A DNA stretch of 56,997 nt from an uncultured Bacteroidales bacterium (GTDB lineage: Bacteria; Bacteroidota; Bacteroidia; Bacteroidales; Bacteroidaceae), in assembly GCA_902798685.1 (NCBI GenBank), contig CADBXO010000011.1, positions 1 through 56,997 on the forward strand, written 5' to 3'. The first letter of the stretch is position 1; the number at the start of each line of letters is the position of its first letter. Positions 1-56,997 of the stretch are shown here, in pieces. A program made the position numbers and the translations under genes. The notes beneath the pieces were generated by a model. That model had not been told where the DNA came from. It saw only the letters and a list, made by a program, of their open reading frames with translations, and searched no databases.

Positions 1-249
<249 letters not shown>

Positions 250-315
250 TTACTTTCGCGCACAATTACGAAAGTAATAAGGTTAAAACAATTTAAGATT
301 AAAGGAAGAAAAAAT

Positions 316-969
316 ATGGGCTTTTTCAAGAACCTATTCGGCAAGAAGACAGACGAGGTGGAAAACGTCGGTGGAATGGAGGACTTTATGACTCTTATCC
401 GCGTTTACCTGCAGGCTGAAATAGCAGGTAACCTGGGCATTACCAATATCAACATGCTCCCCGACCTGGCCACTTTCAAGCGCGGTCTCAAGATACAGAC
501 CCAGGGAAATAAATTAGGTGTAGCTGAAAAGACACGCTGCAAGAAGATGATGGGACAGATGTACGGCATATCCGATGATTTCTTCAAGGAGATTGATTCA
601 TGCATCCGCAAGAACTGCCGTAACGTGAATATGCTCCAGCCCTTCATGTTCCAGTTCCAGGGTTTCAGCTCTGACCTCATGATGCAGGTTGGCACCATCC
701 TCAAGTGGAAGTTCCGCGTACCTTCATTTATGCGTAACGCCCTCCGTACAATGACTGAGGATGCAGTCCACAAGATCATGACCAACAATTCATGGAAGGA
801 TGAGGCCAGCTACAAGACCGTATTCAGCATCCGTCAGTACCAGCAGCATCTTGGATTCAGCGAGAAATGGATGAGTGAATATGCGTTCAACACACTCATT
901 CTGGCCAAGAAGGAGCCTCGCAAGAAAGAGGATCTGGAGGCAGCCCGTGAAATGCTTAAAAACAGATAA
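316..969 (+). CDS. Conserved hypothetical protein, 217 aa
   Basis: Unrecognised soluble protein. It begins MGFFKNLFGKK, a short basic amphipathic N-terminus often seen in peripheral cytosolic proteins, with no signal peptide or membrane span. The body is mixed and helix-rich, with clusters of Phe/Met (residues 100-140) and a charged C-terminal helix (KKEPRKKEDLEAAREM). It sits divergent from gapA, and a TACTTTCG sequence at 251-258 is a possible -7 box. Codon use looks like that of its neighbours. No function is assigned. Confidence 0.8.
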   Translation: MGFFKNLFGKKTDEVENVGGMEDFMTLIRVYLQAEIAGNLGITNINMLPDLATFKRGLKIQTQGNKLGVAEKTRCKKMMGQMYGISDDFFKEIDSCIRKNCRNVNMLQPFMFQFQGFSSDLMMQVGTILKWKFRVPSFMRNALRTMTEDAVHKIMTNNSWKDEASYKTVFSIRQYQQHLGFSEKWMSEYAFNTLILAKKEPRKKEDLEAAREMLKNR

Positions 970-1010
970 AAATCCAACCATTCCAAGGGCGGTTTTTTAT
1001 ATTATTTGAT

Positions 1011-1018
1011 TATATTTG
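1011..1018 (+). promoter_or_regulatory. -7 box for the coiled-coil/zapA operon
   Basis: TATATTTG lies 30 bp before the ATG at 1049 and fits TAnnTTTG. Confidence 0.55.
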
Positions 1019-1048
1019 TGCTTCAAATACTGATATTATAATCAGAAT

Positions 1049-1342
1049 ATGACTGAAGACGATTCCAAACTGATTGAACAGTTCGAGGGAAAGATCAGGA
1101 AACTGGTTGATCTCTATGACACCGTCAAGAGCAGCAATTCCGAGCTCCAGGGCCAATTGGAGGCCAAGGATGAGGAAATCAGGCAGTTGAAAGACCAGCT
1201 GGCCAATCTCAAGGAATCATATCAGAATTTGAAACGGTCTAAAGTCCTTGAGGTTTCGGGTCATGACATAGATGACACCAAACACAGGATATCAGGACTG
1301 GTGCGCGAGATAGACCATTGCATTGAACTGTTAAACGTGTGA
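1049..1342 (+). CDS. Small coiled-coil protein upstream of zapA
   Basis: A 97-aa soluble protein. Residues 8-70 are nearly all heptad-like charged sequence (QLEAKDEEIRQLKDQLANLK), so a long coiled coil is likely; the last 25 residues form a second helix ending IDHCIELLNV. The stop is 3 bp before the zapA start, so the two are co-transcribed. A small coiled-coil protein next to zapA suggests a divisome-associated role, comparable in size and style to ZapB, but I see no sequence proof of homology. Confidence 0.8.
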   Translation: MTEDDSKLIEQFEGKIRKLVDLYDTVKSSNSELQGQLEAKDEEIRQLKDQLANLKESYQNLKRSKVLEVSGHDIDDTKHRISGLVREIDHCIELLNV

Positions 1343-1345
1343 CCT

Positions 1346-1666
1346 ATGGCAGAAGAAGCAATGGATGAATTGTTTGAAATCAAACTGATGGTAGGCGGAA
1401 CGTACTACCCTCTGACCATCCGCAGAAAGGATGAGAGGCTGTACCGTGAAGCTGCCAGACGTATCAATGATAAACTCAACCGATACCGCGAGCATTTCCC
1501 GCAGTTGAGTGAAGAGAAATACTACGTGATGGCCGCCGTTCATATCGCTATGGTGAACGTCATGTTGGAGGACTTCAATGATACGGCTCCGTATAAAGAG
1601 AAGATAGAGCAGATGGACAAGGAACTGGATTCCTACCTGAGCATGCTGTCTCCCGATCAGGAGTAA
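1346..1666 (+). CDS. zapA: Cell division protein ZapA
   Basis: At 106 aa it has the ZapA length and architecture: an N-terminal globular part (IKLMVGGTYYPLTIRRKDE, then YREAARRINDKLNRYR) and a C-terminal coiled coil from about residue 75. ZapA binds FtsZ and cross-links protofilaments at the Z-ring. It follows the coiled-coil gene by 3 bp and precedes rny with a 116-bp gap that holds a strong hairpin. Confidence 0.85.
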   Translation: MAEEAMDELFEIKLMVGGTYYPLTIRRKDERLYREAARRINDKLNRYREHFPQLSEEKYYVMAAVHIAMVNVMLEDFNDTAPYKEKIEQMDKELDSYLSMLSPDQE

Positions 1667-1692
1667 ATTCCAAACATTTCACAACGAGGTTT

Positions 1693-1751
1693 ACGCGCAC
1701 TTTCCTGTCAGAAAGGTGGTCTCCCAACCTTTCCGTAGCAGGTCAGTGCGT
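1693..1751 (+). ncRNA. Candidate structured RNA between zapA and rny
   Basis: A long interrupted stem-loop: GCACT 1697-1701 with AGTGC 1745-1749, CCTG 1704-1707 with CAGG 1739-1742, and GAAAGGT 1711-1717 with ACCTTTC 1727-1733. The three helices are coaxial, separated by internal loops, and no U-tract follows, so it is not a simple terminator. It could be the rny 5' leader, an RNase Y control element or a small RNA. It is much shorter than a canonical 6S RNA (about 180 nt). Confidence 0.4.
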
Positions 1752-1782
1752 ATTATATATACAACATAACGGGAGATAGACT

Positions 1783-3315
1783 ATGTTATACATTATTTCA
1801 GCATTAGTTGGACTGATGGTAGGTGCAGTGATTGCATACATCCTCTCCAACAGCAGATTAAATAAGAAAGTCCAGAATCGTCTGGAAGAGGCTGAGAACC
1901 AGGCAGAAGCCATTAAGCGTGACAAACTGCTTGAAGTAAAGGAGAAATTCCTGAATAAAAAGGCTGAACTTGAGAAAGAGGTCCAGATCCGCGACCAGAA
2001 ACTGCAGCAGAACGAGAACCGTCTGCGTCAGAAAGAGATGCAACTCAACCAGCGCCAGGGTGACCTGCAGCGCAAACATCAGGAAGCCGATGCCGTTCGC
2101 GAGAACCTTGAGGCTCAGATGTCAGTGATTGAAGGTAAAAAGGAGGAACTCGAGAAACTCCAGATGCAGGAGCGCGAGAAACTTGAGGTAATAAGCGGTC
2201 TTTCAGCCGAGGAGGCCAAGAACCGCCTGGTAGAATCCCTCAAGGAGGAGGCCAAGACCGAGGCTGCTTCATATATCAATGAGATTATGGATGACGCCAA
2301 GATGACCGCCAGCAAGGAAGCCAAGAAGATCGTTATCCAGACTATACAGCGCATAGGTACTGAGACCGCAATTGAGAACTCAGTAACCGTATTCCACATT
2401 GAGAACGATGAGATGAAGGGCCGTATCATCGGCCGTGAGGGACGTAACATCCGCGCCATCGAGGCCGCCTGCGGCGTTGAAATCGTGGTTGATGACACCC
2501 CCGAGGCTATCGTCATCTCAGCATTTGATCCCGTCCGCCGTGAGATTGCCCGTCTGGCTCTCCACCAGCTGGTTGCCGACGGCCGTATCCACCCCGCACG
2601 TATCGAGGAGGTTGTTGCCAAGGTACAGAAGCAGGTTGAAGATGAGATCATAGAGACCGGTAAGCGCACCACCATTGACCTGGGTATCCACGGTCTGCAT
2701 CCCGAGCTTATCCGTCTTATCGGTAAGATGAAATACCGTTCATCATACGGTCAGAACCTGTTGCAGCACGCACGTGAGACCGCAAACCTCTGCGCCGTTA
2801 TGGCTGCCGAGCTGGGTCTCAACCCCAAGAAGGCAAAACGTGCCGGTCTGCTTCATGATATAGGTAAGGTACCCGATGAGGAGACCGAAATGGCACACGC
2901 CGAGTACGGTATGCACCTGGCCGAGAAGTATAAGGAGAAACCCGATATCTGCAACGCCATCGGTGCTCACCATGAGGAGTGTGAGATGACCAGCCTCATA
3001 GCACCTATCGTTCAGATCTGCGACGCCATCTCAGGTGCCCGTCCCGGTGCACGCCGTGAGATTGTCGAGGCATACATCAAGCGTCTCAATGACCTTGAGA
3101 AGATTGCCCTCTCCTATCCCGGTGTTACCAAGACCTACGCCATCCAGGCCGGTCGTGAGCTCCGCGTAATAGTAGGTGCCGATAAGATTGACGACAAGCA
3201 GACAGAGCAGCTCTCAGCAGAGATTGCACAGAAGATCCAGAATGAAATGACCTATCCCGGTCAGGTCAAGATCACTGTCATCCGCGAGACACGCGCCGTC
3301 AACTACGCACGCTAA
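1783..3315 (+). CDS. rny: Ribonuclease Y
   Basis: 510 aa with the full RNase Y layout: an N-terminal membrane anchor (residues 1-20, [20 protein letters not shown]), a long coiled coil (25-150), a KH domain around 205-265 ([15 protein letters not shown] is the GxxG RNA-binding loop) and an HD domain around 330-420 (LLHDIGK is the HD metal site). It is a membrane-tethered endoribonuclease that starts mRNA decay. The ATG at 1783 gives the anchor directly. It lies 13 bp before the CotH-domain gene. Confidence 0.95.
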
Positions 3316-3328
3316 TAAGCCCAGGGAT

Positions 3329-6166
3329 ATGAAAAGCAGGAGTTTGTATAAACTGCTGCTCCTGACGGCAGCAGCATTACCTCAAACCCATATTAAAGCC
3401 GACCCGGTTCCGGAGTCGGCTTTGGTCATTAATGAGATAATGCCGGCCAACATAGACGTTTGTCTGGATCCGTCCATGAACTATGGAAGCTGGATTGAGC
3501 TCTACAACACTTCTGCTACAGATATAGACATCAGCGGCTGGTATCTGAGCAATGACCCTGCAGACAAGAGACAGTGTCCGCTCGGAAACCGTTCCAGGAC
3601 AGTCAGAGCCAACGGTTTTCTGACCTTATGGTTCGGTCATCTGGATGATTACTGCCCTAATCAGATTGAGTTCAGTCTGAGTTATGACGGCGACACGATA
3701 TATCTCTTTGATACCGAGGGCAATGAAATATGCAGCGTAGAGTATCAGACCATCCCTGCCCGAATATCCTATGCCCGCACAACGGACGGCGGCAGCACAT
3801 GGAGCAAGACAGGATACCCCACCCCCGGCGCCACCAACACCACAAGCAAGTTTGCATCGGCCCAGTTGGCGGCTCCTACGGTCAGTACGGAATCCAGGAT
3901 CTATACCGGACAAATGTCTTTCAACGTAACCGTTCCGCAGGGTGCAACCCTCTATTATACGCTGAACGGATCCACACCTATTCCCGGTAATACGGGCACC
4001 ATGACCGGCAACGGCAGCTTCAATGTTACCGGTACTGAAGTCTACCGTTTCCGTCTGTACAAGGACGGAATGCTGCCCAGTCCTGTCACCACACGTTCCT
4101 TTATAAAAACCACGAACAACTACGGTGTACCCGTAGTATCGATTGTGACCGATAACAACGGTCTGTACAATACCAATTACGGTATGTGGGCGATTGGCCC
4201 TAACGGTAAAGCCGGCAACGGACGCACCGACCTGTGCAACTGGAACCGTGACTGGGACCGCTCCGTCAATATCGAGATATTTGACACCAACGGCAACGTT
4301 ATCCTGAGCCAGGAGGCAGAGATAACCCCCTCGGGCCGATACAGCCGCCAGTATGATCCGCATCCGTTCAAGATCAAGGCAAAGAAAAAGTTCGGATACG
4401 ACAACTACTTCCCCTTCACGCCGTTCAGTGACAAGCCCTACAACAAGTACCAGTCGCTCAAGTTCCGCAGCGGCGGCAACAATTATCAGGCACGTCTCAA
4501 GGATGCCGCACTCCAGACCATAATACTACGCTCCGGACTCAATCTGGACTGTCAGTCATACCAGCCCGTTCACCACTACATAAACGGTGTCTACAAAGGC
4601 ATAATCAACATCCGTGAACCCAACAACAAGGACTACGCCTACTCCAACTACGGATTTGACGAGGATGAGGTGGATTGTTTCAAACTGGATCACAACAACG
4701 GAGGCGGAGGCTTTACCCTGACCGAGGGCAGCCGTGACGGATGGGACGAATGGGTCCAGCTGGCCCAAACAGCCTATAATGATCTGGCATACAAGCGCAT
4801 CTGTGAGATAATTGATGTTGAGGAGTTCGCCAATTACATGGCTGTTGAGTTTTTCCTGGCCAACGAAGACTGGCCCAGAAACAACATAAAGGTATTCCGC
4901 CACAAGGATGACGGACGCTTCCGCTTTGTGGTCTTTGACCTGGACCATGCATTCGGAGCAGTCAATCAGGCTACCGATATCGATCCGTTCACATCATTTG
5001 ATTCACAGGAATACTATCCTGAAGGCGGTTACAAGGCCGCAATGGTGACTGTATTCCACAACATGCTCCAGAATGCATCCTTCCGCAAACTGTTTGTAGA
5101 CAGTTACTCCATAATTGCAAGTTCCGTCTTTTACACCGACCGTGTCGAGTCTGTGGTAAATGAGTTGTCTGCCCGTGCCGCAACGGAAATGTCTTTCAAT
5201 GGAGAATCTCCTGCAGCCGATGCCAACCTGATATTAAACACTTTAGGCAAAAGCCATTACAATGACTACAAAAACAAAAGGACCGATCAACTTATAAGTT
5301 GGAAATACGCCAGACTGAGCGGAAAGGATAAAGTCTACATGGTAATCAAATCAGAACTGCCTCAATCAGTAATCACATTGAACGGCCTGCCCATACCCTA
5401 CGGCAGACTCTTTGGAGACGTATTTCTTCCCGCCAGACTTGAGGTGGTAGCACCCGTCGGTTACAGATTCACAGGATGGACGGACTATTACGGGAATCTT
5501 ATCTCAACAGATCCCGTCTATAATATTAGTGCCGAGATATATGTAATTCCTTCTTTTGTTAAGGATGACGTGATAGAACGCCCAGTCAGAATCAATGAAA
5601 TCAGCGCAGGAAATGACGTATTCATCAATGAAGCCTTCAAGAAACATGACTGGATTGAACTGTACAATACTACATCTGATAGGATCGATGTCAGCGGAAT
5701 GTATCTGTCCGACAATGTTTCACAGCCTTTAAAATATGCCCTGCCCCAAGGCACCGTCATTCCGGCAAGAGGTTATCTGGTAATATGGTGTGACAAGGAG
5801 AGCGGCACCCAACTTCATGCACCGTTCAAGCTTGACAACAAGAACGGAAGCGCCGTGGTTCTGACCGCAAGTGACAGATCATGGGCCGATACACTCTTCT
5901 ACGACGCCCACACCGGTTTCCAGAGCGTGGGGCTCTATCCCAACGGAGGTGCTGACTCATACGTCATGAACCGTCCCAGCCTGGGCAAAGCCAACAACCG
6001 TAACAGCTACGACCACTTTGACCGGACAATAATATCCGGCATTAAAGCTCTGTTGAATACGCCTAAGAATGAGATTATTTACAATCTGCTGGGGCAGCCG
6101 GTGGCAGAGCCTCAACCCGGGCAGTTGTACATAAAGAACGGACGCAAGTTCTTCTACAGGCCCTGA
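3329..6166 (+). CDS. Secreted CotH-type protein with two lamin-tail domains
   Basis: 945 aa with an N-terminal hydrophobic segment ending near HIKA. In order: a lamin-tail domain (about 30-145; LVINEIMPAN, WIELYNTS), a chitobiase/HEX C-terminal-like beta domain (about 175-245; TLYYTLNGSTP), a CotH kinase-like domain (about 260-640; SLKFRSGGNN, NEDWPRNNIKVFR, VVFDLDHAFG), a short Ig-like repeat (about 690-720; FTGWTDYYGN), a second lamin-tail domain (about 745-870) and a C-terminal segment IIYNLLGQPV...LYIKNGRKF resembling Bacteroidetes sorting or anchoring tails. CotH relatives are atypical protein kinases; the substrate here is unknown. It overlaps the convergent HD gene by 13 bp. Confidence 0.82.
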   Translation: MKSRSLYKLLLLTAAALPQTHIKADPVPESALVINEIMPANIDVCLDPSMNYGSWIELYNTSATDIDISGWYLSNDPADKRQCPLGNRSRTVRANGFLTLWFGHLDDYCPNQIEFSLSYDGDTIYLFDTEGNEICSVEYQTIPARISYARTTDGGSTWSKTGYPTPGATNTTSKFASAQLAAPTVSTESRIYTGQMSFNVTVPQGATLYYTLNGSTPIPGNTGTMTGNGSFNVTGTEVYRFRLYKDGMLPSPVTTRSFIKTTNNYGVPVVSIVTDNNGLYNTNYGMWAIGPNGKAGNGRTDLCNWNRDWDRSVNIEIFDTNGNVILSQEAEITPSGRYSRQYDPHPFKIKAKKKFGYDNYFPFTPFSDKPYNKYQSLKFRSGGNNYQARLKDAALQTIILRSGLNLDCQSYQPVHHYINGVYKGIINIREPNNKDYAYSNYGFDEDEVDCFKLDHNNGGGGFTLTEGSRDGWDEWVQLAQTAYNDLAYKRICEIIDVEEFANYMAVEFFLANEDWPRNNIKVFRHKDDGRFRFVVFDLDHAFGAVNQATDIDPFTSFDSQEYYPEGGYKAAMVTVFHNMLQNASFRKLFVDSYSIIASSVFYTDRVESVVNELSARAATEMSFNGESPAADANLILNTLGKSHYNDYKNKRTDQLISWKYARLSGKDKVYMVIKSELPQSVITLNGLPIPYGRLFGDVFLPARLEVVAPVGYRFTGWTDYYGNLISTDPVYNISAEIYVIPSFVKDDVIERPVRINEISAGNDVFINEAFKKHDWIELYNTTSDRIDVSGMYLSDNVSQPLKYALPQGTVIPARGYLVIWCDKESGTQLHAPFKLDNKNGSAVVLTASDRSWADTLFYDAHTGFQSVGLYPNGGADSYVMNRPSLGKANNRNSYDHFDRTIISGIKALLNTPKNEIIYNLLGQPVAEPQPGQLYIKNGRKFFYRP

Positions 6167-6786
6167 CTTTTGACAGAATTAGAATAAGCCGCTTCAAACA
6201 TCGCTCTGAGGCGGCTTTTATCATGTATTATGGCACGCAGCGCAGCCAATCCGTCAGCATTCCGTGACTCCGGAATCCACAGTTTCAGGTAGCCGCCCTC
6301 ATCATACTTCTCGGCCATATGCTCACATGTACGCCTCCAATGACCCTCCTTGTCCAGTTCCGGATAGTGTTTGAATCCGTACTGCACAGTACGCAGAATA
6401 ATGCTCTCGGGAATAATCTGACGGTCAGCCTCAGCAATTATCTTTCCGTAGATGGTTCTGGGCTCATGGTCCGACGATGCCCTGTGGTCCTCGGCCGCCT
6501 GGGCAATCACCTCAATCTGCTCACGGGTAAACCATCGGCCCAGTTCCCTATCCTCCCTTATGATCCTACCCGACTCCAGATGATGGGTCTTCCGGTCCAC
6601 GCACAACCCCGTATCATGATAAGCCGCCGCAGTATAAACCATATCCTCATCCACATCATAGAACCCGGCCAGACGCAAAGCCTCTGTTACGACAGCATTC
6701 ACATGCTCCCGTCCATGCCCCGCATCAAACCCGTCATACATAGGAATGATCCGCCCCTCAATATACTCCTTCAGCGTTTTCTCCAT
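6154..6786 (-). CDS. HD-domain hydrolase
   Basis: About 210 aa of soluble HD-superfamily phosphohydrolase. Metal-ligand motifs are HGREH (near residue 25), AAYHDTG (the HD pair), EDHRAS and EADRQI. The family cleaves phosphodiesters or nucleotides; the substrate cannot be told from sequence. I chose the ATG giving MEKTLKEYIEG (6784-6786); a second ATG two codons upstream is possible. The 3' end overlaps the CotH-type gene tail to tail. Confidence 0.82.
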   Translation of the reverse strand: MEKTLKEYIEGRIIPMYDGFDAGHGREHVNAVVTEALRLAGFYDVDEDMVYTAAAYHDTGLCVDRKTHHLESGRIIREDRELGRWFTREQIEVIAQAAEDHRASSDHEPRTIYGKIIAEADRQIIPESIILRTVQYGFKHYPELDKEGHWRRTCEHMAEKYDEGGYLKLWIPESRNADGLAALRAIIHDKSRLRAMFEAAYSNSVKSQGL

Positions 6787-6854
6787 AACCACTTCAAAAA
6801 TAGGGAAACTTTTTATAATTTCGCAGCCGGAACAGTTATTCCATTACATACTCA

Positions 6855-7247
6855 GGGGCTGTTTGGCTTTGACAGCGGGCAGGAATGGTATGTAAGCAGG
6901 CAGTGCTCTGTCGGTCCGCACTATAAAAAGAACGTCAACAATTATCTGGCAACAACAACTTTGCTCTTGCTGCTTGATCGAAGTACAGTAGATCTGCTTA
7001 ATCACGATACAAGGTATTGTGACAAGACATCACCCGGAAGCTCTTGCTCCGAAGCTCGTCGATACGGTGGTGCAGTCAAATCGGGGATAGTTCCTTTCGG
7101 CTTCGCGTCAGGGATGAGATTTTAGAAGATAAGGTTATGGCCCGGTAGCTCTATCCAAGTCATAGCTCGAAAATCCAAGTAGAGATAAGCCTGTAGAAAG
7201 CATATGGTTTCCCCGTTTGGACGAGGGTTCGACTCCCTCCAGCTCCA
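6855..7247 (+). ncRNA. ssrA: Transfer-messenger RNA
   Basis: The 5' end GGGGCUG (6855-6861) pairs with CAGCUCC (7240-7246), discriminator A at 7247, giving the tRNA-like acceptor stem. The T-arm GAGGGTTCGACTCCCTC lies just before the 3' end. CCA is not encoded. The tag reading frame ends GGC AAC AAC AAC TTT GCT CTT GCT GCT TGA (about 6941-6970), giving tag (A)GNNNFALAA, close to the Bacteroidetes tag type ending in ALAA. tmRNA rescues stalled ribosomes with SmpB and marks the peptide for proteolysis. Confidence 0.95.
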
Positions 7248-7256
7248 CATGCAAAA

Positions 7257-7288
7257 GAAAGACCACCTAACGGCGGCCTTTCTTTCGT
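7257..7288 (+). terminator. Probable terminator of ssrA
   Basis: GAAAGaCCaCC (7257-7267) pairs with GGcGGcCTTTC (7272-7282) with two mismatches, followed by a short T-rich run. It begins 9 nt after the tmRNA 3' end. Confidence 0.5.
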
Positions 7289-7302
7289 ATGTGGAGCATG
7301 TT

Positions 7303-7511
7303 ACCTTTTTTTAGTTGGCTACGCCAACGGTGGCCCTCCGGGCCATCTCGATCGCATACTCACTTCGCCCCAATACGTACGGACGTGCGTTGGTATTGGA
7401 GCGAGCGAGGCGACGAGCGAGACCGCGGTCCTGGAAGGCCGCCAAGCGGAATGGAATGGAGCGCGTTTACGGAGTAAACTAAAAAAAGGTCGAAGGGTGG
7501 CGCAGCCACCC
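7303..7511. other. Gene-free structured element downstream of ssrA
   Basis: No credible coding sequence. A perfect 14-nt inverted repeat ACCTTTTTTTAGTT (7303-7316) / AACTAAAAAAAGGT (7477-7490) encloses 160 nt. Inside or beside it are compact hairpins: GTTGGC/GCCAAC (7314-7328), TGGCCC/GGGCCA (7331-7345), TCGCcCCAATAC/GTATTGGaGCGA (7365-7404), GTTTAC/GTAAAC (7465-7479) and, just outside, GGGTGGC/GCCACCC (7495-7511). Four of the five have 3-nt loops. GC content is clearly higher than in nearby spacers. It could be a mobile or repetitive palindromic element next to the tmRNA 3' end (a common integration site) or an RNA gene. Confidence 0.5.
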
Positions 7512-7538
7512 TATGTCATAGTTTGGCGGTGGAAAACA

Positions 7539-7566
7539 AAAAAGGGCCACCGAAGTGACCCTCTTT
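7539..7566 (-). terminator. Terminator of the 7585-8235 gene
   Basis: GGGCCAC (7544-7550) and GTGACCC (7555-7561) form a stem with a CGAA loop. On the minus strand the 3' arm is followed by TTTTTTG, a good intrinsic terminator. Confidence 0.75.
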
Positions 7567-7584
7567 TATTTAGTTTTCCGGAAA

Positions 7585-8235
7585 TTAGAAACCTCCAAAT
7601 CCGCCAAACTGTGACATGTCGAACTCCTCAACCTTAACACCAGCGGGAACCTCGAACATAGAAGCGTCAACTGCCTTCTCCTCGAACTTCTTGCAGGTCT
7701 GGCCGAAAGTACCGAAATCAGAAGTCATCTCGTTCTTGAGCTGGATGCCTTTGTAGATCCAAACGGTCTGCTCTGACTGGTTGCCCATCATGTCAACGGT
7801 CATGGTGTACTTTGTGCACTCCTTACCGGCGATGGTCTCCTTACCTACTTCCTTAATGTTGTTATCCTTCTTAACCTGGTCGGTCAGGTTGTTCCAGTTG
7901 ATCTGAGCGCGGCCACCGCCGAAGCCCATACCCATGCCACCTGCAGGGAACTTGGTAGCGGTCTTCTCAGCATCGTTGATGCGGATCTGAGCGCCGTCCT
8001 TATCTGTGATTGTGCGAGTCTTGCCTTCGCCACCCATGAAACCACCTTCTGATACCTGAGCGGTCTTCAAACCGTAGTCATCAAAATAGGTCTCAGTGAT
8101 CATCTCGTTACCCATCATATCCATAGACATGGTGATAACACCTGACTTAACTCCGTAAGGAGCATTGGCCGGAGCCTGAGCGTTGGCCAGAGATACTACT
8201 GCCAGAAGGGCAGCTGCCAAAAACATCTTTTTCAT
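7585..8235 (-). CDS. Secreted DUF4412-like protein, 216 aa
   Basis: Starts MKKMFLAAALLAVVSLANAQA, a clear signal peptide cut near ANA-QA. The mature part has two Met/Gly-rich stretches (FPAGGMGMGFGGG near residue 100; SQFGGFGGF at the C-terminus) and a beta-rich core (GKECTKYTMTVDMMGN, TVWIYKGIQLKNE) resembling periplasmic DUF4412 or lipoprotein-carrier-like folds. It is probably periplasmic or outer-membrane associated; function unknown. It is monocistronic with its own terminator and lies downstream of obgE on the same strand. Confidence 0.75.
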   Translation of the reverse strand: MKKMFLAAALLAVVSLANAQAPANAPYGVKSGVITMSMDMMGNEMITETYFDDYGLKTAQVSEGGFMGGEGKTRTITDKDGAQIRINDAEKTATKFPAGGMGMGFGGGRAQINWNNLTDQVKKDNNIKEVGKETIAGKECTKYTMTVDMMGNQSEQTVWIYKGIQLKNEMTSDFGTFGQTCKKFEEKAVDASMFEVPAGVKVEEFDMSQFGGFGGF

Positions 8236-8340
8236 TTGTTGTTTGTTTTAGTTATTAATTAGTAAAAGGTGAATTTTCAAAACAAATTCATACAACTATC
8301 ATATAAGCCGTAAAAATGAAAGTTAAAACGAAAAAGAACT

Positions 8341-8376
8341 TTTTTAAAAAAATATTTCTTGAAAAAGCGTTTTTTC
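8341..8376 (-). terminator. Terminator of the hpt-adk-obgE operon
   Basis: GAAAAA (8361-8366) pairs with TTTTTC (8371-8376), overlapping the obgE stop codon; on the minus strand it is followed by AAGAAATATTTTTTT. Confidence 0.55.
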
Positions 8377-9544
8377 AGTCCAGCTCGACCTCAACCTCCT
8401 CCAGATCATCATCCAGTTCATCATCAGGCAGGTCATCAAAATCAAATTCAAAGTCAGCTCCGGCAGCCACCAGTTCACTGTGCAGTTCACCCGCATCCTT
8501 TGAACGGTGCACGATATGCTCCGTCTTCCAAGTAGCGTCAAGCTTATTGCTCTCACTGTTGAGCTCCTTCCAAAGGATATCCTTAAGTTGCTGCAGTCCC
8601 AGTCCGCTCACGCCCGATATGAATACGTGGGGAATATCGGCCGGAAGATTGGGCTCCAGCATTGACATGAGCTCCTCATCTATAAGGTCACACTTGGTGA
8701 TGGCCAGAACGCGCTGCTTGTCAAGCATCTCGGGGTTGAACTGTGCCAGCTCATTGAGCAGAATCTCATATTCGCGCTTGATGTCATCAGTATCACCGGG
8801 AACCATGAACAGCAGCAGAGAGTTACGCTCGATATGACGCAGGAACCTGAGTCCCAGACCCTTACCCTCGCTGGCACCCTCAATGATACCGGGAATATCG
8901 GCCATTACGAATGACTTGCCTTCGCGATATGAGACGATACCCAGATTGGGCTCCAGTGTAGTGAACGGATAGTTTGCAATCTTGGGTTTTGCGGCCGATA
9001 TTGCTGACAGCAGTGTGGATTTGCCTGCATTGGGGAATCCCACCAGGCCCACGTCGGCCAGCAGTTTAAGTTCCAGGACTACCATGAGTTCCTGTGCCGG
9101 TTCACCGGGCTGCGCAAAACGGGGAGCCTGACGTGTGGCTGTACGGAAATGCCAGTTACCCAGACCTCCGCGGCCACCCTTGAGCAGAACCACCTCCTGA
9201 CCGTCATCGGTGATATCGCAAAGATACTCGCCGGTCTCGGCATCATAGGCTACGGTACCACAGGGAACCTCAATGATAACGTCATTGCCGTCCTTGCCGA
9301 AGCACTTGTTGCTGCCGCCGTTTCCGCCGTTCTCAGCAAATGCATGACGCTCATAACGCAGGTGCAGCAATGTCCAGTAGTTGCGGTTACCCTTAAGGAT
9401 AACGCTACCGCCCTTACCGCCGTCACCTCCGTCGGGACCGCCGTTTGGAATGTATTTGTCATGACGCAGATGGGCCGATCCGCGACCGCCCTTGCCCGAC
9501 CTGCAAAAGATCTTTACGTAGTCTACAAAATTTGATTCTGCCAT
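8375..9544 (-). CDS. obgE: GTPase ObgE/CgtA
   Basis: 389 aa. The N-terminal Obg domain is glycine-rich ([20 protein letters not shown], residues 17-36). The G domain has P-loop GFPNAGKST (about 166-174), G3 DIPG, NKxD-like TKCD and the SA-like ISGVSG segment. The C-terminal tail is strongly acidic ([20 protein letters not shown]), as in many Obg proteins. It is a ribosome-associated GTPase acting in 50S assembly and stress control. It is the last gene of hpt-adk-obgE, 21 bp after adk. Confidence 0.96.
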
Positions 9545-9565
9545 ATATTCAAACTCAAGGTGGGG

Positions 9566-10135
9566 TCAGATTGACTCCACCTTCTCTATTATTTCCTTGA
9601 TCATCAGATCCTTGTCACCTTTAAAGGTAAACTCCGACAACACCCCCTCTTTTTTGAACCATTCAATCAGCGGATGGGTCTGGGTATAGTAAACGTTGAA
9701 ACGTTTCTTTATTGTCTCCTCGTTGTCATCGGACCTGCCCTCTACCTCTGCGCGGTGCAGAAGACGCTGCATCAGCACATCCTCGCTTACTATGAGGTTG
9801 AGTGTAACCGTTATCTTCTCGCCACGCTCCTGCAGCATCTCCTTGAGAGCCTTGGCCTGTACGATTGTGCGGGGAAAACCGTCAAATATAACTCCGGGAC
9901 CTTCACGCATGGTGTCGTATACATCGGCCAGCATGTCTATAATAAGGTCATCAGGTATAAGTTGTCCTTTTTCAATATATCCTTCGGCTATTCTACCCAG
10001 TTCTGTGCCCTCCCTTATCTCGGAGCGGAGCACATCACCCGTGGATATGTGGTTATAACCGAATTTCTCAACAAGGGCAGCACTGTAAGTCCCCTTACCT
10101 GAACCAGGGGCGCCAAAGATTACTATGTTGTCCAT
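9566..10135 (-). CDS. adk: Adenylate kinase (short form)
   Basis: 189 aa. P-loop GAPGSGKGT at residues 8-16, AMP-binding STGDVLR, and FDGFPRT near residue 85. It lacks the 30-residue extended LID with zinc cysteines, which fits the short bacterial class common in Bacteroidetes. It interconverts ATP + AMP and 2 ADP in the cytosol. It sits between hpt and obgE in one operon (11-bp and 21-bp gaps). Confidence 0.96.
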   Translation of the reverse strand: MDNIVIFGAPGSGKGTYSAALVEKFGYNHISTGDVLRSEIREGTELGRIAEGYIEKGQLIPDDLIIDMLADVYDTMREGPGVIFDGFPRTIVQAKALKEMLQERGEKITVTLNLIVSEDVLMQRLLHRAEVEGRSDDNEETIKKRFNVYYTQTHPLIEWFKKEGVLSEFTFKGDKDLMIKEIIEKVESI

Positions 10136-10146
10136 CCTAAATACAA

Positions 10147-10686
10147 TTATTCCTTTACAATCTTATAAATATCACGTGAGTTGCGGCCGAATCCGTCATA
10201 ATCCAGACCGTATCCTACAATAAATCCGTTGGGAATATTCATGGCCAGATACTTGAGGTTGATGTCAACCTTGAGTTTGTCAGGCTTGCAAAGCAGGGCG
10301 CATACCTGAACTGATGCAGCCTTCTTCTCGGCCAGTGAATCCAGTACGTCACGCATGGTGTAGCCGGTATCCACAATATCCTCAACAATGATGATATGGC
10401 GGCCTTCCACATCCTCCTGCAGGCCCATAAGTTCCTTAACCTTTCCGGTTGTGTCAGTTCCCTGATATGATGAAACCTTCACGAAAGAGACATTACAAGG
10501 AACGTTTACGTCCTTGAGCAGGTCTGCTGCGAACATGAATGAGCCGTTCAGAACGCACAGGAACAGCGGTTCCTTGCCTACATAATCACGGTTAATCTCA
10601 GCTGCGACTCTCTTTATCTCCTTCTGTATTTCCTCCTCTTTAAGAAAGACCTCAAACTCTCTGTCCTTTACCTGAATGTGTCCCAT
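10147..10686 (-). CDS. hpt: Hypoxanthine phosphoribosyltransferase
   Basis: 179 aa type I phosphoribosyltransferase. The PRPP loop is HIIIVEDIVDTGYT (around 97-110); an SSYQGTDTTGK flexible loop and a C-terminal IVGYGLDYDGFGRN purine-contact segment are present. It salvages hypoxanthine and guanine to IMP and GMP. It leads the hpt-adk-obgE operon, a logical purine-nucleotide pair with adk. Confidence 0.95.
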   Translation of the reverse strand: MGHIQVKDREFEVFLKEEEIQKEIKRVAAEINRDYVGKEPLFLCVLNGSFMFAADLLKDVNVPCNVSFVKVSSYQGTDTTGKVKELMGLQEDVEGRHIIIVEDIVDTGYTMRDVLDSLAEKKAASVQVCALLCKPDKLKVDINLKYLAMNIPNGFIVGYGLDYDGFGRNSRDIYKIVKE

Positions 10687-10707
10687 ATGTCTCGTATTTT
10701 TATTATG

Positions 10708-10715
10708 CGAATATA
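10708..10715 (-). promoter_or_regulatory. -7 box for hpt-adk-obgE
   Basis: TATATTCG on the minus strand, a one-base variant of TAnnTTTG, lies 21 bp upstream of the hpt ATG. Confidence 0.45.
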
Positions 10716-10768
10716 CTCAAAAAAGCACGTCAATACTGTGACTATGTCTATTTTTAACAAAATAAGCG

Positions 10769-10776
10769 TACATTTG
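10769..10776 (+). promoter_or_regulatory. -7 box for nnrD
   Basis: TACATTTG, perfect TAnnTTTG, 21 bp before the nnrD ATG at 10797. Confidence 0.6.
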
Positions 10777-10796
10777 CCGAGTGAAATTGCCAAACT

Positions 10797-11642
10797 ATGG
10801 ACAAAGTAACCGTCAGTCAGGACTATGTAAAACCACTGCTCAAGCCGCGTGATCCCAAGGCATACAAGAACACGTTCGGTCATGCGTTGCTTTATGCCGG
10901 CAGCCTGGGAATGGCAGGAGCCGCTGTCCTGTCTGCCAGAGCATGCCTCCGCTCAGGAGTGGGTCTGCTGACGGTCTGCTCTCCCTCCTGCAACAACGAC
11001 ATACTCCAGATATCCGTACCCGAGGCCATGACGATTGCGTCCGATGACCTGTACGCCAACACCGACCTGAGCCGATACAATGCCGTAGGAGCCGGCCCCG
11101 GTCTGGGTCAGGGCGATTCACAGAATGCCATACTTGAGAAACTGCTCAAGAGCTCATCATACCCCATGGTACTTGATGCCGATGCACTCAACATCATCGC
11201 CCGCAGCAAATATCTGCTCGAGTATGTTCCAGCAGGTTCCTTATTGACTCCCCACCCCGGCGAGCTTCAGCGTCTTGTAGGTCAGGCCACCGATTATGAC
11301 GATATGATACAAAAAGCCAAGGCCCTTGCCACCGAAAACGGAATCACTGTAGTGGTAAAAGGTGCTCCCACCGTTACCATTGCACCCGACGGCACGATGT
11401 ACGTCAACACCACCGGAAATCCGGGCATGGCCACAGGAGGTTCCGGCGACGTGCTTACCGGCATGGTCCTGGCCCTGCTGGCACAAGGATTCAAAAGCGA
11501 ACAGGCCGCATTGATTGCAGTTTATATACATGGACTTGCAGGCGATATAGCAGCACGGAAACTCAGCATGACGGCCATGACATCGGCCGATATTGCCGAC
11601 AATCTGCCGCAAGCCTGGTTACAAATGACAGAAACGTTATGA
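10797..11642 (+). CDS. nnrD: ADP-dependent NAD(P)H-hydrate dehydratase
   Basis: 281 aa of ribokinase-like fold. Diagnostic motifs are KNTFGHALLYAGSLGMAGAA near the N-terminus, LTPHPGEL near residue 152 and NPGMATGGSGDVLTG (about 208-222, with the catalytic GSGD). It dehydrates S-NAD(P)HX with ADP as part of metabolite repair. Only the dehydratase domain is present; many bacteria carry a fusion with the NnrE epimerase, which is not in this window. The stop overlaps the start of the next gene (ATGA). Confidence 0.9.
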   Translation: MDKVTVSQDYVKPLLKPRDPKAYKNTFGHALLYAGSLGMAGAAVLSARACLRSGVGLLTVCSPSCNNDILQISVPEAMTIASDDLYANTDLSRYNAVGAGPGLGQGDSQNAILEKLLKSSSYPMVLDADALNIIARSKYLLEYVPAGSLLTPHPGELQRLVGQATDYDDMIQKAKALATENGITVVVKGAPTVTIAPDGTMYVNTTGNPGMATGGSGDVLTGMVLALLAQGFKSEQAALIAVYIHGLAGDIAARKLSMTAMTSADIADNLPQAWLQMTETL

Positions 11643-12749
11643 CTATGAATATCAGAAAAATAGCTCTTACCGCAGGGCTGCTGTTATCGGTTCTTACCAC
11701 ATCAGCACAGGGACAGTCATCGGCCTATCAGCCGGGAGTGACCCAGGACGGCGTCTCATACTTTCTCCCCAAGACCATGGTCACCGTGACCGTTACGGCC
11801 CAGAAACAGACCTTCAAGCCGGGTGAGTTCTCCCGCTATGCCGAGCGTTACCTTCGTTTGAGCGATGTCAAGGACAAAGCCGAGGAGGTATGGTCAATAA
11901 AGGATATCAAAATACAGACTGTAGGAGTACCCGATAAGGATAACCTCTACACCCTGACCTTCCCCGCCAAGGGCAACCGCCCCTATTTCGAGCTTACCAA
12001 TGACGGAGTGTTGCGTGGCGTCAACGTACGCGCCAAAGAGCCCACCGCCAAGAGTGAACCCGCTCCGGCACCCAAGCAGGCCAAGAAAGTCAACCCGCAG
12101 GAGTATATGACCGAGGAGATACTTATGGCCAGTTCAACCGCCAAGATGGCCGAACTCACCGCCAAGGAGATTTACAATATCCGTGAGAGCCGCAACAACA
12201 TAACCCGCGGTCAGGCCGATTTCGTTCCCACCGACGGCGAATCACTCAAGTTCATGCTCGAGTCACTCACCGCTCAGGAAACCGCCCTGCTGACACTTTT
12301 CAGCGGCACCAATGAGACTGAGGAGGTTACCTTCACAATCAACGTAACCCCCGATGAGGCCCTCAACCCCCGATGAGGCCATCAACAAGCAGATACTGTT
12401 CCGTTTCTCGACCAAGCTGGGCGTGCTCCCCACAGACAATCTGGCCGGCGAGCCCGTTTGGATTGACATAACAGACCGCAACATGTCCGGCAGCTACACT
12501 CTGGATCCCGATCAGCAGAAGAAACTGCAGGCCGCCAAATCCAAGAAAGAAGGTACTTTCCTCTACTACCGCCTGCCCGGACGTGCAGTCTTGAGAGTCT
12601 ACAACAACCGCACCACATTCCTTGATCAGGAGATTCAGGTGGCACAGTTCGGAAACGTTGAGGTTATCTCTTCTTCCATAATGGGAAAGATGGCCGATAC
12701 CAAGATCACCTTTGACACCACAACCGGTGCCGTTCTCACGATAGAGTAA
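11639..12749 (+). pseudogene. DUF4831-type secreted protein, frameshifted
   Basis: The upstream frame encodes 245 aa (signal peptide ALTAGLLLSVLTTSAQGQ; then YQPGVTQDGVSYFLPKT and later ARYAER-type segments) and stops at 12376. The downstream frame (from about 12354) supplies the missing C-terminal 120 residues to 12749 (NKQILFRFSTKLGVLP). The junction is a 19-bp imperfect tandem duplication at 12348-12385; deleting one copy restores a single frame of about 363 codons. Either the gene is recently broken or the assembly carries an error. Similarity to DUF4831 proteins is from general family memory. Confidence 0.7.
12348..12385 (+). repeat. 19-bp imperfect tandem duplication causing a +1 frameshift
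   Basis: CCCCCGATGAGGCCcTCAA (12348-12366) is followed directly by CCCCCGATGAGGCCaTCAA (12367-12385): 18 of 19 bases are identical. Confidence 0.95.
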
Positions 12750-12769
12750 CAGGCAAGGCGCAAAATAAT

Positions 12770-12798
12770 AAGGGCGGCTCCCAAAAGGAACCGCCCTT
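12770..12798. terminator. Bidirectional terminator
   Basis: AAGGGCGG (12770-12777) pairs with CCGCCCTT (12791-12798) between the convergent DUF4831-type and permease genes. Confidence 0.75.
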
Positions 12799-12817
12799 AA
12801 TCTTTCTGTCACTAAGG

Positions 12818-14119
12818 TTACAGGAGTATGTAACGCAAGATGAACAGAACTGCAAGAACCCACATCATGATGCTGATCTTCTTGAGCTTGCCGGTCAGGG
12901 CATTCAGAACAACATAAGAGATGAGGCCCAGCATGATACCGTCAGAGATGCTGTATGCCAGAGGCATTACAATCATTGTGATGTAAGCAGGTATGCACTC
13001 TGAGAAATCATTGAAGTCAACATCCAGGATTGATGACATCATCATAACACCTACCAGAATCAGAGCAGGAGCTGTAGCTGCTGACGGTATTCCAATGAAT
13101 ATCGGAGCAAAGAACAGAGCTACTGCAAAGCAGATAGCGGTTGTGAATGAGGTCAGACCTGTGCGGCCACCGGTAGCAACGCCTGATGCGCTCTCTACGT
13201 AGGTAGTGGTGGTGCTGGTACCGAAAGCGGCACCTGCAACGGTTGCAATGGCATCGGCCATAAGAACCTTCTTAACACCGGGGATGGTACCGTCAGGATT
13301 GATCATGTTAGCCTTCTTGGATACACCGATAACGGTTCCGATGGTATCGAACATATCGATGAACAGGAATGTGAAGACTACGATAACCATGTTCCATGAC
13401 AGGATGTTGTGCCACTCAAACTTGCAGAAGATAGGTGCAATTGAAGGAACAGAACTAACCACACCGTCAAACTTGGTGATACCGAAAGGAATACCGATGA
13501 TAGCGGTAACGATGATACCTATCAGCATTGATCCGGGAACCTTGAGGATCATCATCACTGATGTGATAACCAGACCGATGAGAGCCAGCAGAGCTGTACC
13601 GCCGGTGATGTCACCCAGAGCGATGATTGTGCCGCCGTCATCAACGATGATACCTGCATTTACAAGTCCGATGAAAGCGATGAACAGACCGATACCGGCT
13701 GATACAGCGCTCTTCATGGCTGCAGGAATGGCATTGATGATAGCCTCACGGATGTTGGTCACGGTGAGGATGATAAAGATGATACCCTCAATGAATACGG
13801 CTGTCAATGCGAACTGCCAGCTGTATCCCATAGTCAGACATACGGTGTAAACAAAGAATGCGTTCAGACCCAGACCAGGAGCCAGGGCGAAGGGCTTCTT
13901 GGCATAAATAGACATTACCAATGTACCTACGATAGCAGCCAGAGCGGTTGCAGTAAAGACTGCACCCTTAGGCATGCCCATCTCCTCCAGTGCGCCGAAG
14001 ATATCCGGGTTAACTGCAAGGATGTAGGCCATTGTCAGGAAAGTGGTGATACCGGCAACAATCTCAGTCTTGACATTGTTCTTGGCGGGATCAAATCCTA
14101 AAACTTTCAGAAATGACAT
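12818..14119 (-). CDS. NCS2/AzgA-type purine permease
   Basis: 433 aa, about 12-14 hydrophobic segments. It starts LKVLGFDPAKNNVKTEIVAGITTFLTMAYILAVNP, the hallmark of the AzgA/PbuG/PbuO branch, followed by FALAPGLGLNAFF and the GTSTTTTYVESASGVATGGRTGLTS signature. The branch imports adenine, guanine or hypoxanthine with protons across the inner membrane; substrate choice is not resolvable here. Last gene of a same-strand group with a DUF5020 barrel and a uracil/xanthine-type permease. Confidence 0.9.
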   Translation of the reverse strand: MSFLKVLGFDPAKNNVKTEIVAGITTFLTMAYILAVNPDIFGALEEMGMPKGAVFTATALAAIVGTLVMSIYAKKPFALAPGLGLNAFFVYTVCLTMGYSWQFALTAVFIEGIIFIILTVTNIREAIINAIPAAMKSAVSAGIGLFIAFIGLVNAGIIVDDGGTIIALGDITGGTALLALIGLVITSVMMILKVPGSMLIGIIVTAIIGIPFGITKFDGVVSSVPSIAPIFCKFEWHNILSWNMVIVVFTFLFIDMFDTIGTVIGVSKKANMINPDGTIPGVKKVLMADAIATVAGAAFGTSTTTTYVESASGVATGGRTGLTSFTTAICFAVALFFAPIFIGIPSAATAPALILVGVMMMSSILDVDFNDFSECIPAYITMIVMPLAYSISDGIMLGLISYVVLNALTGKLKKISIMMWVLAVLFILRYILL

Positions 14120-14152
14120 GATTATTGGAAATTAAGTTAATACTACATCAAA

Positions 14153-14899
14153 TCAGAAATTCCACTTAGCACCCAAGCAAGGATTGCATACGAATCCCTT
14201 ATCTCTGAAGTTGTATGAGAGCTCTACCTCACCACCCAGATTGAAGTTGGGGCAGTTGAAGAACTTACCTACGTTGTACCAAACCTGAGGCTCAGTGAGG
14301 AGCTTGAACTTAGTCTCCTTTACCTTAGGAAGACCATTGTCATCAACGCCATCGGCATATGCACCATTCTCACCCCAGAAATCCAGGAAGCCTGAGAATC
14401 TCAGTCCCTCTACGCCAAAGATGTCCTGCATGCCCCATACGCCTGTGAACTGAACAGGAATATCTGCAGCGTTATTATTGGTGTACAGCTTGTACAGAAG
14501 AGCAAGAGTGAAGGTGTTTGAGAAATCATCGTTATGCAGGAAATACTCGGCACCGAACAACCAGTTACGTACTGAGAAACCGCCGAAGTTACCGGCCTGG
14601 AACTCAACATGTGCGCTGAGTGCGCCAAGAGAAGACTCCTGCCAGAAGTTCAGGGCACGCTCAATCTCCATATAGGTGCTCTGTGTACCAAAGATCTTGG
14701 CATCGCGCTGATTCTTAGTAGTGTAGTCGTAATCTACAAAGAAGAATGTGCTACCCCAATCATCACCCTTGAACATTTCAAGAGTAGTAGTAACCAACTT
14801 GCGATTCTCACCCAGATCATAGAATACCTGGAGATTTGTCTGTGCAAAAGCACCTACTGACAGCAGGGCGAAACCTGCAAATGCAACAACTTTTTTCAT
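14153..14899 (-). CDS. DUF5020/Tsx-like outer membrane protein
   Basis: 248 aa. Signal peptide MKKVVAFAGFALLSVGAFAQ. The mature protein is dominated by alternating aromatic beta strands (STFFFVDYDYT, FSNTFTLALLYKLYTNN, VELSYNFRDKG) and ends with KWNF, a barrel-type C-terminal Phe. The family resembles nucleoside channel Tsx. Its place between two nucleobase permeases supports outer-membrane entry of nucleosides or bases. Spacings are 33 bp to the downstream permease and 39 bp to the upstream one. Confidence 0.75.
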   Translation of the reverse strand: MKKVVAFAGFALLSVGAFAQTNLQVFYDLGENRKLVTTTLEMFKGDDWGSTFFFVDYDYTTKNQRDAKIFGTQSTYMEIERALNFWQESSLGALSAHVEFQAGNFGGFSVRNWLFGAEYFLHNDDFSNTFTLALLYKLYTNNNAADIPVQFTGVWGMQDIFGVEGLRFSGFLDFWGENGAYADGVDDNGLPKVKETKFKLLTEPQVWYNVGKFFNCPNFNLGGEVELSYNFRDKGFVCNPCLGAKWNF

Positions 14900-14938
14900 A
14901 CAAAAAACTTAATAAGTTAGTATAATGAGTTAAATGAG

Positions 14939-16327
14939 TTATCCGTTGAACTTGGGATCGTCATGCAGAGGCTTCTTGAACTCCTCAGGCAGATCCTGAC
15001 CCTCGGCGGTAGCACGCTTACCGCTTGCATACTCGCTTGTAAAGTGGAAGTCGTTACCGGGAAGGATTGCATTAAGGATGATGCCTACCAGAGCGGCAAC
15101 TGCCAGACCTGACAGAGAAATCTTACCAAAGGTAATGCTGCCGGGGCCGAAATTGATACCGATGGCCAGAACCAGGATCAGAGCTGCAATCAGCACGTTG
15201 CGGTTGTTTGTAAAATCAACCTTGTTCTCAACCAGGTTACGAACGCCGACTGCAGAAATCATACCGTAGAGCACCAGAGAAACACCACCTACAGTTGCGG
15301 TAGGCATAGCGTAGATAATCTGGGCGAACTTGGGGCAGAATGAGAATACGATAGCCAGACATGCTGCAATGCGTACAACCTTGGGATCAAACACCTTGGT
15401 CAGGTTCAGTACACCGGTATTCTCACCGTATGTAGTGTTGGCAGGAGCACCGAACAGGGCAGCCAGAGCGGTAGCGCAGCCGTCACCCATAAGAGTGCGG
15501 TGCAGACCGGGATCGGCAATGAAGTTACGGTTGCAGGTTGATGAGATGGCGCATACATCACCGATATGCTCAATCATGGTTGCAAATGCAATAGGCACGA
15601 TTGCGATGATTGCAGTCCATACGAATGACCAGTCAGGGTTCTGCAGTACTGAGAAAGCTGTGTTCTCCCATGCGAAAGGCATTCCGAACCATGCGGCCTC
15701 CTTAACGGCAGAGAAATCAACCTGTCCGAAACATGCTGCAACGATATATGAACCGATAACACCAAGGATGATTGGAATGATCTTGATCATGCCCTTGCCG
15801 AAGATATTGCATATCACGATGATAACGATGGCAAGCAGTGCAATCCACCAGTTGCTCTGGCAGTTGTTGATGGCACTTGATGACAGGATAAGACCGATTG
15901 AAATGATGATAGGACCTGTTACTACGGGCGGGAAGAAACGCATGGTGCGGCGAACACCGTAGAACTTGAACAGGGCGGCCAGCACAAAGTAGAGCAGACC
16001 TGCGCAGAATACGCCGATGCAGGCGTAAGTAAGAGCTACACCTTCTGTCATTCCAAGACCTACACCGAATTCCTTAACGGCAGTATAACCGCCCAGGAAA
16101 GCGAATGAGGAACCCAGGAATGCAGGAACCTTCATCTTAGTAAACAAATGGAAAATCAGTGTGCCGATACCTGCAAACAGCAGAGTGGCCGAAACTGACA
16201 GACCGGTGAGAAGCGGAACCAGAACCGTAGCACCGAACATAGCGAACATGTGCTGACATCCCAGTACGAACATTTTACCACCGCCAAGGGTACTGGCATC
16301 GTAGATGCCCTCCTGTTTTAACTCCAT
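14939..16327 (-). CDS. uraA: Uracil/xanthine permease (NCS2/NAT family)
   Basis: 462 aa integral membrane protein. It reads VLGCQHMFAMFGATVLVPLLTGLS near residue 22, the conserved QH motif of TM1 in NAT carriers; FGAPANTTYGENTGVLNLT is the NAT signature segment around residue 290. It imports uracil or a related base by proton symport. UraA-like length is about 430; here a soluble C-terminal tail of about 30 residues is added. It leads the nucleobase uptake group. Confidence 0.88.
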   Translation of the reverse strand: MELKQEGIYDASTLGGGKMFVLGCQHMFAMFGATVLVPLLTGLSVSATLLFAGIGTLIFHLFTKMKVPAFLGSSFAFLGGYTAVKEFGVGLGMTEGVALTYACIGVFCAGLLYFVLAALFKFYGVRRTMRFFPPVVTGPIIISIGLILSSSAINNCQSNWWIALLAIVIIVICNIFGKGMIKIIPIILGVIGSYIVAACFGQVDFSAVKEAAWFGMPFAWENTAFSVLQNPDWSFVWTAIIAIVPIAFATMIEHIGDVCAISSTCNRNFIADPGLHRTLMGDGCATALAALFGAPANTTYGENTGVLNLTKVFDPKVVRIAACLAIVFSFCPKFAQIIYAMPTATVGGVSLVLYGMISAVGVRNLVENKVDFTNNRNVLIAALILVLAIGINFGPGSITFGKISLSGLAVAALVGIILNAILPGNDFHFTSEYASGKRATAEGQDLPEEFKKPLHDDPKFNG

Positions 16328-16379
16328 GATTGATAATTGTTTTGGTTATGAAATGTTTAATTCTGTTTTAACGTGTTAG

Positions 16380-16387
16380 CAAAAATA
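16380..16387 (-). promoter_or_regulatory. -7 box for the permease group
   Basis: TATTTTTG on the minus strand, 52 bp before the ATG at 16327. Confidence 0.5.
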
Positions 16388-16511
16388 ATTTCGCGTATAA
16401 AAATGTAAAAGAAATTAATCCGCTTTTTTGGCAATTGTTGATAACTTCCGCCAATCGGTTGAAAACTTTGATTTCATTGGAAATCAGCCCCCATATTTCC
16501 GTAATTTACGC

Positions 16512-16519
16512 TATATTTG
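16512..16519 (+). promoter_or_regulatory. -7 box for malQ
   Basis: TATATTTG lies 30 bp before the ATG at 16550. This excludes in-frame start codons inside the box. Confidence 0.6.
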
Positions 16520-16549
16520 TGCTTTGTGTTTTCTGATAATTGGAATAAG

Positions 16550-18667
16550 ATGCAGATACATTTTCAGATAGAATACAATACCCGCTGGGGCGAGAACCTC
16601 TACCTGTGCCTGAACATGAGTGACGGTTCCCAACTGAGCCTTGACATGGCCAACAACGGCTCCGGAACCTGGTTCACCGACTACGAGATAGACGATGACG
16701 ATATCGCCGCGGGTGACATAACCTACTGCTATGTTGTCCAGATTGACGGAAACATAACCCGCCGCGAGGAGGGCTCGCTCCACTCCATCCCCTACACCCG
16801 TGCCAAACGTCTGGTTCTTTCCGACCGATGGAAGGACTATGGAGGAGAGAGCATCGAGCAGCGTACTGTTGCTCTGCCGTACGTACGCCATAACAACCGC
16901 CCCCGCTGGAAGGGTGCCGGCACTGCCATTCCGGTTTTCTCACTCCGCTCAGAGAGGGACTTTGGAATAGGCCAGTTCACTGATCTCAAACTGCTGGTCG
17001 ACTGGGCTGCAGCCACAGGTCAGAGTATCATTCAGACCCTGCCGGTCAATGACACCACCATGACCGGAACATGGCGTGACTCCTACCCCTACAGCGCCAA
17101 CTCGTCATTTGCACTCAACCCCATCTACATGGACCTTGAACTTATCGGCACAATTGATGACCGCAAGTTCATGGCACATGTCCGCAAGGAGCGCAGGGAG
17201 CTCAACTCAATGGCCGCCATTGACTACGAGCGCGTATTCAGGCTCAAGAGCGAGTATCTGGACCGCCTCTACGCCAACCTGGGCGACCGATGCTGCAAGA
17301 GCCGCGAGTTCCAGAAGTTCTTCAGCGCCAACCGCAGCTGGCTGGAGCCCTACGCACTCTACTGCTACCTGCGTGACAAGTACGGCACGGCCGATTTCCA
17401 TACGTGGAAGGAGTCAGAATACACCCCTGCCCTGCTGGACAGGTACTGCACTCCAGGCAATGACCGTTATCTTGAGATTCGCAAGCATTACTTCATACAG
17501 TTCCATCTTAACAAGCAGCTTACAGATGTCAAGAAATATGCCAATAAAAAAGGTATACTGCTCAAGGGTGACATACCCATCGGCGTAAACCGTCACAGCT
17601 GCGACGTCTGGATACATCCGGAGCTTTTCCATACCGACTGTCAGGCCGGCGCTCCACCAGATGCCTTTGCCAAGGATGGCCAGAAATGGGGAATGCCCAC
17701 ATACAACTGGGAGAACATGGCAACTGACGGATACGCCTGGTTTGTAGAGCGTTTCCGCAAGATGGCCGATTACTTTGACGCCTACCGCATTGACCATCTG
17801 TTGGGATTCTTCCGCATATGGGAGGTCCCTCTGGAGTATAACAGCGGACTCATGGGACGCTTCAATCCAGCCCTCACCTACACCCCGCAGGAGTTGTGGG
17901 ACAAAGGCTTCCCCTTCAACCCCACCCTTCATGCCAAGGCACCTGAAGGAAAACCTGAGACCGATGTGCTTTTCCTTGAGGATACCCACCGTCCCGGCAC
18001 CTATCATCCGCGCATAGAGGCCGTTGACACGGACATGTTCAAAGCTCTGCCCGACAATGAAAAAGAGGCTTTCCGCAGTCTGCACGATGATTTCTACTAC
18101 AGTCGCAACAACAGTTTCTGGAGCGACGTGGCAATGTCCAAGCTCCCAGCATTGATTGAGGCTACCGATATGCTTGTGTGCGGTGAAGATCTGGGTATGA
18201 TACCGGCCTGCGTTCCCGAGGTGATGGACCGTCTGCGCATCATAGCACTTGAGGTTCAGCGTATGCCCAAGAACATGGGCGTAAGCGTATCGGACCCAGC
18301 CACCTACCCCTACATGTCGGTCTGCACCACATCCACTCACGACATGAGCGTGCTGCGCACCTGGATAGAGGATGAAATGGAACCCAACAGCGTGATATCG
18401 GCCCAGAAGGCGACCGTAGCCGCATGCACCAGCGTGATATCGGCCCACCTGGCATCACCCTCGATGCTGGCCATATTCCCGCTTCAGGACTGGCTCTCCA
18501 TGAGCAGTTCGCTGCGTGCCAAAGACCCGCGTTCAGAGCGTATCAATGTCCCGGCCGATTCCAACAACTACTGGCGCTACCGTATGCACCTTACCATAGA
18601 GAAACTTCTGGCATCCCGCAAATTCAATGAGGAGATCCGCCAGATGCTCTATCTGTCCGGACGATAA
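16550..18667 (+). CDS. malQ: 4-alpha-glucanotransferase (GH77) with N-terminal starch-binding domain
   Basis: 705 aa from the ATG giving MQIHFQIEYNTRWGENL. Residues 1-95 look like a CBM20-type starch-binding domain. The GH77 domain starts near GTAIPVFSLRSERDFGIGQF; the catalytic Asp is in YRIDHLLGFF, the acid Glu in VCGEDLGMIP and the third Asp in TSTHDMS. It moves glucan chains between maltooligosaccharides. It is shorter than the two-CBM20 Bacteroidetes enzymes I recall (about 890 aa). An exact 18-bp in-frame direct repeat (18388-18405, 18430-18447) lies in the segment before ASPSML. Confidence 0.9.
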   Translation: MQIHFQIEYNTRWGENLYLCLNMSDGSQLSLDMANNGSGTWFTDYEIDDDDIAAGDITYCYVVQIDGNITRREEGSLHSIPYTRAKRLVLSDRWKDYGGESIEQRTVALPYVRHNNRPRWKGAGTAIPVFSLRSERDFGIGQFTDLKLLVDWAAATGQSIIQTLPVNDTTMTGTWRDSYPYSANSSFALNPIYMDLELIGTIDDRKFMAHVRKERRELNSMAAIDYERVFRLKSEYLDRLYANLGDRCCKSREFQKFFSANRSWLEPYALYCYLRDKYGTADFHTWKESEYTPALLDRYCTPGNDRYLEIRKHYFIQFHLNKQLTDVKKYANKKGILLKGDIPIGVNRHSCDVWIHPELFHTDCQAGAPPDAFAKDGQKWGMPTYNWENMATDGYAWFVERFRKMADYFDAYRIDHLLGFFRIWEVPLEYNSGLMGRFNPALTYTPQELWDKGFPFNPTLHAKAPEGKPETDVLFLEDTHRPGTYHPRIEAVDTDMFKALPDNEKEAFRSLHDDFYYSRNNSFWSDVAMSKLPALIEATDMLVCGEDLGMIPACVPEVMDRLRIIALEVQRMPKNMGVSVSDPATYPYMSVCTTSTHDMSVLRTWIEDEMEPNSVISAQKATVAACTSVISAHLASPSMLAIFPLQDWLSMSSSLRAKDPRSERINVPADSNNYWRYRMHLTIEKLLASRKFNEEIRQMLYLSGR
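18388..18447 (+). repeat. 18-bp in-frame direct repeat inside malQ
   Basis: CAGCGTGATATCGGCCCA occurs at 18388-18405 and 18430-18447, 42 bp apart, so both copies encode SVISA in the same frame. Confidence 0.95.
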
Positions 18668-18674
18668 CTGATAT

Positions 18675-20957
18675 TTATTTTTCCACTATAGTCCAACCGG
18701 CAGGGACACAACCATCGTTGTCGGTCCAATCTTTTAATACGTCCACTGTTAACGTTCCGTTGGTGGCAACACCATCCAACCACTTATTCATATACTCATA
18801 GTGGCGCTCTACCATGTTATCAGTGAAAAAGTAATGAACAAAACAAGTCACGCTGTTTAGACTTGAACAACCGGAGAACAACTCTTCATAACAGCCATAA
18901 GCCAAACCACGAGCATCCAAAACCGGTGATTCAGTCAAGCTGGTACAGTTTGCAAACATCCAATGGTAGCAATACCGGCTCAGCGTAGTAGCAGGCAATT
19001 TGGGAGCTCCTATAAGGTTTGTGCAACTTGAAAACATTGACCTATAGCATCCTTCCGCCAAAGTTGTAGAATGAAGCAGGTTCTCAGGGACTATAGTCAG
19101 GCCCGTACAACAAGAGAACATTTCTGAATAACAAGATTCAGTCAGTGTTGTTGCGGGAAGCAATTTTTCCGGAATGGATTTCAGGCCCGTACAACAAGAG
19201 AACATACCTTCATAGCAATATTTTTTCAGATTAACAGCCGGCAACAAGTCCTGGGGTATTGTAGTCAGACCGGTACAAAGGTAAAACATGAATCCGTAGC
19301 AGGCTTCATCCAATGTGGTGGCAGGAAGCAGGTTCTCAGGTATGGATTTCAGGCCCGTACATCTTTCAAACATATTATTATAGCAAGCATCAACCAGTGT
19401 AGTGGCAGGAAGCAAGTCTTCGGGCAAGGCGGTCAGACCCGAGCATTTACTAAACATCGCAAAATAGCATAATTCAGCTAATTTGGTGGCAGGAAGCATC
19501 TGTTCGGGCAAGGTCTCAATACTGGCACAATTGCCAAACATAAAACTGCAGCAATCTTTGGCCAGATTGACAGCCGGCAATCTCGGTACTCTGCTCAGGG
19601 CTGAACAATCTTCAAACAATCCATAGTAGCAATAATCAGTCAGTGTGACAGCAGGAAGCAAAATATCTCGGGATGGATGTGACAACAGATGACTGTTTTC
19701 GCAGAACAGACGGGATAAGGAAAAGGTTGCTGTCAAAACGTTACAATCGATGTAGTCCGTACTTGTTATCAGGCTCATGATATTGCCATACACATAACAA
19801 TCCTCGGTAAAACTGATCTTGCTGTATTTATAATCTTGTGTGGTATACTTTGCATTGTCACCACGGAACTGCACCATATCGCCGGCATGTTCCAAAACGA
19901 TATCACTGCCTCCTGTATAGTCAGCCCAATCACTCCATGAGGCACCGCTACCGGTTCTGAACTGTACGCTGTTGGCGGCTACGGCGTCTGACAGTGTAAA
20001 GCGCACCTGTGCTCCGGGGGTAACAGCCTCGATGGTAAGCGGCACAGCCAACTGCCATGTAGGATAGGCACTTACCTTGAAACTGTCAGGTATTGCAGTC
20101 CACTCCTCTCTCCTCTGACTTATGGAGTTAGAGTTGAATTTCATGCTGGTTGTGAGAGCATCGAAATCCAGGTTCAAAGCGTATGTGCAGCCTGTTGCGA
20201 TTCGCGGAGCATTACATATACAGTCAAAAGTACCGCCATCGGCCAGCATAATGCCAATGATCATATCGGTGCTGTCAATATCTGAGACAGTAGGCGGCAG
20301 CAGCAACTCATCCGAACTGATTACGCCGTCATCACCGGCTGTCAGTGTATCAATGACCATATATCCCATTGAGATACTGTCGGGGACACCGTAACGTCCG
20401 TTTTCGTCTTTGGCTGTAAGCTTGATGTTCTTCGCCACATTACCGAGTTTAATGGTTACGACGGTTCCCGTAGGCACATTGGTCATGTTCAGTTTTAATA
20501 CCGAGAGCAAAGGTTGCAGTTTTGTTTCGGCTATTACTATCGTATCGGCCCTGATGATTGTGTTTGTCACTCCGAACCATGCCTGGGCCGGTAACTTAGC
20601 GGAGTCTATCAGAGATACCGTCACGTCATCGGTCCTGTCATAACCGTCAGGTTCCGTCATATTGACCTTGTAGAGTACTTTATATTCACCTTTAGGAATC
20701 TGCAACGGATCCTTGTCAATATCCGGAATATGGTCATAACTTTTTGAATCCGATATACCGTTACCCACAGCAACAATTGTCAAGTCGTGTACTGGTACAG
20801 CAGCGTCCTCCTGTTCCCAGTCAATCAAAGGTGCCACATAACCTACCGGCAGATTACCGAATTCAGACTCACGTAACTCATGATAATCATGGTAACAGCC
20901 AGCCATTAGAAATGACACGGCAGTCAGGGCGATTGAAATAAACGTACTCTTTCTCAT
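18675..20957 (-). CDS. Surface lipoprotein with ten cysteine-bearing 26-28-residue repeats
   Basis: 760 aa. Signal peptide with lipobox (FLMAGC, Cys at 21). The N-terminal half is beta-rich (about 30-390). The C-terminal half (about 420-700; DNA near 18870-19670) is a tandem array with consensus PATTLxxxCYxxMFxxCTGLxxIPExLL, two Cys per unit: an LRR-like solenoid akin to surface leucine-rich-repeat proteins of Bacteroidetes. It ends with a short C-terminal domain (DWTDNDGCVPAGWTIVEK). It overlaps the upstream barrel gene by 4 bp. Likely surface exposed; ligand unknown. Confidence 0.85.
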   Translation of the reverse strand: MRKSTFISIALTAVSFLMAGCYHDYHELRESEFGNLPVGYVAPLIDWEQEDAAVPVHDLTIVAVGNGISDSKSYDHIPDIDKDPLQIPKGEYKVLYKVNMTEPDGYDRTDDVTVSLIDSAKLPAQAWFGVTNTIIRADTIVIAETKLQPLLSVLKLNMTNVPTGTVVTIKLGNVAKNIKLTAKDENGRYGVPDSISMGYMVIDTLTAGDDGVISSDELLLPPTVSDIDSTDMIIGIMLADGGTFDCICNAPRIATGCTYALNLDFDALTTSMKFNSNSISQRREEWTAIPDSFKVSAYPTWQLAVPLTIEAVTPGAQVRFTLSDAVAANSVQFRTGSGASWSDWADYTGGSDIVLEHAGDMVQFRGDNAKYTTQDYKYSKISFTEDCYVYGNIMSLITSTDYIDCNVLTATFSLSRLFCENSHLLSHPSRDILLPAVTLTDYCYYGLFEDCSALSRVPRLPAVNLAKDCCSFMFGNCASIETLPEQMLPATKLAELCYFAMFSKCSGLTALPEDLLPATTLVDACYNNMFERCTGLKSIPENLLPATTLDEACYGFMFYLCTGLTTIPQDLLPAVNLKKYCYEGMFSCCTGLKSIPEKLLPATTLTESCYSEMFSCCTGLTIVPENLLHSTTLAEGCYRSMFSSCTNLIGAPKLPATTLSRYCYHWMFANCTSLTESPVLDARGLAYGCYEELFSGCSSLNSVTCFVHYFFTDNMVERHYEYMNKWLDGVATNGTLTVDVLKDWTDNDGCVPAGWTIVEK

Positions 20958-21721
20958 AGCCTCAGTCCTTTACAAAGTATATCCCATCGGATAGTCAGTT
21001 TTACTCCGGCATCATAAATAAGGTTACTCTTGTGACAATGCTCGGGGATATTGTCAAAACGCTGGCCGGTAAGGCAGGTTATGCCTGTGTAGGCAGTCGC
21101 CACAATACCTTCTTTGAACTCATAGCCGACCGATGCCTGACCGCCCAGACCCATATGCCACTGACGGTCATGACGTATGTCATCACCGGAAGTGAGAAAC
21201 AGTGTTCGTGTTGTCACCACCGATATTTGCGGGGACAGACTGGCCGACCATTTGCAATCCGGACCTTTAAACAGACTGATGGCATCAAAATTAGCCTGGA
21301 GCAAAAGCTTGCCCCACCCGGTTCTGGTCCTGAGGTCACGGTAAGCCCAACCGTTCATCCCGTAAACAGGTGCGATGTAACGTTCACCTGACTCTGAAAG
21401 CCAATAGGGACAGCAGTCAAGGGCTGTCTGTGTCTGACGACCGAATTGAAGACCTGCCTCAAATGATATGAGACGATTCATGCGATAACCACCCAAAAAA
21501 CCGCCCTGAGCACCCATATGAAACTGGTGTTCGGTTACGCTGCGGAATGTGGCTTGTCCAAAGGAAGATCCTGCGCTCACACCTGCATACCAGGGCTGAT
21601 CCACGCGTTCAAGGGCAGCTGAGAACCCCTGAGCCTTGGTCAGTTGGGCCGCTCCGGTCAGAAGCAGCAGTATGACAACAGGTTTTTTCCATTGGAATAC
21701 GGAAAAGGAACTGAATGACAT
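20954..21721 (-). CDS. Probable outer membrane beta-barrel protein
   Basis: 255 aa with a signal peptide ending GAAQLTKAQG. The rest has barrel-like strands rich in Gly and aromatics (WYAGVSAGSSFGQATF, GGFLGGYRMNRLISFEAGLQFG, GGQASVGYEFKEGIVATAYTG). No domain is recognised. It overlaps the repeat lipoprotein start (ATGA), so barrel and lipoprotein are translated as a pair, suggesting a membrane-surface complex. It is divergent from ffh. Confidence 0.7.
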   Translation of the reverse strand: MSFSSFSVFQWKKPVVILLLLTGAAQLTKAQGFSAALERVDQPWYAGVSAGSSFGQATFRSVTEHQFHMGAQGGFLGGYRMNRLISFEAGLQFGRQTQTALDCCPYWLSESGERYIAPVYGMNGWAYRDLRTRTGWGKLLLQANFDAISLFKGPDCKWSASLSPQISVVTTRTLFLTSGDDIRHDRQWHMGLGGQASVGYEFKEGIVATAYTGITCLTGQRFDNIPEHCHKSNLIYDAGVKLTIRWDILCKGLRL

Positions 21722-21758
21722 AGTAGACTATTGATGCGCAAAGAAAGCGTTTTTTTAC

Positions 21759-21766
21759 TAATTTTG
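21759..21766 (+). promoter_or_regulatory. -7 box for ffh
   Basis: TAATTTTG, 30 bp upstream of the ATG at 21797. Confidence 0.55.
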
Positions 21767-21796
21767 CAACCTGAAATTAAAATCCCGATCAAAGGA

Positions 21797-23125
21797 ATGT
21801 TTGAAAATCTGTCAGAAAGACTCGAAAGGTCACTCAAGATACTGAAAGGTGAAGGTAAAATCACCGAGGTTAACGTTGCCGAAACCCTCAAGGACGTACG
21901 CAAGGCCCTGCTTGATGCCGATGTCAACTATAAGGTAGCCAAGCAGTTCACCGATACCGTAAAGGAGAAGGCCCTTGGCATGAACGTGCTCACATCGGTC
22001 CGCCCCGGCCAACTGATGGTCAAGGTGGTACACGATGAACTTGCAACCCTGATGGGCGGCGAGGCCGTGGACATTGACATCAAGGGACATCCCGCCGTCA
22101 TCCTGATGGCCGGTCTGCAAGGTTCCGGTAAGACCACCTTCAGTGCCAAGCTGGCCAACCTTCTCAAGACCAAGCGCGCCAAGAAACCCCTGCTTGCAGC
22201 CTGTGACGTTTACCGTCCCGCTGCCATTGACCAGTTGAAGGTTCTGGGTGAGCAGATAGGCGTAACCGTATACACCGAGGAGGGTAACAACAAGCCCGTT
22301 GAGATAGCACAGAACGCCATAAAGGAGGCCCGCGCCAAGGGTTACGACATAGTTATCATAGATACCGCCGGCCGTCTGGCCATTGACGAGATGATGATGC
22401 AGGAGATCACTGCGATTAAGGAGGCCGTCTCACCCAATGAGATACTCTTCGTAGTCGATTCAATGACCGGTCAGGATGCCGTAAACACCGCCAAGGAGTT
22501 TAACGAGCGTCTGGACTTCAGCGGCGTAATTCTGACAAAACTTGACGGTGACACCCGAGGCGGTGCCGCCCTCTCCATACGCACCGTAGTTGACAAGCCC
22601 ATCAAGTTTGTGGGTACCGGCGAGAAGATGGATGCCTTTGACGTATTCCATCCCGACCGCATGGCAGACCGCATACTCGGCATGGGTGATATCGTTTCAT
22701 TCGTGGAGCGTGCCCAGGAGCAGTTTGATGCCGAGCAGGCCAAACGTCTCCAGAAGAAGATGGGCAAGGGAAAGTTCGACTATGATGATTTCCTGGAGCA
22801 GATAGGCCAGATCAAGAAGATGGGTAATGTCAAGGACCTTATGGGTATGATTCCCGGCGTAGGCAAGGCTCTCAAGGACATTGACATCAACGATGATGCA
22901 TTCAAGGGCATCGAGGCCATGATCCACTCCATGACACCCGCCGAGCGCGCCAACCCCGAGCTGCTCGAGAAGAGCCAGTCTCGCAAGAACCGCATAGCCA
23001 AGGGCAGCGGACAGTCACTCCAGGAGGTAAGCCGTATGATCAAGCAGTTTGAGCAGACCCGCAAGATGATGAAGAGCGTGGCCGGCGCCAAACTCCCCAA
23101 CCTGGGTGGAATGATGAGAAGATAA
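21797..23125 (+). CDS. ffh: Signal recognition particle protein Ffh
   Basis: 442 aa from MFENLSERLERSLKIL, the standard SRP54 start; further upstream in-frame codons lie before or in the promoter. NG domain: GLQGSGKTTFSAKLA (P-loop), DTAGRLAIDE, TKLDGDTRGGAALS, FVGTGEKMD. The M domain from about residue 300 is Met-rich and includes KMGNVKDLMGMIPG and the SRP RNA-binding RxxRIAKGSG segment. It targets nascent membrane proteins with FtsY and 4.5S RNA. folD follows after 12 bp. Confidence 0.97.
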   Translation: MFENLSERLERSLKILKGEGKITEVNVAETLKDVRKALLDADVNYKVAKQFTDTVKEKALGMNVLTSVRPGQLMVKVVHDELATLMGGEAVDIDIKGHPAVILMAGLQGSGKTTFSAKLANLLKTKRAKKPLLAACDVYRPAAIDQLKVLGEQIGVTVYTEEGNNKPVEIAQNAIKEARAKGYDIVIIDTAGRLAIDEMMMQEITAIKEAVSPNEILFVVDSMTGQDAVNTAKEFNERLDFSGVILTKLDGDTRGGAALSIRTVVDKPIKFVGTGEKMDAFDVFHPDRMADRILGMGDIVSFVERAQEQFDAEQAKRLQKKMGKGKFDYDDFLEQIGQIKKMGNVKDLMGMIPGVGKALKDIDINDDAFKGIEAMIHSMTPAERANPELLEKSQSRKNRIAKGSGQSLQEVSRMIKQFEQTRKMMKSVAGAKLPNLGGMMRR

Positions 23126-23137
23126 AAACAACATACA

Positions 23138-24019
23138 ATGCAGTTAATCGACGGAAAAGCAGTAGCCGAACAGGTTAAGCAGGAGATTGCGGCACAGGTA
23201 GCCGCAATGGTAGAGAGAGGTGAGAAACGTCCCCATCTGGCCGCCATTCTGGTTGGTCATGACGGAGGTTCCGAGACATACGTTGCAGCCAAGGTAAAGG
23301 CCTGCGAGGTATGCGGTTTCAAGTCAACCCTCATCCGCTTTGAGAGTGATATCACCGAGGATGTACTTCTGGCCAAGGTTGCCGAGCTCAACAACGATCC
23401 CGATGTTGACGGATTCATCGTTCAGCTCCCCCTGCCCAAGCACATCAACGAGCAGCATGTCATAGAAGCCATTGACTACCGCAAGGACGTAGACGGATTC
23501 CATCCCATCAACGTTGGCCGTATGAGCATAGGTCTGCCCTGCTTCATCTCTGCCACCCCCAACGGTATCATGGAGCTGCTTAAGCGCTACAACATCGAGA
23601 CCCGCGGCAAGAAGGCAGTAGTCCTGGGCCGCAGCAACATCGTAGGCAAGCCCATGGCCAGCCTGCTCATGCAGAAATCCAACCCCGGTGACTGCACCGT
23701 AACCGTCTGCCACAGCCACACCGCCAACATCAAGGAGGAGTGCCTCCAGGCCGATATCATCGTAGCAGCTCTGGGCCAGCCCGGTTTCGTAAAGGCCGAT
23801 ATGGTCAAGGAGGGTGCCGTAATCATCGACGTAGGTACCACCCGCGTTCCCGATGCAACCAAGAAGAGCGGTTTCCGTCTGAGCGGTGACGTTCAGTTTG
23901 ACGAGGTTGCCCCCAAGTGCAGTTTCATCACTCCCGTTCCCGGCGGCGTAGGTCCCATGACCATCTGCTCGCTTATGAAGAACACCCTGCTTGCAGGTCA
24001 GAAGTGCATTTACGAATAA
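23138..24019 (+). CDS. folD: Bifunctional methylenetetrahydrofolate dehydrogenase/cyclohydrolase
   Basis: 293 aa. Catalytic motif [17 protein letters not shown] (Tyr and Lys of the active site), PLPKHI, and the NADP-binding [17 protein letters not shown] (about 165-181). C-terminal [18 protein letters not shown] is diagnostic. It interconverts methylene- and formyl-THF in one-carbon metabolism. It is co-oriented with ffh (12-bp gap), and the CapA-type gene starts 3 bp after its stop. Confidence 0.97.
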
Positions 24020-24022
24020 ACC

Positions 24023-24979
24023 GTGACCAGGTCTGCCATATTCACTGGGATATGGCTGGTATGCACGCTAGGAGCATCGGCCCAAACCCCTGACAGTATC
24101 TCCCTCTATTTTGCAGGAGATATGATGCAGCATAAGGCCCAGCTTGATGCGGCTTTACAAACCGACGGTACATATAACTATAGCGGCTGTTTCACTCTGG
24201 TAACCCCGGAGATTGAGGCAGCCGATATTGCTGTCTGCAACTTTGAGACCACCCTTGGCGGAGCGCCCTACACCGGCTACCCGCAGTTCTGCTCACCCGA
24301 TGCGTACGCCGAGGCTGTCCGCGATGCCGGCTTTGACATCTTCCTGACCGCCAACAACCACTGCATGGACAGGCGCAACCGCGGTCTTGTCCGCACCCTC
24401 GACGTGCTTGACAGTCTGGGAATAGCCCACCTGGGAACCTACCGCAACCAGGCCGAACGCGACTCACTCTATCCTTATATCTTAGAGCAAGGCAACATCC
24501 GCATAGCGCTGCTAAACTATACCTATGACACCAACGGAATACCGGTTGCCCCACCCTGCATAGTCAACTACATAGACACGACACAGATCAAGGCCGATAT
24601 TCGTCGCGCCCGCCAACTCAAGGCTGACTGCATAATCGCCTGCATGCACTGGGGAACGGAGTATAAACTGCAGCCCGATGCCAGCCAGAAACGGCTTGAA
24701 GACTGGCTTTACGCCCACGGTGTGGATCACATAATAGGCGGTCATCCTCATGTAGTTCAGCCCGTCCGCACTCTCCCCGATTATCGGAACAGGCCTATAC
24801 GTCATCTGACAGTATGGTCCCTGGGCAACTACATCTCAAACATGAGTGCCCCCAACACCTACAACGGCCTTGCCGTAACCCTCCACCTCAAGAAAAACAT
24901 CCTCGATACCCGCATGACACGCTACAATATTCATCCAAACCATACCAATAGGCCGGAATTCATTGTCGTTCCCGAATAA
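24023..24979 (+). CDS. CapA/PgsA-type metallophosphatase-like protein
   Basis: 318 aa from a GTG start, chosen because the signal-like segment FTGIWLVCTLGASAQ follows directly. PGA_cap fold: YFAGDMMQHK near residue 33, VCNFETTLGG, TANNHCMDRRNRG, MHWGTEY and IIGGHPHVVQP (metal-binding Asp/Asn/His set). Members accompany poly-gamma-glutamate capsule systems or act as secreted calcineurin-like enzymes; no capsule genes are present here. The 3' end carries the promoter of the GH9 gene. Confidence 0.85.
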   Translation: MTRSAIFTGIWLVCTLGASAQTPDSISLYFAGDMMQHKAQLDAALQTDGTYNYSGCFTLVTPEIEAADIAVCNFETTLGGAPYTGYPQFCSPDAYAEAVRDAGFDIFLTANNHCMDRRNRGLVRTLDVLDSLGIAHLGTYRNQAERDSLYPYILEQGNIRIALLNYTYDTNGIPVAPPCIVNYIDTTQIKADIRRARQLKADCIIACMHWGTEYKLQPDASQKRLEDWLYAHGVDHIIGGHPHVVQPVRTLPDYRNRPIRHLTVWSLGNYISNMSAPNTYNGLAVTLHLKKNILDTRMTRYNIHPNHTNRPEFIVVPE

Positions 24980-24985
24980 TTCCTT

Positions 24986-24993
24986 TATTTTTG
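24986..24993 (+). promoter_or_regulatory. -7 box for the GH9 gene
   Basis: TATTTTTG straddles the end of the CapA-type gene region, 17 bp before the ATG at 25011. Confidence 0.5.
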
Positions 24994-25010
24994 CAAAAAA
25001 CCATTTCCTT

Positions 25011-27101
25011 ATGAGATCCTTTCTAATCACAGCCTGTGCTATGCTGATGACTCTCTCAGCTAGCGCCAAACTAACCATTCAGCAGATCCGCACTGCTTCA
25101 AACAATGTAATTGAACTTTATTTCCTGAGTGATACCCTTGATGTAAATGAGGCCGATATATCCGACGCCTCACAGTGGAAAGTCAACGGAACTCAGGTCC
25201 TTGCCGTAAACCGCACAGCGGCTGCCGCCGATAAGTGCGACCACTTTATCTACCTGACCGTGCCCACACTTCAGGAAGGCAAGAAATACTCCATTGAGAC
25301 CCCGTATGGTAACTACAGTCTCAAGTTCAAGGCCAAGAATGTATTCTGCGAGGCCATCAAGACCAACCAGGTAGCATACAGTGCCCTCTCAACCAAGCGC
25401 TTTGCCAACTTTGCCATCTATCTGGGTGACGGCGGCGTAAAGAAGATTGAGGGTGACCTGCCCGGTTACACCGTATATCAGTTCAAGAAAAACAAGATAG
25501 GCAAGAAGGTCTGCTCAGGCCAGTTGAAAGAGATCGGCCAGGACCAGTCATCAGGCGACTACGTCTACCGCATTGACCTGTCACAGGTTCCCGAAGGCGG
25601 CCCTTACAAGATTGTAGTTGACGGCTACGGTTCATCCTACCCCTTCGGCGTAGGCGGCCAGTTCTCACAGAAGCTCTCATACATCAGCTTCCGTTCACTC
25701 TTCAACCAGCGTTGCGGCATCCAGATAATTGAGCCCTACTCAGACTTCAGCTACCGCACCAAGCGCTGCCACGAGACCATCTACCAGACCTATGACCGCA
25801 TTGCCGAGGCCCGTCTGGTCGTTAAGGGTACAGAGCCCACCATCCAGGCATGGGGCGGCTACCACGATGCAGGTGATGCCGACCGCCGTACCTATCACAT
25901 GGACGTTCCCAGCACCCTGCTCACCACCTTCGAGGCATTCCCCGAGCTCTTTACTGATGACCAGTTCAATATCCCCGACAAGTTCGACGAGCAGTTCAAC
26001 ATCCTGGGCAAGGGTAACGGAATACCCGATATCCTTGACGAGGCCGAATGGGGCACAATGTTCTGGAAGTACTTCCAGGAGGAGGACGGACAGATTCCAT
26101 GGGGTACCGAGACCAACGGCTACTCACCCTTCACCACATATGACTTTGAGGACCACCTGTTCGGTTCCGAGGCACTTGACCCGCGTACATCATCATGGGC
26201 ATCGGGCCTGTTCTATCACTTTGCCCGCATAATCAAGCCCTACGATGAGGCCAAGAGCAAGGAATACGCAGAGCGTGCGGAACTGGCATACAGCGCATCA
26301 ACCCGTGTTTACGCAGAGCGTAACCGCGAGATGCCCGCATCATTCCAGATGTATTACAATGTAGAGAAATACCTCATGACCGGCAACGCCCAGTGTCATG
26401 AGTACATCAAGGCACACGCAAAGGATGCCGAGCAGATTCTCACCACCTACAACCAGGGTTCAGAGATATTTGCAGAGCGCGGCTGGCTCACCTCATATTT
26501 CTTCAGCTATATACTGGCACCGGCAGATAAGACCGATCCCGCAACAGTAAAGACATTCAAGGATATCCTGCAGGCTACAGTCGATAAGCAGCTGGATGCA
26601 TTCGCTCAGAATGCCTACCCCAACGGCGCACCCATGAACGTAAACTGGTGGGGCAGCAACGTAGCTCAGGGTCAGTACACATTCCCCATCGTGCTTATGT
26701 GGAAGCTCACCGGCAATCAGGACTACATCGACGCAGTAAGCCAGATGATGGACTACGCCCTGGGCCTGAACCCGCTCGGCAAGTGCTACATGACCACTCT
26801 GGGATTCAATCAGGTATGCTGGCCGCATGACCGCGAATCGGCCTATACCATTGAGAAGGGTTGGGGCCCGCGTCCCGGTATCCTGGTATTCGGTGCAGGC
26901 AACTACGTCCGCAATTACCCCAGCTATCCGGCCATAAGCCGCAACACAACACCCCGTGAGCGTGCTTACATAGACGTTCTTGACAATTACCAGAATAACG
27001 AATATACCATTTACCAGAGCCTCTGCTTCCCGTCTGTAGTCTACCCCATCCTGGCTAACGGCTGCACCTGGAAACCTGGCTCTAAAGATCCTTTTAAATA
27101 A
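25011..27101 (+). CDS. Glycoside hydrolase family 9 endoglucanase-like protein
   Basis: 696 aa from MRSFLITACAMLMTLSASAK, a signal peptide placed just after the promoter box. An N-terminal Ig-like CelD_N domain (about 20-105) precedes the (alpha/alpha)6 GH9 domain. Catalytic Asp pair in GGYHDAGDADRR (around 290); C-terminal DNYQNNEYTIYQ supplies the catalytic Glu. Family members cleave beta-1,4-glucans or act as exo-glucosaminidases/glucosidases; exact substrate is open. Secreted, likely periplasmic. Neighbours do not form a typical PUL (no SusC/D). Confidence 0.85.
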   Translation: MRSFLITACAMLMTLSASAKLTIQQIRTASNNVIELYFLSDTLDVNEADISDASQWKVNGTQVLAVNRTAAAADKCDHFIYLTVPTLQEGKKYSIETPYGNYSLKFKAKNVFCEAIKTNQVAYSALSTKRFANFAIYLGDGGVKKIEGDLPGYTVYQFKKNKIGKKVCSGQLKEIGQDQSSGDYVYRIDLSQVPEGGPYKIVVDGYGSSYPFGVGGQFSQKLSYISFRSLFNQRCGIQIIEPYSDFSYRTKRCHETIYQTYDRIAEARLVVKGTEPTIQAWGGYHDAGDADRRTYHMDVPSTLLTTFEAFPELFTDDQFNIPDKFDEQFNILGKGNGIPDILDEAEWGTMFWKYFQEEDGQIPWGTETNGYSPFTTYDFEDHLFGSEALDPRTSSWASGLFYHFARIIKPYDEAKSKEYAERAELAYSASTRVYAERNREMPASFQMYYNVEKYLMTGNAQCHEYIKAHAKDAEQILTTYNQGSEIFAERGWLTSYFFSYILAPADKTDPATVKTFKDILQATVDKQLDAFAQNAYPNGAPMNVNWWGSNVAQGQYTFPIVLMWKLTGNQDYIDAVSQMMDYALGLNPLGKCYMTTLGFNQVCWPHDRESAYTIEKGWGPRPGILVFGAGNYVRNYPSYPAISRNTTPRERAYIDVLDNYQNNEYTIYQSLCFPSVVYPILANGCTWKPGSKDPFK

Positions 27102-28475
27102 TTGGACAGCGTAGTTTCATTTATCAACAGAATAGTCTGGAACCCGGGGCTGGTTGTACTGCTTTTGGGTGCCGGACTGTTTTTCTCCATCTGCACGCGT
27201 ATGGTCCAGGTTCGCCGTTTCGGACTCATGGTCCGTTCGCTTTTCAGCAAGAAACGCGGCGCTGACGGCATATCATCATTCGAGGCATTCTGCATAGCCC
27301 TTTCAGGCCGAGTCGGAACCGGCAACATCGTAGGCGTAGCCACAGCCATAGCTTTCGGCGGCCCCGGAGCCATATTCTGGATGTGGGTGGTTGCGTTCTT
27401 CGGCGCATCTACCGCATTCGTAGAGTCCACGCTCTCACAGATGTTCAAGTTCCACCACGCCAGCGGATACCGCGGCGGCCCCTTCAACTTCTTTGACGAG
27501 GGACTGGGCAAGCGCTGGATCGGAATAGTCTTTGCAGTTGTCACAATCATAGCCTGCGCCGTATGTCTTACCATGGTGCAGTCCAACGGAGCCTCTTCGA
27601 CCATGCACAACGCATTCCCCGTGTCCACACTGACATCGGGCATAATCATGGCCGTCCTGCTGGGCGTTGTGATAGTTGGTGGAGTAAAGCGCATTGCCAA
27701 GGTGGCATCGATAGTAACCCCCTTCATGGCTTTCGGCTACATTGCCCTGGCCGTCGTTGTGGTAGCCTACCATATCAGTGATGTCCCGGCAGTGTTCAAG
27801 AGCATCTTTGAAAACGCATTCGGCATCAATCCCGTTTGCGGCGGTATCATAGGATCCACCATAGCAATGGGAGTAAAACGCGGCATATTCTCAAATGAGG
27901 CCGGTCAGGGTACCGGTGCCATGGTATCGGCCGCGGCCGATGTCAACGATCCCGCACAGCAGGGTCTGGCACAGGCCTTCTCTGTTTATGTCGACACCCT
28001 GTTTGTCTGCACCGCTACCGCACTGATGATACTCACATCGGGCACCTATAACATCATTGATGCCGATGGAAACATGCTGCTGGCCAACGCCCCAGAACTG
28101 GGCAACAACTATGCCGCCTTCACACAGAATGCGGTCGATACGGTGTTCAAGGGATTCGGCAGCCAGTTTGTATCGGTAGCAATGGTATTCTTTGTATACA
28201 GCACCATCATGGCATACTACTTCTATGCAGAATCAAGTATAATCTATCTGTTCAGGGGTAAGAACGCCAAGCGTGAGAAAATCATGATACGCCTACTTCA
28301 GGCGGTAATGCTGGCGTCAGTTGTATTCGGAGCAGTAAGAGAGGCCGATGTAGTCTGGCAGTTGGGTGACATCGGTGTCGGTCTGATGGCATGGTTCACT
28401 GTGATTGCCATCATACTTCTCTACCCCAAGGCAATAAAAGTTCTCAAGGAATACGAGAAAAAGATTAACCCGTAA
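27102..28475 (+). CDS. Sodium:alanine symporter (AGCS family)
   Basis: 457 aa, about 11 membrane spans. The start is TTG directly after the GH9 stop; the next in-frame Met lies beyond the first conserved helix, and VSFINRIVWNPGLVVLLLGAGLFFSI is the typical AGCS N-terminus. Signatures: FCIALSGRVGTGNIVGVATAIAFGGPGAIFWMW and GIFSNEAGQGTGAM. It imports alanine or glycine with sodium. Confidence 0.9.
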   Translation: MDSVVSFINRIVWNPGLVVLLLGAGLFFSICTRMVQVRRFGLMVRSLFSKKRGADGISSFEAFCIALSGRVGTGNIVGVATAIAFGGPGAIFWMWVVAFFGASTAFVESTLSQMFKFHHASGYRGGPFNFFDEGLGKRWIGIVFAVVTIIACAVCLTMVQSNGASSTMHNAFPVSTLTSGIIMAVLLGVVIVGGVKRIAKVASIVTPFMAFGYIALAVVVVAYHISDVPAVFKSIFENAFGINPVCGGIIGSTIAMGVKRGIFSNEAGQGTGAMVSAAADVNDPAQQGLAQAFSVYVDTLFVCTATALMILTSGTYNIIDADGNMLLANAPELGNNYAAFTQNAVDTVFKGFGSQFVSVAMVFFVYSTIMAYYFYAESSIIYLFRGKNAKREKIMIRLLQAVMLASVVFGAVREADVVWQLGDIGVGLMAWFTVIAIILLYPKAIKVLKEYEKKINP

Positions 28476-28491
28476 ACCATTTTTAATCAAT

Positions 28492-28977
28492 ATGTCTATG
28501 AAAAAATCCTTATTTGCAATTACCGCACTGGCCTGCACCTTTCTGTGCGGATGTGAGAGAAACAATGGTATGATAGTTGACTGGTCTCCGGTCAATATCG
28601 AAATCTATGCAACAGACTCCCAAGGCAATTCTATCATCAGCCCTGAGATGCCGGGCATGACACTTACCTTCCAGGGTGAGACCTACACCGTTCAGGACGG
28701 ACCCATGCACTCCAAAGCATATCTGGCCCGGATGTACGGACTGTACACACAGGTCGTTGACACCACAGCCTCACCCCGTCAGTACAAGCTTTGTTTCGGT
28801 GAGATAGACGGTGCAAAAGACATGGATGAGGATATCACCCTGAACTGGCCCGATGGCTCAACCGATGTGATCCACTACCACTGCTCAGACCACAACGAAT
28901 CCAAGATCACCGTCAAACGCACTTGGAAACTGAACGGAAGAGAGCACTCCGGCAACACCTTCTATTTCACCAAATAA
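28492..28977 (+). CDS. Small lipoprotein, 161 aa
   Basis: Signal with lipobox LCGC at about residues 18-21. The mature 140 residues are beta-rich (VDWSPVNIEIYATDSQGN, MPGMTLTFQGETYTVQDG, TVKRTWKLNGREHSGNTFYF). It resembles small Bacteroidetes lipoproteins with a transthyretin- or Ig-like fold; function unknown. A second ATG at 28498 (MKKSLF) is an equally good start. It is 16 bp after the AGCS symporter. Confidence 0.75.
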   Translation: MSMKKSLFAITALACTFLCGCERNNGMIVDWSPVNIEIYATDSQGNSIISPEMPGMTLTFQGETYTVQDGPMHSKAYLARMYGLYTQVVDTTASPRQYKLCFGEIDGAKDMDEDITLNWPDGSTDVIHYHCSDHNESKITVKRTWKLNGREHSGNTFYFTK

Positions 28978-28999
28978 AGAATGCCGGACTATAAAAACG

Positions 29000-29034
29000 A
29001 AACTGAGGGGAATTACTTCTCCTCAGTTTCTTTA
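29000..29034. terminator. Bidirectional terminator
   Basis: AAACTGAGG (29000-29008) pairs with CCTCAGTTT (29021-29029), followed by TCTTTATT on the plus strand and TCGTTTTTAT on the minus strand. The stop codon of the minus-strand mini-gene lies in the loop. Confidence 0.7.
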
Positions 29035-29153
29035 TTCTCATCATCGTGATGTTTGATGTAGCAGTCTCCCAGACCTTTCTGATGGAAGTTGAATTTCCGC
29101 TTTGCACCAAGGTCTCTCATCTGATTTGCAAAATGTAACTTATTCCACAACAT
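29013..29153 (-). CDS. Tiny basic protein, 46 aa, related to the divergent mini-gene
   Basis: Begins MLWNKLHFANQMRDLGAKRK, then FNFHQKGLGDCYIKHHDDEN and KETEEK. It is highly basic in the middle with an acidic tail and no signal peptide. It aligns by eye with the 48-aa protein encoded at 29257-29403: shared LWN near the start, LGxK, R-F-x-FH-x-K in the middle and a KE-rich end. Its own terminator follows the stop. Function unknown; a nucleic-acid or ribosome-binding role is only a guess. Confidence 0.6.
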   Translation of the reverse strand: MLWNKLHFANQMRDLGAKRKFNFHQKGLGDCYIKHHDDENKETEEK

Positions 29154-29218
29154 GGCTGTAGCAATTATTGGTTAATGCAATTATACACAAAAGAATTGTA
29201 ATAACAAATTATTATTCA

Positions 29219-29226
29219 TACATTTG
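29219..29226 (+). promoter_or_regulatory. -7 box for the 48-aa mini-gene
   Basis: TACATTTG, with TTG at 29196-29198 at the expected -33 spacing (20 nt). Confidence 0.6.
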
Positions 29227-29256
29227 AGCATTACAACCAATTAATCCTTTTGCAAT

Positions 29257-29403
29257 ATGTCACTCTGGAATCTTAGCAAAGACATCAAGATCTTGGGCAA
29301 GCCCAAGAGAAACTTCTATTTTCACGATAAATGCGTTATCAGGAAAGATCAACCCAGAAACTTAGCTGAGCTCAAGGCACAAAAAGAAAACAAAGAGAAA
29401 TAA
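29257..29403 (+). CDS. Tiny basic protein, 48 aa, related to the divergent mini-gene
   Basis: Begins MSLWNLSKDIKILGKPKRNF, then YFHDKCVIRKDQPRNLAELK and AQKENKEK. It is lysine-rich and soluble. It shares the pattern LWN...LGxK..R-F-x-FH-x-K with the 46-aa protein on the opposite strand, and the two genes start 103 bp apart back to back. It has a good promoter and lies 75 bp before tRNA-His. Function unknown. Confidence 0.65.
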   Translation: MSLWNLSKDIKILGKPKRNFYFHDKCVIRKDQPRNLAELKAQKENKEK

Positions 29404-29439
29404 ATCGCCTCAACCTTTTGCGTTATTCTGATTAATTAC

Positions 29440-29447
29440 TACCTTTG
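29440..29447 (+). promoter_or_regulatory. -7 box for tRNA-His
   Basis: TACCTTTG followed by CACCGCTTT, the same downstream context as the tRNA-Pro promoter at 46960-46967. Confidence 0.65.
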
Positions 29448-29478
29448 CACCGCTTTAACCGGAACACCGGTTTATATG

Positions 29479-29552
29479 GTGCCCGTAGTTCAGTTGGTTA
29501 GAGCGTCAGATTGTGGTTCTGAATGTCGTGGGTTCGAGTCCCACCGGGCACC
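29479..29552 (+). tRNA. tRNA-His (GTG)
   Basis: Acceptor GTGCCCG/CGGGCAC, T-arm GTGGGTTCGAGTCCCAC, anticodon loop TTGTGGT with anticodon GTG. G at 29478 provides the -1 guanosine opposite discriminator C73, and CCA is encoded at 29553-29555. Confidence 0.97.
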
Positions 29553-29561
29553 CCAAAAAAC

Positions 29562-29593
29562 AGAGAGGTCTTTTAGGCCTCTCTAATTTTTTT
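29562..29593 (+). terminator. Terminator after tRNA-His
   Basis: AGAGAGG (29562-29568) pairs with CCTCTCT (29578-29584), followed by AATTTTTTT. Confidence 0.85.
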
Positions 29594-29594
29594 G

Positions 29595-29602
29595 TATTTT
29601 CG
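29595..29602 (+). promoter_or_regulatory. -7 box for the DUF3298 lipoprotein
   Basis: TATTTTCG, 16 bp before the ATG at 29619; it overlaps the tRNA-His terminator tail. Confidence 0.45.
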
Positions 29603-29618
29603 CAAAAACAACCCAGTT

Positions 29619-30401
29619 ATGAAACGGTTTAGATTATTGATAGTCCTGGTCATTCTGGCTGCTACAGTTGCTTGCAGCGAGAAGGGTGATAAGTATGCTT
29701 TCCAGTATGTCAGGTTCAAGGAGACTTTGCCTTATGCTCAGGGCAAGGATCATCCGTCATGTGTTTTTGACTTGAATGTACTTAAGGCACACGGTACTGA
29801 TACTCTGTTTGCCGATGCCTTTAACCTGGATATCTCAGAATTCCTGTTTGACAGACGTACAACCGATGTACGCGCAGCCATGATCACTTTCATTGACTCC
29901 ATCATAGACCTTTTCAAGGAGGAAAACAAGGAGGAGATCCGGTTTGCCAAGGAGGAGGGTTTTGAGCCACGTGACATTGACTATGAGTACGTGATCAACA
30001 CCGAGGTGCATTACGGCAATGGCCGCGATATCATCGGCCACTTTATAAATCTGTATCAGTATACCGGAGGCGCACACGGCGGCACATTCATTACCTGCCG
30101 CAACTACCGCCTTGAGGACGGCAGCGTTGTTACGCTTGACAACTACTTCAAGCCAGGCTATGAAGAGGTTCTGATTCCGATTCTGGAGAAGAAACTGCTG
30201 GAATACGCCGAGTGCAGCAGCCGCGACGAGCTTGACGAGCACGGCTATTTCAGTAATGAGCCTATGTTTGTGTCAGATAACTTTGAAATCCGCAAAGACA
30301 CCATAGATTTCATCTACAATCAGTACGACATTGCACCCTACTCCACAGGAATAACCACCCTCTCCGTCCCCAACGACGAGATCCGCGCTATTTTACGCTG
30401 A
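29619..30401 (+). CDS. DUF3298-domain lipoprotein
   Basis: 260 aa from [20 protein letters not shown], a lipoprotein signal with Cys near 19. The region around residues 125-255 matches the DUF3298/RsiV-type fold: [35 protein letters not shown], then [13 protein letters not shown] and [21 protein letters not shown]. In RsiV this domain binds lysozyme; many homologs lack assigned roles. The ATG was chosen because it follows the promoter box. The 3' end overlaps the convergent umuC by 14 bp. Confidence 0.82.
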
Positions 30402-31683
30402 TAATATCTTGTAGATTGGTGGTGTAACAGGGAGTACGCAGATTATGGAGAATGGCATCCTTGAAATGGGGTGCCTTTCCTGTTTTTGGATCGGCAGGAT
30501 ACTGCTGGGCGGCAAGCACCAGAGTCTCGGTTCCCATGCGACGGTTGATGCTGTCGGCCGTGCGTGATATACTGTCCAGGCGTTTGCGGCGCTCCTCATC
30601 ACTCAGGAACAGATCCAGCTGCACCGCGCTGTCAGGTGTTATGCCCGATACAATCACGCCCGCACGCTTGTAACTCAGCCCCTCCCGATACAGACGGTCA
30701 AGTGCGCCCGATGCCGCCGCCACCAGATCAGTGGTTGAACTCGATGCGGTATGCAGCGTGACATTCATCATGCCCTGATACCACTCCAGGTCCTTGCGGA
30801 ACCAGTTGGTCGCGATGAATACCGTCACGATATTGCAGACCGTATGCTGACGGCGCAGCTTCTCGGCGCAGCGGCAAGCGTAGTTTGATATATGTGTGCG
30901 CAGTGACTCGCGGTCCGTTATCATGCCGGGGAAACTGCGGCTGGTGCAGATGCTCTTCTTGGTGTTGACCTCGGTGGTGTCGATGCAGCTCACGCCGTTC
31001 AGTTCACGCCAGGTATTCTCAAACGGCAGCGGGAATAGCATACGGATCCATCCTTCGGGCTTATCGGCCAATTCAAGAGCATTGCGTATGCCCAATGATG
31101 CCAGCCGGGCATCGTATGCGCGCCCTATCCCCCACACCTTTGCTACAGGAAACGCGCCAAGCGCCTTACGCCGTTTGGAGTCCGAATCTATCACGCAGCA
31201 CTTGTTGTAACCGGCATAGGTCTTTGCGTATCGGCTTGCAACCTTGGCCAGGGTCTTGGTATCGGCTATACCGATGCTCACCGGCATACCCACCCACTTA
31301 CGGATGCGGGCGGCCAGTTCCTCACCCCACTGCTTGAGGTTGACAGTCTGATCCATACCTGCCAGGTCGCAGAAACACTCATCGATCGAGTATACCTCAA
31401 CCCGCGGGGCGTACATTCGTACAATCGCCATGATGCGGGCCGACATATCCCCGTAAAGCGTGTAGTTGCTTGAGAGCGCCTCGATCTTTACGCCCGGGAA
31501 CTCATCGGCCAACTTGAAATAAGGCGTACCCTCCTTTATGCCGAGTTTCTTGGCCTCGTTGCTGCGGGCCACCACGCAACCGTCATTATTGCTCAACACC
31601 ACGACCGGCTTGCCCTCAAGGTCAGGCCGGAACACGCGTTCGCAACTGACAAAGCAGTTGTCACAGTCAATAATGGCGTACAT
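30388..31683 (-). CDS. umuC: Translesion DNA polymerase V subunit UmuC
   Basis: 431 aa Y-family polymerase. [18 protein letters not shown] carries the first catalytic Asp, [20 protein letters not shown] the nucleotide-binding segment and [10 protein letters not shown] the second acidic pair (near 104). A helix-hairpin-helix segment ([17 protein letters not shown]) and little-finger domain follow. It lies 10 bp after umuD in an operon, the standard umuDC order. Confidence 0.95.
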
Positions 31684-31693
31684 GGCGCAAATA

Positions 31694-32140
31694 TCAGATG
31701 TGATTAATCCTTTTCTTAATGGTGTAACTTACTACACCCCAAATCCTGAAGTCACGCTCAGGAGTAATCTTTATGCGCGGGTAACTGCTGTTGGCGGGAA
31801 CCAGCCAGATGACGCCGGTATCCTTGAGCGACAGGTCCACATACTTGAGCGTGAACTCGCCGTCCAGATAGCCCACAATCATGTCACCGCTCTCGGGTTC
31901 AATGGAACGGTCTATCACCAGGATATCGCCGCTCTCCACGCCCGCATCAATCATGGAATCACCCTTTACGCGGCCGTAGAACGTAGCCATAGGATTGGCT
32001 ATCAGCTCCTGATTAAGATCAAGAGCCTCCTCCAGATAGTCCTGCGCAGGGCTGGGAAATCCCGCCCTTATACCCCCGTTCGCATACGGAAGACTAAGCG
32101 TGTGAGTCAAATCGGCCGACAGTAATTCCACCTCATCCAT
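31694..32140 (-). CDS. umuD: UmuD-type S24 autoproteolytic protein
   Basis: 148 aa from [11 protein letters not shown]. Cleavage site AGFPSPA near residue 25, catalytic Ser in [12 protein letters not shown] and Lys in EFTLKYVDL. Cleavage, normally stimulated by RecA filaments, yields the active form that joins UmuC as Pol V. The start is fixed by a TATATTTG box that ends 7 nt before the ATG; longer N-terminal readings would begin upstream of the promoter. No LexA-type palindrome was recognised. Confidence 0.93.
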
Positions 32141-32147
32141 AACTCTG

Positions 32148-32155
32148 CAAATATA
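32148..32155 (-). promoter_or_regulatory. -7 box for umuDC, near leaderless
   Basis: TATATTTG on the minus strand with only 7 nt to the ATG, so transcription would start at or within a few bases of the start codon. Confidence 0.6.
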
Positions 32156-32158
32156 GCA

Positions 32159-32197
32159 AAAAGGTGACATTGGGGACGGTTCCGTTTGGCACCTTTT
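32159..32197. repeat. REP-like palindrome
   Basis: AAAAGGTG (32159-32166) and CACCTTTT (32190-32197) flank GGGGACGGTTCC. The GGGGAC core within palindromic arms resembles REP-type intergenic repeats; a similar element is at 37758-37806. Confidence 0.5.
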
Positions 32198-32239
32198 AAA
32201 AAAATTCCGGATAAATTTGGAGGGTATTTTATTCCGCCT

Positions 32240-32247
32240 TACATTTG
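32240..32247 (+). promoter_or_regulatory. -7 box for the ABC operon
   Basis: TACATTTG, perfect TAnnTTTG, directly followed by the inverted repeat at 32251-32270. Confidence 0.65.
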
Positions 32248-32250
32248 CAG

Positions 32251-32270
32251 TGTCATAGATTAATATGACA
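32251..32270 (+). promoter_or_regulatory. Probable operator of the GntR/YtrA-type regulator
   Basis: Perfect inverted repeat TGTCATA (32251-32257) / TATGACA (32264-32270), 4 nt after the -7 box, so at the expected transcription start. The operon encodes its own GntR-family repressor at 33930, which suggests autoregulation. Confidence 0.6.
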
Positions 32271-32303
32271 CCATTAGACGACAAAAAACAACAGTACTAT
32301 ACA

Positions 32304-33185
32304 ATGATTGAAGTTAAAAATTTAACCGTAGGTTACAGCAATCCCGCCAATATCCCGGACATATTCGATCACTCCGATGATTACGACTCACCAGAGATTG
32401 TTCTCCGCAACATCAGCCTCAAATTCGAGTCGGGAAAAGTATATGGCCTGATAGGCCGTAACGGTGCCGGTAAGACCACTCTCCTTAACTGCATAAGCGG
32501 TCTGATATGGAGGCCTTCCAAGAAAAAAGTATTCCTGGACGGAATGCCGTTATCCAACGGAAATCCGGATATGACCTCCAAAATATTCTACGCAATCGAC
32601 ACCACCCCTAACCTGCACGTCCGCGTAGACAAATTCGCCAAGAAGCTCTCCTTGTATTATCCCGAATTCAGCATGGAACACTTCAACGAGTGCGTTGATA
32701 TGTTTCATCTGAATTATAAGGAGTACCTGGACAGGTTGTCTTTGGGACAGAAAAAGATGACATATCTGAGTTACGCCTTTGCATCGAACGCATCCCACAT
32801 AATCCTGGACGAGCCCACAAACGGTCTGGACATCACCGCCATGAGGACGCTGCGCAAGCTGATCGCCTCGAATATGACCGATGACAGGACAATCATCATA
32901 TCCACCCACCATGTTAACGAGATAAGTTCCCTGCTTGACCACATAGTTATCCTGAACAACCGCAAGGTGGCGTTTGACCACTCGGTTCAGGAAACAGGCA
33001 GAGCACTCTCCTTCGTGGAGTCCGATAAGGAGACCGACAAAAATAATGCCCTGTACTCAATGTCATCGGCCTACGGCAACCGCCTGATACTGCCCAACAC
33101 ATCGGGCATTGACAGCGAGATAGATTATGAACTGCTGTACGAGGCAGTCCTGGATGACAGCAGAAAGATCAACGCACTATTTTAA
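32304..33185 (+). CDS. ABC transporter ATP-binding protein
   Basis: 293 aa from MIEVKNLTVGYS. Walker A GRNGAGKTTLLN, signature LSLGQKKM, Walker B HIILDEPTNGLD and the switch His in STHH. An unusual acidic insert (PDIFDHSDDYDSPE) sits between the first strand and Walker A. Similar to YtrB/CcmA-like exporters. An upstream in-frame ATG at 32265 falls inside the operator palindrome, so 32304 is preferred. Operon: ATPase, membrane protein, GntR regulator. Confidence 0.88.
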   Translation: MIEVKNLTVGYSNPANIPDIFDHSDDYDSPEIVLRNISLKFESGKVYGLIGRNGAGKTTLLNCISGLIWRPSKKKVFLDGMPLSNGNPDMTSKIFYAIDTTPNLHVRVDKFAKKLSLYYPEFSMEHFNECVDMFHLNYKEYLDRLSLGQKKMTYLSYAFASNASHIILDEPTNGLDITAMRTLRKLIASNMTDDRTIIISTHHVNEISSLLDHIVILNNRKVAFDHSVQETGRALSFVESDKETDKNNALYSMSSAYGNRLILPNTSGIDSEIDYELLYEAVLDDSRKINALF

Positions 33186-33195
33186 CTGAACCGCT

Positions 33196-33933
33196 ATGAA
33201 AAGAAACAACATATTCAACATGGAGAGATTCCTGGGACTCATAGGAACAGGAATCAACAGGACAAAAAACATTTCGGAGTTTTACACGATTGCGATATTT
33301 ACGTTCATCCTGATCGCGTGGTTATTCATGCAGATGATTACCACCTTTGAATTTGACATAGCCCGTAAAGTAACGACGAGAGTGTATCAGGTGACATATA
33401 TCCTCTTTTTATCAGCACCTCTTTTCCGTTTGTCGTCCAACCAGGAAAGGTTCATTCAGTGGAACCTGCTTCCGGCATCGGCCTTTGAGAAATATATCTT
33501 CATTACCCTGGTTTCTTTCATATGGAGATCCGTCGTATTCTTCTTTGCAATGTATGCATTCGATTATATGATATGGTCTGACTCCGTTTTTGCCAAGAGC
33601 AACGGTTTAAACCAGTGCATCATGACAATGGACGATTTCTTTATGCTGGGATCGTATTTAAAGAATATGCCCTCATGGCTCCATTACATATTCGTTTTCT
33701 TCTTCTATACGGCTTTGCCCATATTCATAGGAGCCGATAACAACAAATCCTTTAACAGGGCAAGACCGTTCTTTGGAGGATACATAAGCTTTATGTTGTT
33801 CAAGTCATTCCTTGAAGAAAAAGGAGGCGCCGAGGAAAGTGTGGCATTTCTTGTAGTTCCGGTTTTTGCCATCTGCATTTTCATCACTAACATCATACAG
33901 GCCATCAGAAGAAGCCGTTACGTAAAAGCATGA
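33196..33933 (+). CDS. ABC-type membrane protein, 245 aa
   Basis: Six or so hydrophobic segments (FYTIAIFTFILIAWLFMQM, YQVTYILFLSAPLF, YIFITLVSFIWRSVVFFFAMYAF, WLHYIFVFFFYTALPIF and a C-terminal span LVVPVFAICIFITNII). No family is recognised; its position 10 bp after the ATPase and 4-bp overlap with gntR mark it as the permease of a YtrA-type efflux or envelope-stress ABC system. Confidence 0.75.
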   Translation: MKRNNIFNMERFLGLIGTGINRTKNISEFYTIAIFTFILIAWLFMQMITTFEFDIARKVTTRVYQVTYILFLSAPLFRLSSNQERFIQWNLLPASAFEKYIFITLVSFIWRSVVFFFAMYAFDYMIWSDSVFAKSNGLNQCIMTMDDFFMLGSYLKNMPSWLHYIFVFFFYTALPIFIGADNNKSFNRARPFFGGYISFMLFKSFLEEKGGAEESVAFLVVPVFAICIFITNIIQAIRRSRYVKA

Positions 33934-34292
33934 TATTCAAGGAGAGACAAAGCATATATCTTCAGATTGCCGATCGCATATCCGATGAGATTCTGGCCGG
34001 GACATACGCTCCCGGCGCCAGAGTTCCGTCCGTAAGGGAATACGCCGTGATGATTGAGGTAAACCTGAATACGGTGATGCGTTCGTATGACACCCTGCAG
34101 TCGTGGGGTATCCTGGATATGAAACGCGGATTGGGTTATTTTGTGGCCGATGATGCCGTCCAGACCATCCTGGCGCGCCGCCGCGAGGCCTTCATCTCAA
34201 CACAGGCCGCCGAATTCTTCGAGACCGCCCGCACCCTGGGAGTCACTCCCGATGAGCTCGCCGAGATGTATATGAAATACCTCAAACAGTAA
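33930..34292 (+). CDS. GntR-family (YtrA-type) transcriptional regulator
   Basis: 120 aa. N-terminal winged helix: IYLQIADRISDEILAGTYAPGARVPSVREYAVMIEVNLNTVMRSYDTLQ, then KRGLGYFV (wing). The C-terminal extension is only about 45 residues, which defines the short YtrA subfamily. It probably represses its own operon through the palindrome at 32251-32270. It overlaps the membrane gene by 4 bp and the convergent prdX gene by 11 bp. Confidence 0.9.
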   Translation: MIFKERQSIYLQIADRISDEILAGTYAPGARVPSVREYAVMIEVNLNTVMRSYDTLQSWGILDMKRGLGYFVADDAVQTILARRREAFISTQAAEFFETARTLGVTPDELAEMYMKYLKQ

Positions 34293-34866
34293 TCCACTCA
34301 ACTTCGCCGCCCCAGATTTCAAGGAAGCGAAGGAAACCTGCGTTCGATACCACTACGCTGGCGGTATTCTCGCAGGGATGGAATGATACGCGCTCTGCGG
34401 TCTTGAGGTCGGCGTCAAGGAAGTACTTTACGCGGTGACCGTTGTCAAACAGCTCCTTGGGATTGACACCCTCCTTAACCCATCCGAAGTCACGCGAGCC
34501 GTCCGGCTGCAGAACCGCAGGATGCTCCGCAAGATCCATATCATGAATAAGGCCGAACGCACACACTGAACCGGGTGTAACACCAATGCAGCGGTCCATG
34601 CGCTCAGGGCTTGCAAAACTGAGTTTACCCTGCCTTACAATATGCTCCAGCCCGTGAATGTCCAGATTCTTGTGGCACTCAAAACTGGCCATGTAATGGC
34701 GGTTGCCTTTATGATTCCTGAAGAAAAGGTTCTTGCAATGGGTTGAGTCAATTGTCTTCCAGTAAGCCAGCGCCTCCTCAATGGTAGGCAACGGCGGATG
34801 GTAGTGCACCTGGTACTCAATCCCGTGCTCCTCCAACCAGTTCAGGACAAAATCGGTCTTACTCAT
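34282..34866 (-). CDS. prdX: Prolyl-tRNA editing protein (ProX/YbaK-like)
   Basis: 194 aa from [19 protein letters not shown]. YbaK/EbsC fold: [21 protein letters not shown] (the conserved Lys-Asn-Leu-Phe-Phe), [19 protein letters not shown] and [13 protein letters not shown]. It hydrolyses mis-charged Ala-tRNA(Pro) or Cys-tRNA in trans. The ATG overlaps the end of queF by 8 bp, which fixes this start and indicates co-transcription. Confidence 0.88.
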
Positions 34867-35320
34867 GGGTCTCCATTCTCTTCTCGGCAAGAGCCTCGTA
34901 CTTGGTGCCCTTGCGGCCGTAGTTGGCGTAGGGATAGATTGATATTCCGCCGCGCGGAACAAAGAATCCGGTAACCTCAATGTACTTGGGATCCATCAGT
35001 TTGATAAGATCCTTCATGATGCGGTTCACACAGTCCTCGTGGAATCCGCCATGGTTGCGGAAACTGTGCAGATAGAGTTTGAGTGACTTGCTCTCAACCA
35101 TCTTTACATCAGGGATATAACTTATACGGATCTCGGCAAAATCGGGCTGTCCGGTAATTGGGCACAGGGCAGTAAACTCGGGGCAGTTAAAACGCACCCA
35201 GTAGTCATTCTCCTTATTGAGGTTCTCAAATGCCTCCAGGACATCGGGATTATAATCAGTTGAATATGCGGTCTTGTGACCAAGGGCGGAAAGGCCCTCC
35301 TGTTTTCTGTCTTCGGACAT
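34859..35320 (-). CDS. queF: NADPH-dependent 7-cyano-7-deazaguanine reductase
   Basis: 153 aa, unimodular QueF. Catalytic Cys in [12 protein letters not shown] (around 50), QueF signature [27 protein letters not shown] with the catalytic Asp and substrate Glu region. It reduces preQ0 to preQ1 in queuosine synthesis. It lies between the precursor transporter (1-bp gap) and prdX. Confidence 0.95.
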
Positions 35321-35321
35321 A

Positions 35322-36044
35322 TTATTCTAAAGTTTTGATCTTGAACGGATTGTACTTGATGTCGTAGTCAAAGGTGTCTATACCCTCTTTCTCTTTGAGT
35401 TTGCGTGAAATCATTGCAGTCACAGGCAGGATAATCACCTCATACAGAGTCTTGACGGTAACCTGTGTTACAATTATTGACAGGATAGTCTTGAAAGGCA
35501 TTGAGCCGATGAACGCGAGCGGGTAGAAAATCACTGAATCTGAAAGCTCGCCGACGATACTCGACACAACGGCTCTCCAGCCGAATCCCTTGCCCTTTGT
35601 GGCGATCTTCATGGTTGAGAGCACCCATGCGTTCATGTGTGAGCCCAGAATGAATGCCAGAAGTGATGCGGCTGTAGTACGCGGGATAAGTCCGAACAGA
35701 TGATTGAAACTGTCGGCCACAGCCTGGTTCTCAGGATCAATGGGAGCAGGCAGGATACTTACCAGACCTGCTGCAAGTGCCACGAATGCACTCATTGCAA
35801 ATCCCATCCAGATTACCTTCATGGCCTTGCGGTAACCGTAAACCTCGGTCAGCAGGTCATTGATAATGTAAGAGATGGGGAAAATGACTACAGCACCTGA
35901 GAGCTGCATCCAAGTGTTTCCAACTCGCCAAAGTCTTGGCACGAAAAGATTTGAAGTAATAAGGCAGACGCAGAAAGTCACTGCCAACACCACGAAGGTA
36001 ACGGACAGCCCACGCTGCCCCTCAGAATTTGTTTTTGCGGACAT
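35322..36044 (-). CDS. Queuosine precursor transporter (YhhQ/QPTR family)
   Basis: 240 aa from [10 protein letters not shown], six membrane spans. Family landmarks: [39 protein letters not shown] and [14 protein letters not shown]. Imports preQ0 or preQ1. This start follows a TACCTTTG box by 63 bp, and the 36049-36077 pseudoknot lies just before it. The queF gene follows with a 1-bp gap, supporting the precursor role. Confidence 0.9.
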
Positions 36045-36048
36045 TTTA

Positions 36049-36077
36049 CTTGTTTTTATAGTGGTTCCAAGCACACT
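36049..36077 (-). promoter_or_regulatory. Candidate preQ1-I-like riboswitch
   Basis: On the minus strand an H-type pseudoknot can form: P1 AGTG (36077-36074) with CACT (36063-36060), P2 CTTG (36071-36068) with CAAG (36052-36049), joined by loop GAAC and an A-rich loop ATAAAAA. This topology and the A-rich third loop match class I preQ1 aptamers (3' part ATAAAAAACTAA in known examples). The P2 strand ends 4 nt before the ATG of the precursor transporter, so ligand binding could block translation. Short stems, so not certain. Confidence 0.5.
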
Positions 36078-36107
36078 TGCTACGGCACACTTCACCGTAA
36101 CTCGCCG

Positions 36108-36115
36108 CAAAGGTA
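36108..36115 (-). promoter_or_regulatory. -7 box for the queuosine operon
   Basis: TACCTTTG on the minus strand, about 30 nt upstream of the pseudoknot. Confidence 0.6.
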
Positions 36116-36142
36116 CGAAAAAAAAGGATAACTGGAATCGGG

Positions 36143-36859
36143 TTACTTCTCAAAATGCTGGTAGTCCGTGAGAGATTTCCACGAACCGCCCCACTTGAAA
36201 CCACGCCGCACGAACGCATTGTAGCAGGCATCACCCCGTTCAATCTGGTAAGGATAACCTGACATTCGATCCACATACTCCTCACCCACCTCGGGGTAGA
36301 TCATCTCTACTCCTTCCTTAAACTTATAGGAAGGATTATAAAGGGGATTTATGTCTATTGCCATTCCGATGGCATGTTTTGATATCACTCCTGTTCCGGA
36401 TACCGTACGCCAGTTGAAGCAGACTGTGTTGTTATCGGCCATGGACTTTTCATCATCGGCATCATAATAATCCACCAGCCTGGCCTTTTCAATGGGATAT
36501 GAGGCATCATACAGTTCCCTCATGATCTCAATCACATCCTGGGCAATCTCCTTGTTCACTATCATCTCGCCCACCACAGCCTGTCCCTCCAGGTTCCGGT
36601 GCAGGAAAACCAGATAGCGAAGATCCCACAGAGACAGCACGCAGTCATCCTTGTAGGAGCAATTGTAAATGAGCTCAAAAATAGTATCGGGAACTTCAAT
36701 GTTTACAAAGAAGGTATCAGGACCCATAGTCTCCAGAACCTCTTCCGGCACGATACTGCCGGGCCCGTAGCTCACCTCCTGATAGCTCTCCGTGCAAGCC
36801 ATTGTCAAGAGCAGCAGCACAGTACCCAATAGTCCTGTTATTTTCCTTCCTATATGCAT
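36143..36859 (-). CDS. M15-type D-Ala-D-Ala carboxypeptidase-like lipoprotein
   Basis: 238 aa. N-terminal signal with lipobox LTMAC (Cys near 22). Zinc motifs: SKHAIGMAIDINP (HxxxxxxD) and the terminal YQHFEK (His ligand). Family M15 enzymes trim peptidoglycan peptides in the periplasm. The ATG at 36857-36859 was chosen because a -7 box ends 5 nt upstream; an adjacent upstream GTG is less likely. Confidence 0.85.
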   Translation of the reverse strand: MHIGRKITGLLGTVLLLLTMACTESYQEVSYGPGSIVPEEVLETMGPDTFFVNIEVPDTIFELIYNCSYKDDCVLSLWDLRYLVFLHRNLEGQAVVGEMIVNKEIAQDVIEIMRELYDASYPIEKARLVDYYDADDEKSMADNNTVCFNWRTVSGTGVISKHAIGMAIDINPLYNPSYKFKEGVEMIYPEVGEEYVDRMSGYPYQIERGDACYNAFVRRGFKWGGSWKSLTDYQHFEK

Positions 36860-36864
36860 CACTG

Positions 36865-36886
36865 CAAAGATATGTATTTATCTTTG
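36865..36886. promoter_or_regulatory. Overlapping divergent promoters forming a palindrome
   Basis: TATCTTTG occurs on both strands (minus 36872-36865, plus 36879-36886), separated by 6 nt, giving a perfect 8-bp inverted repeat. They serve the M15 gene and the radical SAM gene; the start codons are 5 and 16 nt away. Confidence 0.6.
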
Positions 36887-36902
36887 TACTATGTACAGGA
36901 CA

Positions 36903-37763
36903 ATGAACGAGTATCTTGCGGGAATTTTCCCGGGAAGGGTCATCAAAGTGGCGGTCAACGCAGGGCTTGGATGTCCTAACCGGGGCCGATGCATATACTG
37001 CAACAACCTTGCGTTCAACCCTAGTTATGCCGCCCAGGATGACTCCGGAAGCATCACGGCACAACTGGAAAAAGGCATTCAGTTCAACAGCCGCAAAGGT
37101 GACTGCTACGGCTATCTGGCATACTTCCAGTCCTATACAAACACCTTCGGTCCCACGGACAAACTCATTCAGTTATATGAGGAGGCGCTGCAGTATCCCG
37201 GCGTAAAAGGTCTGGTCATTGCCACCCGCCCCGATTGCATCAAGCCGGATCTGGCCGATTGGTTTGAGCATCGGTTTGGTAAAAAGGCTCCACAGGGTCA
37301 CCCTCACCTGCTTCTGGAGATTGGAATAGAATCAACCATTGACCGCACTCTTGAGTTCATTAACCGTCATCACACCTACCAGTGTGCAGTGGACTGCATC
37401 AATGACCTCAGTGAGCGCGGAATAGATATGGGAGCCCACCTCATACTTGGCCTGCCCGGTGAGACAGAGCAGGATTTCATGACGCATGCAGAGCGTGTAT
37501 CGGCCCTTCCTATCAAGACTCTGAAGTTGCATCAGTTGCAGGTGGTTAAGGGAACAAAACTGGCTCAGATGTACCAGGAAGATCCTTCGCAGATAAAGCT
37601 CTTTACTGCACAGGAGTACGCAGAGATTGTGGCAAGGTTCATAAAAACCGCCAGAAAGGACATATTCTATGACCGGTTTGTATCAGAAACCCCGTCATCA
37701 ATGCTTATTGCACCCGCCTGGGGCATCAAACCCCAAGCCTTCAACCAGCTTTTGCCAAAATGA
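36903..37763 (+). CDS. Radical SAM protein of the YhcC/TIGR01212 type
   Basis: 286 aa. GLGCPNRGRCIYCNNLAFNPSY holds the iron-sulfur cysteines; then AYFQSYTNTFGP, VIATRPDCI, LLEIGIESTIDRTLEFINRHH, MGAHLILGLPGET and LKLHQLQVVKGT, all typical of the family. Cys spacing is C-x5-C-x2-C, shorter than the YhcC pattern I know. The ATG at 36903 is preferred; one at 36891 would lie at or before the predicted transcription start. Biological role uncertain. Confidence 0.82.
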   Translation: MNEYLAGIFPGRVIKVAVNAGLGCPNRGRCIYCNNLAFNPSYAAQDDSGSITAQLEKGIQFNSRKGDCYGYLAYFQSYTNTFGPTDKLIQLYEEALQYPGVKGLVIATRPDCIKPDLADWFEHRFGKKAPQGHPHLLLEIGIESTIDRTLEFINRHHTYQCAVDCINDLSERGIDMGAHLILGLPGETEQDFMTHAERVSALPIKTLKLHQLQVVKGTKLAQMYQEDPSQIKLFTAQEYAEIVARFIKTARKDIFYDRFVSETPSSMLIAPAWGIKPQAFNQLLPK

Positions 37764-37806
37764 TACAAAAGGGTACAAAAGGGGACAGGCCCCAATTGTA
37801 TCATTT
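37758..37806. repeat. REP-like palindrome
   Basis: AAATGATACAA (37758-37768) and TTGTATCATTT (37796-37806) are perfect 11-bp arms around GGGTACAAAAGGGGACAGGCCCC. It overlaps the stop codon of the radical SAM gene. Core GGGGAC as at 32159-32197. Confidence 0.55.
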
Positions 37807-37817
37807 CAATAAATTAC

Positions 37818-37825
37818 TACATTTG
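37818..37825 (+). promoter_or_regulatory. -7 box for the Dcu transporter
   Basis: TACATTTG, 29 bp before the ATG at 37855. Confidence 0.6.
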
Positions 37826-37854
37826 CGTTAAGGACTAAACAATTATTGTCGCTT

Positions 37855-39198
37855 ATGAGTTTTGTTATGATTCTTCAGCTGCTCATTGTACTGGCAGCGC
37901 TTTATGTGGGTTCACGTTATGGAAGTCTTGCACTGGGTGCCATATCCGGCATCGGTCTTGCAATTCTGGTTTTAGGCTTTGGAATGAAACCCGGCACCCC
38001 TCCTACTGACGTCATTTACATCATTATAGCAGCCGTAACCTGCGCCGGAATAATGCAGGCCGCAGGAGGTATGGACTGGCTCATACAGCTTGCCGAGAAA
38101 CTGCTCCGTAAGCATCCGGAGCATATCACATTTCTGGCACCGCTTTGCACATTCTTCCTGACTGTGCTGGTTGGAACAGGACATGTAGTCTATACGTTGA
38201 TGCCCATCATCTGTGATATCTCCCTGAAAAAAGGCATACGTCCTGAGCGTCCCTGCGGCGTGGCATCCATCGCATCACAGGTTGGCATCACCTGCTCGCC
38301 CATTGCTGCAGCGGTAGCATCGTTCGTAATCATAAGCAACGACAACGGATTTGACATAAACAACCTGCAGGTCATTGCAGTCACCATTCCCGCATGTCTG
38401 TGCGGACTGATGGCAGCCGCCCTCTGCTCCTACAAGCGCGGTAAGGACCTTGACAAGGACCCCGCTTTCCTGGAGCGCAAGGCCAACCCCAAAATGTACA
38501 AGTACATGTACGGCGAGACCCAGTCTCTGCTTGACCAGGAGATTGACAAGAGCGCAAAAATCTCAGTTTACATATTCCTGGGCGCGCTTTTGCTTATCAC
38601 GCTCTACTCATTCTTCCAGATAATTGGCTGTGACATACGTCCCAAGGTTTCGGGCAAGCCCATAGGCATGAACATAATCATCCAGATCGTGATGATTACA
38701 GCCGCCGCATTGATGATAATAATTGCCAAGGCCAATCCCCGAAGAGCCATCGCAGGCGCAGTATGGCAGTCAGGAATGGTTGCCGTAGTAGCCATTTACG
38801 GAATCGCATGGTTGGCCGATACATACTTCAGCAACTATCTGCCTCAGATGCAGGACGGCCTTCAGGGAATTGTGAGCAAGTATCCTTGGGCTATATCTCT
38901 GGCTTTCTTCACGGTATCAGTGCTGGTCAACAGCCAGGGAGCCGTTGTGGTTGCAATGCTGCCTCTGGCCTACTCTCTCGGCATTCCGGGCCCGGTTCTT
39001 TTGGGCGTGTTGCCATCGGTCTACGGATACTTCTTCATCCCCAACTATCCGTCCGATATCGCAACGGTTACATTTGACCGCTCCGGAACCACAAGAATAG
39101 GAAAATACCTGCTGAATCACTCATTCATGATGCCCGGTATGGTGAGCGTCATCGTGAGCACTATTGTGGCGACACTTATCACCAAAATAATCTATTAA
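37855..39198 (+). CDS. Anaerobic C4-dicarboxylate transporter (Dcu family)
   Basis: 447 aa with about 10-12 spans. Starts MSFVMILQLLIVLAALYVGSRYGSLALGAISGIGL; Dcu landmarks are TCAGIMQAAGGMDWLIQLAEKLLR, HVVYTLMPIICDIS, GVASIASQVGITCSPIAAA and FFIPNYPSDIATVTFDRSGTTRIGKYLLNHSFM. It exchanges fumarate or aspartate with succinate, fitting fumarate respiration in Bacteroidales. DcuA versus DcuB cannot be told. The stop overlaps the convergent LytTR gene by 4 bp. Confidence 0.92.
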   Translation: MSFVMILQLLIVLAALYVGSRYGSLALGAISGIGLAILVLGFGMKPGTPPTDVIYIIIAAVTCAGIMQAAGGMDWLIQLAEKLLRKHPEHITFLAPLCTFFLTVLVGTGHVVYTLMPIICDISLKKGIRPERPCGVASIASQVGITCSPIAAAVASFVIISNDNGFDINNLQVIAVTIPACLCGLMAAALCSYKRGKDLDKDPAFLERKANPKMYKYMYGETQSLLDQEIDKSAKISVYIFLGALLLITLYSFFQIIGCDIRPKVSGKPIGMNIIIQIVMITAAALMIIIAKANPRRAIAGAVWQSGMVAVVAIYGIAWLADTYFSNYLPQMQDGLQGIVSKYPWAISLAFFTVSVLVNSQGAVVVAMLPLAYSLGIPGPVLLGVLPSVYGYFFIPNYPSDIATVTFDRSGTTRIGKYLLNHSFMMPGMVSVIVSTIVATLITKIIY

Positions 39199-39938
39199 GA
39201 GGCAGGAAAGAGTTCTTTCAGGTCCTTCTGATATTTGCGGGAGACGGGGAGATCCTCGTCTCCCACTTTTATTGTATCCTGATTATATGATTCCACATGA
39301 TTGCAGTTGATCAGGAACGCCCTGTGGATACGTACAAACGGATATCCCAGGGCCGATTCCCATTGCGATATGCCGGTCTTGTTACGCAGCTTGCGGCCAT
39401 CGGTTGTATGTATATAGACCTCGGTATCACAGGACTCTATGTAAAGCATCTGACTGGGGAGCAGCGACACGCGCTTACGGTCAGAGCAGAACGTTATGGG
39501 ACTCTCCATCTCCGGATGGTTACGGGTAAGCCATCGGTCTATCAAAGAACCTCCTATAGCCAGGGCCGATACGATCACCGTTATGACTAAAGGATTCATC
39601 AAACCCGTGTACACAGGAAACCACAATGCATTATGGGCTTGCCATCCGCCAACAAATCTTGCTCCAGGCGACAGGATATAGCTATATGATGCAACCAGAA
39701 TCAGGTATTCCATCACCAGAATAGCCAGGCATATATAAATAATGTTGCGAATGCCCTCGCCCCTTTTCTTGAAAGAAACGCTCGGCAACATATATTTGGC
39801 GGCAAGGGCTCCCGGCAGAAACATCACACCAATAAACAGAGCCTTTGCAAATCCCAGATTGGATGCAAACTTTAATATCAGTGCAACGATAAGCACCGAC
39901 AAGGTCCAATAGACAATGGTGATGGTTGTTCTTCTCAT
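39195..39938 (-). CDS. Membrane-anchored LytTR DNA-binding protein
   Basis: 247 aa from MRRTTITIVYWTLSV. Four predicted spans in residues 1-140, then a LytTR domain from about 155: DRKRVSLLPSQMLYIESCDTEVYIHTTDGRKLRNKTGI, FVRIHRAFLINCNHVESYN, VSRKYQKDLKEL. There is no receiver domain, so the membrane part probably senses the signal. A GTG two codons upstream is an alternative start. It is divergent from the two small membrane paralogs, likely targets. Confidence 0.88.
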   Translation of the reverse strand: MRRTTITIVYWTLSVLIVALILKFASNLGFAKALFIGVMFLPGALAAKYMLPSVSFKKRGEGIRNIIYICLAILVMEYLILVASYSYILSPGARFVGGWQAHNALWFPVYTGLMNPLVITVIVSALAIGGSLIDRWLTRNHPEMESPITFCSDRKRVSLLPSQMLYIESCDTEVYIHTTDGRKLRNKTGISQWESALGYPFVRIHRAFLINCNHVESYNQDTIKVGDEDLPVSRKYQKDLKELFPAS

Positions 39939-40007
39939 AAACACTCAACATTTTTTGTTCTGTCTACGAAGTTAGTGAATCAAACGACAACCTGACAACA
40001 AAAATAC

Positions 40008-40057
40008 TGTCAAATCCCCCTCAAAAAGGATTAGGATACAAACAGAAGGATTTGACA
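40008..40057. promoter_or_regulatory. Inverted repeat between lytTR and membrane genes
   Basis: TGTCAAATCC (40008-40017) and GGATTTGACA (40048-40057) are perfect 10-bp arms 30 nt apart, in the 220-bp divergent spacer. Possible binding site for the LytTR regulator or a hairpin. Confidence 0.45.
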
Positions 40058-40132
40058 TGACGGCAGTCTTTGGACAGGGGGATACAACACTCAAATAATT
40101 AAACTGACCGGAATAAACACCATATCTTTGCA

Positions 40133-40140
40133 AAGAACAA
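40133..40140 (+). promoter_or_regulatory. -7 box for the small membrane genes
   Basis: TATCTTTG, 18 bp before the ATG at 40159. Confidence 0.6.
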
Positions 40141-40158
40141 AAACAAAATCCGTTTGAT

Positions 40159-40530
40159 ATGGAAGAAGAAATAATAGAAGAAGTTTATGAGGCACCCACA
40201 GCTCTGGAATCGTTTTTCAACTACGTGCTACCCACATTACCGCCTATTGCAATGTGTATGATAACGCTGACGCTGATATTTGTGTTCCTGTGCGCCTGGA
40301 AAGCTCCCAGATGGATTAAGCCGGTAGGATCCATCTCATTATCCATCGCTCTCATCTCTATCACTTGGCCGTATCTGACCACCTTCTGTCATGATGTAGC
40401 AGCCGATTACCAATTCGCTCCAGGGAATTATTTCTGGTATGGTCAAAGAATGGGCCTGCTCTTGCTATTTGGAGTAATGGTATTCATAATTTCACGTATT
40501 GTATACCTTATTCAGAAATCACGCAATTGA
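40159..40530 (+). CDS. Small membrane protein, 123 aa (paralog 1)
   Basis: Acidic N-terminus (EEEIIEEVYE), then three spans: PIAMCMITLTLIFVFLCAW, SISLSIALISITWPYLT and MGLLLLFGVMVFIISRIVYLI. It shares the motif AWKAPxWIxxxGxISL with the next gene, so the two are tandem paralogs. No family recognised. Confidence 0.75.
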   Translation: MEEEIIEEVYEAPTALESFFNYVLPTLPPIAMCMITLTLIFVFLCAWKAPRWIKPVGSISLSIALISITWPYLTTFCHDVAADYQFAPGNYFWYGQRMGLLLLFGVMVFIISRIVYLIQKSRN

Positions 40531-40554
40531 TTAATACAACTAAAACAAAACGCT

Positions 40555-40974
40555 ATGAATTTATATTTGACTGACACCTTGCCATATTTATTCTCATCAT
40601 GCTCTGTATTCGATATAGTAGTTTACTCCATTATGCTGCTGGCAACATTTGCCGCCGCATGGAAAGCTCCGGGCTGGATCAGGACCATCGGAAAAATCTC
40701 GCTGATGATGTGTTTTTTCTGTTTCCTGATCAACCTACAGCACTTTATTATTGACTATGATATAAAGAGGCCGACAATCATGAGTATCGGCAGTCAAAGC
40801 CGGGAATTCGATAACCTTTTAAGGACGACGCCCGAAATTCGGAACATGATAGTGAATGATTTCAAGCCCTTAATGCTGGGAGACATCGCAAGGATCTTCT
40901 CATCCATCTTTCTGGGAGGTTTTACCTACCTCGTCAACAGCATCACCTGCATCATCCGCCTTCCCCGCTTATAA
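40555..40974 (+). CDS. Small membrane protein, 139 aa (paralog 2)
   Basis: Two or three spans: SVFDIVVYSIMLLATFAAAW, ISLMMCFFCFLINLQHF and IARIFSSIFLGGFTYLVNSI. Contains AWKAPGWIRTIGKISL, matching AWKAPRWIKPVGSISL of the preceding gene; the loop between spans is longer and polar. Co-transcribed (24-bp gap). Function unknown; it ends 2 bp from the convergent nspC gene. Confidence 0.72.
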   Translation: MNLYLTDTLPYLFSSCSVFDIVVYSIMLLATFAAAWKAPGWIRTIGKISLMMCFFCFLINLQHFIIDYDIKRPTIMSIGSQSREFDNLLRTTPEIRNMIVNDFKPLMLGDIARIFSSIFLGGFTYLVNSITCIIRLPRL

Positions 40975-40976
40975 TT

Positions 40977-42119
40977 TCAGAGGCGAGACTTGAAGTCGGC
41001 GTAGGAGAAGGATTTTATGAGGGTGTAGTTAGAGCCCTGCTTGAGGTAGATTGACGGCAAGGGCATACCGTTAAAGGTGTTGTTCTTGACCATGGAATAG
41101 ATGGCCATATCCTCGAATATGAGGGTCTGGCCTTCTTTTAACGGGGTATCAAACGAGTAGTCCCCTATTATATCGCCCGATAAGCAGGTCGGGCCGCCAA
41201 GACGGTAAGTGTATGCTTTCTCGCCGGGCTGGCCGCTGTCACGAAGTGGCGGACGGTACGGCATCTCAAGCACATCGGGCATATGGCATGCGGCCGATGT
41301 ATCCAGGATTGCTATGTCCATTGCACCCTCATGGTGCTGCACCTCAAGAACCTTGGTATGCAGATAACCGGCATTGAGGGCGATTGCCTCACCCGGCTCA
41401 AGATAGACCGTAAGGCCGTATCCTTTAGTCATACGCTCGATGCAACGCTCCAGACGCGGAATATCGTAATCAGAGCGGGTAATGTGATGACCGCCGCCAA
41501 AGTTCACCCACTTCATCTGCGGGAGCCACTCACGGAACTGCTTCTCAAAGGCGTTCAGGGTAGTCTCCAGGTCATCGGAGTTCTGCTCGCAAAGGGTATG
41601 GAAATGCAGTCCGTCCAGCAGACCTATGGTTTCGGCCGATGCCTTGCGGAACTCCTCCAGAGTAACCCCCAGCCTGCTGCCGGGAGCGCAGGGATCATAG
41701 ATTGCATGCTCTGCCGGCTGGGTAGAAATCTGCGGATTTATACGCAAGCCCACCTGCAGCCCGGCGTCCTTAGCGCGCTTGCCAAACAGCTCCAGCTGAC
41801 GGATGGAATTGAAAACTATATGGTCGCAGTTTTTCAGAATTTCAGAAAAATCCTCCTCGCGGAATGCGGGAGAGAAAACGTGGTTTTCACGGCCTGGCAT
41901 CTCCTCGTGGCACAAGCGGGCCTCAAAGAGGCCGCTTGCTGTTGCTCCACAGAGATATTTTGATATTAAAGGATAGACGGCATAGCAACTGAACGCCTTC
42001 TGAGCCAGCAGAATGCGGCAGCCGGTACGCTCCATCACCCCGTTCAGGATCTTGAGGTTGGCCTCAAGACGGTCACGGTCAATGACGTAGCACGGAGTAT
42101 TCAGCTGCTTTGAGTCCAT
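40977..42119 (-). CDS. nspC: Carboxynorspermidine decarboxylase
   Basis: 380 aa, PLP enzyme of the alanine-racemase fold. LAQKAFSCYAVYPLI holds the PLP Lys, WVNFGGGHHITRSDYD the glycine-rich phosphate loop, LEPGEAIALNAGYL the conserved arginine-site region and CLSGDIIGDYSF the CxxGD Cys. It decarboxylates carboxy(nor)spermidine to (nor)spermidine. Last gene of the polyamine operon, 9 bp after the dehydrogenase. Confidence 0.93.
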   Translation of the reverse strand: MDSKQLNTPCYVIDRDRLEANLKILNGVMERTGCRILLAQKAFSCYAVYPLISKYLCGATASGLFEARLCHEEMPGRENHVFSPAFREEDFSEILKNCDHIVFNSIRQLELFGKRAKDAGLQVGLRINPQISTQPAEHAIYDPCAPGSRLGVTLEEFRKASAETIGLLDGLHFHTLCEQNSDDLETTLNAFEKQFREWLPQMKWVNFGGGHHITRSDYDIPRLERCIERMTKGYGLTVYLEPGEAIALNAGYLHTKVLEVQHHEGAMDIAILDTSAACHMPDVLEMPYRPPLRDSGQPGEKAYTYRLGGPTCLSGDIIGDYSFDTPLKEGQTLIFEDMAIYSMVKNNTFNGMPLPSIYLKQGSNYTLIKSFSYADFKSRL

Positions 42120-42128
42120 CGCAAAAGA

Positions 42129-43394
42129 TTAGTCAACCATTACGGGGTTCTCATCCACAACCCAAGGCAGACCCCACTTGTTCAGGGCCTCCATGTAGGG
42201 ATCCGGATCAAACTCCTCAACGTTGAATACACCGGCACCCTTCCACTGGCCGGTCATAACCATCATTGTACCGATCATTGCGGGAACGCCGGTGGTGTAA
42301 GAGATAGCCTGTGAGCCAACCTCCTTGTAGCACTCCTGATGGTCGCATACGTTATAGATCTTGATGGCACGCTTCTTACCGTCCTTGATACCGGTATAGA
42401 TGCAGCCGATGTTTGTCTTACCTACTGTGCGCGGGCCCAGCGATGCGGGATCGGGCAGCAGAGCCTTGAGGAACTGGATGGGAACAATCTCCTTGCCCTC
42501 AAACATAACGGGATCGGTGCGCAGCATGCCTACGTTCTCAAGACACTTCATGTGGGTCAGGTAACTCTGGCCGAATGTCATGAAGAAACGGATGCGCTTT
42601 ACGCCCGGAATGTTCTTGGCGAGAGACTCAATCTCCTCATGATGAAGCAGATACATATCCTTCATGCCCACCTGCTCAAAGTTGTACTCGCGCTTTATCT
42701 CCATGGGCTTGGTCTCAACCCAGTGGCCGTTCTCCCAATATGAACCGTTGGCCGATACCTCACGCAGGTTAATCTCGGGGTTGAAGTTGGTTGCAAAGGG
42801 ATAACCGTGGTCGCCGCCGTTGCAGTCCAGGATATCGATAGTGTCTATCTGATCAAAATAGTGCTTGAGAGCATATGCTGAGAATACGCTGGTTACGCCC
42901 GGATCAAAACCGGTGCCCAGGATTGCGGTGATACCAGCATCCTTGAATTTCTTCTGATATGCCCACTGCCATGAGTAGTCAAAGTATGCGGTAAAGCCCA
43001 GCTCCTTGCAGCGCTTCTCATAGATGGCGCGCCACTTGGGATCCTCGGTATCCTCGGGCTCGTAGTTGGCAGAGTCAACGTAATGTACGCCGCATGCAAG
43101 GCAGGCGTCCATGATGGTCAGATCCTGATACGGCAGAGCCAGGTTGAGCACTACATCGGGCTTGACGCTCTTGATGAGAGCAATCAGTTCATCCACGCTG
43201 TCAGCGTTAACCTTAGCGGTCGTAATCTTGGAACGGCTCTTACCCTCGGCCTCAATCTTCTTCTTAAGGTCGTCACACTTGCTAACCGTACGGCTTGCAA
43301 TGCAAATCTCGTCAAAAACTGCGTCGTTCTGGGCGCACTTCTGAATCGCAACCTGGGCTACGCCACCGCAGCCAATAACCAATACCTTTCCCAT
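42129..43394 (-). CDS. Carboxynorspermidine dehydrogenase (Lys1-type)
   Basis: 421 aa. N-terminal Rossmann GKVLVIGCGGVAQVAIQKCA; NLALPYQDLTIMDACLACGVHYVDSANYEPED is typical of saccharopine-dehydrogenase-like enzymes; EFDPDPYMEALNKWGLPW closes the protein. It condenses aspartate semialdehyde with putrescine (or agmatine in variant routes) and reduces the imine with NADPH to the carboxy-polyamine. Directly upstream of nspC and 1 bp after the ureohydrolase. Confidence 0.93.
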   Translation of the reverse strand: MGKVLVIGCGGVAQVAIQKCAQNDAVFDEICIASRTVSKCDDLKKKIEAEGKSRSKITTAKVNADSVDELIALIKSVKPDVVLNLALPYQDLTIMDACLACGVHYVDSANYEPEDTEDPKWRAIYEKRCKELGFTAYFDYSWQWAYQKKFKDAGITAILGTGFDPGVTSVFSAYALKHYFDQIDTIDILDCNGGDHGYPFATNFNPEINLREVSANGSYWENGHWVETKPMEIKREYNFEQVGMKDMYLLHHEEIESLAKNIPGVKRIRFFMTFGQSYLTHMKCLENVGMLRTDPVMFEGKEIVPIQFLKALLPDPASLGPRTVGKTNIGCIYTGIKDGKKRAIKIYNVCDHQECYKEVGSQAISYTTGVPAMIGTMMVMTGQWKGAGVFNVEEFDPDPYMEALNKWGLPWVVDENPVMVD

Positions 43395-43395
43395 T

Positions 43396-44250
43396 TTATT
43401 TAATGCTTAATAATAATTCTCTGATAATCTTGCAGGCCGCAGCGGTAGAGGCTCCGGTCTGGTCATAAGGCGGGCAGAGTTCATTGACATCAAGGCCCAC
43501 AATGTTGCAGCCGTAGCAGACGGTCTTGAGTGCCTCAAACAGCTGCATGAAAGTAACACCGCCGTACTCAGGAGTACCTGTACCGGGGAATACTGACGGA
43601 TCCATCACATCCAGATCAATGGTAAAGTAGACCGGTGTAGAACCCAATCCCTTAACAACCTCTGCAAGTCCGTCAAAACTGAACGGATGCAGGTCAGTAT
43701 GACCCTCACGGGCCCACTGCCACTCGGCACGTTCGCCTGAGCGGATTCCGAACTGGTGGATTCGGCCGTCACCAATCAGATCATGGCAGCGACGCAGAAC
43801 GCATGCATGTGAGAGTTTCACATCCAGGTAGTCGTCACGCAGGTCTGTGTGGGCGTCAAAATGTATGATATGTACATCAGGATACTTCTTGAAAACCTCG
43901 CGGAAGGCACCAAGGGTTACCAGATGCTCACCTCCTATCATGAAGGGAATCTTGCCGTCGGCAAGAATGGTAGCGGTACGCTCCGAAATCTGGTCAAGCG
44001 CCTTCTCGGCACTGCCTATGCAGAGTTCAATGTCACCGCTGTCAAATACGCTGATGTCCTCCAGGTCACGGTCCTGCCAGGGGCTGTAGGTCTCCAGACC
44101 GAAAGACTCGCTGCGAATGGCATGAGGAGCGAATCTTGTGCCCGGACGGAATGACGTGGTGGAGTCAAACGGTGCCCCGAACAATACTATGCGGGCATCC
44201 TTGTAATCGGCATCACAACCTATGAATGTCTCTACGTTTCTGTTCAGCAT
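43396..44250 (-). CDS. speB: Agmatinase-like ureohydrolase
   Basis: 284 aa from MLNRNVETFIGCDADY; longer readings overlap speE. Manganese ligands: GGEHLVT (His), HIIHFDAHTDLRDD (DAHxD) and TIDLDVMDPS (DxD). It hydrolyses agmatine to putrescine and urea, or aminopropylagmatine to spermidine in the alternative order. The start shares one base with the SpeE stop (TGATG), indicating translational coupling. Confidence 0.9.
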   Translation of the reverse strand: MLNRNVETFIGCDADYKDARIVLFGAPFDSTTSFRPGTRFAPHAIRSESFGLETYSPWQDRDLEDISVFDSGDIELCIGSAEKALDQISERTATILADGKIPFMIGGEHLVTLGAFREVFKKYPDVHIIHFDAHTDLRDDYLDVKLSHACVLRRCHDLIGDGRIHQFGIRSGERAEWQWAREGHTDLHPFSFDGLAEVVKGLGSTPVYFTIDLDVMDPSVFPGTGTPEYGGVTFMQLFEALKTVCYGCNIVGLDVNELCPPYDQTGASTAAACKIIRELLLSIK

Positions 44251-45113
44251 CAGTCCTTTATCTTTTCCACATCGGCAAGCATGCGCTCCACGTATGCGGG
44301 CAAAGCAAAGCAGCCTTTGTGAAGGTTTGTAGTGTAATAGTTGGTCTTGATTCCCAGCTGGTTCCATGCATCGGCATCCAGGTCAAGCACCGGACGGTAC
44401 TTCTTTGATGCAAAACCAAAGAGCCAGTAACCTGAAGGGTATGTAGGAATATGGGCCTGATATACGCGGCTTATGGGGAATCGGTTCACAATACGCATGT
44501 GAGCCTTCTGGGTCTCCAGGCGGTCCTCCTCATAGAAGGGGCTCTGGTGCTGGTTCACCATGATGCCATCGGCCTTGAGTGCCTTATAGCAGCTGCCGTA
44601 GAACTCACGGGTGAGCAGACTCTCACCAGGACCGTAGAATCCGGCCGAGTCAACCACAATCACGTCATACTCATTCTCGATATGGCGGATGTAGCGCAGG
44701 GCATTCTCAGTATAGATGGTAACGCGGGGATCGTCAAGTGACTCTGCCATCTCGGGGAAATACTCACGGCAGGCCTGAACAACGCCCTCGTTTATCTCAA
44801 TCAGGTCAATCTGTTGGATGGACTTGTACTTGAGCAGCTCACGGACCACGCCTCCGTCACCTGATCCGAACACCAGAATCTTCTGGGCTGCGGGATGGAC
44901 GGCCATGGGCACGTGTGAAAGCATCTCATCATAGATGAATTCGTCTCTCTGGGTGAAGATTATATAACCGTCAACAGCCAGGAAACGACCGAACTCGGGT
45001 GACTCAAAGATATCTACCCTACCCAAATCATTCTCAGCGGTGTAGAGGTGCTTGTCGACCTTTACTGAGAACTTTACATTAGGAGTATGTAACTCGGTAA
45101 ACCAGAATTCCAT
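44250..45113 (-). CDS. speE: SpeE-like spermidine synthase homolog with altered active site
   Basis: 287 aa. Family features: GRFLAVDGYIIFTQRDEFIYDEM, FGSGDGGVVRELLK (SAM-type loop), LIEINEGVV, IPTYPSGYW. But the catalytic loop, DST(D/E)P in normal spermidine synthases, reads DSAGFYGPGESLL at residues 155-167, so the second Asp is Gly. The substrate or activity may differ. No SpeD (decarboxylated-SAM source) is in the window. Coupled to the ureohydrolase by TGATG and 13 bp downstream of arginine decarboxylase. Confidence 0.85.
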   Translation of the reverse strand: MEFWFTELHTPNVKFSVKVDKHLYTAENDLGRVDIFESPEFGRFLAVDGYIIFTQRDEFIYDEMLSHVPMAVHPAAQKILVFGSGDGGVVRELLKYKSIQQIDLIEINEGVVQACREYFPEMAESLDDPRVTIYTENALRYIRHIENEYDVIVVDSAGFYGPGESLLTREFYGSCYKALKADGIMVNQHQSPFYEEDRLETQKAHMRIVNRFPISRVYQAHIPTYPSGYWLFGFASKKYRPVLDLDADAWNQLGIKTNYYTTNLHKGCFALPAYVERMLADVEKIKD

Positions 45114-45126
45114 TTGGCAAACAATA

Positions 45127-46584
45127 TCAATATGTTGTACTTTCCTTAATCACATTCAGACGCTCTACCCTCTCATCCTCGGGACCGGTCAGCTGACAGC
45201 CCTTCTCCTTGGCGTAGAGTATGTAGTCGATGATTTCCTGCGTGATGCGCTCACCCGGGGCCAGGATAGGAATTCCGGGAGGATAGCACATTACGAATTC
45301 CGTACATATACGTCCGTTGGTCTCACGGATGGGAATCATCTCCTCCTTGGGAGCATAGAAAGCCTCCTGCGGAGTCATAACCACTGACGGGTTGATATAC
45401 TCATGGTCGAACAGACCGGAACGGTCGCGGCTGTAACGGCGCTTAACGTCAACCAGGGCGCTCACCAGACGCTCGACCTCACGCATACGGTCACCTATGG
45501 ATATGTATGCCAGTACGTTACCCATGTCACCAAGTTCCAGCTGGATGTCATACTCGTCACGCAGCAGGTCATAAACCTCAATGCCGGCAAGGCCGATATC
45601 CAGTGTGTAGACGGTCAGTTTGGTGGGATCAAAATCATATACGCTGTCACCGTTTATCAGCTCTTTGCCGTAAGCGTAGTAGCCGCCAATCTTGTTGATC
45701 TCGGTGCGTGCGTAATTTGCAATACGCATCACCTCGGCGAACAGCTCCTTGCCACGCAGGGCAAGGTTACGGCGTGAAATATCCAGACTTGAAATCAGCA
45801 GGTACGATGCGCTTGTGGTCTGAGTGAGGTTGATCACCTGACGTACATAACCGGCGCTGACATCGGGACCTGTAAGCAGGAATGAACTCTGAGTAAGGCT
45901 GCCGCCGGACTTATGCATTGAGACCGATGCCATATCGGCCCCCGCAGCCATAGCGGTTATAGGCATGTCCTCGCCAAAGTAGAAGTGTGTTCCGTGAGCC
46001 TCGTCCACCAGCACCATCATTCCGTGCTCGTGAGCCAGCTCCACAATCTTCTTCAGGTTGGAGCAGATTCCGTAGTATGTAGGGTTGTTCACCAGGATGG
46101 CCTTTGCCTCGGGGTTCTCCTCGATGGCGCGCTCCACCTGTGATATCTTCATGCCAAGGGCTATACCCAGACGGCTGTCTGTATCGGGATTTACATAAAT
46201 GGGAGTTGCGCCGTTCACAACCAGGGCGTTGATGACGCTACGGTGCACGTTACGCGGCAGGATGATCTTCTCACCGCTCTTGCATGCGGTAAGCACCATA
46301 GTCTGTACGGCCGATGTCGTACCACCCACCATCAGGAATGCGTGTGCGGCGCCGAATGCCTCGGCGGCCAGTTCTTCGGCCTCTTTGATTACTGAAATGG
46401 GGTGACAGAGATTGTCCAGGGGTTTCATTGAGTTGACATCCAACTCAACGCACTGCTTTCCCAGCAGAGCAACGAGCTCGGGGTTGCCCCTGCCTCTTTT
46501 GTGACCAGGTACATCGAAGGGTACCACTCTGTTCCTGCGGAACTCCTGCAGAGCTTCATAAACGGGAGCTTTTCGCTGATCCAT
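45127..46584 (-). CDS. speA: Arginine decarboxylase (AAT-fold)
   Basis: 485 aa Orn/Lys/Arg decarboxylase of fold type I. PFDVPGHKRGRG near the N-terminus, LVDEAHGTHFYF (PLP Asp), ASVSMHKSGGSLTQSS (Schiff-base Lys) and the C-terminal CYPPGIPILAPGERI. It makes agmatine from arginine and opens the polyamine operon. The leader of about 320 nt upstream has an intrinsic terminator (46650-46690), so expression is probably attenuated. Confidence 0.9.
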   Translation of the reverse strand: MDQRKAPVYEALQEFRRNRVVPFDVPGHKRGRGNPELVALLGKQCVELDVNSMKPLDNLCHPISVIKEAEELAAEAFGAAHAFLMVGGTTSAVQTMVLTACKSGEKIILPRNVHRSVINALVVNGATPIYVNPDTDSRLGIALGMKISQVERAIEENPEAKAILVNNPTYYGICSNLKKIVELAHEHGMMVLVDEAHGTHFYFGEDMPITAMAAGADMASVSMHKSGGSLTQSSFLLTGPDVSAGYVRQVINLTQTTSASYLLISSLDISRRNLALRGKELFAEVMRIANYARTEINKIGGYYAYGKELINGDSVYDFDPTKLTVYTLDIGLAGIEVYDLLRDEYDIQLELGDMGNVLAYISIGDRMREVERLVSALVDVKRRYSRDRSGLFDHEYINPSVVMTPQEAFYAPKEEMIPIRETNGRICTEFVMCYPPGIPILAPGERITQEIIDYILYAKEKGCQLTGPEDERVERLNVIKESTTY

Positions 46585-46902
46585 CTACTTCAAAAACGTT
46601 TAAAAGTTCAACCATCCAGCCTTTTTTCCGGCCCTCAGCGTGAGGGGACAAAAAAAAGACATAAACAATAAAACCTCTCTTGTTTACGTCTTCGGTACTT
46701 TAGGCAGTAATGCCTTTTGTACTTTCAAATCAGAGTCTATATAGTAAACAAATACTTTTACTACTCTTCTTATTGACCGTTTTCCAAGTCGGGCGGTTAT
46801 AAAGTAACCAACTTTAAAAAAGGGGTACGTTGCCGTACACAATGTGCGTTATGCGCACAACTCAATAATAGGAAAACTCTGATTCAATCCATTCTGCTTT
46901 CC
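46585..46902 (-). promoter_or_regulatory. Structured 5' leader of the polyamine operon (candidate attenuator/riboswitch)
   Basis: From the predicted start (about 46902) to the speA ATG (46584) the transcript can form: TGTGCG/CGCACA hairpin (46859-46843), GTACG-GCAA-CGTAC GNRA-type hairpin (46838-46825), AAGT-GGTTA/TAACC-ACTT nested hairpin (about 46815-46787), GTAC-GGCA-TGCC-GTAC nested hairpin (46722-46695), the terminator (46690-46650) and CCCTCA/TGAGGG just after it. TTGTTTAC (46751-46744) is perfectly complementary to GTAAACAA (46687-46680) in the terminator 5' arm, giving an antiterminator; GTAAA (46761-46757) can in turn pair with TTTAC (46748-46744). Confidence 0.6.
46650..46690 (-). 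terminator. Intrinsic terminator inside the polyamine leader
   Basis: GACGTAAACAA (46690-46680) pairs with TTGTTTATGTC (46668-46658), 11 bp with one G-U, 11-nt loop, followed by eight U (46657-46650). It sits 66 nt before the speA start codon. Confidence 0.8.
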
Positions 46903-46908
46903 TGACCG

Positions 46909-46916
46909 CAAAGTTA
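46909..46916 (-). promoter_or_regulatory. -7 box for the polyamine operon
   Basis: TAACTTTG on the minus strand, fits TAnnTTTG. Confidence 0.6.
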
Positions 46917-46959
46917 CTGCTTTTTTATTACCCCCCAACCTTTTTTATTAAAAATGCAT

Positions 46960-46967
46960 TATCTTTG
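46960..46967 (+). promoter_or_regulatory. -7 box for tRNA-Pro
   Basis: TATCTTTG followed by CACCGCTTT, 27 bp before the tRNA, same context as tRNA-His. Confidence 0.65.
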
Positions 46968-46993
46968 CACCGCTTTTTCGGAAGAGAAGCTTT

Positions 46994-47068
46994 CGGGATG
47001 TAGTTCAGTCCGGTTAGAATGCCTGGTTTGGGACCAGGTGGTCGAAGGTTCGAATCCTTTCATCCCGA
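46994..47068 (+). tRNA. tRNA-Pro (TGG)
   Basis: Acceptor CGGGATG/CATCCCG, anticodon arm CCTGG-TTTGGGA-CCAGG with anticodon TGG, T-arm AAGGTTCGAATCCTT. CCA is not encoded (ACA follows). Confidence 0.97.
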
Positions 47069-47074
47069 CAAAAA

Positions 47075-47101
47075 AAGGAGGCCGTCAAGCCTCCTTTTTT
47101 T
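47075..47101. terminator. Bidirectional terminator between tRNA-Pro and spt
   Basis: AAGGAGGC (47075-47082) pairs with GCCTCCTT (47089-47096), with A/T runs on both sides. Confidence 0.85.
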
Positions 47102-47120
47102 ATCGGGTGAAAGGATATTC

Positions 47121-48308
47121 CTATTTCAGAATCTCGTATGCTTTGAAGCACTTGACCAGCTTTTCCGTAGCTATGTCGATCTGCTCTTTGGTGTGGGTCG
47201 CCATGAGCGAGAAGCGGATCAGGGTATCCTCGGGGGCGCATGCCGGCGGAATAACCGGATTCACGAACACACCCTCCTCAAACAGCATTTTGGTAATAAA
47301 GAATGTCTTGTAGAAATCCCTGATATACAGAGGTATGATTGGGGTCGATGTCTTGCCGATCTCAAATCCCAGCTGACGGAAGTTGTTGAGGGCGTAGTTG
47401 GTAAGATCCCACAGATGCGCAATGCGCTCGGGCTCGTTCTTCATTATCTGCAGTGCGGCACGTGCGGCGGCGGTTGCTGCCGGAGTGTTGCTGGCGCTGA
47501 AAATGTATGAGCGTGAATGGTGACGCACCCAGTTGATTATGGAGGCATCGGCCGCAATGAAACCGCCTATGGCAGCAAGCGACTTACTGAACGTACCCAT
47601 TATGATATCAACCTGGTCGGTAAGACCAAAGTGGTTGCAGACGCCGCGTCCGTGGTCACCCATAACGCCCAGTCCGTGAGCCTCGTCCACCATGATGGCG
47701 CAGTTGTACTTGTCCTTCAGGGCAACGATTCCGGGCAGATCGGCCAGATCACCCTCCATGCTGAACACGCCGTCCACCACTACCAGTTTGAGTGAATCGG
47801 GCTCGCAGCGCTGCAGGGTCTTCTCAAGCGACGCCATGTCGTTATGCTTGAACTTGAGCGGCTTGGCGAATGATAGGCGTCGGCCGTCCACGATTGATGC
47901 ATGGTCCAGATCGTCACATACCACATAATCATCACGACCCATCAGACAGGATATGGTACCCAGATTGGTCTGGAATCCGGTTGAAAAGATCATTGCGTCC
48001 TCCTTGCCCACGAACTCGGCAAGTTCGGCTTCAAAATCCTTGTGCAGGTCAAGCGTACCGTTCAGGTAACGTGAACCGGCGCAACCTGTACCGTATTTCT
48101 TTGCAGCCTCGACTGCAGCCTCAATTACTTTTGGATGATTGGTCAGTCCCAGATAAGAGTTGGAACCGAACATAAGGACCTTGCGTCCCTCCATGATAAC
48201 CTCCGTATCCTGCTGGCTTGAAATGCATCTGTGATACGGATATATACCCTGTGCCTTACCCTCCTGCGGGAGAGTATACTGTGCACATCTTTCGCTAAGT
48301 TTGCTCAT
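47121..48308 (-). CDS. spt: Serine palmitoyltransferase (alpha-oxoamine synthase)
   Basis: 395 aa PLP enzyme. MFGSNSYLGLTNHPKVIEAA and GTGCAGSRYLNGTLDLH, the CDDLDHASIVDG segment, IMVDEAHGLGVMG (PLP Asp/His) and GTFSKSLAAIGGF (Schiff-base Lys). Members split into KBL, BioF and SPT; in Bacteroidales this standalone form makes 3-ketosphinganine for sphingolipids, which I favour. The start follows a TAATTTTG box by 7 nt. Divergent from a lipid kinase. Confidence 0.85.
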   Translation of the reverse strand: MSKLSERCAQYTLPQEGKAQGIYPYHRCISSQQDTEVIMEGRKVLMFGSNSYLGLTNHPKVIEAAVEAAKKYGTGCAGSRYLNGTLDLHKDFEAELAEFVGKEDAMIFSTGFQTNLGTISCLMGRDDYVVCDDLDHASIVDGRRLSFAKPLKFKHNDMASLEKTLQRCEPDSLKLVVVDGVFSMEGDLADLPGIVALKDKYNCAIMVDEAHGLGVMGDHGRGVCNHFGLTDQVDIIMGTFSKSLAAIGGFIAADASIINWVRHHSRSYIFSASNTPAATAAARAALQIMKNEPERIAHLWDLTNYALNNFRQLGFEIGKTSTPIIPLYIRDFYKTFFITKMLFEEGVFVNPVIPPACAPEDTLIRFSLMATHTKEQIDIATEKLVKCFKAYEILK

Positions 48309-48315
48309 AACGGCG

Positions 48316-48323
48316 CAAAATTA
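48316..48323 (-). promoter_or_regulatory. -7 box for spt, near leaderless
   Basis: TAATTTTG on the minus strand; 7 nt to the ATG, as for umuD. Confidence 0.55.
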
Positions 48324-48391
48324 GTCATTTTGCCGATTGCTGCAATCTTTTTCGCTATCTTCGCACCGCTATTTATAATTATGCTGAATTC

Positions 48392-49291
48392 ATGAATCCC
48401 AAGCGGAAAATAGTATTCGTTTACAACCCTACGTCGGGAACGATCAGGCTCATACCTGTCATTCCCATAATAGAGCGTTTTGTAAACCGCGACCTCTATG
48501 ATTTCAGCATAGTCTCCACGCAGTACCGCGGGCACGCCACAGAACTTGCCCGCCAGTACGCCGCCCGGAACTACGATGCAGTAATAGCCGTTGGAGGCGA
48601 CGGAACCGTCAACGAAATTGGCCGCGGACTGATAGGAACAAACACCGCGCTGGGCATAATACCCTGCGGATCAGGCAACGGCCTTGCACGCCATCTGGGA
48701 ATTCCCATGGACCCCTTCAAGGCAGTAAAATGGCTTGACAAATCAATCTTCTCTGAAATCGATTACGGAATGATTGAGGACCACCCTTTCTTCTGTACCT
48801 GCGGAGTAGGGTTCGATGCCAAAGTAACCGACACATTCTCAAAAGCCGGAACCCGCGGAGTACTCACCTACATGGAAAGCATACTCAGGGAGATTGCCAC
48901 CTACAAGGACAAGACCTACAAGCTCTCATTTGACAACTCGAGCGAGACATTTGACTGTTTCATAGTAACCTGCGCCAATGCCGACCAATGGGGCAACAAT
49001 GCCTTCATAGCACCCACAGCATCCATGCAGGACGGTCTGATGGACGTAGTCGTGATACACCCGTTCACACCTCTGGACGCTCCGCTCATGGCCTTCCAAC
49101 TGTTCAACAAGATGATTGACCGCAACCCCAAAGTAACAGTCCGCAAATGCTCACAAATGACCATAACGCGTGACTCGGAAGGCCCGGCCCACTACGACGG
49201 CGAGCCCGCAACCCTGGGCAAGGAAATCCATGTAAGAATGATCAAGGGAGGTCTTAAGGTACTCATCCCCGACAAGCGTCGGATGATTTAG
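48392..49291 (+). CDS. Diacylglycerol kinase-like lipid kinase
   Basis: 299 aa of the DagK/YegS/sphingosine kinase family: VFVYNPTSGTIR, AVGGDGTVNEIGRGL (GGDGT nucleotide loop), IPCGSGNGLARHLGIP, and C-terminal HYDGEPATLGKEI. It phosphorylates lipids with ATP at the membrane. Divergent from spt, so a sphingoid base or ceramide is a reasonable candidate substrate beside diacylglycerol. The upstream ATG at 48382 is out of frame. Its 3' end overlaps trmN6 by 4 bp. Confidence 0.87.
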   Translation: MNPKRKIVFVYNPTSGTIRLIPVIPIIERFVNRDLYDFSIVSTQYRGHATELARQYAARNYDAVIAVGGDGTVNEIGRGLIGTNTALGIIPCGSGNGLARHLGIPMDPFKAVKWLDKSIFSEIDYGMIEDHPFFCTCGVGFDAKVTDTFSKAGTRGVLTYMESILREIATYKDKTYKLSFDNSSETFDCFIVTCANADQWGNNAFIAPTASMQDGLMDVVVIHPFTPLDAPLMAFQLFNKMIDRNPKVTVRKCSQMTITRDSEGPAHYDGEPATLGKEIHVRMIKGGLKVLIPDKRRMI

Positions 49292-49992
49292 AATTTCAAG
49301 TAAAAATCCTTTACAAGATTAATGTAGTCCGATGTCTCTTTCCCATCGGATCCGCACATGGCCAGAACAACTGTCATGAGCTCTGTTTTCTGCTTGCCGA
49401 AAGCCAGCAGAGAGCGCTTGGGTTGCTTGCCCGGAGCGGTGATGACATCGGTCCTGCGGCACAGATCCAGGCCCTGGGTTGCGGCGCATTTTGTAAATTC
49501 CCCTACTGCATCATACGGAAGCACCACACAAAGCAGTCCGTCGGGAGCCAAAAGAGCAGCCGAGCATCGGACCAGAGTCTCGTAATTCAGTGAGTCATTG
49601 TGACGTGCGGCATTGCGGCCCGAATCGGGGCAGCGCAGGGAGTCACGGAAGTACGGCGGATTGCATACTATCCGGTCAAAAAAAGAATTTGCGGTGAAAT
49701 GGGCGAAATCTGCACATTGAACAAAAATCCGCTCCTTCCAAGGCGAATTTGCAGAATTTTGAAAAGCCTGTTCTGCGGCCTGTGGGTCAATTTCTACCGC
49801 AGTTACGCTTGATGCGCCTCTTTGAGCAGCCATAATTGCCACCAATCCGGTGCCGGAACCCACATCCAGGACGTTTTTTCCCGATTCCATCGGAAACCAC
49901 GCGCCCAGCAGGACGCCATCGGTTCCCACCTTCATGGAGCACCTGTCCTGCTCTATCCTGAAACGCTTGAAATCAAAGTGTTGGTTCGACAT
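49288..49992 (-). CDS. trmN6: tRNA1(Val) (adenine(37)-N6)-methyltransferase
   Basis: 234 aa Rossmann methyltransferase of the YfiC family. It starts FDFKRFRIEQDRCSMKVGTDGVLLGAW, the SAM motif is VLDVGSGTGLVAIMAA and catalytic NPPYF follows near residue 115 with the LLAPDGLLCVVLP strand. It methylates A37 of tRNA-Val. Divergent from lon, with TAATTTTG at 50022-50015. Confidence 0.9.
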   Translation of the reverse strand: MSNQHFDFKRFRIEQDRCSMKVGTDGVLLGAWFPMESGKNVLDVGSGTGLVAIMAAQRGASSVTAVEIDPQAAEQAFQNSANSPWKERIFVQCADFAHFTANSFFDRIVCNPPYFRDSLRCPDSGRNAARHNDSLNYETLVRCSAALLAPDGLLCVVLPYDAVGEFTKCAATQGLDLCRRTDVITAPGKQPKRSLLAFGKQKTELMTVVLAMCGSDGKETSDYINLVKDFYLKF

Positions 49993-50014
49993 TCAAAAGT
50001 GGCAATTGACCCTG

Positions 50015-50022
50015 CAAAATTA
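50015..50022 (-). promoter_or_regulatory. -7 box for trmN6
   Basis: TAATTTTG on the minus strand, 22 nt before the ATG. Confidence 0.5.
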
Positions 50023-50084
50023 CTTTTTTTGTTTTATTCACCGCTTTTGACGCCACAAATAGCAGTTACGTGCGCGCAATTATC

Positions 50085-50092
50085 TAAATTTG
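50085..50092 (+). promoter_or_regulatory. -7 box for lon
   Basis: TAAATTTG, 22 nt before the ATG at 50115. No CIRCE or heat-shock element was recognised nearby. Confidence 0.5.
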
Positions 50093-50114
50093 CAGATTAT
50101 TTGCAGAATGATTT

Positions 50115-52586
50115 ATGTGGACGAAGAAACAATCTGAAGAAACTTTTGACGAGTCAAATCCGGCTTTCTCCATGATAGCAGACTTTGACGGTAACGAAAG
50201 CGGACTTTTTGACGCCGAGATGGATGAGGTGGTACCTGTGCTTCCGCTCAGGAACATGGTGCTGTTCCCCACCGTCGTGATGCCCGTTACCGTAGGCCGT
50301 AAATCGTCACTCAAGCTTATACAGAACGCATCGGCCGATGGCAAGCAGATAGCAGTATTCTGCCAGAAGGACCCCGACACTGAGAATCCCGGTCTCAACG
50401 ACCTCTATTCCGTAGGTGTCCTGGCCAAGGTCATCCGCGTATTCGATATGCCCGACCAGACCACTACAGTAGTGCTTCAGGGTATGCAGCGCATCAAACT
50501 GCGCAGCATCGTCAATGACAAGCCCTACCTGGTTGGTACTGCCGAGCTGTTCCCCGAGGTCCTGCCTCCCACCCGCAGCAAGGAGTTCAAGGCAATTGTG
50601 GATTCATGCAAGGATGCAGCAATCAAATATGTAAAGCTCTCTGAGAACATTCAGCCCGATGCAGCTTTCGCACTCAAGAACATATCAAACGGTCTGTTCC
50701 TTATCAACTTCATCTGCGCCAACCTGCCCTTTGAAGTAAAGGAGAAGGCACGTCTGCTGCGTGAAGGAACATGCTCAAGCCGCGCTCTGACACTGCTCTC
50801 ACTGCTTAACCGTGAGATTCAGCTGGCCGAGCTCAAGATGAGCATCCAGCGCCGTACCCATGAGGACATTGACAAGCAGCAGAAAGAGTACTTCCTGCAG
50901 CAGGAGCTCAAGAATATCCAGGATGAGCTGGGCGGAAGCGTCCAGGACCAGGATATCGAGGAGATGCGCCTCAAGGCCAACCAGAAGAAATGGAGTGCCG
51001 ATGTACGCAAGATCTTTGACAAGGAGCTCCTCAAGCTGGAGCGCACCAACTCACAGTCACCTGACTACAACGTACAGCTCTCATACCTGCAGACCGTACT
51101 GAGTCTGCCGTGGGGTGAATATACCAAGGATAACCTTGACATGAACAACGCCCGCAAGGCCCTTGACAAGGACCACTACGGACTGGAGAAGGTTAAGGAG
51201 CGTATCCTGGAGCACCTTGCAGTAATGAAACTGCGCGGCGATTTCAAGTCACCCATTCTGTGCCTCTACGGCCCTCCCGGAGTCGGTAAGACATCACTTG
51301 GACTCTCAATAGCCAACGCCCTCAAGCGCAAATACGTACGTATATCACTGGGCGGTCTTCATGACGAGGCCGAGATCCGCGGACACCGCAAGACATACAT
51401 CGGCGCAATGCCCGGACGTATCATCAAGGGTCTAGCCAAGGCCGGTTCATCCAACCCCGTCTTCATTCTCGATGAGATTGACAAGGTGAGCCAGATGACC
51501 AACCAGGGTGATCCCTCATCGGCCCTGCTTGAGGTGCTTGATCCCGAGCAGAACAACGCATTCCATGACAATTATCTGGATATTGACTATGACCTGTCAA
51601 AGGTTATGTTCATAGCCACCGCCAATAACCTCAACACCATCCCCGCTCCTCTGCTGGACCGTATGGAGATAATTGAGGTGAGCGGATATATCACCGAGGA
51701 GAAGATTGAGATTGCCAAGCGCCACCTCATACCCAAGGAGATGGACGCCAACGGTCTCAAGAAAGGCTCTCTGGCCATCACCAAGCCTGCAATTGAGTCT
51801 ATCATCGAGAACTACACCCGTGAATCAGGTGTACGTGAACTCGAGAAGAAGATCGGCAAGATATGCCGCAAGACCGCATGCCGTTATGCCGATAACGCCG
51901 AGCAGACCAAAATGACGGTGAAACCTACAGATCTTAAGGAACTTCTGGGTACCAAGCCCTACTCACGCGACAAGTATCAGGGCAATGACTACGCCGGTGT
52001 CGTAACCGGTCTGGCCTGGACTGCAGTAGGCGGTGAGATTCTGTTCGTTGAGACCAGTCTGAGCCGCGGCAAGGAGGGTAAGCTCACCCTTACCGGTAAC
52101 CTTGGTGACGTAATGAAGGAGTCTGCCATGCTTGCCATGGAGTACATACGCTCACACGCAGGCCTGCTCAGTCTTGATCCTGCAGTATTCAACTCATGGA
52201 ACGTACATATCCACGTACCTGAGGGTGCCATCCCCAAGGACGGCCCGTCAGCAGGTATCACCATGGCAACGTCAATTGCATCGGCCTTTACACAGCGTAA
52301 GGTCCGCGCTAACCTGGCCATGACCGGTGAGATAACGCTGCGCGGCAAGGTTCTGCCCGTAGGCGGTATCCGTGAGAAGATTCTGGCTGCAAAACGTGCC
52401 GGCATTACCGATATCATACTCTGCGCCGAGAACAAGCGCGACATCGAGGAGATACCCGCCGAGTACCTGAAAGGCGTTGAGTTCCACTACGTCAGTGAGA
52501 TCAGTGAAGTCTGGAAGATTGCACTGCTTGACGAGAAGGTAAGCAACGCACAGGAGATAGTCCCCATCCAAGAACCTCAAAAGTAA
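50115..52586 (+). CDS. lon: ATP-dependent protease Lon
   Basis: 823 aa, full LonA: N-terminal substrate domain ([20 protein letters not shown]), AAA+ module with Walker [15 protein letters not shown] (about 390) and Walker [10 protein letters not shown], sensor and lid, then the Ser-Lys protease domain with [16 protein letters not shown] (catalytic Ser) and [15 protein letters not shown] (catalytic Lys). It degrades damaged and regulatory proteins in the cytosol. tgt follows 4 bp after the stop. Confidence 0.97.
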
Positions 52587-52590
52587 AACC

Positions 52591-53736
52591 TTGTCTGAGA
52601 ATAAACTGACATTCGAGCTTCAGCATACTGACGCCACAAGCCACGCCAGAGCCGGAAAGATAACTACAGACCACGGAGTTATCCAGACTCCCATATTCAT
52701 GCCTGTAGGTACCGTAGGCTCCGTCAAGGCCGTGCATCTGCCTGAGCTGAAGGACGATATAAAAGCCCAGATCATTCTGGGTAACACCTACCACCTTTAT
52801 CTGCGTCCGGGCCTTGAGGTTCTGGAAAAAGCCGGTGGATTGCACAAATTCAACGGATTTGATCGCCCCATGCTGACTGACAGCGGCGGCTTCCAGGTAT
52901 TCTCCCTGACCGGTCTGCGCAAGATGACTGAGGAGGGCGTGACATTCCAGTCACACATTGACGGCTCACGTCACCTGTTCACCCCCGAGCGTGTAATGGA
53001 CATTGAGCGCACCATCGGCGCCGATATCATCATGGCATTCGATGAGTGCTGTCCCGGAAACGCCGAGTACAAGTACGCCAAGCAGTCCATGGAGCGCACA
53101 CACCGCTGGCTGGACCGCTGCTTTGACCGTTTCAACGAGACCGAGCCCAAGTACGGTTACCACCAGGCCCTGTTCCCCATCGTTCAGGGTTGCGTCTATA
53201 AGGATCTCAGGACCAAATCGGCCGAATACATAGCTTCAAAAGGGGCCGAAGGCAACGCCATAGGCGGTCTTGCCGTAGGTGAGCCCACTGAGGTGATGTA
53301 TGAGATGATTGACCTGGTGCACGGCATCCTGCCGCAGGACAAGCCCCGTTACCTGATGGGCGTAGGTACCCCCGCCAACATACTGGAAGCCATAGGATTA
53401 GGCGTAGATATGTTCGACTGCGTAATGCCCACCCGCAACGGCCGTAACGCCATGCTGTTCACCAAGGACGGCATCATAAACATACGCAACAAGAAGTGGG
53501 AGGATGTATTCGAGCCTATCGAGGCCGATGGCGCATCACACGTGGACACCCTCTACACAAAAGCATACCTGCATCATCTGTTCAAGGCACAGGAGTACCT
53601 GGCACTGATGATTGCATCGGTCCACAATCTGGCATTCTACCTGTGGCTGGTGGCTGAGGCCCGCAAGCATATCCTGGCCGATGACTACCACACCTGGAAG
53701 GATGTAATGGTTAAACGAGTAATGCAACGCCTCTGA
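52591..53736 (+). CDS. tgt: tRNA-guanine transglycosylase
   Basis: 381 aa from a TTG start; the conserved LTFELQHTDATSHARAG lies before any internal ATG, so TTG is required. Catalytic Asp in LTDSGGFQVFSL and DCVMPTRNGRNAM; the zinc site near the C-terminus lacks the usual CxCxxC (region reads TLYTKAYLHHL), so zinc ligands are atypical. It inserts preQ1 at position 34 of tRNAs; the precursor genes are at 34.9-36 kb. Coupled to the permease gene by TGATG. Confidence 0.9.
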   Translation: MSENKLTFELQHTDATSHARAGKITTDHGVIQTPIFMPVGTVGSVKAVHLPELKDDIKAQIILGNTYHLYLRPGLEVLEKAGGLHKFNGFDRPMLTDSGGFQVFSLTGLRKMTEEGVTFQSHIDGSRHLFTPERVMDIERTIGADIIMAFDECCPGNAEYKYAKQSMERTHRWLDRCFDRFNETEPKYGYHQALFPIVQGCVYKDLRTKSAEYIASKGAEGNAIGGLAVGEPTEVMYEMIDLVHGILPQDKPRYLMGVGTPANILEAIGLGVDMFDCVMPTRNGRNAMLFTKDGIINIRNKKWEDVFEPIEADGASHVDTLYTKAYLHHLFKAQEYLALMIASVHNLAFYLWLVAEARKHILADDYHTWKDVMVKRVMQRL

Positions 53737-54857
53737 TGAAGAAGAATCTGTTCAGACATAGACTGCTGTCCCGCCTTGACTGGTACATCATCAAGAAGTT
53801 CCTGGGCACATACTTCTTCTCCATCCTGCTCATTGTGGTCATTGCCGTGGTATTTGACTACAACGAGCACATAGACAAGCTGAGCAAGGCCACCACGCAT
53901 GAGATAATATTCGAGAATTACCTCAACGCCATCCCCTACTTTGCCAACATGTTCAGCCCGCTGTTCGTGTTCATTGCGGTAATCTTCTTCACGTCAAAAC
54001 TGGCCGAGAACTCTGAGATCATAGCCATGTTCTCAACCGGCATGAGTTTCAAGCGTATGATGGTGCCGTATCTGATATCGGCCGCGGTAATATCACTGCT
54101 CACTCTCTATCTGGGATCAAATGTCATACCCAAAGCCAATGTCATAAGGCTCAACTTTGAGCAGCGGTACAACATGAAACGTACGTCGCGAGACAATTCG
54201 GACGGCACGTATAACATCCAGCTGGAGGTAGAAGACGGCGTGATTGCCTATATCGAGAGTTTCCAGACCTACAACCAGACCGGATACCGTTTTGCACTGG
54301 ACAAGTTTGAGGGCAAGAAACTTGTATCACACATGACAGCCCGCAGCGCCCAATATGACACCCTCTCATCCGAGAAGTACCACTGGATAGTCAAGAACTT
54401 CATGATTCGTGACCTGTCCGGTTCGGTCGAGACAATCAGCCAGGGAAGTGAATTGGATACCATAATCCGCTTCGAGCCGGGTGACTTCCTGGTCAAGAAT
54501 GGCCAGCAGGAGACCATGTCATCGGCCGAACTCCGCGAATACATCACTAAACAGAAACAGCGCGGAATGGGCAACATACAGGATTTTGAAGTCGAATACC
54601 ACAAGCGTTTCGCCATGTCATTCGCTTCATTCATCCTGACCATCATGGGAGCATCGCTCTCCAGCCGTAAGCGCAAAGGCGGAATGGGACTCTCGCTGAG
54701 TATCGGCCTGGGTCTTAGTTTCGGTTACATACTATTCCAGGAAGTGACGCAGACATTTGCCATAACCGGCTCAATGTCAGCATTCTGGGCCGAGTGGCTC
54801 CCGAATGTGGTATACCTGCCGATAGCCATCTTCCTATACATAAAAGCACCTAAATAG
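53736..54857 (+). CDS. LptF/LptG-family lipopolysaccharide export permease
   Basis: 373 aa. N-terminal spans (LDWYIIKKFLGTYFFSILLIVVIAVVF), a periplasmic jellyroll-like region (about 145-280) and C-terminal spans (FAMSFASFILTIMGASLSSR, LSLSIGLGLSFGYILFQEVTQ, PNVVYLPIAIFLYIKAP). It is one half of the inner-membrane LptB2FG extractor; its partner is not in the window. Shares one base with the tgt stop. Confidence 0.88.
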   Translation: MKKNLFRHRLLSRLDWYIIKKFLGTYFFSILLIVVIAVVFDYNEHIDKLSKATTHEIIFENYLNAIPYFANMFSPLFVFIAVIFFTSKLAENSEIIAMFSTGMSFKRMMVPYLISAAVISLLTLYLGSNVIPKANVIRLNFEQRYNMKRTSRDNSDGTYNIQLEVEDGVIAYIESFQTYNQTGYRFALDKFEGKKLVSHMTARSAQYDTLSSEKYHWIVKNFMIRDLSGSVETISQGSELDTIIRFEPGDFLVKNGQQETMSSAELREYITKQKQRGMGNIQDFEVEYHKRFAMSFASFILTIMGASLSSRKRKGGMGLSLSIGLGLSFGYILFQEVTQTFAITGSMSAFWAEWLPNVVYLPIAIFLYIKAPK

Positions 54858-54867
54858 CCTTTTCACC

Positions 54868-56088
54868 GTGAGATTTGACGAGTTTGATTTCCAGCCCGAT
54901 CTGCTGGACGCGATAGATTCAATGAACTTCAGGGAGTGCACTCCCATTCAGGAAAAAGCAATACCCGTTCTGCTTGAAGGACATGACCTTATAGGCATAG
55001 CACAGACCGGTACCGGCAAGACCGCCGCCTATCTGCTGCCCGTGCTTGACAAGCTGTCATCGGGCCGATATCCGGAAGGCTCGGTCAACTGCCTCATCAT
55101 GGTCCCCACCCGCGAGCTGGCACAGCAGATTGACCAGCAGGTGGAAGGCTTCTCCTACTTCACCAACATATCCGGCACCGCAGTCTACGGAGGCAATGAC
55201 GGAATACGCTTTGAACAGGAGAAACGCGGCTTTGCCATGGGAACCGATATCGTGGTAGCCACTCCCGGCCGCCTTATCAGCCATATCAGCCTGGGCAACA
55301 TTGACCTCTCCAAGGTATCGTTCTTTATCCTGGATGAGGCAGACCGCATGCTTGACATGGGATTCTACGATGACATCATGCAGATTGTCAAGCAACTCCC
55401 CACCAAGCGCCAGAACATGCTCTTCTCGGCCACCATGCCCGATGAGATCCAGCGCATGGCCCGCACCATTCTGCACAACCCCGTTGAGGTCAAGCTGGCC
55501 GTATCAAAACCGGCCGACAAGATACTGCAGGCAGCATATGTATGTTATGAGGCACAGAAACTGCCCATCATACAGACACTCTTCAGCAACAACGCACCCA
55601 AGCGTGTCATTGCATTCGCATCATCAAAGCTCAAGGTAAAGGAGATAACCAAATCACTGCGCCGCTTAGGCCTCAATGTCGGTGAGATGCACTCAGACCT
55701 GACCCAGGCAGAGCGTGATGACATCATGCACAAGTTCCGCAACGGTCACATCAACATTCTGGTTGCAACCGATATCGTATCACGCGGCATTGACATCGAC
55801 GACATAGACCTGGTCATCAACTATGACGTTCCGCAGGACCCCGAGGATTATGTACACCGCATTGGACGTACCGCCCGCGCCGGTGCCGAGGGCTGCGCCA
55901 TCACATTCGTAAGCCTGGATGACCAGAGCCGATTCCACCACATAGAGAAGTTCCTCGAGAAGGATGTGTACAAAGTACCCATCCCCGCCGAACTCGGCGA
56001 AGCTCCGGAATACAAGCCGGTACGTCCCATAACTCCCCACAAAGGGAAAGGACGTCACTTCTTCAGAAAACCTAAAAACAGGAATTAG
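54868..56088 (+). CDS. DEAD-box RNA helicase
   Basis: 406 aa from a GTG start giving [16 protein letters not shown] motif [11 protein letters not shown], motif [14 protein letters not shown], Ia [35 protein letters not shown] and [12 protein letters not shown] are all present. The C-terminal tail is short and basic ([16 protein letters not shown]), as in RhlE-like helicases, but no clear subfamily. RNA remodelling or ribosome assembly. It overlaps the convergent panB by 4 bp. Confidence 0.93.
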
Positions 56089-56903
56089 TACTGTTCCTTC
56101 TCGTTGGGGAAGTCGCAGTTCTTGACATCCTCAACGTAGCGGCCTACTGCGTCGGTAATAACCTCGAACAGGTTGGCGTAACGACGCAGGAACCGAGGGC
56201 TGAAATCGTTGTTCATGCCCAGCATATCGGCGCATACCAGGACCTGACCGTCAACGCCATTTCCTGCACCGATGCCTATAATAGGAATTGAGACCTCCTT
56301 GGCTACGCGCTCGGCCAGCTTGGCGGGGATTTTCTCCAGTGTGATTGAGAAACAACCTGCCTCCTCAAGTTTGTGGGCATCGGAAATGAGTTTTTCGGCC
56401 TCGGCCTCCTCCTTGGCGCGAACGGCGTATGTTCCGAATTTATTGATGGATTGGGGTGTCAGGCCCAGATGTCCCATAACGGGAATACCTACTTCAATAA
56501 TATGACGCACCTGAGGCACAATCTCCTCACCGCCTTCCAGCTTCAGTGCATCGGCATGTGACACCTTCATTATCTTTATTGCGTTGGCAACAGCCTCAGA
56601 GTCATTGATCTGATATGTACCGAAAGGCATATCCACAACCACCAGGGCGCGCTTCACGCCGCGTACAACAGACTTGGCATGATATATCATCTGATCCAGT
56701 GTGATAGGCAGAGTGGTCTGATTTCCGGCCATCACGTTTGATGCCGAGTCGCCAACCAGAATTGCATCAACACCTGCACCGTCAATCATCTTGGCCATGG
56801 TGTAGTCATATGCGGTAAGCATTGCAATCTTCTCACCACGCTGTTTCATCTCACGGAAACGCTGTGTGGTCACTTTTCTCTTGTCATCAGTAATATATCC
56901 CAT
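56085..56903 (-). CDS. panB: 3-methyl-2-oxobutanoate hydroxymethyltransferase
   Basis: 272 aa. [72 protein letters not shown] and [17 protein letters not shown] are PanB hallmarks. It transfers a hydroxymethyl group from methylene-THF to ketoisovalerate in pantothenate synthesis. TATCTTCG at 56936-56929 lies 25 nt upstream. Confidence 0.96.
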
Positions 56904-56928
56904 AACAATCTTGTGTATAATTGGACCG

Positions 56929-56936
56929 CGAAGATA
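56929..56936 (-). promoter_or_regulatory. -7 box for panB
   Basis: TATCTTCG on the minus strand, a TTCG variant of the -7 consensus. Confidence 0.45.
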
Positions 56937-56997
56937 ACGCTTTTATCAAACGGAATCATTATTTTTGAATAGTTTAAACAACGATGGGTAACAATTC

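What the first reader, a model, noticed from the sequence alone, without database searches (positions are those of the whole stretch)
46585..46916. Long leader with terminator/antiterminator switch before the polyamine operon
Seen: a -7 box at 46916-46909, then about 320 nt with several hairpins (including a GNRA-type loop GTACG-GCAA-CGTAC) and an 11-bp stem plus U8 terminator 66 nt before speA. TTGTTTAC (46751-46744) can pair perfectly with the terminator 5' arm (46687-46680), and is itself partly sequestered by GTAAA (46761-46757). Three mutually exclusive helices are the layout of a riboswitch or attenuator. The operon makes polyamines from arginine, so a polyamine, agmatine, arginine or SAM-derived ligand is a natural guess. 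I know of no described aptamer of this kind for Bacteroidales polyamine operons.
Basis: partly seen in the sequence, partly recalled or inferred. Interest (0 to 1): 0.85.

Follow-up and report, generated by a model that had tools for sequence, protein, structure and literature searches.

The report
Widespread polyamine-operon riboswitch candidate
The long RNA leader in front of this polyamine operon looks like a divergent copy of a large, highly conserved RNA switch found before spermidine-making and polyamine-import genes in many Bacillota and some Bacteroidales; only a 54-letter piece of it is in the RNA family library, labelled as a streptococcal small RNA.

Summary
It is a divergent member of a conserved RNA of roughly 170-270 nt. 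A covariance model built without the window's genus finds 46868-46732 at 87 bits, E 9e-15. Relatives occur in Clostridia, Bacilli and sporadic Bacteroidales. Of 56 copies found by RNA sequence alone, all precede a polyamine gene: carboxynorspermidine synthase 26, speD 19, speA 9, potA 2. Covariation in 29 Bacillota is strong (22 of 69 pairs change on both sides; shuffles 10.0). There the ACUUG strand also pairs, covarying, with the terminator's 5' arm (0 of 5000 swaps as good). Rfam holds a 54-nt piece, 'SpF59 sRNA', which the window does not match. Best reading: an undescribed riboswitch class that stops transcription when a polyamine, most likely spermidine, is abundant; ligand and direction are inferred. 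I found no printed description; the 2017 motif catalogue is not held.

The parts
46909..46916 (-). Bacteroidota-type -7 promoter box TAACTTTG; the leader would start about 4-6 nt downstream (start site inferred)
   Evidence: Sequence; TAnnTTTG in 14 of 15 aligned genus leaders, the 15th (L002) being cut off. The consensus is recalled.
46870..46903 (-). P0 hairpin AGGAAAGC (46903-46896) / GTTTTCCT (46877-46870); its loop holds most of the 5' strand of P1, giving a pseudoknot or an alternative to P1
   Evidence: comparable hairpins with different letters in several Lachnospirales, Bacilli and Bacteroidales loci
46876..46884 (-). P1 5' strand AATCAGAGT
   Evidence: 9 bp with 46736-46728; part of a longer helix in the predicted fold
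46728..46736 (-). P1 3' strand ACTCTGATT
   Evidence: AGACTCT is invariant in the 29 aligned Bacillota
46732..46868 (-). Conserved core (P3 to the end of AGACTCT), found by covariance model R1 built without the window's genus
   Evidence: 87.2 bits, E 8.6e-15; the only other match in 56,997 bases has E 0.22
46862..46868 (-). P3 5' strand TTATTGA, pairs with TCAATAA 46776-46770
   Evidence: invariant in 29 of 29 Bacillota
46825..46858 (-). Two local hairpins (GTGCG..CGCAC and GTACG-GCAA-CGTAC) in the place of P4
   Evidence: Predicted; second hairpin with compensatory changes in L009, L011, L013
46795..46814 (-). P5 5' strand AAGTT (46814-46810) and P6 hairpin GGTTACTTTATAACC (46809-46795)
   Evidence: near-invariant across phyla, but absent in L010
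46754..46792 (-). P5 3' strand within CCGACTTG, and the conserved stretch AAAACGGTCAATAAGAAGAGTAGTAAAAGT
46741..46764 (-). P8 hairpin GTAGTAAA/TTTACTAT; the equivalent pairing is complete in 23 of 29 Bacillota
   Evidence: Probability about 0.96
46744..46751 (-).
   Evidence: 8 bp with 46687-46680; not clearly beyond chance
46650..46690 (-). Intrinsic terminator: 11-bp stem and T8; CAAG at 46682-46679 is the equivalent of the family's CAAGU
   Evidence: stem invariant in 15 of 15 genus leaders
45127..46584 (-). speA, Orn/Lys/Arg decarboxylase
   Evidence: PF01276 1.7e-70
44250..45113 (-). speE, spermidine synthase
   Evidence: TIGR00417 above cut-off
43396..44367 (-). speB, agmatinase (listed start overlaps speE; the true start is probably further in)
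   Evidence: TIGR01230 above cut-off
42129..43394 (-). carboxynorspermidine synthase-like
   Evidence: NF043000 E 7e-125, below its equivalog cut-off
40977..42119 (-). nspC, carboxynorspermidine decarboxylase
   Evidence: TIGR01047 above cut-off

Best explanation
The leader is a cis-acting RNA switch of a class with no full family model in Rfam: most likely a spermidine-type polyamine riboswitch that stops transcription at an intrinsic terminator when the polyamine is plentiful. SHOWN by comparison: a conserved structured RNA (P0 partly pseudoknotted with P1; P3, P4, P5, P6; in many Bacillota also P1b, a P2 domain equal to Rfam RF02440, and P7) lies directly before polyamine synthesis or import genes; and in Bacillota the P5/P7 3' strand (ACUUG and neighbours) can pair either inside the RNA or with the 5' arm of the downstream terminator, with covariation. 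INFERRED: when ligand is scarce the strand pairs with the terminator arm (antiterminator, genes on); when ligand binds it is held in P5/P7, the arm is free and the terminator forms (genes off). INFERRED from genes only: the ligand is spermidine or a close polyamine. In the window's genus the P2 domain and P1b are missing, and the antiterminator partner is either the weak CUUG:CAAG or UUGUUUAC:GUAAACAA (forcing the latter swaps P1 for the P0 hairpin).
For: R1, built from 16 leaders outside the window's genus, finds the window and 20 of 49 further loci tested. Folding z -5.1. Covariation in 29 Bacillota: 92.7% of cells paired, 22 pairs with both-side changes against 10.0 +- 1.7 (0 of 500 shuffles), slid controls 31-50% paired. 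Antiterminator: own arm -11.0 kcal/mol against -8.64 +- 0.36 for swapped arms, 0 of 5000, one representative of each of 34 distinct segments; shuffled arms -4.62 +- 0.26 against -7.41 observed, 47 distinct pairs. Genes, for 56 copies found by RNA pattern and confirmed by R1, centre genomes left out: carboxynorspermidine synthase 26, speD 19 (3 of them by eye), speA 9 (1 by eye), potA 2. Among 92 distinct pattern matches in all fetched loci, many of which were fetched through SpeA: speA 43, speD 25, carboxynorspermidine synthase 20, potA 2, cut off 2. One copy in each of the 10 of 16 genomes that had any, and one in the window's own. Tree: motif carriers are clustered (4 changes against 21.0 shuffled). 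Pneumococcal small RNA F59/srn235/Spd_sr49 maps between SP0915 and SP0916.
Against: No ligand, probing or transcript data. P3 never varies and P4, P5, P6 hardly do, so covariation does not test them. The P1 pseudoknot pairs only 59.5% of cells and P0 77.3% in A4; misalignment explains part of this at most. In Bacteroidales (L001, L010, L016, L025, L034) the ACUUG:arm duplex is poor, own arm ranked 21-29 (0 = best of 34); L020 (24) and L138 (20) are also poor. In one search, swapped arms were nearly as good (19 of 300). In 10 of 99 loci (9 Bacteroidales and L217) my script found no terminator. L010, in the window's genus, lacks P5/P6.
Confidence: 0.7

Rival explanations
1. A protein-responsive attenuator: the leader binds a regulatory protein that reports polyamine or arginine status, and the terminator switch follows.
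For: The terminator/antiterminator competition does not depend on what stabilises the other state.
Against: The core is large and partly pseudoknotted with many invariant letters, kept across Bacilli, Clostridia and Bacteroidales. I did not search for an associated regulator gene, so this is not excluded.
Confidence: 0.13
2. A riboswitch for a precursor or related signal (arginine, agmatine, putrescine, decarboxylated SAM) rather than spermidine.
For: speA is the commonest first gene among the 92 distinct matches (43), though many loci were fetched through SpeA; speA uses arginine (recalled).
Against: The same RNA precedes speD, carboxynorspermidine synthase and the polyamine importer potA (19, 26 and 2 of 56 copies found by RNA pattern); arginine, agmatine and SAM do not unite these. 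Putrescine remains possible.
Confidence: 0.12
3. A leader-peptide attenuator (a ribosome-sensed upstream ORF).
For: An odc1 motif with an upstream ORF is described before ornithine decarboxylase genes (PMC8632094, passage); a speF leader is reported too (PMC6386406, listing and abstract start), its leader peptide being recalled.
Against: No ATG is conserved in 80% of 29 aligned Bacillota leaders; conserved TTG/GTG codons lie in near-invariant RNA, with Shine-Dalgarno-like letters upstream in at most 1 of 29.
Confidence: 0.03
4. The terminated leader mainly acts in trans as a small RNA, as the pneumococcal F59 annotation implies.
For: F59/srn235/SN20/Spd_sr49 is listed as an sRNA in three papers, with a lung pathogenesis profile for srn235/SN20.
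Against: Cis association with a polyamine gene in the 90 of 92 distinct matches whose downstream gene could be read. A phenotype of disruption can come from the operon, and a trans role could exist besides.
Confidence: 0.02

Closest known systems
Rfam RF02440 SpF59_sRNA ('Streptococcus sRNA SpF59 (ldcC RNA)')
   Same: It matches the P2 domain of the same RNA: 7 of 10 and 12 of 14 loci scanned hit it above the gathering score, just 5' of the R1 core.
   Different: 54 positions only, typed as an sRNA gene; the window has no hit at gathering, nor at E <= 5 in the leader, and the genus alignment shows no such stretch. The rest of the RNA and the terminator link are outside the model.
Spermidine riboswitch, a SAM-I variant (PMC10853860; passages read)
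   Same: Described there as an 'off' switch associated with speE, speB, speD and ldcC, with a terminator whose left shoulder is occluded by an antiterminator, responding to spermidine; the same logic as inferred here.
   Different: It adopts the SAM-I four-stem architecture. No SAM-I family match was reported for the window, its leader at E <= 5 or L142's leader at E <= 2. The paper itself expects additional polyamine riboswitch classes.
odc1 motif and speF leaders
   Same: Leader regulation of polyamine genes.
   Different: odc1 includes an upstream ORF (PMC8632094, passage); the speF leader peptide is recalled. No conserved start codon of that kind here.
Pneumococcal small RNA F59/srn235/SN20/Spd_sr49
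   Same: Transcript between SP0915 and SP0916: TIGR4 869478-869804 in PMC12323649, 869510-869591 in PMC3395615 (passages). That SP0916 is the pneumococcal SpeA/lysine decarboxylase gene is recalled.
   Different: Listed as an sRNA; no riboswitch or polyamine link in the passages seen. I did not hold the pneumococcal sequence.

Membership tests
Rfam RF02440 | Score of at least 37.2 bits to the 54-position model | tested here: not met
   Window: no hit at gathering nor at E <= 5 in the leader. Of relatives scanned, 7 of 10 and 12 of 14 meet it.
New RNA class defined here (model R1) | Strong hit to a model built without the window's genus | tested here: met
   87.2 bits, E 8.6e-15
New RNA class defined here (model R1) | P3 TTATTGA/TCAATAA, P5 AAGTT/ACTT, P6, conserved CAATAA..GAGTAGTAAAAGT and AGACTCT | tested here: met
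   Alignments
New RNA class defined here (model R1) | P0 hairpin whose loop pairs with the 3' AGACTCT strand | tested here: met
   P0 8 bp, P1 9 bp in the window; in other loci the P1 part is variable (59.5% of cells)
New RNA class defined here (model R1) | Antiterminator between the ACUUG strand and the terminator 5' arm | tested here: inconclusive
   Significant over the family, poor in the window's genus
New RNA class defined here (model R1) | Polyamine synthesis or uptake gene directly downstream | tested here: met
   speA-speE-speB-carboxynorspermidine synthase-like-nspC
SAM-I variant spermidine riboswitch | SAM-I four-stem aptamer | tested here: not met
   No SAM-I family match; the rare variant itself was not modelled
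Riboswitch (functional sense) | Direct, selective ligand binding | not testable with these tools
   Needs in-line probing
Riboswitch (functional sense) | Ligand-dependent transcription termination | not testable with these tools
   Needs in vitro transcription or RNA-end data
Leader-peptide attenuator | Conserved translated upstream ORF | tested here: not met
   in 29 Bacillota leaders; the window's genus was not tested separately

The most novel reading that the evidence does not exclude
A widespread, so far unrecognised polyamine (spermidine) riboswitch class, roughly 170-270 nt with a 5' pseudoknot, controlling spermidine synthesis by both the decarboxylated-SAM and the carboxyspermidine routes and sometimes polyamine import. 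It entered Bacteroidales from Bacillota together with speA, and in the window's genus lost its P2 domain and rewired its expression platform.
Probability: 0.65. Interest if true: 0.9.

Novelty: new variant of a known kind. Interest (0 to 1): 0.85.

Why it matters
The spermidine riboswitch paper whose passages I read describes rare SAM-I variants and states that additional polyamine riboswitch classes must remain to be discovered (PMC10853860). This RNA is a strong candidate for such a class, with natural replicates in Bacilli, Clostridia and Bacteroidales and clear mutants to test. It could also explain why a conserved pneumococcal 'sRNA' lies just before SP0916, and would extend an Rfam entry that covers about a fifth to a third of the RNA. 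The set of genes that share the RNA (speA, speD, carboxynorspermidine synthase, potA) makes the ligand question directly testable.

Tried and rejected
Rfam at gathering and lax thresholds on the window leader gave nothing useful (weak mir-320 and CTV_rep_sig matches are taken as chance). With L142's RNA, phage records gave no match and plasmids one Paenibacillus replicon, so no mobile-element story. Upstream-ORF attenuator: rejected. GNRA tetraloop as a conserved feature: rejected. First antiterminator test (95 of 120 records kept, 47 distinct pairs): shuffled arms clearly worse, but swapped arms only marginally (19 of 300 as good); a better terminator finder, longer segments and one representative per segment (99 loci after I left out duplicates, 89 with a terminator) gave 0 of 5000. 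The tests differ in choice of arm and segment, and some arms are surely misassigned in both (L020, for example). The first P0 search picked wrong hairpins in several loci, as did in some; starts for alignments A3/A4 were chosen by me from these. Bacteroidales rows were dropped from A4 because MAFFT misaligned their 5' part in A3, so the covariation count covers 29 Bacillota only. My P1 and P3 probabilities used mis-set coordinates (they printed 0.0) and are not used; the dot-bracket output there is. A wide phylum sample found only the window (1 of 296). The family sample around L016's genome gave 28 of 149 pattern hits, of which R1 confirmed only the centre genome. Unresolved: the 224-motif catalogue (Weinberg and others 2017, recalled) is not held (67 papers name it, 10 listed). 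Supplements could not be read.

Full report
OBSERVATION. The leader folds much better than shuffles (z -5.1, 0 of 100). Folding of growing transcripts gives the local hairpin 46764-46741 at probability about 0.96 and the terminator at 0.99 once the RNA reaches 46652; the TTGTTTAC:GTAAACAA helix is practically absent at equilibrium. Forced before the terminator's 3' arm is made, it costs about 5-6 kcal/mol and replaces helix P1 by the 5' hairpin P0; against the finished terminator it costs about 15. By itself that 8-bp match is not compelling (56 of 2000 shuffles; 290 of 2000 with G-U; by energy 90 of 500).

GENES. The operon is speA (PF01276), speE (TIGR00417), speB (TIGR01230), a carboxynorspermidine synthase-like gene (NF043000, E 7e-125 but below its cut-off) and nspC (TIGR01047). 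It thus holds enzymes of both the decarboxylated-SAM and the carboxyspermidine routes (pathway roles recalled).

RELATIVES. A scan of genome contigs with SpeA gave 370 relatives, of which the best 80 are held. By pattern or model R1, 51 of the 80 carry the leader core, in Bacteroidales and in Clostridia; L023 and L052 are weak (E about 2e-4 and 1e-4). R1 was built from 16 of them, none from the window's genus. It finds the window at 87.2 bits, E 8.6e-15, with E 0.22 for the next match, and 20 of the 49 other loci it was run on (the 16 seeds, L001-L014 and L019 were left out).

DISTRIBUTION. Genome samples: 2 of 247 Bacteroidales including the window; 1 of 296 Bacteroidota, the window. Pattern hits, checked afterwards with R1: order of L062's genome, 19 of 295 with the pattern, 15 confirmed plus the centre, 3 not; class of L080's genome, which I take as Bacilli, 33 of 398 with the pattern, 30 fetched, 26 confirmed; class of L020's genome, taken as Clostridia, 19 of 196, 16 confirmed including the centre; family of L016's genome, 28 of 149, only the centre confirmed. 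The backward-read control pattern also hit some genomes in each of these samples, so unconfirmed hits were not counted. RF02440 hits 23 of 299 genomes of L080's class and, of 14 named controls, Lactococcus lactis.

GENE ASSOCIATION. The loci were found through SpeA and so carry speA by construction. The fairer set is the 56 copies found by RNA pattern and confirmed by R1, centre genomes left out: carboxynorspermidine synthase 26, speD 19, speA 9, potA 2, that is all 56 (L220, L221, L233 and L235 judged by eye). Over all fetched loci 155 pattern matches, many the same place twice, gave speA 73, carboxynorspermidine synthase 47, speD 31, none 4; collapsed to 92 distinct sequences 43, 20, 25 and 4, and outside the window's genus 26, 20, 25 and 2 of 73. 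Of the four without a listed gene, L093 and L095 end before it, and L227 and L234 have PotA, the ATPase of a spermidine/putrescine importer (TIGR01187 and NF043075 above cut-off). SpeD of L116 was identified as SAM decarboxylase (TIGR03331). The compounds that unite these genes are polyamines, most simply spermidine.

STRUCTURE. In Bacillota (A4, 29 sequences, 69 pairs) 92.7% of cells pair; 22 pairs change on both sides against 10.0 +- 1.7 in shuffles; sliding the partners drops pairing to 31-50% (related sequences can inflate the shuffle control). Support is good for P1b, the P2 helices and P2d, fair for P0 and P7. P3, P4, P5 and P6 hardly vary and so are untested by covariation; the P1 strand in A4 pairs in only 59.5% of cells. 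P0 recurs with different letters, for example AGGAAAGC/GTTTTCCT in the window, TTGGAAAG/CTTTCCAA in Bacilli, GTATGGAA/TTCCATGC in L062 and ATTGGATA/TATCCAGT in L026 (that search looked for complementarity, so it is not an unbiased test). The window's genus shows neither P1b nor the P2 domain. Within the genus, 15 aligned leaders are almost invariant in P0, P1, the conserved core and the terminator stem; L010 lacks P5/P6, and L006, L008 and L013 carry extra P6-like sequence.

SWITCH. In Bacillota the 5' arm of the terminator resembles the P5/P7 5' strand. For 34 distinct segments the ACUUG-containing piece pairs with its own terminator arm at a mean of -11.0 kcal/mol, against -8.64 +- 0.36 with arms of other leaders (0 of 5000; own arm's mean rank 9.6, expected 16.5). 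Examples: L061 CTAACTTGT with ACAGGTTAG; L224 TGGTACAC, the letters just 5' of ACTTG, with GTGTACCA. The first, cruder test agreed on conservation but not clearly on specificity. In the Bacteroidales rows the test is poor (ranks 21-29). In 10 of 99 loci no terminator was found; nine of these are Bacteroidales, where control may be different.

HISTORY. In a SpeA tree of 63 rows (window and 62 of the 80 loci) all rows labelled Bacteroidota fall in one 40-row clade (100/100) that also holds L020, L047, L048 and L053, labelled Bacillota, and the unlabelled L017 and L022; L020, L047 and L048 branch at its base with the leader, but the split of the other 37 is weak (85/26). The next branches outside are Clostridia with the leader. 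The leader needs 4 changes on the tree against 21.0 for shuffled labels. L020, L047 and L048 carry SpeA about 88% identical to the window's. Gene and leader probably moved from Bacillota to Bacteroidota together; the direction rests on the midpoint root and on the labels of metagenome bins, and is an inference.

WHAT IS KNOWN. Rfam holds only the P2 domain, as RF02440 SpF59 sRNA. The pneumococcal RNA F59/srn235/SN20/Spd_sr49 lies between SP0915 and SP0916 (PMC3395615, PMC12323649, PMC4387999; passages only); I infer that it is SpF59 by name and place. L187, from an unnamed 2.1-Mb genome that looks streptococcal, has RF02440 (39.8 bits) and R1 (43.6 bits) directly before a speA-like gene (by eye). 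The spermidine riboswitch in print is a SAM-I variant (PMC10853860, passages). Searches for 'spermidine riboswitch' (6 papers), 'polyamine riboswitch' (1), riboswitch with carboxyspermidine (0), riboswitch, polyamine and speA (29, 20 listed), motif and orphan-riboswitch terms (35, 25 listed), RF02440 (0) and SpF59 (2, unrelated), and term searches inside five motif papers or reviews, showed me no description of this RNA as a riboswitch. Supplements, the 2017 catalogue and non-open papers were not seen, so prior description cannot be excluded.

Noticed in passing
L010 (window genus), leader 2187-2500: A natural leader that lacks the P5 5' strand and the whole P6 hairpin but keeps the rest of the aligned leader, before speA.
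   Followed up: partly
L018, L019, L026, L027, L031, L033, L036, L039, L051, L217: Leaders with the conserved core but no terminator found by my script; in several Bacteroidales a short hairpin near the start codon could instead act on translation.
   Followed up: partly
L227, L234: The RNA precedes potA (polyamine importer ATPase) rather than a biosynthesis gene.
   Followed up: yes
window 46585-46650: In the full-length leader the terminator is predicted to be replaced by a long hairpin with the stretch between terminator and speA (terminator probability 0.01).
   Followed up: no
window 46994-47069: tRNA-Pro(TGG) on the opposite strand, between the operon promoter and the serine palmitoyltransferase gene.
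   Followed up: no
window 43396-44367: The listed speB ORF starts inside speE (overlap 44250-44367); the real start is probably the internal Met before LNRNVETFIG.
   Followed up: no
L017, L021, L022, L024, L028-L030, L032, L040-L046, L049, L050, L059, L066, L076: Loci labelled Bacteroidales (L017 and L022 unlabelled) with a related speA but no such leader found; on the tree most of those included form one group, an apparent loss of the RNA. L046 holds only 30 bases upstream of the gene.
   Followed up: partly
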